From NCBI GenBank assembly GCA_002868945.1, contig PKTX01000049.1:1-41037 (forward strand): DNA of 41,037 nt, read 5' to 3'. Both the position numbers and the translations under genes were made by a program. Each line of letters opens with the position of its first letter. Position 1 is the stretch's first letter. This DNA is from Desulfobulbaceae bacterium. Lineage in GTDB: Bacteria; Desulfobacterota; Desulfobulbia; Desulfobulbales; SURF-16. The notes beneath the pieces are model-generated. The model was given only the letters and a program-made list of their open reading frames with translations, was not told the DNA's origin and did no database searches. Below, piece after piece: positions 1 through 41,037 of this stretch.

Positions 1-152
<152 letters not shown>

Positions 153-154
<2 letters not shown>

Positions 155-2096
155 AGGAGAGGTAGTCGAGCAGGCTGACCTGCATGGTGCGGGCCGCCGA
201 GGCCAGGGCCGCCTCATAGGCGTTCTCCGCCGCCTTCAGATCCATGATGGCCTTGAGGATATCCGTATCCTGCCTGTCGGACAGGTTCTCCTGTACGGCA
301 AGGTCAAGGTTGGTGAATATCTGGCGCTGGGCGTCAATGCGGTTGCCGCGTGCCCCGAAGTCGGAGATGCGGGTGGTCAACTCCTCCATAACCTCGCTCA
401 AATCAGCGATGGACTTGTCAAGGGCATGGACCTGCAGGTCCTTGTTGGTGATGCCCAGCGCCTCGGTGAAGTTGCTGGAGTCGGCATCCATGGCAAAGGT
501 GTAGCGGGCCGAGTCGGATGAGGTGATGTCAAGATAGCCGTCTATGTTCCAGGAGGCGTCAAGCCCCGGGACATTGCTTATCTTGTCGGCAATGGATTGC
601 GGTGTATCGACGTTGACGTCAACAGGGATGATGGCGTCAAAGCTCTCGGGCGGCACATGGTCATGGTCCATGATGCTGATGGTAAAGGAGCCGCTGGCCA
701 CCTGCGGTGATTCGGCGTCGTCGGGCAGACCGGTGTTGCCGCTGGCAAAGGTCGCCCCGGTATCGGTGACGCTTCTGAAGCTTCTGACCTCGGTGTAATT
801 CTTGCCAAGCAGCGTATCCTCGAGATCCTGAAGAGTCTCGAAAACCTTGGTGTTTTTCAGGGCCTCCTGGCCGTTCTGGGTGATGGCGATCTTCTCCACC
901 TTGCCCACCTTGATCTCCAGCACCCCCTCGCGGTCGCCTGTATAGCGGACATTGCCGTCCAGGTCGGTAATGGCCAGGGCAGCGACTTTGCCGTCCCCTG
1001 CCGTGTCGCCCGGTTCGCCGGTAACGGTGCTGCCGCCGTTCAGGCCGATGGCCTCCAGGCCGGGTTCCCCAAAAACAGGGCCGACCCCGGTTAAACTGGA
1101 TTCGAGCATAAAGGTGCGGTTGGAGAGCAGTTCCAGGCGGCCGGAGGTGGTGTTGGTGCCGGCAGCGCCGTTCAGATGGGTGACGGCCTCGCCGTTAGCC
1201 GTGGTGGTCACCTCGATGTTGCGGCCGTCCACCGCCTTTAAAACCAGGCTGCCGCTGCTGTCGCGGCTGGCATTGACACCGGTTGTGGCCTGCTGGGCGT
1301 TGATCGATTCGATGAGCACATTGTCGCTGTCCTGGTCGGCGATGCCGGTGGCAGCGCCAAAGATGTCGACGCCGTTAATGACCAGGTCTCCGGCATTCAG
1401 GGTGCCGTTCGTCACCGGCGCCGTGGCCGTGACCAGGGCAGGCGTCACCTCGGCCGTGACACCGGTCTGATCGCTGACGCTGTTGATGGCCGTGGCCTTG
1501 GCTGCGGCCGAGTCGGCGCTGTAGGGGCCGGCAGCCACGGAGGCCGGCACCCCTATGCCGTTAATGCTCAGTTCGTCGGCAGCAAGCGGCAGGCCGGCAG
1601 TGGGGGCGGTGCCGTTTAGGCGGTAGCCGTCAATCTTGTCCTGGATAAAGGGCATGGGCTCGGCCTCTGAATAGCCGGAGGTGCGGTAGCCGCCAAAGAT
1701 GTATTTGCCGCCGATCTGGGTGTTGGCCAGGGTGACGGCCTGTTCGAGCAGGTTGGCCACCTGGGGGGCAATGAGGGGCCGGTCGCCTTCCACCACCGGC
1801 GTCTGGGCCGAGATGGCCAGGGTCTTGGCCTCCATGACCTGGTCCTTGATCTGGCGCAGGGCACTTTCCGCTGCCGTGATCATGGCGCCGCCATGGTCGA
1901 GATTCTCCTGGTACTGGCCGATCTCGGCCACCGTGGAACGCATGCCCAGGGCCGAGACCAGGTTGGTGGGGTTGTCGGACAGTTTTGACATCTGCCGACC
2001 CGAGGAGATCTGGCTGTTTATTTTATTGATATCCGTGGCGACCCGGTTCAGGTTGCCCTGAACCTGCGAGAATATGGTGTTTAAGGTGGTTCTCAT
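153..2096 (-). CDS. flgL: Flagellar hook-associated protein 3 (hook-filament junction), enlarged
   Basis: 647 aa. The N-terminus (MRTTLNTIFSQVQGNLNRV) and the coiled C-terminus (DLKAAENAYEAALASAARTM, ending LLDYLS) are the paired helical D0/D1 segments of the flagellin/FlgL family. FlgL joins the hook and FlgK to the filament outside the cell. The family is commonly about 300 aa; here residues of roughly 150-560 form a large variable middle, including a flagellin hook-IN-like stretch (LNAGDLVINGVDI). It is last in the visible operon, 19 bp after flgK, with a strong GAGGAGG ribosome site. The stop codon falls inside the adjoining heptamer array, but the C-terminus looks complete. The identification is firm; the role of the enlarged middle is unknown. 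Confidence 0.93.
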
Positions 2097-2115
2097 GACG
2101 AATCCTCCTCGCCCC

Positions 2116-4656
2116 TTATCTGTTGACCGAGTTCAGCAGGATCTGCAGCATCTCATCCGAGGTGGTGATCAGCTTGGCTGCTGCGGTATAGGCATGCTGG
2201 AACTTGATGAGGTTGGCCATCTCCTCGTCCAGATTGACGGCTGAGGTGGCGTCGCGCATCTCCCGCATCTGGTTGGTGATCAGGGTGTTGTATTCATGGT
2301 CGCGCTGCACGGAGCGCGCCTCAAGGCCGACACTGGCCACCAGACCGTTATAGTGGCCGTCCAGGGTATTGTTGCTGGCCCCGTTAAAGCGGATATTCTC
2401 TTGGCGCTGGATATTGGTGATGAGCAGGGCGTTGCTCTCGTCACCGGCAAAGATCTCGCCATACTCATTGACCTGGCCGGCAGCCAGGAATTCCAGGGAG
2501 TGTTCCACCTGCTCGTTGACGTCGATGGAGGCGGCGCTGTCCCCCTTGAAAAAGGTGTTGAGGCCGGCCGTGGCCAGAAAGTTGGAGGTGTCACCGCCGA
2601 AGGCGAAACTGTGGGCGCTATCCGGGCTGAGCAGCAGCTTGTTGTTTTCCACCGTGGCCTTGAGCCAGGTATTGGGGCTCTGACCGCTGGCCTCTTCAAT
2701 GGCGACGTTGATGGCATTGGCCATATCCTGCAGGGTGTAGACCCGATCCATGGGCACCTCCACCGCCTGGGGCAGGGCCAGGGTGTCGTCGCTGTTGTAG
2801 AGCCAGATCTTGAAGCTGGTGTCATCGGTGGCCAGCTCGTCGGAATAGGCATAGCCCATCATGGCGGCACCCAGGCCGCCGATGGTGACCCCGTCAATAT
2901 TCTGGTTACTGCTGTCCGTGTACTCGTAGCTGATCTTGCCGTCGCCCGCCTCGTCATTCACGCCGAAATGGCCGCCGTCCAGACCAAGATGCCCCAGGTA
3001 GGTGTCGGTACTGCCGGCATCGATATTGATATTGCCCTTGTGGTTGAAGAGGGTTATCTCGCCGGTGTTGTGGGTGGTATCCGCTGCATAGGCGCCGTCG
3101 GTCAGACCAAGAGAACTCTCCGGTAAGGCACTGTTGTCAATGCCGGCCAGGACGATCTGCGATTCATCGCCGGGATTGGTGTTTTTCAGGACAATGGCGT
3201 TGAGGGCGCCGCCGTTGCTGCCCGTGCCCACCTCGGCTTGCAGGGTGGCCTTGGGTATAGTGGTGGGGTCGCTGTTGTAGTTGTTGATCTCCGTGTTGAT
3301 GGTGTCCACCATGTTTTGGGCAAAGGTTGCGGGGTCTCCCACGTCAGCGGCAACCACCGTATAGCTGATTGCCACGTCATTAATGGTGAAATCCATGCTG
3401 TCTCCCGCCGCCAAGGGGGCGGCATCCACGGCTTCACCGGCCACCAGGGTGGTGAGGCGCGCCTTGACATCGCTCAAGGCGTTGTTGATGGCATCGACGC
3501 TGTTGGCGGTCTTGCCCATGGCCAGACCATTGACGGCAACAGCGCCTTCGATATGGCCCACTGACCGGTTGTTGATGGTGATGGTGCCGGCACTGATATC
3601 CTCCAGGGCCGTGGCCGCATCCACGGTGGACAGGAGGCGGGTGGTGTCGGCGGCCATGGTGGCGCTTTCCACGGTTTCCGAGAAACGTTCCAGGCCCACG
3701 CCCTGGCTGTGGAGCTGGTTAACCTCGCGGATCAGGGAGTTGGCCAGGGCGTCAAGGCGGCCCAGATAATTTTCCGGTTCGCCCTCGACAAGCTCGCCGT
3801 GGACCTTTGACCAGCCGCCCAGCTTGCCGCCCAGCTCGTTTTTGGCGCCGATGACGGTGAGGGTGACCTGGCCGTTTGCGTTGGTTGTCTGCCAATTGAG
3901 GTTGCGGTCGTCCCACTTGAGCGACCAGGCCTGGGTGCTCTCCACCAGGGAGTGGCCGTCCTTGAGCAGCACGGTGTATGAGCCGTTCGCCATCTCAAAG
4001 TAATTGATGTCAACAAACTGGGAGAGCTCCTTGGTGAGTTCGTCGCGCTGGTCGCGCAGGTCGTTGAGTTTGTGAACGTCGCTTTCGCCGCTGACGATCT
4101 GCTGATTAAGGCCGGCAATCTGCCGGGTCAAGGCATTGACATCATCGACGCCCGCCTTCAGATTGGAGCTGATATCCTGGCGCGACTGGCCAATTTCCGC
4201 CGTCATCATCTGAAACTGCTGGTTGATGAGGTTGGCCTGCTGCACCACGGTCTGGCGGGAGGAGATGAACTCCGGATTGGCGGAGAGGTCCTGCCAGCTT
4301 GACCAGAATTGGCTGAGCAGATCATTGACGGCCATGCCGGGTGCCTCGTTAAAGGCGGTTTCCACCACCCGCATGGATTCATGCTGGGCCTCCAGGTTGC
4401 TGAGCTTGGATTCCTGCTCCACCAGGCGCTGCACCATGAAACGGTCATAGCTGCGCTCCACCCTTTCTCCACGGACACCATTGCCGATATAGCCGACGCC
4501 GGTGGGACTGGCCACCGGCGTGGTCAGGTCCAGCGTCTGCCTGGAGTAGCCCGGCGTATTGACGTTGGCCACGTTGTGGCCGGTGACGCCGATGGCGAGC
4601 TGATGGGTAACCAGGGCCTCTTTGGCCAGGTTGAGGACATGGGAGATGCCGGCCAT
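2116..4656 (-). CDS. flgK: Flagellar hook-associated protein 1
   Basis: 846 aa. The N-terminus has the rod/hook family signature (HNVANVNTPGYSRQ, about residues 27-40) and the C-terminus ends with the family helix (NLDEEMANLIKFQHAYTAAA). FlgK forms the first hook-filament junction layer and needs the FlgN chaperone, encoded 2 bp upstream. It is longer than the roughly 550 aa of enterobacterial FlgK; the extra length lies in the central surface-exposed region (about residues 350-750). Start chosen at ATG 4656, with an AGG-containing site just upstream. Confidence 0.95.
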   Translation of the reverse strand: MAGISHVLNLAKEALVTHQLAIGVTGHNVANVNTPGYSRQTLDLTTPVASPTGVGYIGNGVRGERVERSYDRFMVQRLVEQESKLSNLEAQHESMRVVETAFNEAPGMAVNDLLSQFWSSWQDLSANPEFISSRQTVVQQANLINQQFQMMTAEIGQSRQDISSNLKAGVDDVNALTRQIAGLNQQIVSGESDVHKLNDLRDQRDELTKELSQFVDINYFEMANGSYTVLLKDGHSLVESTQAWSLKWDDRNLNWQTTNANGQVTLTVIGAKNELGGKLGGWSKVHGELVEGEPENYLGRLDALANSLIREVNQLHSQGVGLERFSETVESATMAADTTRLLSTVDAATALEDISAGTITINNRSVGHIEGAVAVNGLAMGKTANSVDAINNALSDVKARLTTLVAGEAVDAAPLAAGDSMDFTINDVAISYTVVAADVGDPATFAQNMVDTINTEINNYNSDPTTIPKATLQAEVGTGSNGGALNAIVLKNTNPGDESQIVLAGIDNSALPESSLGLTDGAYAADTTHNTGEITLFNHKGNINIDAGSTDTYLGHLGLDGGHFGVNDEAGDGKISYEYTDSSNQNIDGVTIGGLGAAMMGYAYSDELATDDTSFKIWLYNSDDTLALPQAVEVPMDRVYTLQDMANAINVAIEEASGQSPNTWLKATVENNKLLLSPDSAHSFAFGGDTSNFLATAGLNTFFKGDSAASIDVNEQVEHSLEFLAAGQVNEYGEIFAGDESNALLITNIQRQENIRFNGASNNTLDGHYNGLVASVGLEARSVQRDHEYNTLITNQMREMRDATSAVNLDEEMANLIKFQHAYTAAAKLITTSDEMLQILLNSVNR

Positions 4657-4658
4657 GG

Positions 4659-5177
4659 CTAGACCTCGCGGGACAGGAGGGAGGGCCCTGCCTTGTCGAT
4701 TTTGGCCAGGTGGCCGCGGTTTGAGTAGGAGGGGTCGCAGCTGACCCCGTCGCTGATCAGGGAGATGGCATCACCCAGATAGCGCAGGATATCCTCGGTG
4801 AAGCTATGGTTGATGTAGCTCTTACGGTCGATCTCCTGGCGCAGGGAGCTGAGGTTTTCCCTGAGGGTGTCCAGCTCCTCCACCTCATGCGGTTGCAGAA
4901 ACGGGTAGAGGTCGCGGAGCTGGATAATCTCACGCTCTTCCGAAGAGGGCTCGACGCCGCTGATGGCGGCGGCAGTGGCCTGGATCTGATCGTCAAGGTA
5001 GATCATTTTACGCAGGCCGTTTTCCTTCTGTTTGCTGATCTGCATGAGCACGGACATGCCCATCTTCAGAAGACCGGCCTGTTCCTGATCCAGGATATGG
5101 ATAAAGGCACAGGTGTAATTCACCTGCTTGTTGAGCTGGCCCATAAGGGTCTCAAAGTGGGGAGTGCTGGTGGTCAT
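4659..5177 (-). CDS. flgN: FlgN-like flagellar export chaperone
   Basis: 172 aa, predicted almost wholly alpha-helical, with a long charged helix around residues 45-75 and a second near 95-135. This is the usual make-up of FlgN, which holds FlgK and FlgL unfolded for flagellar type III export. Sequence similarity within the family is low, so the call rests mainly on size, helicity and position: the ATG overlaps the flgJ stop by 4 bp (ATGA) and flgK follows after 2 bp. No flgM anti-sigma gene is visible between flgJ and flgN, where many bacteria carry it. Confidence 0.75.
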   Translation of the reverse strand: MTTSTPHFETLMGQLNKQVNYTCAFIHILDQEQAGLLKMGMSVLMQISKQKENGLRKMIYLDDQIQATAAAISGVEPSSEEREIIQLRDLYPFLQPHEVEELDTLRENLSSLRQEIDRKSYINHSFTEDILRYLGDAISLISDGVSCDPSYSNRGHLAKIDKAGPSLLSREV

Positions 5178-5488
5178 GAGAGGTCTCCTGTCGGTCGCTG
5201 ATTTTTCATCAGTTGTTCAAAAAGCATGTCACCGAAACCGGTACCGTCGCCGGTGGCTATCTTTTCCGCCAGCTCCTGGTCCATGAGGGATTGAAACATC
5301 TTCTCGGCATGACTCTTGGCAAAAATTCCATCCGGCTCAAGGCTGGTGTCGCGCATGCTGTCGAGCATCTGCTTGTTGAGCAGGGCCTCGAAATCGGCGC
5401 AGGCCCGGCGCAGTTTCTCTTCTTCAGCGGCGCTCATTTTGCCGCTGCTGCCGGTCAATGGCGCCATATTTGTGTTGGAAATTTCCAT
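5174..5488 (-). CDS. flgJ: FlgJ-type rod-binding protein (rod-cap domain only)
   Basis: 104 aa. It matches the N-terminal rod-binding domain of FlgJ (CADFEALLNKQMLDSMRD, then FQSLMDQELAEKIA), which caps the growing rod in the periplasm. The C-terminal muramidase domain of enterobacterial FlgJ is absent, as is common in Deltaproteobacteria, so another enzyme must open the peptidoglycan. The gene lies 12 bp after flgI and overlaps flgN by 4 bp, giving tight translational coupling. The start is ATG 5488 with an AGGGA site 9-10 bases upstream. Confidence 0.88.
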   Translation of the reverse strand: MEISNTNMAPLTGSSGKMSAAEEEKLRRACADFEALLNKQMLDSMRDTSLEPDGIFAKSHAEKMFQSLMDQELAEKIATGDGTGFGDMLFEQLMKNQRPTGDLS

Positions 5489-5500
5489 GGCGTTGTTTCC

Positions 5501-6589
5501 CTAAATAATCTGAAGTTCCGCCTTGATGGCGCCCGAGGCCTTCATGGATTGAAAAATGGCAATGAGGTCACGGGTGGTAACGCCCACCGAGTTAAGGGCC
5601 CGCACCACCTCGCCCAGGGTGACGCCGCTCTCCAGCCGAACCAGGAGATTCTCCCGGTCCCGGGCCGTGATGTTGGCGTTTTCCTCCCGGGAGGGGGCCT
5701 GGCCCGGCATCGGGTTGACCTGAACGGAGAGATTGCCGTGGGCCACCGCCACCTCGTCAATGGTGATGTTCTCGCCCATGACAACGGTGCCGGTTCGTTC
5801 ATCAATAATGATTCTGGCCTGGTTGTCGGGAGTGATGACAATATTCTCCAGTGCTGCCAGCAGGCCGATCTGGTTGCCCTCAAACTCGGGGGGCACGGTG
5901 ATGGTGACGGTGGCGCTGTCCTTGGCCTTGGCAAAGGGACCGGCCAGCAGTTCATCCACCGCTTCCACCACCCTGCTCATGGTGGTAAAGTCGGGATTGT
6001 TGAGGTGGATGGAGAGCTCTTTTTTGGTGAGCAGGGAAAAGGGTACCTCGCGCTCCACCGTGGCGCCGTCCGGAATGCGGGCCACCGTGACATGGTTGCG
6101 CTGCGTGTTTCTGTCTCCGCCACGGCGCGGCTCTAAACCGCCGATGGATACAGGCCCCTGGCCCATGGCGTAGATCTTGCCGTCCAGGCCCTTGAGCGGC
6201 GTGGCGATCAAAGTACCGCCGGCCAGGGAGGAGGCATCGCCCAGGGATGAGAGGTTGATGTCGATCTTCTGACCGGTTTTGACAAAGGCCGGCAGTTTGG
6301 CCGTAACGAGCACTCCGGCGACATTCTTGACCTTGAGCTCCTGCGGGTTGACATGGACGCCCATGTTTTCCAGCATATTGACCAGGGCCTGGCTGGTGAA
6401 GGGACTCTTGTTGCCGTCACCGGTTCCATCCAGGCCCACCACCAGGCCGTAGCCGACCAGCTGATTATCCCGCACGCCCTTGACCGAGGCCAGATCCTTG
6501 AGGCGGGTCGCCTCGGCGGTCTGCCCCCAGCAGAGCAGCAGGGCCAGGAGGAGGGGGAGAATGGTATGTCTGTGCAGGTTTCTGTTCAT
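5501..6589 (-). CDS. flgI: Flagellar P-ring protein
   Basis: FlgI forms the periplasmic (P) ring bushing around the rod. The start at 6589 gives 362 aa, the usual family length, beginning with a signal peptide (MNRNLHR, hydrophobic run, cleavage after about TAEA) followed by the conserved start of the mature protein (TRLKDLASVKGVRDNQLVGYGLVVGL). The reading frame stays open upstream to 6901, but that extension is unlike the family, would overlap the 3' end of flgH, and contains a sigma-54 promoter at 6631-6645. It is therefore leader, not coding. C-terminal motifs such as LVRLESGVTLGEVVRALNSV are intact. Confidence 0.95.
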   Translation of the reverse strand: MNRNLHRHTILPLLLALLLCWGQTAEATRLKDLASVKGVRDNQLVGYGLVVGLDGTGDGNKSPFTSQALVNMLENMGVHVNPQELKVKNVAGVLVTAKLPAFVKTGQKIDINLSSLGDASSLAGGTLIATPLKGLDGKIYAMGQGPVSIGGLEPRRGGDRNTQRNHVTVARIPDGATVEREVPFSLLTKKELSIHLNNPDFTTMSRVVEAVDELLAGPFAKAKDSATVTITVPPEFEGNQIGLLAALENIVITPDNQARIIIDERTGTVVMGENITIDEVAVAHGNLSVQVNPMPGQAPSREENANITARDRENLLVRLESGVTLGEVVRALNSVGVTTRDLIAIFQSMKASGAIKAELQII

Positions 6590-6630
6590 GGCCTTTGTCC
6601 CGTTTTTGTTGGCTGTACCTGTATATGTTT

Positions 6631-6645
6631 GCAAGGGGTGTGCCA
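6631..6645 (-). promoter_or_regulatory. Sigma-54 promoter (-24/-12) before flgI, inside the operon
   Basis: On the minus strand this reads TGGCAC-N5-TTGC, matching all ten fixed positions of the RpoN consensus with correct GG-to-GC spacing. The transcript would begin near 6619, about 30 nt before the flgI ATG at 6589. It lies in the 240-bp flgH-flgI gap and supports the short flgI start. Sigma-54 needs an AAA+ activator (FlrC/FleQ/NtrC type), which is not encoded in the window. Confidence 0.82.
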
Positions 6646-6830
6646 CATGCATTTTTGCTGTTTTTGTGGTGTAATTGTTCGAATTTAAAAGAAATAAGAT
6701 CGTATTGGTCGGGTGGGTAAATTTTTCCCACCGGTAATAGCGGGCCGTCCGGCCCGGTGTCGCTTCTCTGGGGGGATGACCGGCGGCGTCGGCTTGCGGC
6801 GTTTGCCATGCCGGGCTCGGCCAGGGCGGC

Positions 6831-7517
6831 TTAAAAAGGCCAGAGGATATCAACACCCTTGGCCAGCCAGCCCGGCTGCTGTTTGTCGCTGACCGCGCCA
6901 TGGCCGCCTACTTCGATGCGGGCGTCGGCAATGTGTGATGACTTGATTACGTTGTCCGGCGAAATGTCGGCCGGCCTGACCAGACCGGAGAGGATGATAA
7001 ACTGCGTTTCATTGTTGGTGGTTATCTCCCGGTAGCCCTGGATGGCCATATTGCCGTCCATGGTGACGTCGATGACGCGGGCCGAGATGGTGGCTGTTGT
7101 TGTGTTGTCGCGGGTGGTTTCGCCGTCGCCGGAAAAGTTGTTCTTCAGGCTGGCCCCCAGGGTGCGGCTGTTGGTGCCGGGTTCCCTGAGCTTGGCCCAC
7201 TCGGCAAAGCGAAAGAGGTAGGAGATGTCGCCGCTGATACTGGAGTCACGTGATGTGTCCGTGGTGGCCTCATTGGTGGAGCTGGCGGTCTCGACAATGG
7301 CCACGGTGACGATGTCGCCCACCTTGCGGGCCCGCCGGTCGCGGTAGAGATCCATGGCCTGGGCCGAGTAGATGGAGCCCTCCTCCGGCATGAGCCGCTC
7401 ATGCTGGACCGGCGGCAGGGAGTGGCGGGGAGGCAGGGACGACGACCTGTTCTGGCCGGAAGCCAGACACCCTGTCAGGCAGCAGGCAATAATGAGAAGA
7501 AGAGAGCTGTTTTTCAT
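6831..7517 (-). CDS. flgH: Flagellar L-ring lipoprotein
   Basis: FlgH is the outer-membrane lipoprotein forming the L ring. The start at 7517 gives 228 aa and is preferred over ATG 7532 because the GGAGGT ribosome site lies between the two, about 8 bases before 7517. The N-terminus is a lipoprotein signal (MKNSSLLLIIACCLTGC) with lipobox LTGC. Family motifs follow: GSIYSAQAMDLYRDRRARKVGDIVTV and, near the end, QFIILSGLVRPADISPDNVI. It lies 14 bp after flgA. With FlgI it shows that the organism has an outer membrane. Confidence 0.94.
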   Translation of the reverse strand: MKNSSLLLIIACCLTGCLASGQNRSSSLPPRHSLPPVQHERLMPEEGSIYSAQAMDLYRDRRARKVGDIVTVAIVETASSTNEATTDTSRDSSISGDISYLFRFAEWAKLREPGTNSRTLGASLKNNFSGDGETTRDNTTTATISARVIDVTMDGNMAIQGYREITTNNETQFIILSGLVRPADISPDNVIKSSHIADARIEVGGHGAVSDKQQPGWLAKGVDILWPF

Positions 7518-7531
7518 GGTATGGACCTCCA

Positions 7532-8257
7532 TTACAGATCAACGCGCACCAGGCCGCGATCAACCACCCGGGCCGAAATGACCTGGCGGCTTCGTAAGTT
7601 TTTGACTTCGATTGTCTCGCCGGCCGCCCCCTGACCGCGCGCCTCGCCCTTGGTGACTATCTGCAGGTTCTTGGAGCGGGCCTGGATGGTCACCTGGTCA
7701 CCGCGCTCCACCAGGGTCGGTGGGCTGAGGTGCTTTTTGAGCAGGATGGTGCCGGCGCCAAGGGATGTCTTGAGGCCCTGGCCGATGGCCTCCTCCGGGC
7801 TGGTAACCAGCTCATGGCCGAACATGGTTATGTTACGCCGCACAACACTGAGGTCCGCGGCGCTGATGGTCTCCTGGCGTGCCAGGCGGCGGGCGAGAAG
7901 CACCACGTTGCCGTAGAGCTCCACATCGGCCCACATCTTGACGCGGGCCTTGGTCTCGCCGTCCACCTTGACGAGCAGGGTGAGGTATTTTCTGCCCAGA
8001 AAACGTTCGGGATTCTGGTTGATCACCTCAAAATCGAGGCTGCCGTCTGGGATGCTTACCTGGGCCGGGGCGCTGTCGAAGTTGCGGATCGCCAGGTCCT
8101 CCGGCGGCCAGGGACTGTGGCTCATTTGCTTTTCCGTGAAGATGGCCTCAAGCTCTTGTCGGTCCAGGGTGATAGCGGCGGCCAGGGCTGGGCCGCAGAG
8201 GCTGAACACCAGGACAACAAGCAGGATATATATGGAGGTACGGCTGCCGGTGGTCAT
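7532..8257 (-). CDS. flgA: Flagellar P-ring assembly chaperone FlgA
   Basis: 241 aa with an N-terminal signal peptide (to about residue 27, ending ALAAA). The C-terminal SAF-type domain carries typical FlgA features: RRNITMFGHELV, GQGLKTSLGAGTILLKKHL, then GDQVTIQARSKNLQIVTKGEA. FlgA helps FlgI polymerise into the P ring in the periplasm. It lies 14 bp downstream of flgG with an AGGAGAAG ribosome site. Confidence 0.92.
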   Translation of the reverse strand: MTTGSRTSIYILLVVLVFSLCGPALAAAITLDRQELEAIFTEKQMSHSPWPPEDLAIRNFDSAPAQVSIPDGSLDFEVINQNPERFLGRKYLTLLVKVDGETKARVKMWADVELYGNVVLLARRLARQETISAADLSVVRRNITMFGHELVTSPEEAIGQGLKTSLGAGTILLKKHLSPPTLVERGDQVTIQARSKNLQIVTKGEARGQGAAGETIEVKNLRSRQVISARVVDRGLVRVDL

Positions 8258-8271
8258 GGGGCTAACTTCTC

Positions 8272-9054
8272 CTAGCGCACGAGATTGTTGGTGGTCTCGA
8301 GAATCTGGTCGGCGGTACTGATGCCCTTGGAATTGGCATCAAAGGCGCGCTGGGTGATGATCAGGTTGACCATCTCCTCGGTCACCGACACATTGGACAT
8401 CTCCAGGTAACCCTGGGCCAGGGTGCCGGCCTCGTCGGTGCCGGGATTGGCCTCAACAGGGTCGCCGGAGGCCTCGGTGGGCACAAAGAGGTTGCCGCCC
8501 ATGGCCTTCAGGCCGCCCGGGTTGATAAAGGTGTGCACGGTGAGCTGCACGGAACCCAGGACCTCCTGGGCGGCATCCATGGCCGACAGCATGCCGGCCG
8601 AATCGATTTCCAGAACAACGGTGCCGTCGGGCACGGCAAACTCGGGCTGCAGGCGATCCCCATTCTGGGTGACGATGAAACCGTCACTGTCCTTGGTAAA
8701 GGCGCCGGCCCTGGTATAGTATTCCTCGCCGTCCCGCACCACCTGGAAAAAGCCCTTGCCCTCTATGGCCATGTCCAGATCATTGCTGGTCTGGGTATAG
8801 TCGCCCTGGGTAAAGATCTTCTGGACAGCAGTGGTTCGCGTGCCGAGTCCTACCTGGATGCCGGTGGGCACCTGGTTGCCGCCCACTGTTTCAGCACCGG
8901 CGGCCCGCATGTTCTGGTAGATAAGGTCTTCGAACTGGGCCCGGCTCTTCTTAAAGGCCGAGGTGTTGACGTTGGCCAGATTGTTGGAGGTGACGTCAAG
9001 CTGCAGCTGCTGAGCCTGCATGCCTGTCTGTGAGGTGTAAAGTGCCCGTATCAT
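8272..9054 (-). CDS. flgG: Flagellar distal rod protein
   Basis: 260 aa, the standard FlgG length. The N-terminus has MIRALYTSQTGMQAQQ and NNLANVNTSAFKKSRAQFEDL; the C-terminus has YLEMSNVSVTEEMVNLIITQ and RAFDANSKGISTADQILETT. FlgG forms the straight distal rod through the peptidoglycan and outer membrane. It is 25 bp after flgF with an AAGGAG site. The middle contains the expected GKGFFQV beta-domain signature. Confidence 0.97.
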   Translation of the reverse strand: MIRALYTSQTGMQAQQLQLDVTSNNLANVNTSAFKKSRAQFEDLIYQNMRAAGAETVGGNQVPTGIQVGLGTRTTAVQKIFTQGDYTQTSNDLDMAIEGKGFFQVVRDGEEYYTRAGAFTKDSDGFIVTQNGDRLQPEFAVPDGTVVLEIDSAGMLSAMDAAQEVLGSVQLTVHTFINPGGLKAMGGNLFVPTEASGDPVEANPGTDEAGTLAQGYLEMSNVSVTEEMVNLIITQRAFDANSKGISTADQILETTNNLVR

Positions 9055-9079
9055 GGGGATCTCCTTAAAAGAACATTGG

Positions 9080-9808
9080 TTAGCCGTTTAATCTGCCCAC
9101 CCGAGAGATGGCCTTGTCATCCATGTCATCAATGCTGCGTACCACCTTCTGCTGGGTCTGGTAGGCGCGGTTGAGATCGATCATGGCGGTGAGTTCCTTC
9201 ATTGTGTTGACGTTTGATTTTTCCAGATAGCCCTGTTTAATGCTGAACTCCTCGGCTGCCTCCTCCTGGGCGCCGTCCACCGGCCGAAAGAGATTGCCGC
9301 CCTCCTTTTCCAGGTCCGCCGGGCCGGCAAAGGTGACAATGGCCAGGGTACCGGCCGCCTGGCCGTCCACCGTGATATTGCCGTCATCGGCCACCGAGAC
9401 GTCCCGGCCGTTGATCTGGATGGGGCCGCCGTCACCCAAGACAAGATGGCCGGCGGGGGTGACCAGTTGTCCTTCGTTGTTGATGGTGAACTCGCCGGCC
9501 CGGGTGTAGCGCACCCCGGCCTCGGTCTGGATGCTGAAAAAACCATTGCCGCCGATGGCGAAGTCCAGGGCATTGCCGGTCTTTTCCATGGCGCCGGCCT
9601 GCATGTCGGTGATGTCGCGAATGGCCTTGCCCACCCGGTGTCGCTGGTGGTCGGTTTTGTAGAGCATCTCCCAGAAGGTGACGTCCTCCTTCTTGTAGCC
9701 GGTGGTGTCTACGTTGGCCAGGTTGTTACTGACCTGGTTGAGGCGTCTGCTCTGCGCCAGCATGGTCTCCGTGCTTTCAACAAGGCCGAGGCGGTTCTGG
9801 ATATACAT
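9080..9808 (-). CDS. flgF: Flagellar proximal rod protein FlgF
   Basis: 242 aa. It has the rod/hook N-terminal motif (VSNNLANVDTTGYKKEDVTF), the central GGNGFFSI segment and a C-terminal helix (YLEKSNVNTMKELTAMIDLN, then AYQTQQKVV). It is slightly shorter and more divergent than FlgG, and its position just upstream of flgG is the usual one for flgF. It is the first gene of the operon behind the sigma-54 promoter at 9891-9905. Confidence 0.9.
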   Translation of the reverse strand: MYIQNRLGLVESTETMLAQSRRLNQVSNNLANVDTTGYKKEDVTFWEMLYKTDHQRHRVGKAIRDITDMQAGAMEKTGNALDFAIGGNGFFSIQTEAGVRYTRAGEFTINNEGQLVTPAGHLVLGDGGPIQINGRDVSVADDGNITVDGQAAGTLAIVTFAGPADLEKEGGNLFRPVDGAQEEAAEEFSIKQGYLEKSNVNTMKELTAMIDLNRAYQTQQKVVRSIDDMDDKAISRVGRLNG

Positions 9809-9890
9809 ATTTTCTCCCTGGCCATGGTTGCGGCGGCCATGGCACGGTGTGACATAATTTTGACGTAACTTGCCTGTCGCTTATAGTAAT

Positions 9891-9905
9891 GCAATGGCTG
9901 TGCCA
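9891..9905 (-). promoter_or_regulatory. Sigma-54 promoter for the flgF operon
   Basis: On the minus strand this reads TGGCAC-AGCCA-TTGC followed by A, a full match to the RpoN -24/-12 consensus. The predicted transcription start is near 9879, leaving a leader of about 70 nt before flgF. Driving middle flagellar genes from sigma-54 is well established in several proteobacterial groups. Confidence 0.85.
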
Positions 9906-10093
9906 TTTTTTTTACTGAAGGCGGACTCAGGGGCAAACGAGATGCTGTTTGCCTCTAACGTCTTGTTTTTGCAGGGTCTGTTCGATGGGGGGAGGTGAGG
10001 GGGCGGCCTGGAGGCCGGGAAGGGGCGGCAGAAAATTCCCAGTTGGCATGTCGGAATTTTGACTTTTTTGAGCGAAAGGTCTTTTGCCGGGGC

Positions 10094-10387
10094 TTACGGA
10101 CGGCGGGGCTTGCCGGCCTCTTCGTTGGTCTGATAGACAAAGGCCAGGATCTCGGCAACGATCATATAGGTTTCCGAGGGGATCTCTTCACCCGGATCAA
10201 GCTTGGCCAGGATCTCCACCAGGTCGCGATCCTCGTGGATGGTGATGTTGTGCTGGCGGGCCAGTTCGAGTATCTGTTCAGCCACCAGGCCCAGGCCCTT
10301 GCCTATGAGGCGCGGTGCCTTTTCCTGTTCGGGATTGTAGCGCAGGGCCACGGCCTTTTTCTGTTTTTGGGGATCGTCATCTGTCAT
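10094..10387 (-). CDS. FlhB C-terminal-domain-like protein (FlhB2/YlqH type)
   Basis: 97 aa. It matches the small stand-alone homologues of the cytoplasmic C-terminal domain of FlhB/YscU export switches: AVALRYNPEQEKAPRLIGKG, then ITIHEDRDLVEILAKLDPGEEIPSETYMIVAEILAFVY. The autocleavage motif NPTH of full FlhB is replaced by NPEQ, as in other small paralogues, so self-cleavage is not expected. A part in flagellar export specificity is inferred from the fold and the neighbouring flagellar operon. It lies upstream of the flgF promoter and is probably a separate transcript. No strong ribosome site precedes ATG 10387. Confidence 0.75.
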   Translation of the reverse strand: MTDDDPQKQKKAVALRYNPEQEKAPRLIGKGLGLVAEQILELARQHNITIHEDRDLVEILAKLDPGEEIPSETYMIVAEILAFVYQTNEEAGKPRRP

Positions 10388-10760
10388 GGGGATGGGCTGC
10401 CTTGAGAATTGAGGATTCAGGAGTCAGGAAACAGAAGAAAATTTTAAAAAATTAGTCGTTTTGATTTCTGAAATCCGGCATGGTGGGAAAAGCTTCGCCA
10501 GGCCATTACGCTCCAACAGGTGTCTGTTCAGAAATAGGTCATTTCGTTCGAGATCAAGGAGTGCGAGAAAAACAAGCACGCCCTGAAAGAGGTAAGGGAG
10601 CCTGCGACACTCCGGGTGCCCTTGGGGTGCAGGCATATATGCGATATCGGAGTCTCCACTTCGTTTCACTTACCTCCGAGCATTATTTTTTCGCCTGACG
10701 CCGAGAGGGCCATTTCTGGACAGGCACTAACAAAACAACTGGGAAGGTTGAATTACCTAT
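10388..10760. other. Gene-free intergenic region between flhB-like gene and sfsA
   Basis: 373 bp without a convincing gene between divergent neighbours. It holds a four-unit heptamer array (10406-10433) and, around 10540-10690, a stretch with partial hairpin potential (GCCTGC near 10610 opposite GCAGGC near 10630). The phrase 'tgcgacactccgg' recalls wording in other intergenic repeats here (near 19480 and 34130), suggesting a decayed repeat. No clear promoter or terminator was identified. Confidence 0.5.
10406..10433. repeat. Four-unit heptamer array
   Basis: GAATTGA-GGATTCA-GGAGTCA-GGAAACA. Units 2 and 3 are the reverse complements of TGAATCC and TGACTCC, so the array is the same family as 1-154 but in the opposite orientation. 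It lies 18 bp upstream of the FlhB-like start. Confidence 0.75.
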
Positions 10761-11453
10761 ATGATACTTAAAGATTGCCGACCGGCAACATTTATCAAGA
10801 GATATAAGCGATTTCTGGTGGATGTTCAAAAATCTGACGGTACGGTGCTCACCGTCCATTGCCCCAACACCGGCTCCATGCGCGGCTGCCTCAGCCCCGG
10901 CAACAGGGTGATGATCAGTCGCGCCGCCAACCCCAAGCGCAAATATCCCTATGGCCTGGAAATGATCGAGGTGGACGGCTCTTGGGTGGGCATCAACACC
11001 ATGCGTACCAACCACCTGGTGCGGGAGGCCCTGGAGGCCGGGGTGGTGGCCGAGCTGGGCCGGGTGGATGAGATCCGCGCCGAGGTGAAGGTGTCGGCCG
11101 GCAGCCGCCTTGATTTTTTGGTGGTCAAGGATTGCCAGAACATCTACCTTGAGGTTAAAAACTGTACCCTGGTGGAGGAGGGAGTGGCCATGTTTCCCGA
11201 TGCCGTCACCAGTCGCGGCGCCCGTCATCTTGAGGAGCTGGTCGAGTTGGTGGCCCGAGGCCATCGCGCCATGATCTTTTTCTGTGTCCAGCGTCGGGAC
11301 GGCCGTTATTTTGCCCCGGCCGACCATATTGATCGCCATTACGGCGACACCCTGCGCCGGGTGGCGGCCCAGGGGGTCGAGGTAGTGGCCTACACGGCGC
11401 GGGTCACGCCGGCGGAGATTGTTGTGCGGACCCCCTTGTCCGTTACATTGTGA
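10761..11453 (+). CDS. sfsA: SfsA family protein (DNA/RNA nuclease-like)
   Basis: 230 aa, the normal SfsA length. Motifs include HCPNTGSMRGCLSPG (residues about 33-47), NHLVREAL, YLEVKNCTLVEEG and MFPDAVTSRGARHLEEL, all hallmarks of the family. The fold has an OB-like N-terminus and a PD-(D/E)XK-like nuclease core with the acidic/lysine residues D-x-E-V-K preserved. The biological role is poorly defined; it was first described as a sugar-fermentation stimulator in E. coli. The start is ATG 10761 behind a weak GGGAAGG. Its neighbour queC follows after 166 bp that contain a dispersed repeat. Confidence 0.93.
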   Translation: MILKDCRPATFIKRYKRFLVDVQKSDGTVLTVHCPNTGSMRGCLSPGNRVMISRAANPKRKYPYGLEMIEVDGSWVGINTMRTNHLVREALEAGVVAELGRVDEIRAEVKVSAGSRLDFLVVKDCQNIYLEVKNCTLVEEGVAMFPDAVTSRGARHLEELVELVARGHRAMIFFCVQRRDGRYFAPADHIDRHYGDTLRRVAAQGVEVVAYTARVTPAEIVVRTPLSVTL

Positions 11454-11490
11454 TGGCGAAGCAAAATTTTTTTCTGCGGCGTCATGCTTA

Positions 11491-11606
11491 AAAAATAATG
11501 CCCTGAATATCAAATATATGTGAGTTTTTTGTTTTCGGAGCAACGAAAAAATCGGCCAGATAAGCGAGCCCGCTCGACTCTGAAAGAGCAGTTGTTCAAG
11601 ATGGCC
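11491..11606. repeat. Dispersed hairpin-repeat copy (right half of the AAGATGGCC family)
   Basis: It aligns by eye with 19760-19846: both contain CATATGTGAG-like text, TTTTCG...CGAAAAAATCGG, and end in TTCAAGATGGCC. The left end (GGGTATCTTGAATAAT) found in the copies at 14148 and 19706 is missing here, so the copy is truncated or recombined. It lies between sfsA and queC. Confidence 0.65.
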
Positions 11607-11619
11607 TGTAAAAGAGAAT

Positions 11620-12327
11620 ATGATTAGCGAAAGTAAAAAGGCGGTTATTCTGCTGAGCGGTGGCCTCGATTCAACCACGGTGCTGGCCATTGCCCGTGAT
11701 CTGGGCTTTGCCTGCTACTGTTTGAGTTTTTCCTATGGCCAGCGGCAAAGCATCGAGCTTGAACGGGCCCGGCTCAATGCCGAAAAAATGGGGGCCTGTC
11801 GCCATCTGGTCCTGCATGTCGATCTGGACAAGATCGGCGGTTCGGCCCTGACCACCAATCTTGCGGTCCCCAAGCTGCGTTCGGCGGAGGAGATCGGTGC
11901 CGAGAACGTACCGGTGACCTATGTGCCGGCCCGCAATACCATTTTTTTGTCCCATGCCGTGGCCTGGGCCGAGGTGCTCGGCGCCTTTGATATCTTTGTC
12001 GGGGTCAATGCCCTGGATTACAGCGGCTATCCCGACTGCCGGCCCCGCTTTCTGGCGGCCATGGAAGAGGTGGCCAATCTCGGCACCCAGGCCGGCGTCA
12101 CGGCCGGCCACCGGTTTCGTATCCATGCCCCGCTCATGCAGCTCACCAAAAAGGAGATCGTCGAACGCGGCATGGCCCTGGGGGTTGATTATGCCTCGAC
12201 GCACAGCTGTTACGATCCGGGGCCGGATGGCCTGGCCTGCGGCACCTGCGACGCCTGTCAGCTGCGCCTGAAGGGTTTCCGCGAGGCCGGCCTTGAGGAT
12301 CCCCTTGCCTATCAGGGGGAGAGCTGA
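11620..12327 (+). CDS. queC: 7-cyano-7-deazaguanine synthase (preQ0 synthase)
   Basis: 235 aa. QueC converts 7-carboxy-7-deazaguanine to preQ0 with ATP and ammonia, for queuosine in tRNA (or deazapurine DNA modification). Evidence: N-terminal PP-loop [15 protein letters not shown] (residues about 11-25), [10 protein letters not shown], and a C-terminal zinc site with spaced cysteines ([19 protein letters not shown]). The stop overlaps the next start (gagctgATG). No other queuosine gene is present in the window. Confidence 0.96.
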
Positions 12328-13337
12328 TGCATATTGACCTGCGCCAAGTCGGCGCCCTGTTTATGGTTGGTCTGCCCGGCCTCACCCTTGATGCGTCGAG
12401 CCGCGACCTTATTGATCACTATGGGGTCAATCATTTTATCCTCTTCAGGCGCAATGTCGACAGTGAGCAACAGGTGCGTCGACTCTGCGCCGACCTTGTC
12501 CGCCATTGTCGCAAGCAGGGCCTGGCCGAGCCGCTTATCGCCATTGACCAGGAGGGCGGTAGCGTGGCCCGCCTGCCCCTGCCCTTTGCCCAGTTTGCCG
12601 ATGCCCGCTCCTATGGCGAGGATGCCCAGGCCCCTGAGAAGCTCCGGGAGTATGCGCGGCTCTGTGTCCGGGACCTTAAAAGGATCGGCGTTAATCTGAA
12701 CTTTGCGCCGGTGCTCGACGTCTGTCCGCGTCACCGGGGCTGCTTTATGGAGCGCCGTAGTCTTGGCGCCGATCCCGAGAGGGTGGCGGAGCTCGGTGCC
12801 CTGCTGGTGGAGGAGTTTCAGAAGAACGGCATTGCCGCCTGCGCCAAGCACTTCCCCGGCCTGGGTGAGGCGGTTATTGATCCTCATCTCAAGCTGCCAG
12901 TGGTCGGCGATCCCCTCCACAAGATCATGAGCTGCGATCTTCTGCCCTTCAAAAGGGCCGTTGGCGCCGGAGTGGCGGCCATTATGACTTCCCATGTGCT
13001 CTACGAGCAGATCGATGCGGAAAACCTCGCCACCTTTTCCGCCAAGATACTCATTGATCTGTTGCGCCGGGATCTGGGTTTTTCCGGTTTACTGGTCACC
13101 GACGATCTGGAGATGGGGGCGGTGGAGAATGCCCTCGGCGTGCCGGAGGCCTCGTTGAGGGCATTTCAGGCCGGTGCGGACCTCTTGCTCATCTGTCATG
13201 ATCACGACAAGATCAGGGCGGCTGTTTCTCTGCTGCACAAGGCCTGCCTGGCCGGCCAGGTTTCCGATCGGCATCTGGTCCAATCTTTTCAGCGAATAAA
13301 CAGGCTGAGGAGTTGTTTTTTGAGGAATGGTGATTAA
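12327..13337 (+). CDS. nagZ: Glycoside hydrolase family 3, NagZ-like beta-N-acetylhexosaminidase
   Basis: 336 aa, a single GH3 TIM-barrel as in NagZ. Key features: IDQEGGSVARLP (substrate loop), AKHFPGLG followed by D-P-H (the NagZ His general acid region; family consensus is GDT-x2-DSH, here GEAVIDPH), and VTDDLEMGAV with the catalytic Asp nucleophile. NagZ removes GlcNAc from anhydro-muropeptides during cell-wall recycling in the cytoplasm; there is no signal peptide. It overlaps the queC stop by one base (tgATG). The departure around the His motif makes the exact substrate slightly uncertain. Confidence 0.87.
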   Translation: MHIDLRQVGALFMVGLPGLTLDASSRDLIDHYGVNHFILFRRNVDSEQQVRRLCADLVRHCRKQGLAEPLIAIDQEGGSVARLPLPFAQFADARSYGEDAQAPEKLREYARLCVRDLKRIGVNLNFAPVLDVCPRHRGCFMERRSLGADPERVAELGALLVEEFQKNGIAACAKHFPGLGEAVIDPHLKLPVVGDPLHKIMSCDLLPFKRAVGAGVAAIMTSHVLYEQIDAENLATFSAKILIDLLRRDLGFSGLLVTDDLEMGAVENALGVPEASLRAFQAGADLLLICHDHDKIRAAVSLLHKACLAGQVSDRHLVQSFQRINRLRSCFLRNGD

Positions 13338-13597
13338 TATTTCTTTTCCATGATTCTTTCTCTTTGTCTTCAGGTGGTTGGCTGAAAAAAGAGAGAATAG
13401 TGGAACGCTAAAACAAAATTCAGTATAGTTTTGATAGAGGGTTGGAAAGGTGGTGGTAAGCCTCTTTCCCCTCTTTTTTGGGCTTCCGAGACGGGAGGCC
13501 TTGATGTCACGGCGGTCTGCGGTGACAGGCCGCCACGACGTTCCATGGGTGGAAGATCCTCGCGTTCTTCCGCCAAACCCATTACCCGGAGGTGTTT
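13338..13597 (+). promoter_or_regulatory. Hairpin-rich leader upstream of the HPF/cold-shock gene
   Basis: No gene seen. The segment 13490-13571 can fold into several competing hairpins: TGTCAC (13505-13510) with GTGACA (13522-13527), or GGCGG (13511-13515) with CCGCC (13530-13534), and GGAAGA (13551-13556) with TCTTCC (13566-13571). The last ends 16 bases before the ribosome site. Mutually exclusive pairings before a cold-shock-domain gene would fit temperature-dependent control; that is inference. Confidence 0.35.
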
Positions 13598-14131
13598 ATG
13601 GAACTAAAGGTTGAAGGCTTGAACCTCAAGGTCAGGAATTCATGGCGCGAAAAGATTGAAGAGGAAAAGGAACGGCTGGAAAGACACCACGCCGGTCTCG
13701 TTCATAATCTGCGTATTACCATTGAGCAGACGGCTTCCCATAAGGAGGGAGGCTATGAAGTACGGTTGATTGCCGGGGTGCCCAGTGATATGGCGGTGGT
13801 CAAACGGAAGGGCGAGGCGGTGCGGCCGCTCCTTGTTGAAGCCTTTGATACCCTCGGTCTACAGTTGAAGGAACTGCAGCGTAAACGTCGGCAGAACCAT
13901 AAAAGTCAGGAGGCCGGTGGTGCGGCTGGTGCCGGCTTCGGGGTGATTAAAAATGTCTCCCCCTTTGAGTCTTACGGTTTTATCCTCTCCCATGATGGTC
14001 GTGAGGTCTATTTTCACGAAAATTCCTTGAAAGACAGGGAGATAGACAATCTTAACGAAGGTGAGGCCGTTACCTTTGGCGAGACGCTCGGCGATAAAGG
14101 ACCCCAGGCCAGTTGGGTACGCACTGCCTAG
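13598..14131 (+). CDS. HPF/RaiA-like ribosome-associated domain fused to a cold-shock domain
   Basis: 177 aa from ATG 13598, chosen over GTG 13592 because the GGAGG site ends at 13592. Residues 1-100 resemble the ribosome hibernation factor (HPF/RaiA, sigma-54 modulation) fold, with a basic helix around residues 85-105 (LKELQRKRRQNHK). Residues about 110-175 are a cold-shock domain: FGVIKNVSPFESYGFI with the RNP1-like core and VYFHENSL as RNP2. The pairing suggests a factor that binds idle ribosomes or 16S rRNA and nucleic acid under stress. Note RNP1 reads F-E-S-Y-G-F-I, a little off the usual K-G-Y-G-F-I. A strong terminator follows at 14281. Confidence 0.82.
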   Translation: MELKVEGLNLKVRNSWREKIEEEKERLERHHAGLVHNLRITIEQTASHKEGGYEVRLIAGVPSDMAVVKRKGEAVRPLLVEAFDTLGLQLKELQRKRRQNHKSQEAGGAAGAGFGVIKNVSPFESYGFILSHDGREVYFHENSLKDREIDNLNEGEAVTFGETLGDKGPQASWVRTA

Positions 14132-14147
14132 CGGTTTTTCCTCATAA

Positions 14148-14198
14148 GGGTATCTTGAATAATGAGATAATTTGAAAGAGCAATTATTCAAGATGGCC
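14148..14198. repeat. Short hairpin repeat (ATCTTGAATAAT family)
   Basis: Perfect 12-bp inverted repeat: ATCTTGAATAAT (14152-14163) and ATTATTCAAGAT (14183-14194), bounded by GGGT on the left and GGCC on the right. The ends match the longer copy at 19706-19846, so this looks like a minimal, internally deleted member of the same family. Confidence 0.8.
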
Positions 14199-14280
14199 AT
14201 AAAGAGCCTCGCCGTCAGGCGACAGGTAGTGTAGGCCTTTTATTTGTTGGGGCACTCTTTTTTTAGTAGAAATCTTCACA

Positions 14281-14322
14281 GGGCCTGGTTAAGGTTGCAA
14301 ACCTGAACCAGGCCCTTTTTTT
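14281..14322 (+). terminator. Rho-independent terminator after the HPF/cold-shock gene
   Basis: Perfect 10-bp stem GGGCCTGGTT (14281-14290) / AACCAGGCCC (14306-14315), with an extra inner AGGTT/AACCT pairing, followed by seven T. It is the strongest terminator in the window and separates the upstream genes from glmS. Confidence 0.93.
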
Positions 14323-14345
14323 GTTTTTCGGGCCCTCATTCTAAA

Positions 14346-14370
14346 GGCTATCTCATTCTTCGAGATGGCC
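14346..14370. repeat. Miniature hairpin (GGCTATCTC/GAGATGGCC)
   Basis: GGCTATCTC (14346-14354) faces GAGATGGCC (14362-14370). The outer bases echo the GGGTATCT...AGATGGCC ends of the dispersed hairpin family, so it may be a very short derivative. Confidence 0.45.
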
Positions 14371-14439
14371 TATGAACGGGCTCGTCTGTCAGGCGGGAGA
14401 ACATCTCAACAGATCAGCATCTCTCCACTTCCTCCCTCC

Positions 14440-14580
14440 GGGCCGCTCGGCGCCGGCTGCCGGATAATCCGGCCGAGACCGACCGGGTCAATGGGTTCAG
14501 CCCGGTCCGAAGGTGGACTACGGCTCCGGATCACCTGCTTGCAATGGAGGCGGCCGCTGGTGTAGGTTCGCCCTGTCCTT
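14440..14580 (+). ncRNA. Candidate structured RNA/leader upstream of glmS
   Basis: A GC-rich segment with nested complementarity: GGCCGC (14441-14446) closes against GCGGCC (14550-14555). Inside are the hairpins CCGGA/TCCGG (14460-14472), GACCGGG/CCCGGTC (14481-14487 with 14501-14507) and GGTG/CACC (14512-14515 with 14532-14535). This gives a multibranch shape. It does not match the glmS ribozyme core or any riboswitch consensus I can recall. It may be a glmS leader or an independent small RNA. The flanks 14371-14439 and 14581-14636 contain nothing else recognisable. Confidence 0.4.
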
Positions 14581-14636
14581 AGGAATTACGGAACTCTGTA
14601 AGAGAGATTCTTTCCCCATTTGAGAGGAAAAAAATT

Positions 14637-16475
14637 ATGTGTGGCATTGTTGGATATGTGGGCCCCCGTCGGGTTGTGCCCATTGTACTTGAAGGCCTCA
14701 AGCATCTGGAGTACCGCGGTTATGATTCAGCCGGGATTGTTTTCCTGGAGGATGGCGCCCTTCATAAGTATCGCAGTCAGGGAAAATTGGTCAACCTTGA
14801 AGAGATCATGGATGAGGTGGAGACCAAGAGCCGCATCGGTATGGGCCATACCCGCTGGGCCACCCATGGCGCACCCTCGGAAGGCAACGCCCATCCGCAC
14901 AGCGACTGCACCGGCGAATTGGTTGTGGTGCATAACGGTATTATAGAAAATTTTCAGAAACTGCGCCGTGATCTGCAGGCCAAGGGCCATACCTTTACCT
15001 CGGAGACCGATACCGAGGTGCTGGCCCACCTCATCGAGGAGTATCTGGAAAAGGATCTGGTTGTCGCCATTAGAAGGGCCCTGCAGGAGGTGGAGGGCTC
15101 TTACGCCCTTGGGGTGATGTGGGCCAAAGAGCCGGATATCCTGGTGGCGGTTCGCAACCAGAGTCCCCTGGTGCTTGGCGTCAAGGAGGGCGGCGGGTCC
15201 TTCATGGCCTCGGACATCCCGGCCCTGTTGTCCTCCACCAATCAGGTGATTTTCATGGAGGATAACGACCTGGCCGTGCTTGATCGTAACGAGGTACGGA
15301 TTATCTCCCTGGTTGACGGTGCGCCGCGGCTGCGCGAGGTCCAGAAGATTAACTGGAATGCCGGTATGGCCCAGAAGGCGGGCTATCGCCACTTCATGCT
15401 AAAGGAGATCTTTGAACAGCCCCAGGCCATCTTAAATACCTTTCGCGGCCGCCTTGACCCGGAGAGCGGCGAGGTCACCCTGCCGGAGATCGGTCTGGCC
15501 GATGAAGAGATTCGTCACTTCTCCCGCATTGTGCTGGTGGCCTGTGGTACTTCCTGGCATGCGGCCCTGGTGGCCAAATATTGGCTGGAGAAGTGGGTGG
15601 GCATTCCGGTGGAGGTGGATATCGCCTCGGAGTTCCGTTATCGCCGCCTGTTGCTCGGCCCCGATGTCATGGTGGTTCCCATTTCCCAGTCCGGTGAAAC
15701 AGCCGACACCCTGGCCGGTCTGCGGCTTGCCAAAAAGATGGGCGCCAAGGTGATTGCCATCTGTAACGTGGTGGGCAGCACCATTACCCGCGAGGCGCTC
15801 GGCACCATCTACACCCATGCCGGCCCGGAGATCGGTGTGGCCTCCACCAAGGCCTTCACCAGTCAGCTCACCGCCCTTTTCCTCCTCACCCTCTACCTGG
15901 GTCAGGTCCGACAAAGCATGGATGCCGCCACCCGCCAGGAACTGGGACACGCCCTGGTGGCGCTGCCTGCTGTTATTGACGAGGAGTTGCCCCGGCTGCA
16001 TGAGGAGCTTGAAGGCTTGGCCGAGCAGTTTATCCAGAGCCGCGATTTTCTCTACCTGGGCCGCGGCGTCAACTTCCCCATTGCCCTGGAGGGGGCCCTG
16101 AAGCTCAAGGAGATTTCCTACATCCATGCCGAGGGGTATGCCGCCGGTGAGCTGAAACATGGTCCCATTGCCTTGGTGGACAAGGATATGCCGGTTCTGG
16201 CCCTGGTGCCACCTGATGACGTCTACGGCAAGGTGGTCTCAAATGTCGAAGAGGTCAAGGCCCGCCACGGTCGCCTTATCCTGGTGGGCAGTGTCAGCGA
16301 TGAACATCTTTCCTCTGTGGCCGATCACCTCATCGGCATGCCCGAGGTCCATGCTGCCATGAACCCCTTCCTCTACTGCATTCCACTGCAAATTCTGGCC
16401 TACCATATCGCCCATTTGCGCGGCTGTGATGTGGATCAGCCCCGCAAACTGGCCAAGAGCGTTACCGTGGAATAG
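14637..16475 (+). CDS. glmS: Glutamine-fructose-6-phosphate aminotransferase (isomerizing)
   Basis: 612 aa, full length. It makes glucosamine-6-phosphate from fructose-6-phosphate and glutamine, the entry to peptidoglycan and LPS amino sugars. The N-terminal class II amidotransferase begins MCGIVGYVG, so Cys2 becomes the nucleophile after Met removal; TRWATHG and HNGIIENF follow. Two SIS sugar-isomerase domains show VACGTSWHA and SQSGETADT, and the C-terminus ends DQPRKLAKSVTVE as in the family. The ATG follows a GAGAGG site. It is monocistronic by spacing on both sides. Confidence 0.98.
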   Translation: MCGIVGYVGPRRVVPIVLEGLKHLEYRGYDSAGIVFLEDGALHKYRSQGKLVNLEEIMDEVETKSRIGMGHTRWATHGAPSEGNAHPHSDCTGELVVVHNGIIENFQKLRRDLQAKGHTFTSETDTEVLAHLIEEYLEKDLVVAIRRALQEVEGSYALGVMWAKEPDILVAVRNQSPLVLGVKEGGGSFMASDIPALLSSTNQVIFMEDNDLAVLDRNEVRIISLVDGAPRLREVQKINWNAGMAQKAGYRHFMLKEIFEQPQAILNTFRGRLDPESGEVTLPEIGLADEEIRHFSRIVLVACGTSWHAALVAKYWLEKWVGIPVEVDIASEFRYRRLLLGPDVMVVPISQSGETADTLAGLRLAKKMGAKVIAICNVVGSTITREALGTIYTHAGPEIGVASTKAFTSQLTALFLLTLYLGQVRQSMDAATRQELGHALVALPAVIDEELPRLHEELEGLAEQFIQSRDFLYLGRGVNFPIALEGALKLKEISYIHAEGYAAGELKHGPIALVDKDMPVLALVPPDDVYGKVVSNVEEVKARHGRLILVGSVSDEHLSSVADHLIGMPEVHAAMNPFLYCIPLQILAYHIAHLRGCDVDQPRKLAKSVTVE

Positions 16476-16517
16476 CAGGCCGCCGGTAAACGAGTGCCGC
16501 ATCTCGCTTGCTTTTTA

Positions 16518-16647
16518 AGGGTATCTTGAAGCTTTTCTTCTATTTCTTGGCTCCTGAATTCTGAATTCAGAATTCTCACAGCATCATAGGTCCGGAACAG
16601 CTTTTAACTCGTTTAATGCTGAATAGTTATCTCAATCCGGAAAGTTG
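16518..16647. repeat. Repeat block: hairpin-family left end plus 97-bp repeat copy 1
   Basis: 16518-16530 carries the left end of the hairpin family (AAGGGTATCTTGAA). 16551-16647 is a 97-bp repeat about 90% identical to 21618-21714: three heptamers (TGAATTC, TGAATTC, AGAATTC), then TCACAGCATCATA, AACAGCTTTTAACTCG and a final CCGGAAAGTTG. It lies 135 bp before the RACo-like gene. The rest of the 16476-16782 gap contains a GGCGGCCGT/ACGGCTGCC hairpin near 16710 but no gene. Confidence 0.85.
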
Positions 16648-16782
16648 CATAGGTATGTTATGGGATTGCCAGCCGGGCGTCGGTGTACTATGATCCGGTT
16701 ACCGAGGGTGGCGGCCGTAGAGTGACGGCTGCCGCCTTGTCGACTTTTTATTGATGGTTTTATTGAATCTTTCAGGCGGATT

Positions 16783-18717
16783 ATGAGCAAGACAGTCCAT
16801 TTTATTCCCGATAATGTGAAGATCACCGTTGAAGATGGTGAAAATCTTCTCAGTGCGGCGGCAACCGCCGGTGTCTATGTGCCTGCCTATTGCGGCGGTG
16901 ACGGTGTCTGCGGCCGTTGCAAGGTGCGGATCAAGGAGGGCGAGGTCGCCTCGGGCAGCAGCGGCAGCCTGAAGACGGATGCCTGGGAGCAGGGCTGGCG
17001 TCTGGCCTGTAAGAGTAAGGTGGTCAGCGACCTGGTGGTGGAGATGCCGCCGGAAAAGGGGCGCGACGGCAGGATCCACCAGCGCAAGCCCAAGACCACC
17101 CGGGCCATTTCCCCTCGCTCCCTGGATGCCCTGATCGGCAAATGGGATGTTGATCCGCCGGTGCAAAAACGCTTTCTCAAGCTGCCGCCGCCCACCATTG
17201 ATGACAATATCTCCGATCTGCAGCGCCTGCTGCGCGGCATCAAGAAGGGCTGTTACGACTGCGCCGAGCCCACCTACGATCATCCGGAGCTGCTGCAGGA
17301 GCTGCCCTTTATCCTGCGCGAGGCCGACTGGCAGGTCACCGTTATCCTGCTGCGCGGCAAAAGGGAGGAGGAGCCGGATCGTATCATTGCCGTGGAGCCG
17401 GGCGACACCACCGATGCCCTCTACGGCCTGGCCGTGGATATCGGTACGACCACGGTGGGCGGCCTGCTCATGGATCTCAACTCCGGCAAGGTGCTGGCCG
17501 AGGCCTCGGCCTATAATGCCCAGATCGCCTACGGCGAGGATGTTATCTCCAGGATTATCTATTCGCAGCGCTCCGGCGGCCTGAAGACCCTGCAGGAAAA
17601 GGTGGTCTACACCATTAACGAAATCATTGAAAAGATGTGTCGGGAGCTTATTATCAGCCCCAGTGATATCAGCTATATCATGGCGGCCGGCAATACGGTG
17701 ATGAGTCATCTTCTCCTGGGGATTGATCCGAAATTTTTGCGGGAGGCGCCCTATGTGCCGGCCTGCAGCCAGTTTCCGCTGACCAGGGCGGCGGCGCTCG
17801 GAGTGCTGGCCCACCCCTCGGTGCGTCTCTTTCTCTATCCGTCGGTGGCCAGTTATGTGGGCGGCGATATTGTCTCCGGCGTCCATGCCTGTCAGATGCA
17901 CAAGAAGCCCGAGGTCACCCTTTTTATTGATATCGGTACCAACGGTGAGATAGTCATCGGTAATCAGGACTGGATGATGTGTTCGGCCTGTTCGGCCGGA
18001 CCGGCCTTTGAGGGCGGCGGTATCCAGTGCGGCATGCGGGCCTCCTCCGGTGCCATTGAAAATTTTCATATCAGTCCCGATACCTTTGACCCGATGATCG
18101 TCACCATTGGTCAGGTGAAGCCCCGCGGTATCTGCGGTTCCGGGCTTATCGCCATTGTCTCCGAACTGCTGGAGGCCGGGGTGATCGATCAGCAGGGTAA
18201 GTTTAACAAGCGTATTTCCCATCCCCGCATCCGTTCGGGCGCCAGCGGTTATGAGTATGTCCTGGTCTGGGCCGATGATGCCCTGGAGGACGAGGATGTG
18301 GTTATCACCGAGGTGGATATCGACAACCTCATCCGGGCCAAGGGCGCCATGTATGCCGGTTACCAGACCCTGCTTGAGGCGGTGGGCATGACCTTTGCCG
18401 ATCTTGACCGGGTGATCCTGGCCGGTAACTTCGGCGCCTATATTGATCTGGAACGGGCCATCTGTATCGGTCTGTTGCCGGACGTGGATCGCGATAAGTT
18501 TTACTACCTGGGCAATGCCTCCCTGTTGGGCGCCCAGATCAGTCTTGACGACCATAAACGCTTTCGGGAACGCAGCACCGTCAGCCAGCTCATCACCAAT
18601 ATAGAGCTGGCCGAGAACGGTGAATTCATGAATCACTATATGGCGGCCCTCTTTCTGCCCCACACCAACATCTCTTTCTTTCCAACGGTGCAAGAAAAGC
18701 TGGCCAAGGTCGAGTAA
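16783..18717 (+). CDS. RACo-like reductive activator of corrinoid proteins (2Fe-2S plus ASKHA/DUF4445)
   Basis: 644 aa. Residues 1-85 are a plant-type 2Fe-2S ferredoxin with cysteines 37, 43, 46 and 76 (CGGDGVCGRC, then LAC). The remainder is an ASKHA ATPase-like domain of the DUF4445/RACo class: AVDIGTTTVGGLLMDL, MAAGNTVMSHLL, FIDIGTNGEIVIG, SACSAGPAFEGGGI and CGSGLIAIVSELL. RACo-type proteins use ATP to drive re-reduction of inactive Co(II) corrinoid to Co(I). With acsE downstream, the likely client is the corrinoid iron-sulfur protein of the acetyl-CoA pathway. RamA-type activators of other methyltransferases are a close alternative. The next gene starts within its stop codon (taATG). Confidence 0.9.
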   Translation: MSKTVHFIPDNVKITVEDGENLLSAAATAGVYVPAYCGGDGVCGRCKVRIKEGEVASGSSGSLKTDAWEQGWRLACKSKVVSDLVVEMPPEKGRDGRIHQRKPKTTRAISPRSLDALIGKWDVDPPVQKRFLKLPPPTIDDNISDLQRLLRGIKKGCYDCAEPTYDHPELLQELPFILREADWQVTVILLRGKREEEPDRIIAVEPGDTTDALYGLAVDIGTTTVGGLLMDLNSGKVLAEASAYNAQIAYGEDVISRIIYSQRSGGLKTLQEKVVYTINEIIEKMCRELIISPSDISYIMAAGNTVMSHLLLGIDPKFLREAPYVPACSQFPLTRAAALGVLAHPSVRLFLYPSVASYVGGDIVSGVHACQMHKKPEVTLFIDIGTNGEIVIGNQDWMMCSACSAGPAFEGGGIQCGMRASSGAIENFHISPDTFDPMIVTIGQVKPRGICGSGLIAIVSELLEAGVIDQQGKFNKRISHPRIRSGASGYEYVLVWADDALEDEDVVITEVDIDNLIRAKGAMYAGYQTLLEAVGMTFADLDRVILAGNFGAYIDLERAICIGLLPDVDRDKFYYLGNASLLGAQISLDDHKRFRERSTVSQLITNIELAENGEFMNHYMAALFLPHTNISFFPTVQEKLAKVE

Positions 18718-19403
18718 TGGAGATCCGGCCGGATCTCTCCATCTGTCTGGTGGCTGAGGCGGCTGCCGTGGATGCGGCCCCCTGTTTGCAAAGCCTTGTT
18801 GCCTGTGCTGATCCCCTGGCCCTGGAGGTCTTTGTCCCGGCCACCGTCACCTGCGGCGCCTTGCAGTCATGGCCTCACCTCCATGAGGTCGAGGCGGAGG
18901 GCTTGTCCACCAGTGCCTTTATCGACACGGTCTGGCGTCGGGCCCGGGGCCGGTATCTGGCCTGCTGGCAGAGCAGCGTTATGGCGGCACCGGGCTGCCT
19001 TGCCGCCCTGGTGCACTTTCTTGATGAGCACCCTGATGTGGCGGTGGTCGGTCCCCGCTTTTTGGACGGTCAGGGCGCCATCCAGGCCACTGCTTTTCAG
19101 CGGCGGCTGCCCTGGGACAGTGTCGTGCCGGGCTGGGATGGCCTGAGCAGTATGGAGGTGGATTGGCTCAGCGGCGAAGCCCTGGTCGTCAATAGTCTGG
19201 CCCTGACTGATATCGAGCTGCCGACCAATAATCCCGGTGTCTGGGAGCGACGTCTCTGTGGACGCGTCCGGAAGCAGGGCTGGCACAATTTTTTTGTGCA
19301 TGGGGCCCGGGCGGTGAGCCGCGCCCGCCTCGGGCGGCCGCTCTCCGTCTGGCATGAACTGCTGGACGACCTCCGTCGCCGGCTGCCTGCCGCTCGATCC
19401 TGA
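18717..19403 (+). CDS. GT2-like glycosyltransferase-fold protein, divergent
   Basis: 228 aa. The middle has the pattern of family 2 glycosyltransferases of the rhamnosyltransferase type: RYLACWQSSVMAAPGCLAAL, HPDVAVVGPRFLDGQGAIQ, then VDWLSGEALVVNSLAL. In true GT2 enzymes the first segment carries an Asp-rich N-P-D or D-x-D metal site; here it reads WQSSV, so the metal-binding Asp is missing and activity is doubtful. The ATG overlaps the RACo-like stop (taATG), implying translational coupling and a shared context. Why a GT2-like protein is tied to a corrinoid activator is not known. Confidence 0.6.
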   Translation: MEIRPDLSICLVAEAAAVDAAPCLQSLVACADPLALEVFVPATVTCGALQSWPHLHEVEAEGLSTSAFIDTVWRRARGRYLACWQSSVMAAPGCLAALVHFLDEHPDVAVVGPRFLDGQGAIQATAFQRRLPWDSVVPGWDGLSSMEVDWLSGEALVVNSLALTDIELPTNNPGVWERRLCGRVRKQGWHNFFVHGARAVSRARLGRPLSVWHELLDDLRRRLPAARS

Positions 19404-19880
19404 ATGTCTTCAGCTGTTTTTTTAGATCGTCGCCCGCGCTATTATTTTTTGAGCATGAGCAGGTGGGCGAGCGCCACACTCCGGGAGATCGGCCGAAAGA
19501 GTCCTTTCCGGGCAGGCAATAGGTAGTTCTGCTGGCATGAGAAGCGCAGAAAAGCACGCTAAATCAGTTTTTTGTTATATTCTGTTGACAACATTAGGGC
19601 AAAACGCTAACTTCGCTTTTCCATATGCTGTTATATGCTCAGCCCTTTGTGGGTCTGCTGCAAAACAGCTTCTATCTGCTGGAAATAACATACTTTAATA
19701 CATATGGGTATCTTGAATAATTAGATATTTTTTTCGAGTTTGAGAAGCATAGAAAATAAAAACCGGAGCATATCGGGCATATGTGAGGATTTTTATTTTC
19801 GTAGCGACGAAAAAATCGGGCAAAATAGCAATTATTCAAGATGGCCATATTAATTACTAAAAAAATCAGGAGAAGTTGGG
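19404..19880. other. Gene-free region before acsE
   Basis: 477 bp. It holds a possible sigma-70 promoter (TTGACA near 19584, 17-bp spacer, TAACTT, a poor -10), a decayed repeat phrase near 19470-19500, and the full hairpin element at 19706-19846. No ORF here resembles a protein. Confidence 0.5.
19706..19846. repeat. 141-bp MITE-like element, full copy of the hairpin family
   Basis: 13-bp perfect inverted ends: ATCTTGAATAATT (19710-19722) and AATTATTCAAGAT (19830-19842), flanked by GGGT and GGCC. An inner hairpin TTTTCG...CGAAAA lies near 19796-19813. It is AT-rich against GC-rich surroundings and has no coding capacity. The end is 35 bp from the acsE start, so it probably forms part of the acsE leader. 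Confidence 0.82.
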
Positions 19881-20777
19881 ATGGGACAGGTTGTACTCGC
19901 AATTGCTGAAAGTATTAATATCATGGGAAATAGAAGCGGTAATGCCATGAAGGAGCGTATCCCCGGTCCGGTGCAGGAAATGGCCCGGGAAGAGACTGCT
20001 GCCGGCGCCTCCTATCTTGACCTTAATATCGGTCCTGCCCGCAAGGATGGCACGGAGCTTATGCCGTGGGTTGTGCAGACCGCCGAGGCTGCTGTTGATA
20101 CGCCTCTTTGCCTTGATACCACCAATGCCGACGCCATGACCGCCGGCTTTAAGGGCATCAAGAATAAAGAGACGGCCATCATGAACTCCATCTCCGCTCA
20201 GCCCGAGCGCATGGAGAAACTGATTCCCGTGGCTGCCGAGGCCGGCTGTAACGTCATTGCCCTGCTCTGGGGGCCTGACGGCATGCCGCGCGACTCCAAC
20301 GAGCGTGCCTCCATGTCTGTCGAGCTGCTCATGGCCTTAAACGAGGGCGGCATCCCCAATGAACGCATCCTCTTTGATCCCATTGCCACCCCCATTACCC
20401 TGGGCTCCGAGCAGATCATGGCGGGTCTCGACTTCATGGAGATGCTCAAGGAGATCGCCCCCGGCGCCGGTTCCACCGTGGGTCTGTCCAATGTCTCCAA
20501 CGGCGTGGCCGATCATCTGCGCAAGTATCTGGATCGTACCTACCTCATCATGTTGATGAAGACCGGCCTTACCACCGCCATTGTCAACTCCTACGATGAT
20601 GAGCTGATGGCTATCTGTAAGGGTGAGCGGCAGGCCGATGTCGATATGGTGCATGGTATGATGGACGGCACCGACCCTGATCCATCCACCCTGTCCGGCA
20701 TCTCACTGCAGCACTATAAGACCTATAAGGCCCTGTCCGGCCAGACCATATTTAGTGAGTCCTGGCTTGATCTGTAG
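19881..20777 (+). CDS. acsE: Methyltetrahydrofolate:corrinoid/iron-sulfur protein methyltransferase
   Basis: 298 aa pterin-binding TIM barrel. Features: GQVVLAIAESINIMG at the start, GASYLDLNIGPARKDG, PLCLDTTNADAM, ILFDPIATPITLG, and VGLSNVSNGV with the Asn that protonates N5 of the folate in this family. It transfers the methyl group between methyl-H4folate and the corrinoid of the CFeSP in the Wood-Ljungdahl pathway; in an acetate-oxidising sulfate reducer it would run in reverse. The AGGAGAAG site lies 6-8 bases before ATG 19881. A strong terminator follows, so the operon does not continue. CFeSP and CODH/ACS subunits are not in the window. Confidence 0.92.
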   Translation: MGQVVLAIAESINIMGNRSGNAMKERIPGPVQEMAREETAAGASYLDLNIGPARKDGTELMPWVVQTAEAAVDTPLCLDTTNADAMTAGFKGIKNKETAIMNSISAQPERMEKLIPVAAEAGCNVIALLWGPDGMPRDSNERASMSVELLMALNEGGIPNERILFDPIATPITLGSEQIMAGLDFMEMLKEIAPGAGSTVGLSNVSNGVADHLRKYLDRTYLIMLMKTGLTTAIVNSYDDELMAICKGERQADVDMVHGMMDGTDPDPSTLSGISLQHYKTYKALSGQTIFSESWLDL

Positions 20778-20805
20778 GAGCTGGTCCCCATAGTTTTTTT
20801 TTACA

Positions 20806-20833
20806 AGGGGCCTTGCACGGCCCCTTTTTTTAT
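20806..20833 (+). terminator. Rho-independent terminator after acsE
   Basis: GGGGCC (20808-20813), loop TTGCAC, GGCCCC (20820-20825), then seven T, 30 bp after the acsE stop. A poly-T run also precedes the stem. Confidence 0.9.
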
Positions 20834-21010
20834 TGTTTACATGTAACTGGTGCGCCGGGCCTGCTCTTTTCCGCATTCTCGCCTGTCGTGCTCCGGCCGT
20901 GGACCGGTACCGTGCGGCACATCAACAGCAGATCCGCCAGGGTGGGCCTGGCGGTTTTTGGGTCGCCGGATAATACGGAAGGAGAGTGCCTTGCATGTGG
21001 GGGTGGCAAG

Positions 21011-21586
21011 ATGACGGATATACCATCACACCACATGGTTTATGGTCATTGTACCGACTATATCACCGGTGAGCGCCTGGTGGATACCGACGACGAGCGG
21101 TTCCGGCAGGCGTTGGCCCGAACCATGGTGGAGGAAAAGGGCTGGCCCAAAGAGGATGTGGAGATGCGCCTTACCATTGACACCCTCTTCAACAAGCAGT
21201 TTGTCACCTCAAAGGTCACCATGGCGCTGCGTTTTGAGGGCAGACGCTGCCTGATTATCCGTTATGCACCGGGCTCCCTGGTCACCCGGGAGCGTTCCGC
21301 TGTGGCGGCGGCCCGCGTCCTGGATGAGGGCTGTCAGGTGCCCCTGGCCGTGGTGACCAATGGTCGCGACGCCGAGCTGTTGGACACATACAGCGGCAAG
21401 GTGCTGGCCAAGGGCCTGGCTGCCATTCCCACCAGGGAGGAGGTGGCCCGCCGATTTTCCGAGCTGCGCTTTGCTCCCTATGACGCCCAGAAGAGAGAAC
21501 GGGAGCTGCGGGTATTAAATGCCTTTGATGTTGAGGTGTGTTGTGCCGGCGGCCCCTGTGCTCTGCCCAACGTCAAGGAGGGCTGA
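21011..21586 (+). CDS. Stand-alone HsdR N-terminal-like (PD-(D/E)XK fold) protein
   Basis: 191 aa from ATG 21011; the open frame extends to 20813, inside the terminator, so the short start is preferred. It resembles the small 'type I restriction enzyme R protein N-terminal domain' family: RFRQALARTMVEEKGWPKED, then CLIIRYAPGSLVTRERSAVAAAR and VPLAVVTNGRDAELLD. In HsdR this domain is nuclease-like, but no helicase motor, HsdM or HsdS is present. The small proteins are common in Deltaproteobacteria and their function is unknown. The C-terminus carries a CCAGGPC cysteine cluster (residues about 178-184), possibly metal-binding. Confidence 0.6.
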   Translation: MTDIPSHHMVYGHCTDYITGERLVDTDDERFRQALARTMVEEKGWPKEDVEMRLTIDTLFNKQFVTSKVTMALRFEGRRCLIIRYAPGSLVTRERSAVAAARVLDEGCQVPLAVVTNGRDAELLDTYSGKVLAKGLAAIPTREEVARRFSELRFAPYDAQKRERELRVLNAFDVEVCCAGGPCALPNVKEG

Positions 21587-21617
21587 GCCCGCCGGGCGGC
21601 TCCTGTCTGTTTTCCGA

Positions 21618-21714
21618 CTCCTGAATTCTGAATTCTGAATTCTCACAGCATCATACGTCCGAAACAGCTTTTAACTCGTTTAATGTCGAATAGGTATCTC
21701 AACCCGGAAAATTG
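21618..21714. repeat. 97-bp dispersed repeat, copy 2
   Basis: About 90% identical over 97 bp to 16551-16647 and the same length. It begins CTCC, three TGAATTC heptamers (21622-21642), then TCACAGCATCATA, the AACAGCTTTTAACTCG core, ending CCGGAAAATTG. It lies 78 bp upstream of the DAHP synthase start. Both copies precede plus-strand genes in the same orientation. Confidence 0.88.
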
Positions 21715-21792
21715 AATATTAAAGATATTCTCAAACCTGCAACGGTATTGACAAAAGACCGTTTATAAAAATATCTATCTCCTGAGGAGTAC

Positions 21793-23133
21793 ATGGAAAT
21801 GGCAGAATGGACAAAGACAAGCTGGCAGAACTTTGAGGCGTTGCAACAGCCTAACTGGCCGGACAAAAAGGCATACCAGAAGGCGGTGGATACCATTTCT
21901 CTGCTCCCCCCCCTGGTCTTTGCCGGTGAAATACGGGCCCTGAAACAGCAGCTTGCCGATGTGGTGGAAGGCAAGGCCTTTCTGCTGCAGGGCGGGGACT
22001 GTGCCGAGGATTTTACCAATTGCACGGCGCCGGCCATCCGCGACACCCTGAAGGTCATTCTGCAGATGGCCGTGGTCCTGAGCTACGCCGGCGGCAAGCC
22101 GGTGGTCAAGGTGGGCCGCATGGCCGGCCAGTATGCCAAACCCCGTTCCGCTGATATGGAGACCATTGACGGCGTCTCCCTGCCCAGCTATCGCGGCGAT
22201 ATGGTCAACGCTTCCGAGTTCACCGAGGCCGCCCGGGTACCGGATCCGCAACGCATGGTGCAGGGCTACCACCTGTCCGCGGCCACCATGAATATCCTGC
22301 GGGCCTTTACCCGGGGGGGCTATGCCGCCCTGGAGCGCGTCCATGCCTGGAATAACGAGTTTGTCAAGGCCTCTCCCATGGGGCGTAATTACGAGCGCCT
22401 GGGCCGACATATTGATCAGGCCCTGAACTTCATGCGGGTCATCGGTATTGATACCAATGCCCCGCAGCTCAATCAGGCCAGCTTTTACACCTCGCATGAG
22501 GCCCTGCTCCTCGGCTATGAACAGGCCCTGACCCGGCAGGATTCCATTACCGGCGACTGGTATGACTGTTCCGCCCACATGGTCTGGATCGGTGACCGTA
22601 CCCGGCAGCTTGACGGCGCCCATGTCGAGTTTCTGCGCGGCGTCTTGAATCCCGTGGGTATGAAGGTGGGGCCCAAGCATGACCTGGAGGTGATCCGCCA
22701 GCTCATCGAGAGGATCAATCCGGAGAATGAGCCGGGTCGTATGACCCTGATTACCCGTTTCGGCAAGGATATTGATAAATACCTGCCCGGCCTCATTCGC
22801 ATGGTCAAGCGGGAAGGTTTCAAGGTGGTGTGGAGCTGCGACCCCATGCACGGCAACACCTACACCTCTGAGTCGGGTTATAAGACCAGTAATTTCAATG
22901 ATATTCTTAACGAGATCCAGTGCTTCTTCGAGATCCACTGGGCCGAGGGCACCATTCCCGGCGGTGTCCACTTTGAGATGACCGGCTCCAATGTTACCGA
23001 ATGCATCGGCGGCGGCCGCAATATCATTGACCAGAACCTGGCCGAGAATTATCTGACCGCTTGTGATCCGCGCTTAAACGCCGAGCAGAGTCTGGAGCTC
23101 GCCTTTCAGATTGCCGAGATGATCAGGACGTAA
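21793..23133 (+). CDS. 3-deoxy-7-phosphoheptulonate synthase, class II
   Basis: 446 aa. It condenses PEP and erythrose-4-phosphate at the head of the shikimate pathway. It belongs to the class II (plant/mycobacterial type) family: LLQGGDCAEDF, KVGRMAGQYAKPRS, SLPSYRGDMVN, VWSCDPMHGNT and GGVHFEMTGSNVTECIGG are all present, including Cys/His/Glu/Asp metal-site residues. The ATG is 6 bases after GAGGAG. Upstream is a TTGACA (21748-21753) but no good -10. A terminator follows, so it is monocistronic and not linked to other aro genes here. Confidence 0.96.
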   Translation: MEMAEWTKTSWQNFEALQQPNWPDKKAYQKAVDTISLLPPLVFAGEIRALKQQLADVVEGKAFLLQGGDCAEDFTNCTAPAIRDTLKVILQMAVVLSYAGGKPVVKVGRMAGQYAKPRSADMETIDGVSLPSYRGDMVNASEFTEAARVPDPQRMVQGYHLSAATMNILRAFTRGGYAALERVHAWNNEFVKASPMGRNYERLGRHIDQALNFMRVIGIDTNAPQLNQASFYTSHEALLLGYEQALTRQDSITGDWYDCSAHMVWIGDRTRQLDGAHVEFLRGVLNPVGMKVGPKHDLEVIRQLIERINPENEPGRMTLITRFGKDIDKYLPGLIRMVKREGFKVVWSCDPMHGNTYTSESGYKTSNFNDILNEIQCFFEIHWAEGTIPGGVHFEMTGSNVTECIGGGRNIIDQNLAENYLTACDPRLNAEQSLELAFQIAEMIRT

Positions 23134-23154
23134 GCTGGAGCCTTGTTTGTCGTG

Positions 23155-23192
23155 AAAAGGCGCCGGGGTACAACAGCCTCAGCGCCTTTTTT
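23155..23192 (+). terminator. Rho-independent terminator after DAHP synthase
   Basis: AAGGCGC (23157-23163) pairs with GCGCCTT (23182-23188), followed by a T run to 23192. Confidence 0.82.
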
Positions 23193-23199
23193 GTTGCTG

Positions 23200-23258
23200 A
23201 GAATGGCTCATGCACAGGAGGATGTTTTTTCTTCATTCCCCTGTGCATGAGCCATTCT
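23200..23258. repeat. Long 19-bp perfect inverted repeat
   Basis: AGAATGGCTCATGCACAGG (23200-23218) and its exact reverse complement (23240-23258), with a 21-base spacer. It starts 7 bp after the preceding T run and ends 25 bp before the cytochrome start. There is no T run on the right, so it is not an ordinary terminator. It could be an mRNA-stabilising hairpin, a protein operator or a cruciform. Confidence 0.9.
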
Positions 23259-23283
23259 TCAACCATCATCCTTTCGTGCTCTT

Positions 23284-24987
23284 ATGTCTCCTCGTCTGGC
23301 GCTTCTTGTTATCTTGCTCATCACCCTGGCCCTGGTTGTGAAGGAGAACCTGGTCAAGCGGCCGGCACAGCTCTATGTCACCACCAGCGGCCATGTGGAG
23401 ATGTGTCTCTCCTGCCATACCACCGAGAAGCTTGATGCCGCCCATGATACCAAGATACTCGGCTGTTCTCCCTGTCATCTTGGGGATGCCCTGGCCATTG
23501 ACAAGAAGGCGGCCCATGAGGGTATTGTCAAGAATCCCGGCGACCTGCGCGTGGTTGAGCAGACCTGCGGGATGGAGGGGTGTCATGCCGGCGATGTCCA
23601 CAAGGTCAAAAATTCGTTGATGGCCACCAATCGTGGTATTCTGGCCACCCTGCTCTACTACTGGGGCGAGGCTCCGGATCAGAACGGTGACTATTCGGTG
23701 GAAGAGCTGCTGGAGAGCGGCGAAAACTCCCTGGCCATTGATTATTATCGCAAGCTGTGCGGCACCTGTCACCTCTGGAAACAGAAGGGTGATCTGCCGG
23801 GGTTCTTCGGTGAAAAGGGGGGCGGTTGCACGGCCTGCCATTTCAGCAAGGAGAGTGGCCTTGACCCGGAGGAGGCCAAGAAGATTCACCCCTTTATCAC
23901 CAAGAAGGTGCCCATGGAAAATTGTGTACGCTGTCATAACCGCAGCGGCCGCATCGGTATCTCCTACACCGGCGTCTATGAGTCGGAGAATTACGGCACC
24001 CCCTATGAGGAGGGCGGCATGTCGAGCAAGGAGTTGCCCGGCAATCGGTTCTATCTCACGATCAGCGACGATGTCCACCATCGGAAGGGCATGAGCTGTA
24101 TTGATTGCCACACCCGAAATGAGATCATGGGCGACGGCACCAGGTATGCCCACTATGAGGAGCAGGTGGAGATCGAATGCCACACCTGTCACAGTCGGGA
24201 TCAGGTGGGCGTCACCCGGAAAGACGAGCAGCTCAACAATGTGCTCAAGCAGGATGAGGAGTATGTCCTGGTCAATAAGCTCACCGAAAAGGTGCACCCC
24301 TTAAAGCCGCCCAAGGCCGGGGTCTGTGATTTTCCGGGCCACAATCGTCTGGGCTGCGACAGCTGCCACGCCACCTGGGTGCCGCAATGTTACGGCTGCC
24401 ATGTCAAGTATGACCGCAGCGACACCGACCTGGACAAGCTTACCATGGAGCAGACCCAGGGCTGGTGGAGCGAGGGGCGCTCCTACCTGCGTTACGAACG
24501 GCCGGTGCTGGCCGTCTGGGAGGACAAGGTGGTGATCGTCACCCCCGGTTGCCAGGATATCATCACCCTGCTGGACGAGGAAGGCGGCGCCGATCGTCAG
24601 TTCAACTCCTTCACCATGGCGGCCATCAGCCCCCATACCACCCAGGCCAAGGGCCGCGGCTGTGCCGAGTGCCACACCAACACCAAGGCCATGGGCCTGG
24701 GCGAGGGCACTGCCTGGAAGGAGGATGGTCGCTGGCATTTTCGCGGTCTTGATCAGGGCCTGGAAACGGCAGTGGGCGACACACCGCCCCTGGACGCCTT
24801 TGTCACCATCGACTGCAGGCAGCTGCAGCGCGGCTCCCGTGACACCTTGCGGCCCTTTAACCAGGAGGAGCTGGCCCGCATCCTGCGCGTCGGTCAATGT
24901 ATCGAGTGCCACAAGGAATACACGGATCCGGTCTGGAAGAAGTACACTCCGCAGACCAGATGTCCGGTTTTTACAGATGAAGGATGA
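23284..24987 (+). CDS. Dodecahaem c-type cytochrome, membrane-anchored
   Basis: 567 aa with 12 haem-binding motifs: eleven CX2CH (first at residues 41-45, then CSPCH, CGTCH, CTACH, CVRCH, CIDCH, CHTCH, CDSCH, CYGCH, CAECH, CIECH) and one CX4CH (CGMEGCH, third in order). An N-terminal hydrophobic stretch (residues 4-19) is a signal or anchor, placing the protein in the periplasm. The number of haems implies electron transfer; the partner is unknown and no quinone-oxidase or reductase subunit is adjacent. The last residues (FTDEG) and the stop codon lie in the heptamer repeat starting at 24976, so the original C-terminus may have been altered. The ribosome site is weak and the start somewhat uncertain. 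Confidence 0.88.
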   Translation: MSPRLALLVILLITLALVVKENLVKRPAQLYVTTSGHVEMCLSCHTTEKLDAAHDTKILGCSPCHLGDALAIDKKAAHEGIVKNPGDLRVVEQTCGMEGCHAGDVHKVKNSLMATNRGILATLLYYWGEAPDQNGDYSVEELLESGENSLAIDYYRKLCGTCHLWKQKGDLPGFFGEKGGGCTACHFSKESGLDPEEAKKIHPFITKKVPMENCVRCHNRSGRIGISYTGVYESENYGTPYEEGGMSSKELPGNRFYLTISDDVHHRKGMSCIDCHTRNEIMGDGTRYAHYEEQVEIECHTCHSRDQVGVTRKDEQLNNVLKQDEEYVLVNKLTEKVHPLKPPKAGVCDFPGHNRLGCDSCHATWVPQCYGCHVKYDRSDTDLDKLTMEQTQGWWSEGRSYLRYERPVLAVWEDKVVIVTPGCQDIITLLDEEGGADRQFNSFTMAAISPHTTQAKGRGCAECHTNTKAMGLGEGTAWKEDGRWHFRGLDQGLETAVGDTPPLDAFVTIDCRQLQRGSRDTLRPFNQEELARILRVGQCIECHKEYTDPVWKKYTPQTRCPVFTDEG

Positions 24988-25395
24988 AGGATGAAAAGGG
25001 CGGACCAAACGATTTGCCTTGCGGGTTGTTCGGCTATACTCTGCGCTTCCGCAAGAGACCGTGGCACAGGTGATGGGCAAGCAGTTGTTACGGTCCGGCA
25101 CTTCGGTGGGCGCCCATTATCGTGAGGCGATCCGAGCTCGATCTGATGCGGAATTTGTCAGCAAGATTCGTAACTATCCAGCTTGTGCCGGAAATGCCAC
25201 CTATTGGTTTGAGCTTCTTGTGGAAGCCGAAAAAGTGGAAGAGGCACTGCTTGCTGATTTGATCCAAGAGGCCGACGAACTGATGGCAATAATGACCAGC
25301 ATCGTCAAGAACACCAAGAGGAAACAACGAAAATGATTATAATACTGGCTGCCAGCGCCCTGTCATCTCGCTCATTTCATCCTTCATCCTTCATC
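24976..25395. mobile_element. Putative IVP-type element bounded by 21-bp heptamer inverted repeats
   Basis: Left end 24976-24996 is GATGAAG-GATGAAG-GATGAAA; right end 25375-25395 is its exact 21-bp reverse complement, with the variant GATGAAA unit innermost on both sides. A further right unit (25396-25402) extends the array. The enclosed 378 bp holds a decayed four-helix-bundle (IVP/S23-type) ORF. The element sits exactly between the cytochrome gene, whose stop it supplies, and hisD. Homologous ORFs occur in rRNA intervening sequences that also have complementary ends; movement of this unit is inference. Confidence 0.65.
24991..25336 (+). pseudogene. Decayed four-helix-bundle protein (23S rRNA IVP/S23 family)
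   Basis: From 25000 the frame reads RTKRFALRVVRLYSALP, then KQLLRSGTSVGAHYREA, RARSDAEFVSKI, YWFELLVEAE and QEADELMAIMTSIVKNTKR, a clear match to the IVP/four-helix-bundle family (usually about 115-125 aa). Two lesions are visible. ATG 24991 is out of frame with the body by one base; removing one A from the AAAA run would give M-K-G-R-T-K. Also, between SKI and YWFELL the family's Q-E-x-E-E-T-like segment is better read in the +1 frame (IQLVPEM) over about 25165-25195. Only a TTG at 25019 could start the body, cutting a conserved helix. Family members form pentameric bundles and are related to Avd of diversity-generating retroelements; no reverse transcriptase is present. Confidence 0.7.
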
Positions 25396-25421
25396 CTTTA
25401 TCCTTCCAACGAGGTTGCCGT

Positions 25422-26732
25422 ATGATTATCCAACCTGTTACCTCGACCAGCAGCAGGGGCAAAGAGCTTCTCGCCACCTTAAACGATAGATTCCAGCTGG
25501 CTGATCCCAAGTGCCGCGAGATTGTCGGCGACATCATCAGCCGGGTGCGGCGCAGCGGTGATGAGGCGCTGCTGGAGTACACCCATAAATTCGATGCACC
25601 GGAGATGGATCTTGCCGGTCTGCGGGCCACGGAGGGCGAGATAACTGCGGCCTATGGCCAGGTGGACGACACTATCCTGGCCTCCATCAGGCTGGCCAAG
25701 GAGCGTATTTGGCAGTTCCACCAACGCGAGATGGAAGAGTCGTGGATGATGACCCGGCCGGACGGCACCATCACCGGTCGCCTCGTGCAAGCGGTGGCCT
25801 CGGCCGGTCTCTATGTGCCCGGCGGCCAGGGCGGCAAGACGCCCCTGGTCTCCTCGGTGCTGATGAACGGTATCCCGGCCGCCATTGCCGGCGTCAAGAA
25901 GAGGGTGATGATGACGCCCCCCGCCGCCGACGGCTCGGTGCATCCGGCCCTGCTGGTGGCGGCCCGGGAGATCGGTATCAGTGAGATCTACAAGGTCGGT
26001 TCAGCCTGGGCCATTGCCGCCCTGGCCTTTGGTACAGAGACCGTCCCTGCCGTGGATGTCATTGTCGGGCCGGGCAATCAGTTTGTTGCCGAGGCCAAGC
26101 GCCAGGTCATGGGTCGGGTGCGCATTGATATGATTGCCGGCCCCAGCGAGGTACTGATCATTGCCGACGAGCAGGCCAAGGCGGCCAGTTGCGCCGCCGA
26201 TATGCTGGCCCAGGCCGAGCATGATCCCCAGGCTCTGGCCATTCTACTCACCACCAGCGCCCGCCTGGCCGAAGAAACCGTGGCCGAGCTCGAAAAACAG
26301 CTGCCTCTGCTCAGCCGCGAGGAGATTGCCCGTACCTCCCTGGCCGAGCGCGGCGCCATCGTGGTCTGTACTGATCTGGACGAGGCCATGGCCCTGGCCA
26401 ACGATATTGCCATTGAGCATTTGGAACTCATGGTGGCCGAGCCCTTTCTGCTGCTGGGCAAGGTGGAGCATGCCGGTGCCGTTTTCCTGGGCAACTACTC
26501 GCCCGAGGCGTGCGGCGACTATGTGGCCGGTCCCAACCATGTCCTGCCCACCATGGGTACGGCGCGCATCTCCTCGGCCCTGGGGGTGGAGACCTTTTTG
26601 AAAAAATCCTCCATCATCGCCTACTCCAGGGAGGCCTTTCTGGCCGATGCCGAGCATATCCAGGCCCTGGCCAATCTGGAGGGGCTCACTGCCCATGCCC
26701 GTTCCGTGGCCGTGCGGCTGGCCGATAAGTAG
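25422..26732 (+). CDS. hisD: Histidinol dehydrogenase
   Basis: 436 aa. It catalyses the last two steps of histidine synthesis, histidinol to histidine with NAD. Conserved: SAGLYVPGGQGGKTPLVSSV, VDVIVGPGNQFVAEAKRQV, IAGPSEVLIIAD, AEHDPQA, IEHLELM (catalytic Glu-His pair) and SPEACGDYVAGPNHVLPT. The start is ATG 25422 behind an ACGAGG site. The right-hand heptamer array ends about 20 bp before it, so the leader is largely repeat-derived. No other his gene is in the window. Confidence 0.97.
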   Translation: MIIQPVTSTSSRGKELLATLNDRFQLADPKCREIVGDIISRVRRSGDEALLEYTHKFDAPEMDLAGLRATEGEITAAYGQVDDTILASIRLAKERIWQFHQREMEESWMMTRPDGTITGRLVQAVASAGLYVPGGQGGKTPLVSSVLMNGIPAAIAGVKKRVMMTPPAADGSVHPALLVAAREIGISEIYKVGSAWAIAALAFGTETVPAVDVIVGPGNQFVAEAKRQVMGRVRIDMIAGPSEVLIIADEQAKAASCAADMLAQAEHDPQALAILLTTSARLAEETVAELEKQLPLLSREEIARTSLAERGAIVVCTDLDEAMALANDIAIEHLELMVAEPFLLLGKVEHAGAVFLGNYSPEACGDYVAGPNHVLPTMGTARISSALGVETFLKKSSIIAYSREAFLADAEHIQALANLEGLTAHARSVAVRLADK

Positions 26733-26741
26733 TGCCTGCCC

Positions 26742-27416
26742 ATGCCCTCCTGTGACGATTTCCTGGCCCGAGGCTGCCGGGCCTTTGGCCTGGATCTCAG
26801 CGCGGCCCAGCGTGCCGACCTCTGCTGCTATTACCGGGAGCTTGACAAGTGGAGCAAAAAGATGAACCTGGTGGCCAAGGCCCCCATGGAGGAGATTCTT
26901 GCCAGCCATTTCCTCGACTCCCTCAGCCTGCTGCCCCATCTGCCGCAGCATGAGTTCCGGCTGCTTGATGTCGGCAGCGGCGCCGGTTTCCCCGGCCTGG
27001 TGCTGAAGACAGTCTGCCCTGCCATGCAATTGACCCTGGTGGAGCCCCGCGCCAAACGGGTCACCTTCCTGCGCCACATCATCCGGACCTTGCAGCTTGC
27101 CCGGGTGACACTTGTCCAGGAGCGTTTGGCGCCGGACGAGGCCATGGTGCAACGCCTTGGTCTGTTTGATGTCGTCACCAGCCGCGCCTTGGCGGATATC
27201 AAGACCTTTCTCAGCCTGGCCGAGCCTTTTGTCAAGGCCGGCGGCCGGATTATCTGCATGAAGGGACCCAAGGCGGCAGAGGAGCTTGCTGCCTGGCAGG
27301 CGGCAAAAAAACAACCGATGTTGACCTACAGGGGAGGGGTGGTTTGCCCAACGGCTGATTCAGGAAAACAGAGGCAGTTGCTTTTTTTTGAAAATAAGGA
27401 GAGGCTTGTGCCGTGA
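26742..27416 (+). CDS. rsmG: 16S rRNA (guanine527-N7)-methyltransferase
   Basis: 224 aa. SAM-dependent methyltransferase with the RsmG signature: YYRELDKWSKKMNLVA, HFLDSLSLLPHL, LLDVGSGAGFPGLVLK (SAM-binding loop), LVEPRAKRVTFLRHI and VVTSRALADI. It starts 9 bp after hisD, and its stop overlaps the next start by 4 bp (GTGA), so the three genes are probably cotranscribed. Here it is not next to the gid/par genes where it is often found. Confidence 0.95.
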   Translation: MPSCDDFLARGCRAFGLDLSAAQRADLCCYYRELDKWSKKMNLVAKAPMEEILASHFLDSLSLLPHLPQHEFRLLDVGSGAGFPGLVLKTVCPAMQLTLVEPRAKRVTFLRHIIRTLQLARVTLVQERLAPDEAMVQRLGLFDVVTSRALADIKTFLSLAEPFVKAGGRIICMKGPKAAEELAAWQAAKKQPMLTYRGGVVCPTADSGKQRQLLFFENKERLVP

Positions 27417-28297
27417 AATGTCCAAAATGTGACTTTGAGCAAGATGACGTGCTTCCGGAATGTCGGCAGTGTGGCGTTATTTTTGCCAAGTTCTTCAAGA
27501 TGCCCGTCCAGCCAATAGAAAACCGGCAGGGGCATGGGCGGCACGATCATGACCCAGATTTTGATGAAACTCCTCTCCAGCGCCTCTTGTGGCCTCAGCG
27601 ACCGCAAGCCATGTTGGCCCTGGCAGCCAGATCCCTCCTGCTTCTCTTTTTGCTTTTTTTGACCATCAGGTTCAGCTTTTCAGCCATGCAGGATGGGGCG
27701 GCCGCCAACTCATTCCTGCACCTGGTCAACCTGCCCTTCCATGAGACCGGCCATATATTTTTCCGGCCCTTAGGTCCTCTTATCAGCCCGTTGAAAAAGG
27801 TAGCGAGCGAAGCTGAGGCTAGGAAAAATGAGGCGAAAAAGCGCAGTTTACATGGGGTAAATGAGCATTTTGAGCCGAATTTTGACGACGCATCAGCAAG
27901 CGCAGTAGGTTTTCAACGGGCTGTTATGACCTCCTTGGTTGGCACCCTGGCCCAGATTCTCATGCCGCTTATCTGTCTTTTCGTCCTTCTCTTTCAAACC
28001 AGGGATCCCTGTGGCGGTGCGGTCTGTCTCTGGTGGTTCGGTGAGGACTTTCAAGATATTGCTCCCTATATTGATGATGCCCGATCCCTGTCATTGCCAC
28101 TTCTCGGCGGCAATTTCGGCTATAGTTCTCCCTATGGTTTTCATGATTGGCAGTTTATACTCACCGAGCTTGGCCTGTTGCGCTTTGACCATGTTCTGGC
28201 CCGTATGGCTCATCTCTTTGGTGTGGTGATGATGTGTCTTGCCCTTGGCTGGGGCGTGTTGCTAGTAGTGAAGGGACGTTCCCTGTCTTATCCTTAA
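27413..28297 (+). CDS. Zinc-ribbon membrane protein with HExxH-like HETGH motif, carrying an in-frame insertion
   Basis: 294 aa from GTG 27413. The N-terminal zinc ribbon (CPKC at residues 3-6, CRQC at 17-20, then GVIFAKF) is typical of Deltaproteobacterial membrane proteins. A TM segment (about 72-92) precedes [16 protein letters not shown] (110-121), an M50-peptidase-like metal motif, then further TM segments. Residues 124-171 are encoded by a 144-bp insertion (element plus target duplication). Without it the protein reads [19 protein letters not shown], a smooth continuation of the likely metal-site helix and the next membrane helix. It is probably a metalloprotease-like protein of unknown substrate; activity after the insertion is uncertain. 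Confidence 0.72.
27784..27923. mobile_element. 140-bp MITE-like element inserted in frame in a coding gene
   Basis: Terminal 14-bp perfect inverted repeats: CAGCCCGTTGAAAA (27784-27797) and TTTTCAACGGGCTG (27910-27923). It is flanked by a 4-bp direct duplication TTAT (27780-27783 and 27924-27927). Element plus one duplication is 144 bp, exactly 48 codons, and the inserted frame has no stop. The interior codes a charged, low-hydrophobicity peptide ([13 protein letters not shown]) unlike the hydrophobic host protein. It encodes no transposase, so it would need a helper in trans. Confidence 0.88.
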
Positions 28298-28314
28298 TTT
28301 TTCTCTGTAGAGTT

Positions 28315-29823
28315 ATGTGGTTAACCGATAAACAAACCTCCATCTCCACGCCGGCCCTGATGTTTCAGGGGACCTGCTCCAATGCCGGCAAGTCGATACT
28401 CACTGCCGCCATGTGTCGGATTCTCCTGCAGGACGGCCTGGCCGTGGCGCCCTTTAAGGCCCAGAACATGTCGCTCAACTCCTATGTCACCCATGGCGGC
28501 GAGGAGATGGGCCGGGCCCAGGTGGTGCAGGCCCAGGCCGCCCGCCTTGACCCGGATGTGCGCATGAATCCCGTCTTGCTCAAACCCTCTTCTGATACGG
28601 GCAGTCAGGTCATTGTCATGGGCAGACCGGTGGCCAATATGAGTGTCACCGATTATTTCAACTACAAACCGGAGGCCTTTGCCAGGGTTCAGGAGGCCTA
28701 TGACTCGCTGGCCGCTGAACACCAGGTCATTGTCATGGAGGGGGCGGGCAGCCCGGCCGAGGTCAACCTCAAACATCACGACATCGTCAACATGCCCATG
28801 GCCCGCTATGCCGGGGCCAAGGTGCTGCTGGTGGGTGATATTGATCGGGGCGGCGTCTTTGCCTCCTTTGTCGGCACCATGGAGATCCTTGATCAGTGGG
28901 AGCGTGATCTGCTGGCCGGTTTTGTGGTCAACCGTTTTCGAGGTCAGAAGTCCCTGCTTGACGATGCCCTCCGCTATATGACGGAGAAGACCGGTCGACC
29001 GGTGCTGGGCGTTGTTGACTACCTCGCCGACCTCGGCCTGCCCGAGGAGGATTCGGTGAGTTTCAAGAACGGCTTCTTTGACCAGCAGTGCCGGGGCCGG
29101 ACCGATGTTGACCTGGCCCTCATCGATTTGCCGCATATCTCCAACTTCACCGATTTCGAACCCTTTCTGGCCGAACCTGATGTCCGTATCCGGCTGGTGA
29201 AAAAGGCGGCGGATCTGGGGCGGCCCCAGGCCATCCTGCTGCCCGGCAGCAAGAACGTGGTGGCGGACCTGCGCTACCTGCAGGAGAATGGCCTGGCCGA
29301 GGCCATTGGCGCGTTGGCCGGTCAGGGTGTGGAAGTGGTCGGCATCTGCGGCGGCTTCCAGATCATGGGGAGCACCATTGCCGATCCCCACCGGATTGAA
29401 TCGGCCGGCGACAATGTGGCCGGCCTTGCTCTGCTTGATATTGTCACCACCCTTGCCCCGGAAAAGACCCTGACCCTGAAAAGCGGTCGGCATCTGCCCT
29501 CTGGTTGTCAGGTGCGGGGCTATGAGATCCATCATGGCCTCAGCGTCGGCAGCGGTCTGCCCCTGCTGGAATTGGCGGCCGACGAGCAGGCGGGCGTGGT
29601 GACTGATGACGGCCTGCTCTGGGGGTCCTACCTGCATGGCATCTTTGACAGTGATCCCTTTCGGCGCTGGTTCATCGACCGTCTGCGGGTGCGGCACGGC
29701 CTGGCCCCCCTGGGTCGGGTGCAGGCCTGCTATGATCTGGAACCCGCCTTTGACCGTTTGGCCGCCGCAGTACGGCAGCAGATGGACATGGCCAAGATAT
29801 ACGCGCTTCTTGGCCTGTCGTGA
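28315..29823 (+). CDS. cobQ: Adenosylcobyric acid synthase (glutamine-hydrolysing)
   Basis: 502 aa from ATG 28315; the open frame continues to 28234 but that part overlaps the preceding gene and lacks family similarity. CobQ/CbiP amidates four side chains of adenosylcobyrinic acid a,c-diamide. It has an N-terminal P-loop ATPase domain ([47 protein letters not shown]) and a C-terminal triad glutaminase ([12 protein letters not shown] with the nucleophile Cys; [15 protein letters not shown]). Its last bases overlap cbiB (GTGA). The ribosome site is weak. The product supports the corrinoid enzymes encoded nearby. Confidence 0.97.
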
Positions 29824-30782
29824 TGCTTTCTCCCCTCTGGCACATAGGCCTGGCCCTGCTCCTTGACCAGCTTGTCGGCGACCCCCGCTGGCTGCCCCAT
29901 CCGGTCCGGCTCATCGGGGCCCTGCAGGTGCGGCTTGAGAGATACAGCCGCCGTTATATCGGCAGTGCAAGGGGGGCCGGTCTGCTCACCGTGGCGCTCA
30001 CCCTGCTGCTCACCGGCCTTGCCGGTTGGCTTATTCTGGCCGGGGCCGGCTGGATTCATCCGCTCGGCCATGATGTTGCGGCCGTGTTGCTCCTCTATAC
30101 CTGTTTTGCGGCCCGTGATCTGGCCCGGCATGCCTCAGCCGTGCAGGGCGCTTTGGCGCGGGGCGATCTGGCCCTGGCCCGGCAGCGGGTGGCCATGATT
30201 GTCGGACGTGATACAGCTGCCCTTGATGAGGCCGGCGTCAGCCGGGCCGGGGTGGAGAGTGTGGCGGAAAGCCTGGTGGACGGCGTCACGGCACCGCTCT
30301 TTTATGCCTTGATCGGCGGGCCGCTCGGTGCTTTGCTCTATAAGGCCGTCAATACCGGCGATTCCATGTTCGGCTATAAGAATGAGCAATATCGCCGGTT
30401 CGGTTGGGCCGCGGCCCGCCTCGACGACCTGGCCAACCTTGTGCCGGCCCGTCTCACCGCCCTGCTCATTCCCCTGGCCGCCCTGCTGCTCGGCCTGCAT
30501 GCCAAGGCCAGCCTGCGCATCCTGCGCCGCGACCGGCACTGCCATGCCAGCCCCAATTCCGGTTATCCGGAGGCGGCCGTGGCCGGCGCCCTCGGCGTGC
30601 AGCTGGGCGGCGGCGCCAGCTATTTTGGCACCATGGTCAGCAAACCCACCCTGGGAGATGCCGATCAGCCCATCACCGCCCGCCATCTGCGGCAGGCGGT
30701 CCATCTCATGCTTGTCACCTCGGCCCTCTTTGTCGGCCTCGGCACCCTGGTCAGCGGCGCTGTTTCGGTACTTGTCGGCTAA
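29820..30782 (+). CDS. cbiB: Adenosylcobinamide-phosphate synthase (CbiB/CobD type)
   Basis: 320 aa multi-pass membrane protein. It attaches aminopropanol(-phosphate) to adenosylcobyric acid. Signature motifs: [19 protein letters not shown] near the N-terminus, then [54 protein letters not shown] and [20 protein letters not shown]. It starts at GTG 29820 (or ATG 29823), overlapping the cobQ stop. A terminator follows at 30804. Confidence 0.97.
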
Positions 30783-30803
30783 CAATAGCATGGCGTGCCA
30801 TTG

Positions 30804-30839
30804 ACACGACCCCAGGTCGGAAGGGGTGTTCGTGTTTTT
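30804..30839 (+). terminator. Terminator after cbiB
   Basis: ACACGA (30804-30809) pairs with TCGTGT (30830-30835), with CCC/GGGG in the inner stem, followed by a short T run. It lies between the convergent cbiB and zinc-ribbon genes; the polarity fits cbiB only. Confidence 0.65.
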
Positions 30840-30843
30840 GCCC

Positions 30844-31530
30844 CTACTTTTTGCCCTCGGCCCGCAGAGCGGCCAGCAGGGGGCCAAAGAGCTCGTCATA
30901 CTCACGGAAGGATTTCTTGAGGATGATCGGCATGTCGGGCAGCTCATTGTCGTTGACCACCAGATTGGCGCTGTGGTGGAGGGCCTCCAGATTGTAGAGG
31001 GTGTGAAACTCCGGGCCGACGAGGACATAATAGATGTAGCGCCTTTTCTGCATGGGCAGTTGGCACATATGGTCATGGAAGGCGGAGTCGGCCAGCATGC
31101 CTTCGTAGCGGCTGTGGAGTACCACGGCGGCAAACTCGGTAAAGCGCATGCGGTTGATGCCGTCCTCGGCTGAATCGGGAAAGATCGGTTTGTAGCCCAG
31201 TCCCTCAAAGACAGTGGCAATGGTGGTGCGGCCCGGGTGGTCGTTCGGCATGAGGACCATGACCAGGGAAAAGTCGTCCAGCACCTCCTTGTCGGCAATG
31301 GTGCCGGTCTTCAGCCAGTTGAGGCTGGGGGGCTGCGGCATGTTGCCCTTGACTGCCTTGCGTTCCGGGGCCGATTGTTGGGGAGAGGCGGTGACCTCCA
31401 CCGGCATCTGGCAGGTGGGACAGTTGAACTTCAGACTCTTGCCCATGGGCAGGGCGGCATAGGCCTGTTCGATCTTTTTCTGATGGCCGGCGCTGAAGGG
31501 ATGCTGGCAATGGGGACATTGTGAAATCAT
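30844..31530 (-). CDS. Zinc-ribbon protein with a receiver-like C-terminal domain
   Basis: 228 aa. The N-terminus is an MJ0042-type zinc finger (CPHC at residues 5-8, CPTC at 37-40). After a Pro/Gln-rich linker, residues about 85-215 look like a divergent CheY-like alpha/beta domain: SLVMVLMPNDHPGRTTIATVFEGLGYKPI, then FAAVVLHSRYEGMLADS and IYYVLVGPEF. The phospho-acceptor Asp expected after the third strand is not evident (VVLHSR), so it may act without phosphorylation. It follows the pilT-like gene by 72 bp on the same strand and may modulate twitching or pilus retraction; that role is inferred from position. Confidence 0.55.
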   Translation of the reverse strand: MISQCPHCQHPFSAGHQKKIEQAYAALPMGKSLKFNCPTCQMPVEVTASPQQSAPERKAVKGNMPQPPSLNWLKTGTIADKEVLDDFSLVMVLMPNDHPGRTTIATVFEGLGYKPIFPDSAEDGINRMRFTEFAAVVLHSRYEGMLADSAFHDHMCQLPMQKRRYIYYVLVGPEFHTLYNLEALHHSANLVVNDNELPDMPIILKKSFREYDELFGPLLAALRAEGKK

Positions 31531-31602
31531 AGTGGTTACCTTGATGGCGTCGCAAAAATCGGCTGTGTCTGGTTATGGCGGCAATGGGGCATCGTAAGGC
31601 CC

Positions 31603-32790
31603 TCAGGAGAAACCACCGCGCTGTTTCATTCTGCCGTCGGCGTCTTCCTCCATGCTGAGACCGGTGATGCTGGTGGTGGTTTCGCCCTTGGCCGCCTTGA
31701 GCTGATCAAGGCCGCGACCCATGACATTGCGTTGGCTGCAGTACTGCAGGGCGCTTTCCTCGGTGATCAGGCCCTGGTCAAAGAGGGTGAGGATATACTG
31801 GTCAAAGGTGGACATGCCCTGGGCCGTGCCGGCGCGGATAATCTCGTAAAAGGTTTTATCTTCTGTTTCGCCGTGCAGGATAAGTTCACGGGCCCGCAGG
31901 CTCACCTTGAGAACCTCAAAGGCCGCCACCCGACCGCCGCCGATCTTGGGCAGAAGACGCTGCCCCATAACCCAGCGCAGGGTATCGGCCAGTCGGTTTC
32001 TGATCTGGGGCTGCTCTTCATGCTCGAACATACCGATACAGCGATTGATGGTGGAGCCGGCATCAATGGTGTGCAGGGTGGAAAGGACCAGATGGCCGGT
32101 CTCGGCCGCGGTAAGGCCGATCTCCATGGTTTCACGATCACGCATCTCACCAACCAGGATGACCTTGGGCGCCTGGCGCAGGGCCGCCCGCAGCCCGTTG
32201 GAAAAGGTGTCAAAGTCACTGCCCAGTTCCCGCTGGTTAAAGGTGGCCTTGTGGTGGGGGTGGATAAATTCTATGGGGTCTTCCAGGGTAATGGTATGAA
32301 CGGCCCGTTCCAGATTGATCTTGTTGAGCAGGGCTGCCAGGGTGGTGGATTTACCGGAGCCGGTGGCACCGGTCACCAGGATGAAACCGTTGAGAATTTC
32401 GGTCATTTCATTCATGGCGGGCGGCAGGTTCATGGCGTCAATGGTGGGGATCTCCGTGGGCAGTCTGCGCAGCACCGCCGAATAATGACCGCGCTGGGAA
32501 AAGATGTTGACCCTGAAGCGGGCCTTGTCGCCGAGGCGGTAGGAGAGGTCGCAGGAGCCGTTTCTGACCAGATCCTTGAGCAGGCGCTTGTTGTTGGCAA
32601 CAAGGTTGAGGGCCAGCACCTCGGTCTGAAAGGGGGTGAGGGCGGTGATGTTCGGTTCGATGGCAACCGGCACGAGCTGGCCTGAGGACTCAACCTGCAG
32701 GGGCTTGTCCACCGTGAAGTTGAGGTCGGAGACGCCGCTGTGAGAGTCGAGCATGGTGTCGATCCAGTAATCTATTTCCGTCTGTTTCAT
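31603..32790 (-). CDS. pilT: PilT/PilU-type twitching motility ATPase
   Basis: 395 aa from ATG 32790, chosen over 32817 for its TGGAGA site and the start of similarity. It is a hexameric type II/IV secretion ATPase of the PilT branch: Walker A GATGSGKST, Asp box (ITLEDPIEF), Walker B-like VGEMRDRETM, and His box HLVLSTLHT. PilT depolymerises type IV pili to drive retraction. The C-terminus is long and charged. It is not next to other pil genes here; mltA lies upstream on the same strand. PilU versus PilT cannot be decided from sequence alone. Confidence 0.88.
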   Translation of the reverse strand: MKQTEIDYWIDTMLDSHSGVSDLNFTVDKPLQVESSGQLVPVAIEPNITALTPFQTEVLALNLVANNKRLLKDLVRNGSCDLSYRLGDKARFRVNIFSQRGHYSAVLRRLPTEIPTIDAMNLPPAMNEMTEILNGFILVTGATGSGKSTTLAALLNKINLERAVHTITLEDPIEFIHPHHKATFNQRELGSDFDTFSNGLRAALRQAPKVILVGEMRDRETMEIGLTAAETGHLVLSTLHTIDAGSTINRCIGMFEHEEQPQIRNRLADTLRWVMGQRLLPKIGGGRVAAFEVLKVSLRARELILHGETEDKTFYEIIRAGTAQGMSTFDQYILTLFDQGLITEESALQYCSQRNVMGRGLDQLKAAKGETTTSITGLSMEEDADGRMKQRGGFS

Positions 32791-32890
32791 GGATTTGTTC
32801 TCCACTTCCCGGGACAAGGTCCAGAAGTCTGCAAGAATATATAGTGCCGGTGCCGGGCAACAGGGCCAGGTGCAACACTCTACTGCGCCA

Positions 32891-34006
32891 TCACTGTTGC
32901 CTGTGTTGGATTTTACTGTGATCGGCTCGGAATGACAAGTTGGGGATTAAAATTGTAAAAGTGCCCCTTTCCTTCATCTCGCCGGCGTAGCGGCCGGCCT
33001 CGTCACCCTGACCCAGGTAGAGGTCAAGGCGATCTTTGCCCTTGATGGCCGCACCGCTGTCCTGATGAACGACCAGACGGTTAAGTGGCCGGCGTTGCAC
33101 GCGGTGGGCGGCGGTGGGGTGGGGCAGAGTGCTGCTCAGTATGCCCAGGAGACCGGGCGGGTAATGGGCATCATCCATGGCCGCCGAGCGGCCCTCTGTA
33201 AGCGGCAGGCCCAGGCTGCCGCGGGCCTGGATGCCGTCTGCGTCCGGCTCGGAGAGGCCGAAGAAGATATAGCGCTCGTTGTGCTGGAGGATCGCGCGCT
33301 GCTCTTCAGGGTGGTTGGTGAGATAGGCGCGGATGGTGCTCAGGCTGACCTCCGGCCGCGACAGTTTGCCGGTCCGGATGAGCAGGGCGCCGATGCTGCT
33401 GTAGGGCCGGCCGTTGTCGGCGGCATAGGAGACCAGGAGACGGCTGTTGTCCGGCAGTTCAATGATGCCGGAGCCCTGGACATGCAGGAAAAAGAGATCA
33501 AGGGGATCCGCCAGATAGGCCAGGGTATACTCCTGCATATCGGTACTGGCGTCGATTTCGGCCCGACTCCTGCGCCGCAGCTCCGCCTCCGAAGGCGGCG
33601 CGTAGATGGGGAAACGGTAGGTCGCCGATGGCTGCCGGCTGCCGGCCAGCACCGGGCTGTAGTAGCCGGTGACCAGCATGGAGGTGGGGTGGCAGAGACG
33701 GAAGTTTGCCGTCAGATAGGCGGCAAGGGAGGCGGTGTCGGCCGTTTGCAGATGGTGGCTGAGTCGGCCATAGGCACGGCTCAGCTCAGCGGCGCTCAAC
33801 TGCTCACCGCACACCGTATAGGTCTGCTCCGGTCGTCCGTCATAGTAGCGGCGGCTCTCGGCCAGGGCCGTGACCAGACCGGCGTAATTGAGATCATCGG
33901 TGATGGCGGCTCGGGCCGAGGCCGATGGATAGATTGTCTCGGCCAGGACAGGTGTCGGCGCAAGCCGGCCGATCATCAGACTGAGAAGAAGGAGGAAAAG
34001 GGGCAT
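32891..34006 (-). CDS. mltA: Membrane-bound lytic murein transglycosylase A (MltA) family
   Basis: 371 aa with an N-terminal signal peptide (cleavage after about residue 22, PVLA); no lipobox Cys is seen, so it is likely secreted rather than lipid-anchored. Motifs include TGYYSPVLAGSR, LFFLHVQGSG, and the 3D domain RPLNRLVVHQDSGAAIKGKDRLDLYLGQGDEAG with its conserved Asp residues, one of them catalytic. The enzyme cleaves peptidoglycan to 1,6-anhydromuropeptides, the source of substrate for the NagZ-like enzyme. Confidence 0.93.
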   Translation of the reverse strand: MPLFLLLLSLMIGRLAPTPVLAETIYPSASARAAITDDLNYAGLVTALAESRRYYDGRPEQTYTVCGEQLSAAELSRAYGRLSHHLQTADTASLAAYLTANFRLCHPTSMLVTGYYSPVLAGSRQPSATYRFPIYAPPSEAELRRRSRAEIDASTDMQEYTLAYLADPLDLFFLHVQGSGIIELPDNSRLLVSYAADNGRPYSSIGALLIRTGKLSRPEVSLSTIRAYLTNHPEEQRAILQHNERYIFFGLSEPDADGIQARGSLGLPLTEGRSAAMDDAHYPPGLLGILSSTLPHPTAAHRVQRRPLNRLVVHQDSGAAIKGKDRLDLYLGQGDEAGRYAGEMKERGTFTILIPNLSFRADHSKIQHRQQ

Positions 34007-34560
34007 GGCAGAAACGACTAGTGAGATTTTTTAATGATATCCTGAATCCTGAATTCAGGGTTTGGGCGGCAGGTAACCATTTTTGTTTTTCCGGCGCTGG
34101 AAGAATCGATCAGGCAGGCGAGTCTGCGAGACTCCGAAAGAGCAGTTGTCCAAGATGGTCTATACCATGGCAGCGGCCGAGGTGCGAAAAAAGTTGACAC
34201 TGTCGCGGCATTAGGCCCACAATAAAAAAATTGCCCCTTGCCGTCGACGGCCCAATTTCCGCCGGTGTCGCAGCTGTATCGCCATCCTCCTTTCGGCTGA
34301 TGGGTGGCCACTCTTTCCGGCTTTGATCTCAAAAAAATACACCGCCGCCGGTATGGTGTGTCGCCGGCCCCACCAGGCCGGGCGGGGGCACGATTCCGGC
34401 AATTTTAACTTGACCTGAAACGGCGTCGCTGGTAATGAATGGCGGGTAAAAGTACTTAGGTAGTTGTACTTGCGTGAGATTGTCCTTTTTCCCTGCCCGC
34501 ACGGGTGCGGGGCAAAATTCAAACAGCTATATCCGTAATGACCATAACCAAGGAGGCATG
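34007..34560. other. Gene-free region between divergent mltA and acs
   Basis: 554 bp. It contains two heptamers (TGAATCC-TGAATTC, 34043-34056), a hairpin-family right end (34115-34160, ending GTTGTCCAAGATGGTC), and the acs ribosome site. A weak sigma-54-like match (GGGCACG-N4-CGGCA near 34384) lacks the TT before GC. Small ORFs on the minus strand (34018-34332, 34211-34522) show no recognisable family. Confidence 0.55.
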
Positions 34561-36543
<1,983 letters not shown>

Positions 36544-36567
36544 CCGTCTCTCCTCTCTTCATGGGAG

Positions 36568-36609
36568 AAAGGCGTCCCGGCTTGCATGCAGGCTGGGGCG
36601 CCTTTTTTT
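36568..36609 (+). terminator. Rho-independent terminator after acs
   Basis: AAAGGCG(t)CCC from 36568 pairs with GGG(g)CGCC ending 36602, with an inner GC/GC, followed by seven T. Confidence 0.88.
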
Positions 36610-36624
36610 ATGGCCCCATGCCGA

Positions 36625-36653
36625 TTGACAGCCCCGGAAAGGAGGGGTATGCT
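36625..36653 (+). promoter_or_regulatory. Sigma-70 promoter for the biotin cluster
   Basis: TTGACA (36625-36630), 17-bp spacer, TATGCT (36648-36653). The -35 is perfect and the spacing ideal. It starts 16 bp after the acs terminator and 44 bp before the alpha/beta hydrolase gene. No BirA operator was recognised. Confidence 0.7.
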
Positions 36654-36696
36654 GGCCGTCTTTTGAGTCGTCTATCATGGCGGAGTTACAGGGGAT

Positions 36697-37362
36697 ATGA
36701 GCTTTTCGTACATTCATGAAGGGACCGGCCAAAGGGCCCGCACCCTGATCTTCCTGCCCGGCTGGGGCTTTGACGGCCGGGTGGGCCGCTATGGCCGCTG
36801 GCCTGACGATGTGGCTGTCCTGGCGCCCACCGCCTTCACCCATGCCGGGTTGCTGGCAGAGCTGCATGACTATCTGGACAGCCATGGACAGGGCGATATC
36901 GTCCTGGTGGGCTGGTCTCTGGGGGCGCATCTGGCCTGGCACTTTGCCCGGCTCCATCCCCACCTGATAAACTCCCTTGTCCTGCTGGCCGGTCGCAGCT
37001 CCTGGCCTCCTGCCGACATTGCCGCCCTCAAGCAGCAGCTGGCTGCTGACCCGGCCGCTTTTATGCGTGACTTTTATCGCAAATGCTTCCTTGGCCGGCG
37101 GCAGCTCTACGCCTCTTTTGTCAAGGAGCTGCAAGACGACTACCTGGAGCGCCTGGGCAGCGCCCCTCTGGCCGCCGGCCTTGATTATCTGGCCGCCTCT
37201 GCTATGCATGGTCAGGTACCGGCCGATCTGCCCACCCGGGTGATCCACGGCGGCAAGGATCGTATCGCCCCTGTTGCCGAGCGCCCCCATCTCCAGGGTG
37301 CCTCGCACCAGGTGATCGAGGCGGCCGGCCATCTCCTCTTTGCCCAGCCTCTCTCCTGGTAA
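36697..37362 (+). CDS. Alpha/beta hydrolase, BioH-like (pimeloyl-ACP methyl ester esterase candidate)
   Basis: 221 aa. Alpha/beta-hydrolase fold with FLPGWGFDGRVGRYGRW (oxyanion loop), nucleophile elbow VGWSLGAHLAWHFA (Ser in G-W-S-L-G), Asp in GGKDRIAPVAE and catalytic His in EAAGHLLF. Placed immediately before bioC and bioD, its probable job is to release pimeloyl-ACP from its methyl ester, as BioH does with BioC. Non-orthologous esterases (BioG, BioK, BioV and others) fill this role in different lineages, so the exact name is left open. Confidence 0.82.
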   Translation: MSFSYIHEGTGQRARTLIFLPGWGFDGRVGRYGRWPDDVAVLAPTAFTHAGLLAELHDYLDSHGQGDIVLVGWSLGAHLAWHFARLHPHLINSLVLLAGRSSWPPADIAALKQQLAADPAAFMRDFYRKCFLGRRQLYASFVKELQDDYLERLGSAPLAAGLDYLAASAMHGQVPADLPTRVIHGGKDRIAPVAERPHLQGASHQVIEAAGHLLFAQPLSW

Positions 37363-37565
37363 GGCAACTCTCTGACGTGGTTGTTGGTACCCTGTTTTGC
37401 TTTGATGCAGCGGTGGAGTGGGTGAAGAGGGAGGTGAGAGGGAAGAGGAGAGAGGAGTGTAAAAAAACGTTGTGTGGGGGGGGCTTCTCACCCATAACGC
37501 TTTGCCCTGACATGCCGAAATAGAGAAGGCGAATTGACTGATTTGCAAGCTGTTTTACTGTTTTC

Positions 37566-37593
37566 TGAATCCTGAATCCTGAATCCTGAATCC
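37566..37593. repeat. Four-unit TGAATCC array abutting the bioC start
   Basis: TGAATCC x4, ending 2 bases before the bioC ATG (37596). A purine-rich tract (about 37410-37460) lies further upstream in the 233-bp gap between the hydrolase gene and bioC. The array occupies the place where a ribosome site should be. Confidence 0.9.
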
Positions 37594-37595
37594 TC

Positions 37596-38393
37596 ATGCA
37601 CCGTTCCGAGCAAGCCAAGGACTCCATCCGGCAGCGTTTTTGCCGCGCCGCCGCCTCCTATGACCGGTACGCCCATATCCAGCGGCAGAGCGCCGCCTGG
37701 CTGGTCGCGCAGCTCAGTGATACCCCCCGGCGCATTCTGGAGATCGGCTGCGGTACCGGCAATCTCACCACCCTGCTGGCCCAGCGTTTTCCGGCGGCCG
37801 GCATTGATGCGGTGGACTTTGCCGATACCATGCTTGTTCAGGCCCGCAACAAGGTGGGAAAGGAGGAGCGCATCCGTTTTCACTGCGCCGATGCCGAGCG
37901 CTTTCTCCGCACCTCCCGGGCCCATTATGATCTGGTGGCCAGTAATGCCACCCTGCAATGGTTTGCCGACCTGCCCGCCACCTTCGGCCAGGTGGCCCGC
38001 CTGCTCCGGCCCGGCGGCATGGCAGTGCTGTCGCTCTTTGGTCCCGCCTCTTTCCAGGAGCTGGCCGCGGCCATGCGGGCTGTTGTCGATCCTCACATCC
38101 GGCTGCCGGCTGAAAGTTTCTGCGCGGCGCCAGAGGCGGAAGCCTTTGCCCGCCAAGCTTTTAGCGAGGTGGAGGTGACCTCTCACCTGGTGCAGAGGCG
38201 CTATGACACCTTTTTTGATATACTGGAGCACATCAGCAAGACCGGTACCGGCGGCTATCACCACAAGGTGCCTCGCCTCGGCCGCGCCCTCCTGCAGGGT
38301 CTTGACCAGTGGTTTGTGGAGCAGGGCGGTTATACCATCACCTATGAGATCTATATCCTGCGCTGCCGGGCGCACAACAGGAAAGGGGAGTGA
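37596..38393 (+). CDS. bioC: Malonyl-ACP O-methyltransferase
   Basis: 265 aa. SAM-dependent methyltransferase with ILEIGCGTGNLTTLLA (SAM loop) and typical BioC features: FCRAAASYDRYAHIQ at the N-terminus, SNATLQWFADLP and GGMAVLSLFGP. It methylates malonyl-ACP to prime pimelate synthesis for biotin. ATG 37596 has no Shine-Dalgarno sequence because the TGAATCC array abuts it, so initiation may be weak or use another route. The next gene starts within 3 bp of its stop. Confidence 0.94.
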   Translation: MHRSEQAKDSIRQRFCRAAASYDRYAHIQRQSAAWLVAQLSDTPRRILEIGCGTGNLTTLLAQRFPAAGIDAVDFADTMLVQARNKVGKEERIRFHCADAERFLRTSRAHYDLVASNATLQWFADLPATFGQVARLLRPGGMAVLSLFGPASFQELAAAMRAVVDPHIRLPAESFCAAPEAEAFARQAFSEVEVTSHLVQRRYDTFFDILEHISKTGTGGYHHKVPRLGRALLQGLDQWFVEQGGYTITYEIYILRCRAHNRKGE

Positions 38394-38395
38394 CC

Positions 38396-39058
38396 ATGTT
38401 ACCGGAGCAGCTTGTAATTGTCGGTACCGACACCTCGGTGGGCAAGACCATGGTGGCGGCCCTGCTTCTTGACTATCTGCGGAGTCGGCGGATAACAGCG
38501 GGCTATCTGAAGCTGGTGAGCTGCGGCGGCGAGCAGGCCGATGATTGCCTGTTCTGCCGGGCGCAAAGCGGCGTGGCCGCCGAGGCGGTCTACCATTTCA
38601 AACTGGCTGCCTCGCCCCATCTGGCTGCGCGCTCGCAGGGCGTAAACATTGATATCGGGCGGCTGGCCGCGGCCCTGGCCGCGAAAAGGGAAGATGATGT
38701 CCTGGTGGTGGAAGGGGCGGGCGGTCTCTGCGTGCCCCTCACCGATGAGACCCTGCTTATCGATTTTCTGGCGGATCAGGGCCTGCCCGCCTTGCTGGTG
38801 GCCCGCTCCGGCCTCGGCACCCTCAACCACACCCTGCTTTCCGTGGAGGCCCTGCAGGCCCGCCGCATTCCCGTGCTGGGCATCATCTTTTCCGACGAGG
38901 CAGACTATGAGGCTGATGCGCCGCTGGTGCTGGACAACATGGCCACGGTTGCCAGATTCACCGGCCTGGCCGTCCTGGGCAGGCTGCGCCGCTGTGCCGA
39001 CTTTGCCCAAGGCCGCGCCTGCTTTGCCGACATCGGCCAGGCCCTGCTTGGGAAGTGA
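38396..39058 (+). CDS. bioD: Dethiobiotin synthetase
   Basis: 220 aa from ATG 38396, chosen over GTG 38390 because the AAAGGGGAG site ends at 38390. P-loop ATPase with IVGTDTSVGKTMVAALL and VVEGAGGLCVPL. It closes the ureido ring of biotin using CO2 and ATP. It completes the cluster; bioA, bioB and bioF are not in the window. The stop codon lies next to a heptamer-like array (GCAAGRT, 39062-39089). Confidence 0.95.
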   Translation: MLPEQLVIVGTDTSVGKTMVAALLLDYLRSRRITAGYLKLVSCGGEQADDCLFCRAQSGVAAEAVYHFKLAASPHLAARSQGVNIDIGRLAAALAAKREDDVLVVEGAGGLCVPLTDETLLIDFLADQGLPALLVARSGLGTLNHTLLSVEALQARRIPVLGIIFSDEADYEADAPLVLDNMATVARFTGLAVLGRLRRCADFAQGRACFADIGQALLGK

Positions 39059-39061
39059 GGG

Positions 39062-39089
39062 GCAAGATGCAAGGGACAAGGTGCAAGGC
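39062..39089. repeat. Heptamer array GCAAGAT-GCAAGGG-ACAAGGT-GCAAGGC
   Basis: Four imperfect 7-bp units start 4 bp after the bioD stop. The unit differs from the TGAATCC family, but the period and position (gene end) are the same. Confidence 0.65.
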
Positions 39090-39168
39090 TGAGTTGTCCG
39101 ATGCGTCACACGTGTCTCTTCATCGTCCGCCGGGCCGGGTGCCTGGAGAACAATTCCGTAAGAGCCAA

Positions 39169-39196
39169 AAGGGGACCGGAGCCCTTGCCTTTTTTT
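39169..39196 (+). terminator. Terminator between bioD and intI
   Basis: AAGGG (39169-39173) pairs with CCCTT (39182-39186), then GCC and a T run to 39196 that touches the intI stop. The stem is short. The polarity fits the bioD transcript. Confidence 0.55.
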
Positions 39197-40199
39197 AGAG
39201 GTTATCCAGCGGGCTTTGCAACTGCCGGATGTCCCGGGCCATGACATGGGTATAGATCTCGGTGGTCTTTACATCCGCGTGGCCGAGGAGCTCCTGGAGC
39301 ATTCTGATGTTCACCCCGTTTTCCAACATATGGGTGGCAAAGCTGTGCCGCAGGGTATGGCAGCTGGTCTTCTTGTCGATCCCAGCTTGTTTGGCGGCCC
39401 GTTTCACCGCCTTCTGCAACCCGGATTCCAGCACATGGTGACGCATCTCTCTACTTGAACGCGGGTCAATCGAACGCACCCGCGATGGAAAGACCCACTG
39501 CCAGCCGTTTTCCCGTCCGGCTTTCGGGTATTTCCTGGCCAGCGCCTCCGGGATATACACCTCGCCGAACCCTTCCTCAAGATCTTGATGGTGAAGCCCC
39601 TTCACTGCCTCAACCTGATCCTGCAACTCTCCCCGCAAATTCTCGGGCAAAATGGTTGATCTGTCTTTGCCTCCCTTGCCTCCCCGGACAAAGATCAGGC
39701 CCTGCCCGAAATCAACATCCTGAATCCGCAGGCGGATACATTCCATCAGGCGCAGGCCACTGCCATAGAGCAGTTTCGCCATAAGGGCGTGCCTGCCCGT
39801 CATGGCGGCGAGCAAGCGCTGCACCTCTGCCTGGGTAAGGACGGTGGGTACCCTTTGCTGCCGCTTGCTGCGGATCGGAGCAAGCTCGCCGTCCAGAGGC
39901 AGATCAAGAACATGTCGATAGAGAAAAACCAAGGCGTTCAGGGCTTGCCGCTGGGTGGAAGCAGACATCTTGAGCTCTGTTACGAGATGGGAAAGAAACT
40001 GCTCGACATCCTTTGCTCCAAGACGGTTCGGGTGGGTCTTGCCGCCGAAGTAATGGATATAGCGGAGTATCCACTGGCAATAGGACTGCTCGGTGCGGTA
40101 GGCGTAGTGATGATACCGGAGCACTTCGCGCACCTGATCCATGAGTTTAAGGCCTGGATTAGGCCGAAATTTGGGCTTATTTTTCTTTTGACTTTCCAT
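39195..40199 (-). CDS. intI: Integron integrase (tyrosine recombinase)
   Basis: 334 aa. It has the tyrosine recombinase active site: Arg150 (GSGLR), His281 and Arg284 (HTLRH), His307 (LLGHADV) and Tyr316 (IYTHV). It carries the extra segment unique to IntI between the first Arg and HxxR: FGEVYIPEALARKYPKAGRE, then WQWVFPS, DPRSS and RHHV (residues about 210-256). This separates it from XerC/D. It catalyses excision and insertion of cassettes at attC and attI using a folded single strand. It reads away from the cassette array, the classic layout. No LexA box was seen by eye in its promoter region. Confidence 0.96.
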   Translation of the reverse strand: MESQKKNKPKFRPNPGLKLMDQVREVLRYHHYAYRTEQSYCQWILRYIHYFGGKTHPNRLGAKDVEQFLSHLVTELKMSASTQRQALNALVFLYRHVLDLPLDGELAPIRSKRQQRVPTVLTQAEVQRLLAAMTGRHALMAKLLYGSGLRLMECIRLRIQDVDFGQGLIFVRGGKGGKDRSTILPENLRGELQDQVEAVKGLHHQDLEEGFGEVYIPEALARKYPKAGRENGWQWVFPSRVRSIDPRSSREMRHHVLESGLQKAVKRAAKQAGIDKKTSCHTLRHSFATHMLENGVNIRMLQELLGHADVKTTEIYTHVMARDIRQLQSPLDNL

Positions 40200-40224
40200 A
40201 TCCTATCACATAATATCGCAATAA

Positions 40225-40374
40225 GTCGGAAACCGACCACTTAAAATGTAATAAGTGGATAAAACACAGACGAGTTTTCCATGTTTAGTATTTTAATATG
40301 AAAATAAGTGGAAATTTCGTCCACCTATAGGGGGTGATATGATGGACAATATTCCACTTATTACACTGTTATGC
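40225..40374. promoter_or_regulatory. attI: attI-type recombination region
   Basis: Lies between the divergent intI and the first cassette. The crossover core is GTTATGC (40368-40374), with exchange expected after G40368. Leftward are a 13-bp perfect inverted repeat TGTAATAAGTGGA (40247-40259) / TCCACTTATTACA (40353-40365), an extra direct copy AATAAGTGGA (40303-40312), and a GTCGG/CCGAC hairpin (40225-40237). These repeated motifs are candidates for integrase binding sites, comparable in role to the direct repeats of known attI sites. A cassette promoter Pc may also lie here but was not resolved. Confidence 0.75.
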
Positions 40375-40992
40375 CGAACTTAAAAGATAAGATACAAATG
40401 TGTTCACAAGGTCATTTAGCAACAAACAATTAATGTGGAGGCAGACGTTTGTTAACCTTACAGAATATCTCACTTATGTTAATTGCACTATTTGCAGGAG
40501 CAAGCTTTGTAATCCAGCAGGCAGTCAATTCAAATCTTCGTTTTGAAATTGGATCACCTTGGTGGGCTGGATTCTTTAGCTATCTTGGCGGCACAATCGT
40601 TATGCTCATTATGATTTTTTTGATGCGAGATCCAATTGTGACTGCCAACCTGACTTTACGTAGCTCATTATGGTCATGGACAGGAGGTCTGTTTGGAGCC
40701 ATTTACATAGCTATTTCGATCCTGCTATTACCCCGACTGGGTATCTTCACCGTTGTCGCATTAATAGTAGTTGGCCAGTTAATAACATCAGTCGCATTTG
40801 ACCATTTCGGCGTTATGAATGTGCCAATTCAACCCATAACTATTACACGAGGAATTGGCGCAGGATTTCTTTTAATCGGAGCAATATTGATTCGGTGGTA
40901 AATTTTATCCAGGCGATTATGTATAAAGAAATTAGGCATAACGAATAAGGTTAGATTGTGAGAGCGGAGCGAGCCACAATCTGAACCGTTTG
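40369..40992 (+). mobile_element. Integron gene cassette 1 (624 bp)
   Basis: It runs from the T after G40368 in GTTATGC to G40992 in GTTGAAC. The first bases (TTATGCC) are complementary to the R'' box of its own attC (GGCATAA at 40935-40941), as expected for a cassette that can close into a circle. It carries one gene in the usual orientation. Base composition is clearly more AT-rich than the upstream chromosome. Confidence 0.9.
40449..40901 (+). CDS. YdcZ/DUF606-type small membrane protein (DMT superfamily), cassette-encoded
   Basis: 150 aa from TTG 40449, with GGAGG at 40437-40441. It has about five hydrophobic segments (roughly residues 5-20, 40-58, 73-93, 97-115, 130-148). The pattern FAGASFVIQQAVNSNLR, then WWAGFFSYLGGTIVML, GGLFGAIYIAISILLLPRLG, and QPITITRGIGAGFLLIGAIL matches the DUF606/YdcZ family, half-size relatives of drug/metabolite transporters. 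The substrate is unknown. AT-rich codon use contrasts with the chromosomal genes. It may be expressed from an integron promoter. The start could instead be an internal ATG (MLIALFAG). Confidence 0.85.
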   Translation: MLTLQNISLMLIALFAGASFVIQQAVNSNLRFEIGSPWWAGFFSYLGGTIVMLIMIFLMRDPIVTANLTLRSSLWSWTGGLFGAIYIAISILLLPRLGIFTVVALIVVGQLITSVAFDHFGVMNVPIQPITITRGIGAGFLLIGAILIRW

Positions 40993-40998
40993 TTGAAC
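40936..40998 (+). repeat. attC: attC recombination site of cassette 1
   Basis: 63 bp with all four boxes: R'' GCATAAC (40936-40942), L'' GGTTAGATTGTG (40949-40960), loop 40961-40974, L' CACAATCTGAACC (40975-40987), R' GTTGAAC (40992-40998; consensus GTTRRRY). L'' and L' pair over 12 bp except for one extra G (40983) on the L' side, the extrahelical base that sets strand choice in attC. The unpaired spacers (40943-40948 and 40988-40991) are also in the expected place. The loop is short. Confidence 0.92.
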
Positions 40999-41037
40999 AA
41001 GCCCGGCCACGGACAAGGCCGGTCGTCTCTATAGAAA
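40993..41037 (+). other. Start of second integron cassette (cut by window edge)
   Basis: Sequence after the attC crossover point. It begins TTGAAC and contains a CCGGCC/GGCCGG hairpin (41003-41008 with 41017-41022). No start codon is visible before the edge. It shows that the array continues to the right. Confidence 0.65.

Follow-up and report, generated by a model that had tools for sequence, protein, structure and literature searches.

The feature between a cytochrome gene and hisD in the window (the whole stretch of 41,037 nt analysed here) is, in our judgement, likely to be one copy of a widespread selfish 'IVP element', a hairpin-forming insertion of the 23S rRNA intervening sequence (IVS) kind that would be moved by a trans-acting activity. 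An IVP element is about 0.4-0.6 kb long and consists of one IVP gene with a tandem array on either side, the two arrays being inverted relative to each other; their unit measures 7 nt, or 8 or 9 nt in certain lineages. Here, we demonstrate the anatomy of this element, its recurrence across phyla in operon junctions and in helix 45 of 23S rRNA, the co-variation of its arms, the states of its alleles at orthologous sites, the presence of near-identical copies in unrelated flanks, the purifying selection on its gene and the inheritance of its repeat period.

The element at the cytochrome-hisD junction

The left arm (24976..24996, plus strand) reads GATGAAG GATGAAG GATGAAA, purine-rich on the sense strand, and the core of the right arm (25375..25395, minus strand) is its exact reverse complement over 21 bp, the variant unit GATGAAA being the innermost one of each arm. 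An exhaustive scan found this to be the sole perfect 21-nt inverted repeat with copies no more than 1 kb apart in the 41-kb window, which confirms the heptamer-built repeat described in the original prediction. An extra degenerate outer unit is present on the right arm only, whose outer degenerate units (CTTTATCCTTC) occupy 25396..25406 on the minus strand. From the hairpin prediction and the empty alleles of relatives, we delimit the whole element at 24976..25406 (plus strand). The RNA fold predicted for this interval is a hairpin closed by both arms (-159.4 kcal/mol, z -4.35), and Rfam has no family at the site.

Both flanking genes lie on the plus strand and were identified as ORFs with profile matches. 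Upstream, the 3' end of a multihaem cytochrome gene (ExtM-like, 23284..24987) is overlapped by the left array: its stop codon is at 24985-24987, and the first heptamer of the left arm comes from the gene's final codons (TDEG stop). The first 12 nt of this arm are the native end of the cytochrome gene, common to the empty site of the sister species G001 and to G002. Downstream, hisD (25422..26732) has its start codon 16 nt past the right arm.

Between the arms lies an IVP ORF of the four-helix-bundle family (TIGR02436/PF05635), placed at 25019..25336 on the plus strand by profile matches and alignment and beginning with TTG. It scores 56.7 bits against TIGR02436 (cut-off 24; 2.3e-15) and 44 bits against PF05635 (cut-off 33.8; 2.9e-11), above the curated cut-offs, and the family assignment first proposed from the letters alone is borne out by these matches. 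The ORF had also been described as frameshifted, which is not supported, as about 105 aa of it can be aligned with relatives without a change of frame. The alignment is regular except for an aberrant stretch of 12 aa in helix 3. The frame is open, without a start, from about 24995, and the ATG that the array offers in this frame runs into a stop after MKDEG, so that the first start left is the TTG at 25019. Judged from its sequence, the window copy is probably defective, having no proper start and a damaged helix 3; with intact arms and a damaged gene, it looks like an old insertion.

In its protein family, its size, its stem-forming terminal inverted repeats and its heptamers, the element resembles the 23S IVS of Leptospira and Coxiella (S23p), and its complementary ends (21-bp arms) are likewise predicted to close a long stem round the IVP ORF. 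The difference is one of location, as the IVS lie within the 23S gene, whereas the window element occupies an operon junction of protein genes, between the cytochrome gene and hisD. There is no transposase domain between the arms, where the IVP ORF stands alone, and this separates the element from autonomous IS and RAYT elements. It shares with REP/RAYT systems (REPtrons, REPINs) and with MITEs the small gene in inverted repeats, the gene-less pairs and the deletion derivatives; however, RAYT is a Y1 HUH transposase associated with palindromic ends, whereas IVP is a four-helix bundle without a nuclease and its ends are tandem 7-mers. IVP is also related to the Avd protein of DGRs, with which it shares the four-helix-bundle fold; our homology search with IVP did not recover Avd by sequence. 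In contrast to the DGR arrangement, in which a reverse transcriptase (RT) with template and variable repeats stands beside avd, no such repeat or RT lies beside the IVP genes analysed here.

Inverted arrays around IVP genes, in operons and in 23S rRNA

The array-flanked anatomy of IVP genes is far more general than the original prediction had it, and extends across phyla. We collected 192 IVP loci spanning more than 10 phyla; 112 of them, all non-identical, belong to the order of the window genome, and 80 come from species spread over many phyla. In the order set, period-7 arrays within 200 bp were found upstream of 49/112 genes and downstream of 55/108 (controls, 2-5 of about 105), and the cross-phylum set gave 42/79 upstream and 47/76 downstream (controls, 2-7 of about 72). 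When the score tolerates mismatches, an array of clear period is detected beside the IVP gene at 162 of the 192 loci, whereas displaced positions give 17-22 of about 175 and shuffled sequence gives 0; the period is 7 nt in 128 of these loci, 8 nt in 20 and 9 nt in 12.

The heptamer word varies by locus, and also between sites within one genome, and the two arms match only as reverse complements. They do so in 35/52 period-7 pairs of the order set (permuted mean 3.1, maximum 9) and in 35/49 pairs of the cross-phylum set (permuted mean 3.4, maximum 11). Relative to the IVP gene, left arms are purine-rich and right arms pyrimidine-rich. Moreover, strict inverted array pairs enclose 96/192 IVPs, as against 5/308 ORFs of the window genome as sampled, two of these five being IVPs themselves, and heptamer inverted repeats beside IVP genes of relatives, which the prediction proposed to look for, are thus found generally. 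The objection that arrays might be equally common everywhere holds in part for single arrays, of which this genome has 68 of period 7 in 384 kb, mostly away from IVPs; it does not hold for inverted pairs. The same anatomy is seen at cyanobacterial plasmid loci, and at three Xanthomonas loci GGGAATC-type arrays stand on both sides of the IVP gene.

At orthologous sites the arms co-vary, including at accB-accC, where the unit shared by both sides is AATAGGG in Dyella and GGGATTC in Rhodanobacter (L209), and Xanthomonas has GGGAATC/GGGAATG. The repeat period (7, 8 or 9 nt) is inherited with the IVP protein lineage: the IVP tree needs 15 changes of unit length, whereas shuffling gives a mean of 30.7 (minimum 27), and with one locus per flank cluster 15 changes compare with 22 after shuffling (minimum 18). 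The protein itself is maintained by purifying selection, as indicated by dN/dS values of 0.04-0.28 in 18 pairs, and a structure search returned XCC0516 (2gsc) and 2rld as solved relatives.

Some loci deserve separate mention. The accB-accC element is kept across Xanthomonadaceae and Rhodanobacteraceae (L213, L218, L221, L210, L198, L209 and L264), and its arms belong to the GGGAATC type of heptamer, which is known to form G-quadruplexes. An IVP subfamily with a longer C-terminus (L020, L021, L030, L031, L111 and L115) has 8-nt arrays (AAACGCTG type; one locus scored 9), and similarity among its members runs about 130-240 bp beyond the IVP domain. In L293 (G146, 1340-1960), the 3' part of the IVP gene and the right array are tandemly duplicated, apparently via recombination between arrays. 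Given this duplication, we rejected the reading of the locus as an array insertion inside an IVP gene and do not count it as evidence for target homology.

The window gene had been contrasted with IVP genes located in rRNA, a distinction that proved wrong in spirit, as rRNA carries insertions with the same heptamer ends. In 23S helix 45 of three relatives from the same order, G065 (two operons), G023 and G111, an IVP gene lies within heptamer arms, and the helix is empty in relatives; it is also empty in the sampled 23S gene of the window genome (L177). The layout of these insertions is GGATT-CAGAAGT CAGAATA CAGAGGA CAGAAAC - IVP - reverse-complement units - GGATGG, with CAGANNN/CAGGNNN units on both sides. 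Similarly, the 428-nt IVS of Coxiella has three to four direct GACAGAT heptamers right before the S23p ORF as well as 28-bp terminal inverted repeats, and RNase III is reported to cut the stems of 23S IVS and so to excise the IVS from the transcript (PMC4990558). The shared anatomy in helix 45 and in Coxiella thus indicates that intergenic and rRNA copies are one kind of element. In the open-access literature, we found no description of the intergenic IVP form, nor of paired heptamer arrays as element ends.

Occupied, empty and deleted sites

Within genera, orthologous junctions are found in occupied, empty and internally deleted form. The cytochrome-hisD junction, whose empty form the prediction suggested seeking in relatives, is indeed empty in G001 (CCGGTTTTTACAGATGAAGGATAATGCCATG), and in other relatives it holds other small elements or bare arrays. 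Empty orthologous sites in close relatives, as expected of mobile elements in general, exist at three further junctions as well. At the first, rec1 (17 genomes of g35), the IVP element is present in five genomes, G134 is empty and the others carry solo arrays or a different element. At the second, rec2 (g27), five genomes carry the element, and G148 and G115 are empty. At the third, the site is full in G067 and G073 and empty in G140 and G099, and G116, G102, G077, G096 and G110 have internal-deletion derivatives that keep the arms. Species-level divergence at these junctions is too high to fix the exact junction bases, and no target-site duplication is definable there; the flank of L010 has no match in G001, hence there is no second empty site within the genus.

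Related elements are also found in unrelated surroundings. L128 and L130, from different families, are 86% identical over 437 bp, the similarity ending in the arrays and the flanks being unrelated, and within one genome L018 and L029 are likewise related elements in unrelated flanks. A polysaccharide junction, classed as gmd-fcl type by visual inspection of its flanks, holds nine IVPs that share 33-67% similarity; most of them resemble an IVP from a different site more than they resemble one another, which indicates repeated insertion at one place. Together, the general inverted arrays, the empty sites and the related elements in unrelated flanks give good support to the repeat-bounded mobile unit originally proposed. 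Many insertions are old and vertically inherited, as at accB-accC in Xanthomonadales, so that movement at the present day is no more than possible.

Other small elements use the same places. REP-like inverted-repeat elements of about 180-240 bp (L291, L292, L297, L298 and L300; L278 and L286; L041) occupy junctions that are filled by IVP elements in sister species, which suggests that these junctions are general insertion hot spots. At hisD and other junctions shared with IVP elements, L051, L050, L308 and L312 carry inverted arrays whose units are 8-9 nt long (GGCACAGA, CACGAAGAA, GCAGAGGC); they enclose short cores in which no IVP is recognised, and perhaps represent sister families.

Proposed mechanism and competing explanations

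An IVP element would be transcribed together with the host operon, and its arms would pair into an extended RNA stem that leaves the IVP ORF in the loop, so that insertion between operon genes or at the tip of an rRNA helix would be tolerated. The stem-loop RNA could be cut out of operon mRNAs and rRNA, or tolerated in them. The IVP protein may bind the array or the stem, and this would account for the inheritance of unit length with the protein. A host or co-resident activity, acting in trans, would complete the mobility. In addition, the arms may be kept matched through unit slippage together with hairpin-templated correction, in which one arm serves as the model for its partner, and internal deletion would give rise to MITE-like array pairs without a gene.

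More tentatively, and at odds we would put below even, IVP elements may constitute a distinct class of prokaryotic mobile DNA, defined by ends that are short tandem arrays of lineage-specific period (7, 8 or 9 nt) and locus-specific sequence instead of fixed terminal repeats. IVP would help to generate or recognise the arrays, and the abundant heptamer arrays of Xanthomonas, cyanobacteria and other bacteria, whether or not they hold the gene, would be their remains and satellites. The element links two old puzzles, namely the origin of ORF-bearing 23S inserts and the excess of 7-nt tandem repeats in bacteria. If our reading is right, the annotations 'four helix bundle protein' and 'S23 ribosomal protein' mark very widespread tiny mobile elements, and the array of an IVP protein offers a way to test what that protein does.

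It is unlikely that the hairpin and small protein form a resident regulatory module, tuning expression in operon junctions and spread only by the exchange of whole operons. Such a module would account for the purifying selection on IVP, for the conservation of the accB-accC copy across Xanthomonadales and for the tight placement of most copies between co-directional genes, with right arms often ending beside the downstream start codon. However, it does not predict presence and absence within genera at three junctions and at hisD, nor the L128/L130 and L018/L029 pairs in unrelated flanks, nor unrelated IVP lineages at one junction, nor insertion in 23S rRNA.

Similarly improbable is a retroelement satellite, in which IVP, as a relative of Avd, brings an RT to the hairpin RNA, whose cDNA copy is then inserted. 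In our genome search, 49 genomes have both IVP and RVT_1, 30 have IVP without RVT_1, 35 have RVT_1 without IVP and 32 have neither; 30/79 IVP genomes are thus without a detectable RVT_1 (odds ratio 1.5, Fisher p = 0.24), and the RT helper suggested in the original prediction shows no association with IVP. This stands against the established IVP/Avd family relationship, the insertions in highly transcribed RNA such as 23S and the single RVT_1 of the window genome, located on another contig (C64), all of which would suit a satellite. Because its presence does not track IVP, we rejected RT as a simple trans factor. A Y1 transposase does not seem to be required as helper either; 8/79 IVP genomes are without one, and it is so nearly ubiquitous as to be uninformative.

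Quite unlikely, too, is that the machinery copies its heptamer from the target, reiterating 7 nt of the flank at both ends with the far end inverted. Of the four junctions with empty alleles, two already hold one unit of the array word in the empty state. At hisD (GATGAAG), the empty G001 has GATGAAGGATAA and G002 has GATGAAGGATGA where the array of the window genome (G000) begins, and at rec1 (AAGGCGA), the empty G134 has AAAGGCGAA at the position of AAGGCGAAAGGCC in occupied genomes. The differences in heptamer among sites of one genome would also agree with copying. However, the empty alleles of the two other junctions contain no such seed, and arrays of the GATGAAG type occur elsewhere in the window genome (TTCATCC in L142). 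Moreover, the constant purine/pyrimidine polarity and the related words, such as CAGANNN in 23S insertions distant from each other, speak for a unit that arrives with the element. Either some sites are selected with the help of word homology, or the target sometimes supplies the word; within our preferred reading of a mobile IVP element, a heptamer shared with the target may help to choose or stabilise some sites.

Finally, it is hardly credible that there is no element and that heptamer SSRs simply grow by slippage in intergenic DNA with IVP genes often nearby, since the many single arrays away from IVPs and the over-representation of heptamer repeats in many bacteria (PMC4692102, PMC4679880) would agree with this, but it is already contradicted by the pairing statistics (inverted arm matching against permutation), by the excess of strict pairs at IVPs over other ORFs, and by the fixed polarity and inherited period.

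Heptamer SSRs such as the GGGAATC arrays of Xanthomonas, the TAACTGA arrays of Beggiatoaceae and the cyanobacterial STRR share 7-nt arrays with IVP elements. The Xanthomonas arrays include 70 convergent inverted pairs in one genome (PMC4692102), and those of Beggiatoaceae were speculated to be mobile (PMC4679880). In the passages searched, these two reports make no mention of IVP genes beside the repeats and draw no link to them, and we found no paper in the open-access literature tying heptamer repeats to IVP genes.

In the window, solo arrays lie at 1-154, 16554-16576, 21621-21643, 34039-34054 and 37565-37594, with the words TAACTCC/TGACTCC at the contig edge and CTGAATT/CTGAATC elsewhere, and contig edges often fall within heptamer arrays. 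Elsewhere in the same genome, L005 (G000:C70, 1-18435) is an island of more than 20 heptamer arrays with the words CTTGAAC, TGAGGAC, CTTGCCC and GAGGGGT, and contains two IVP genes together with inverted pairs without IVP.
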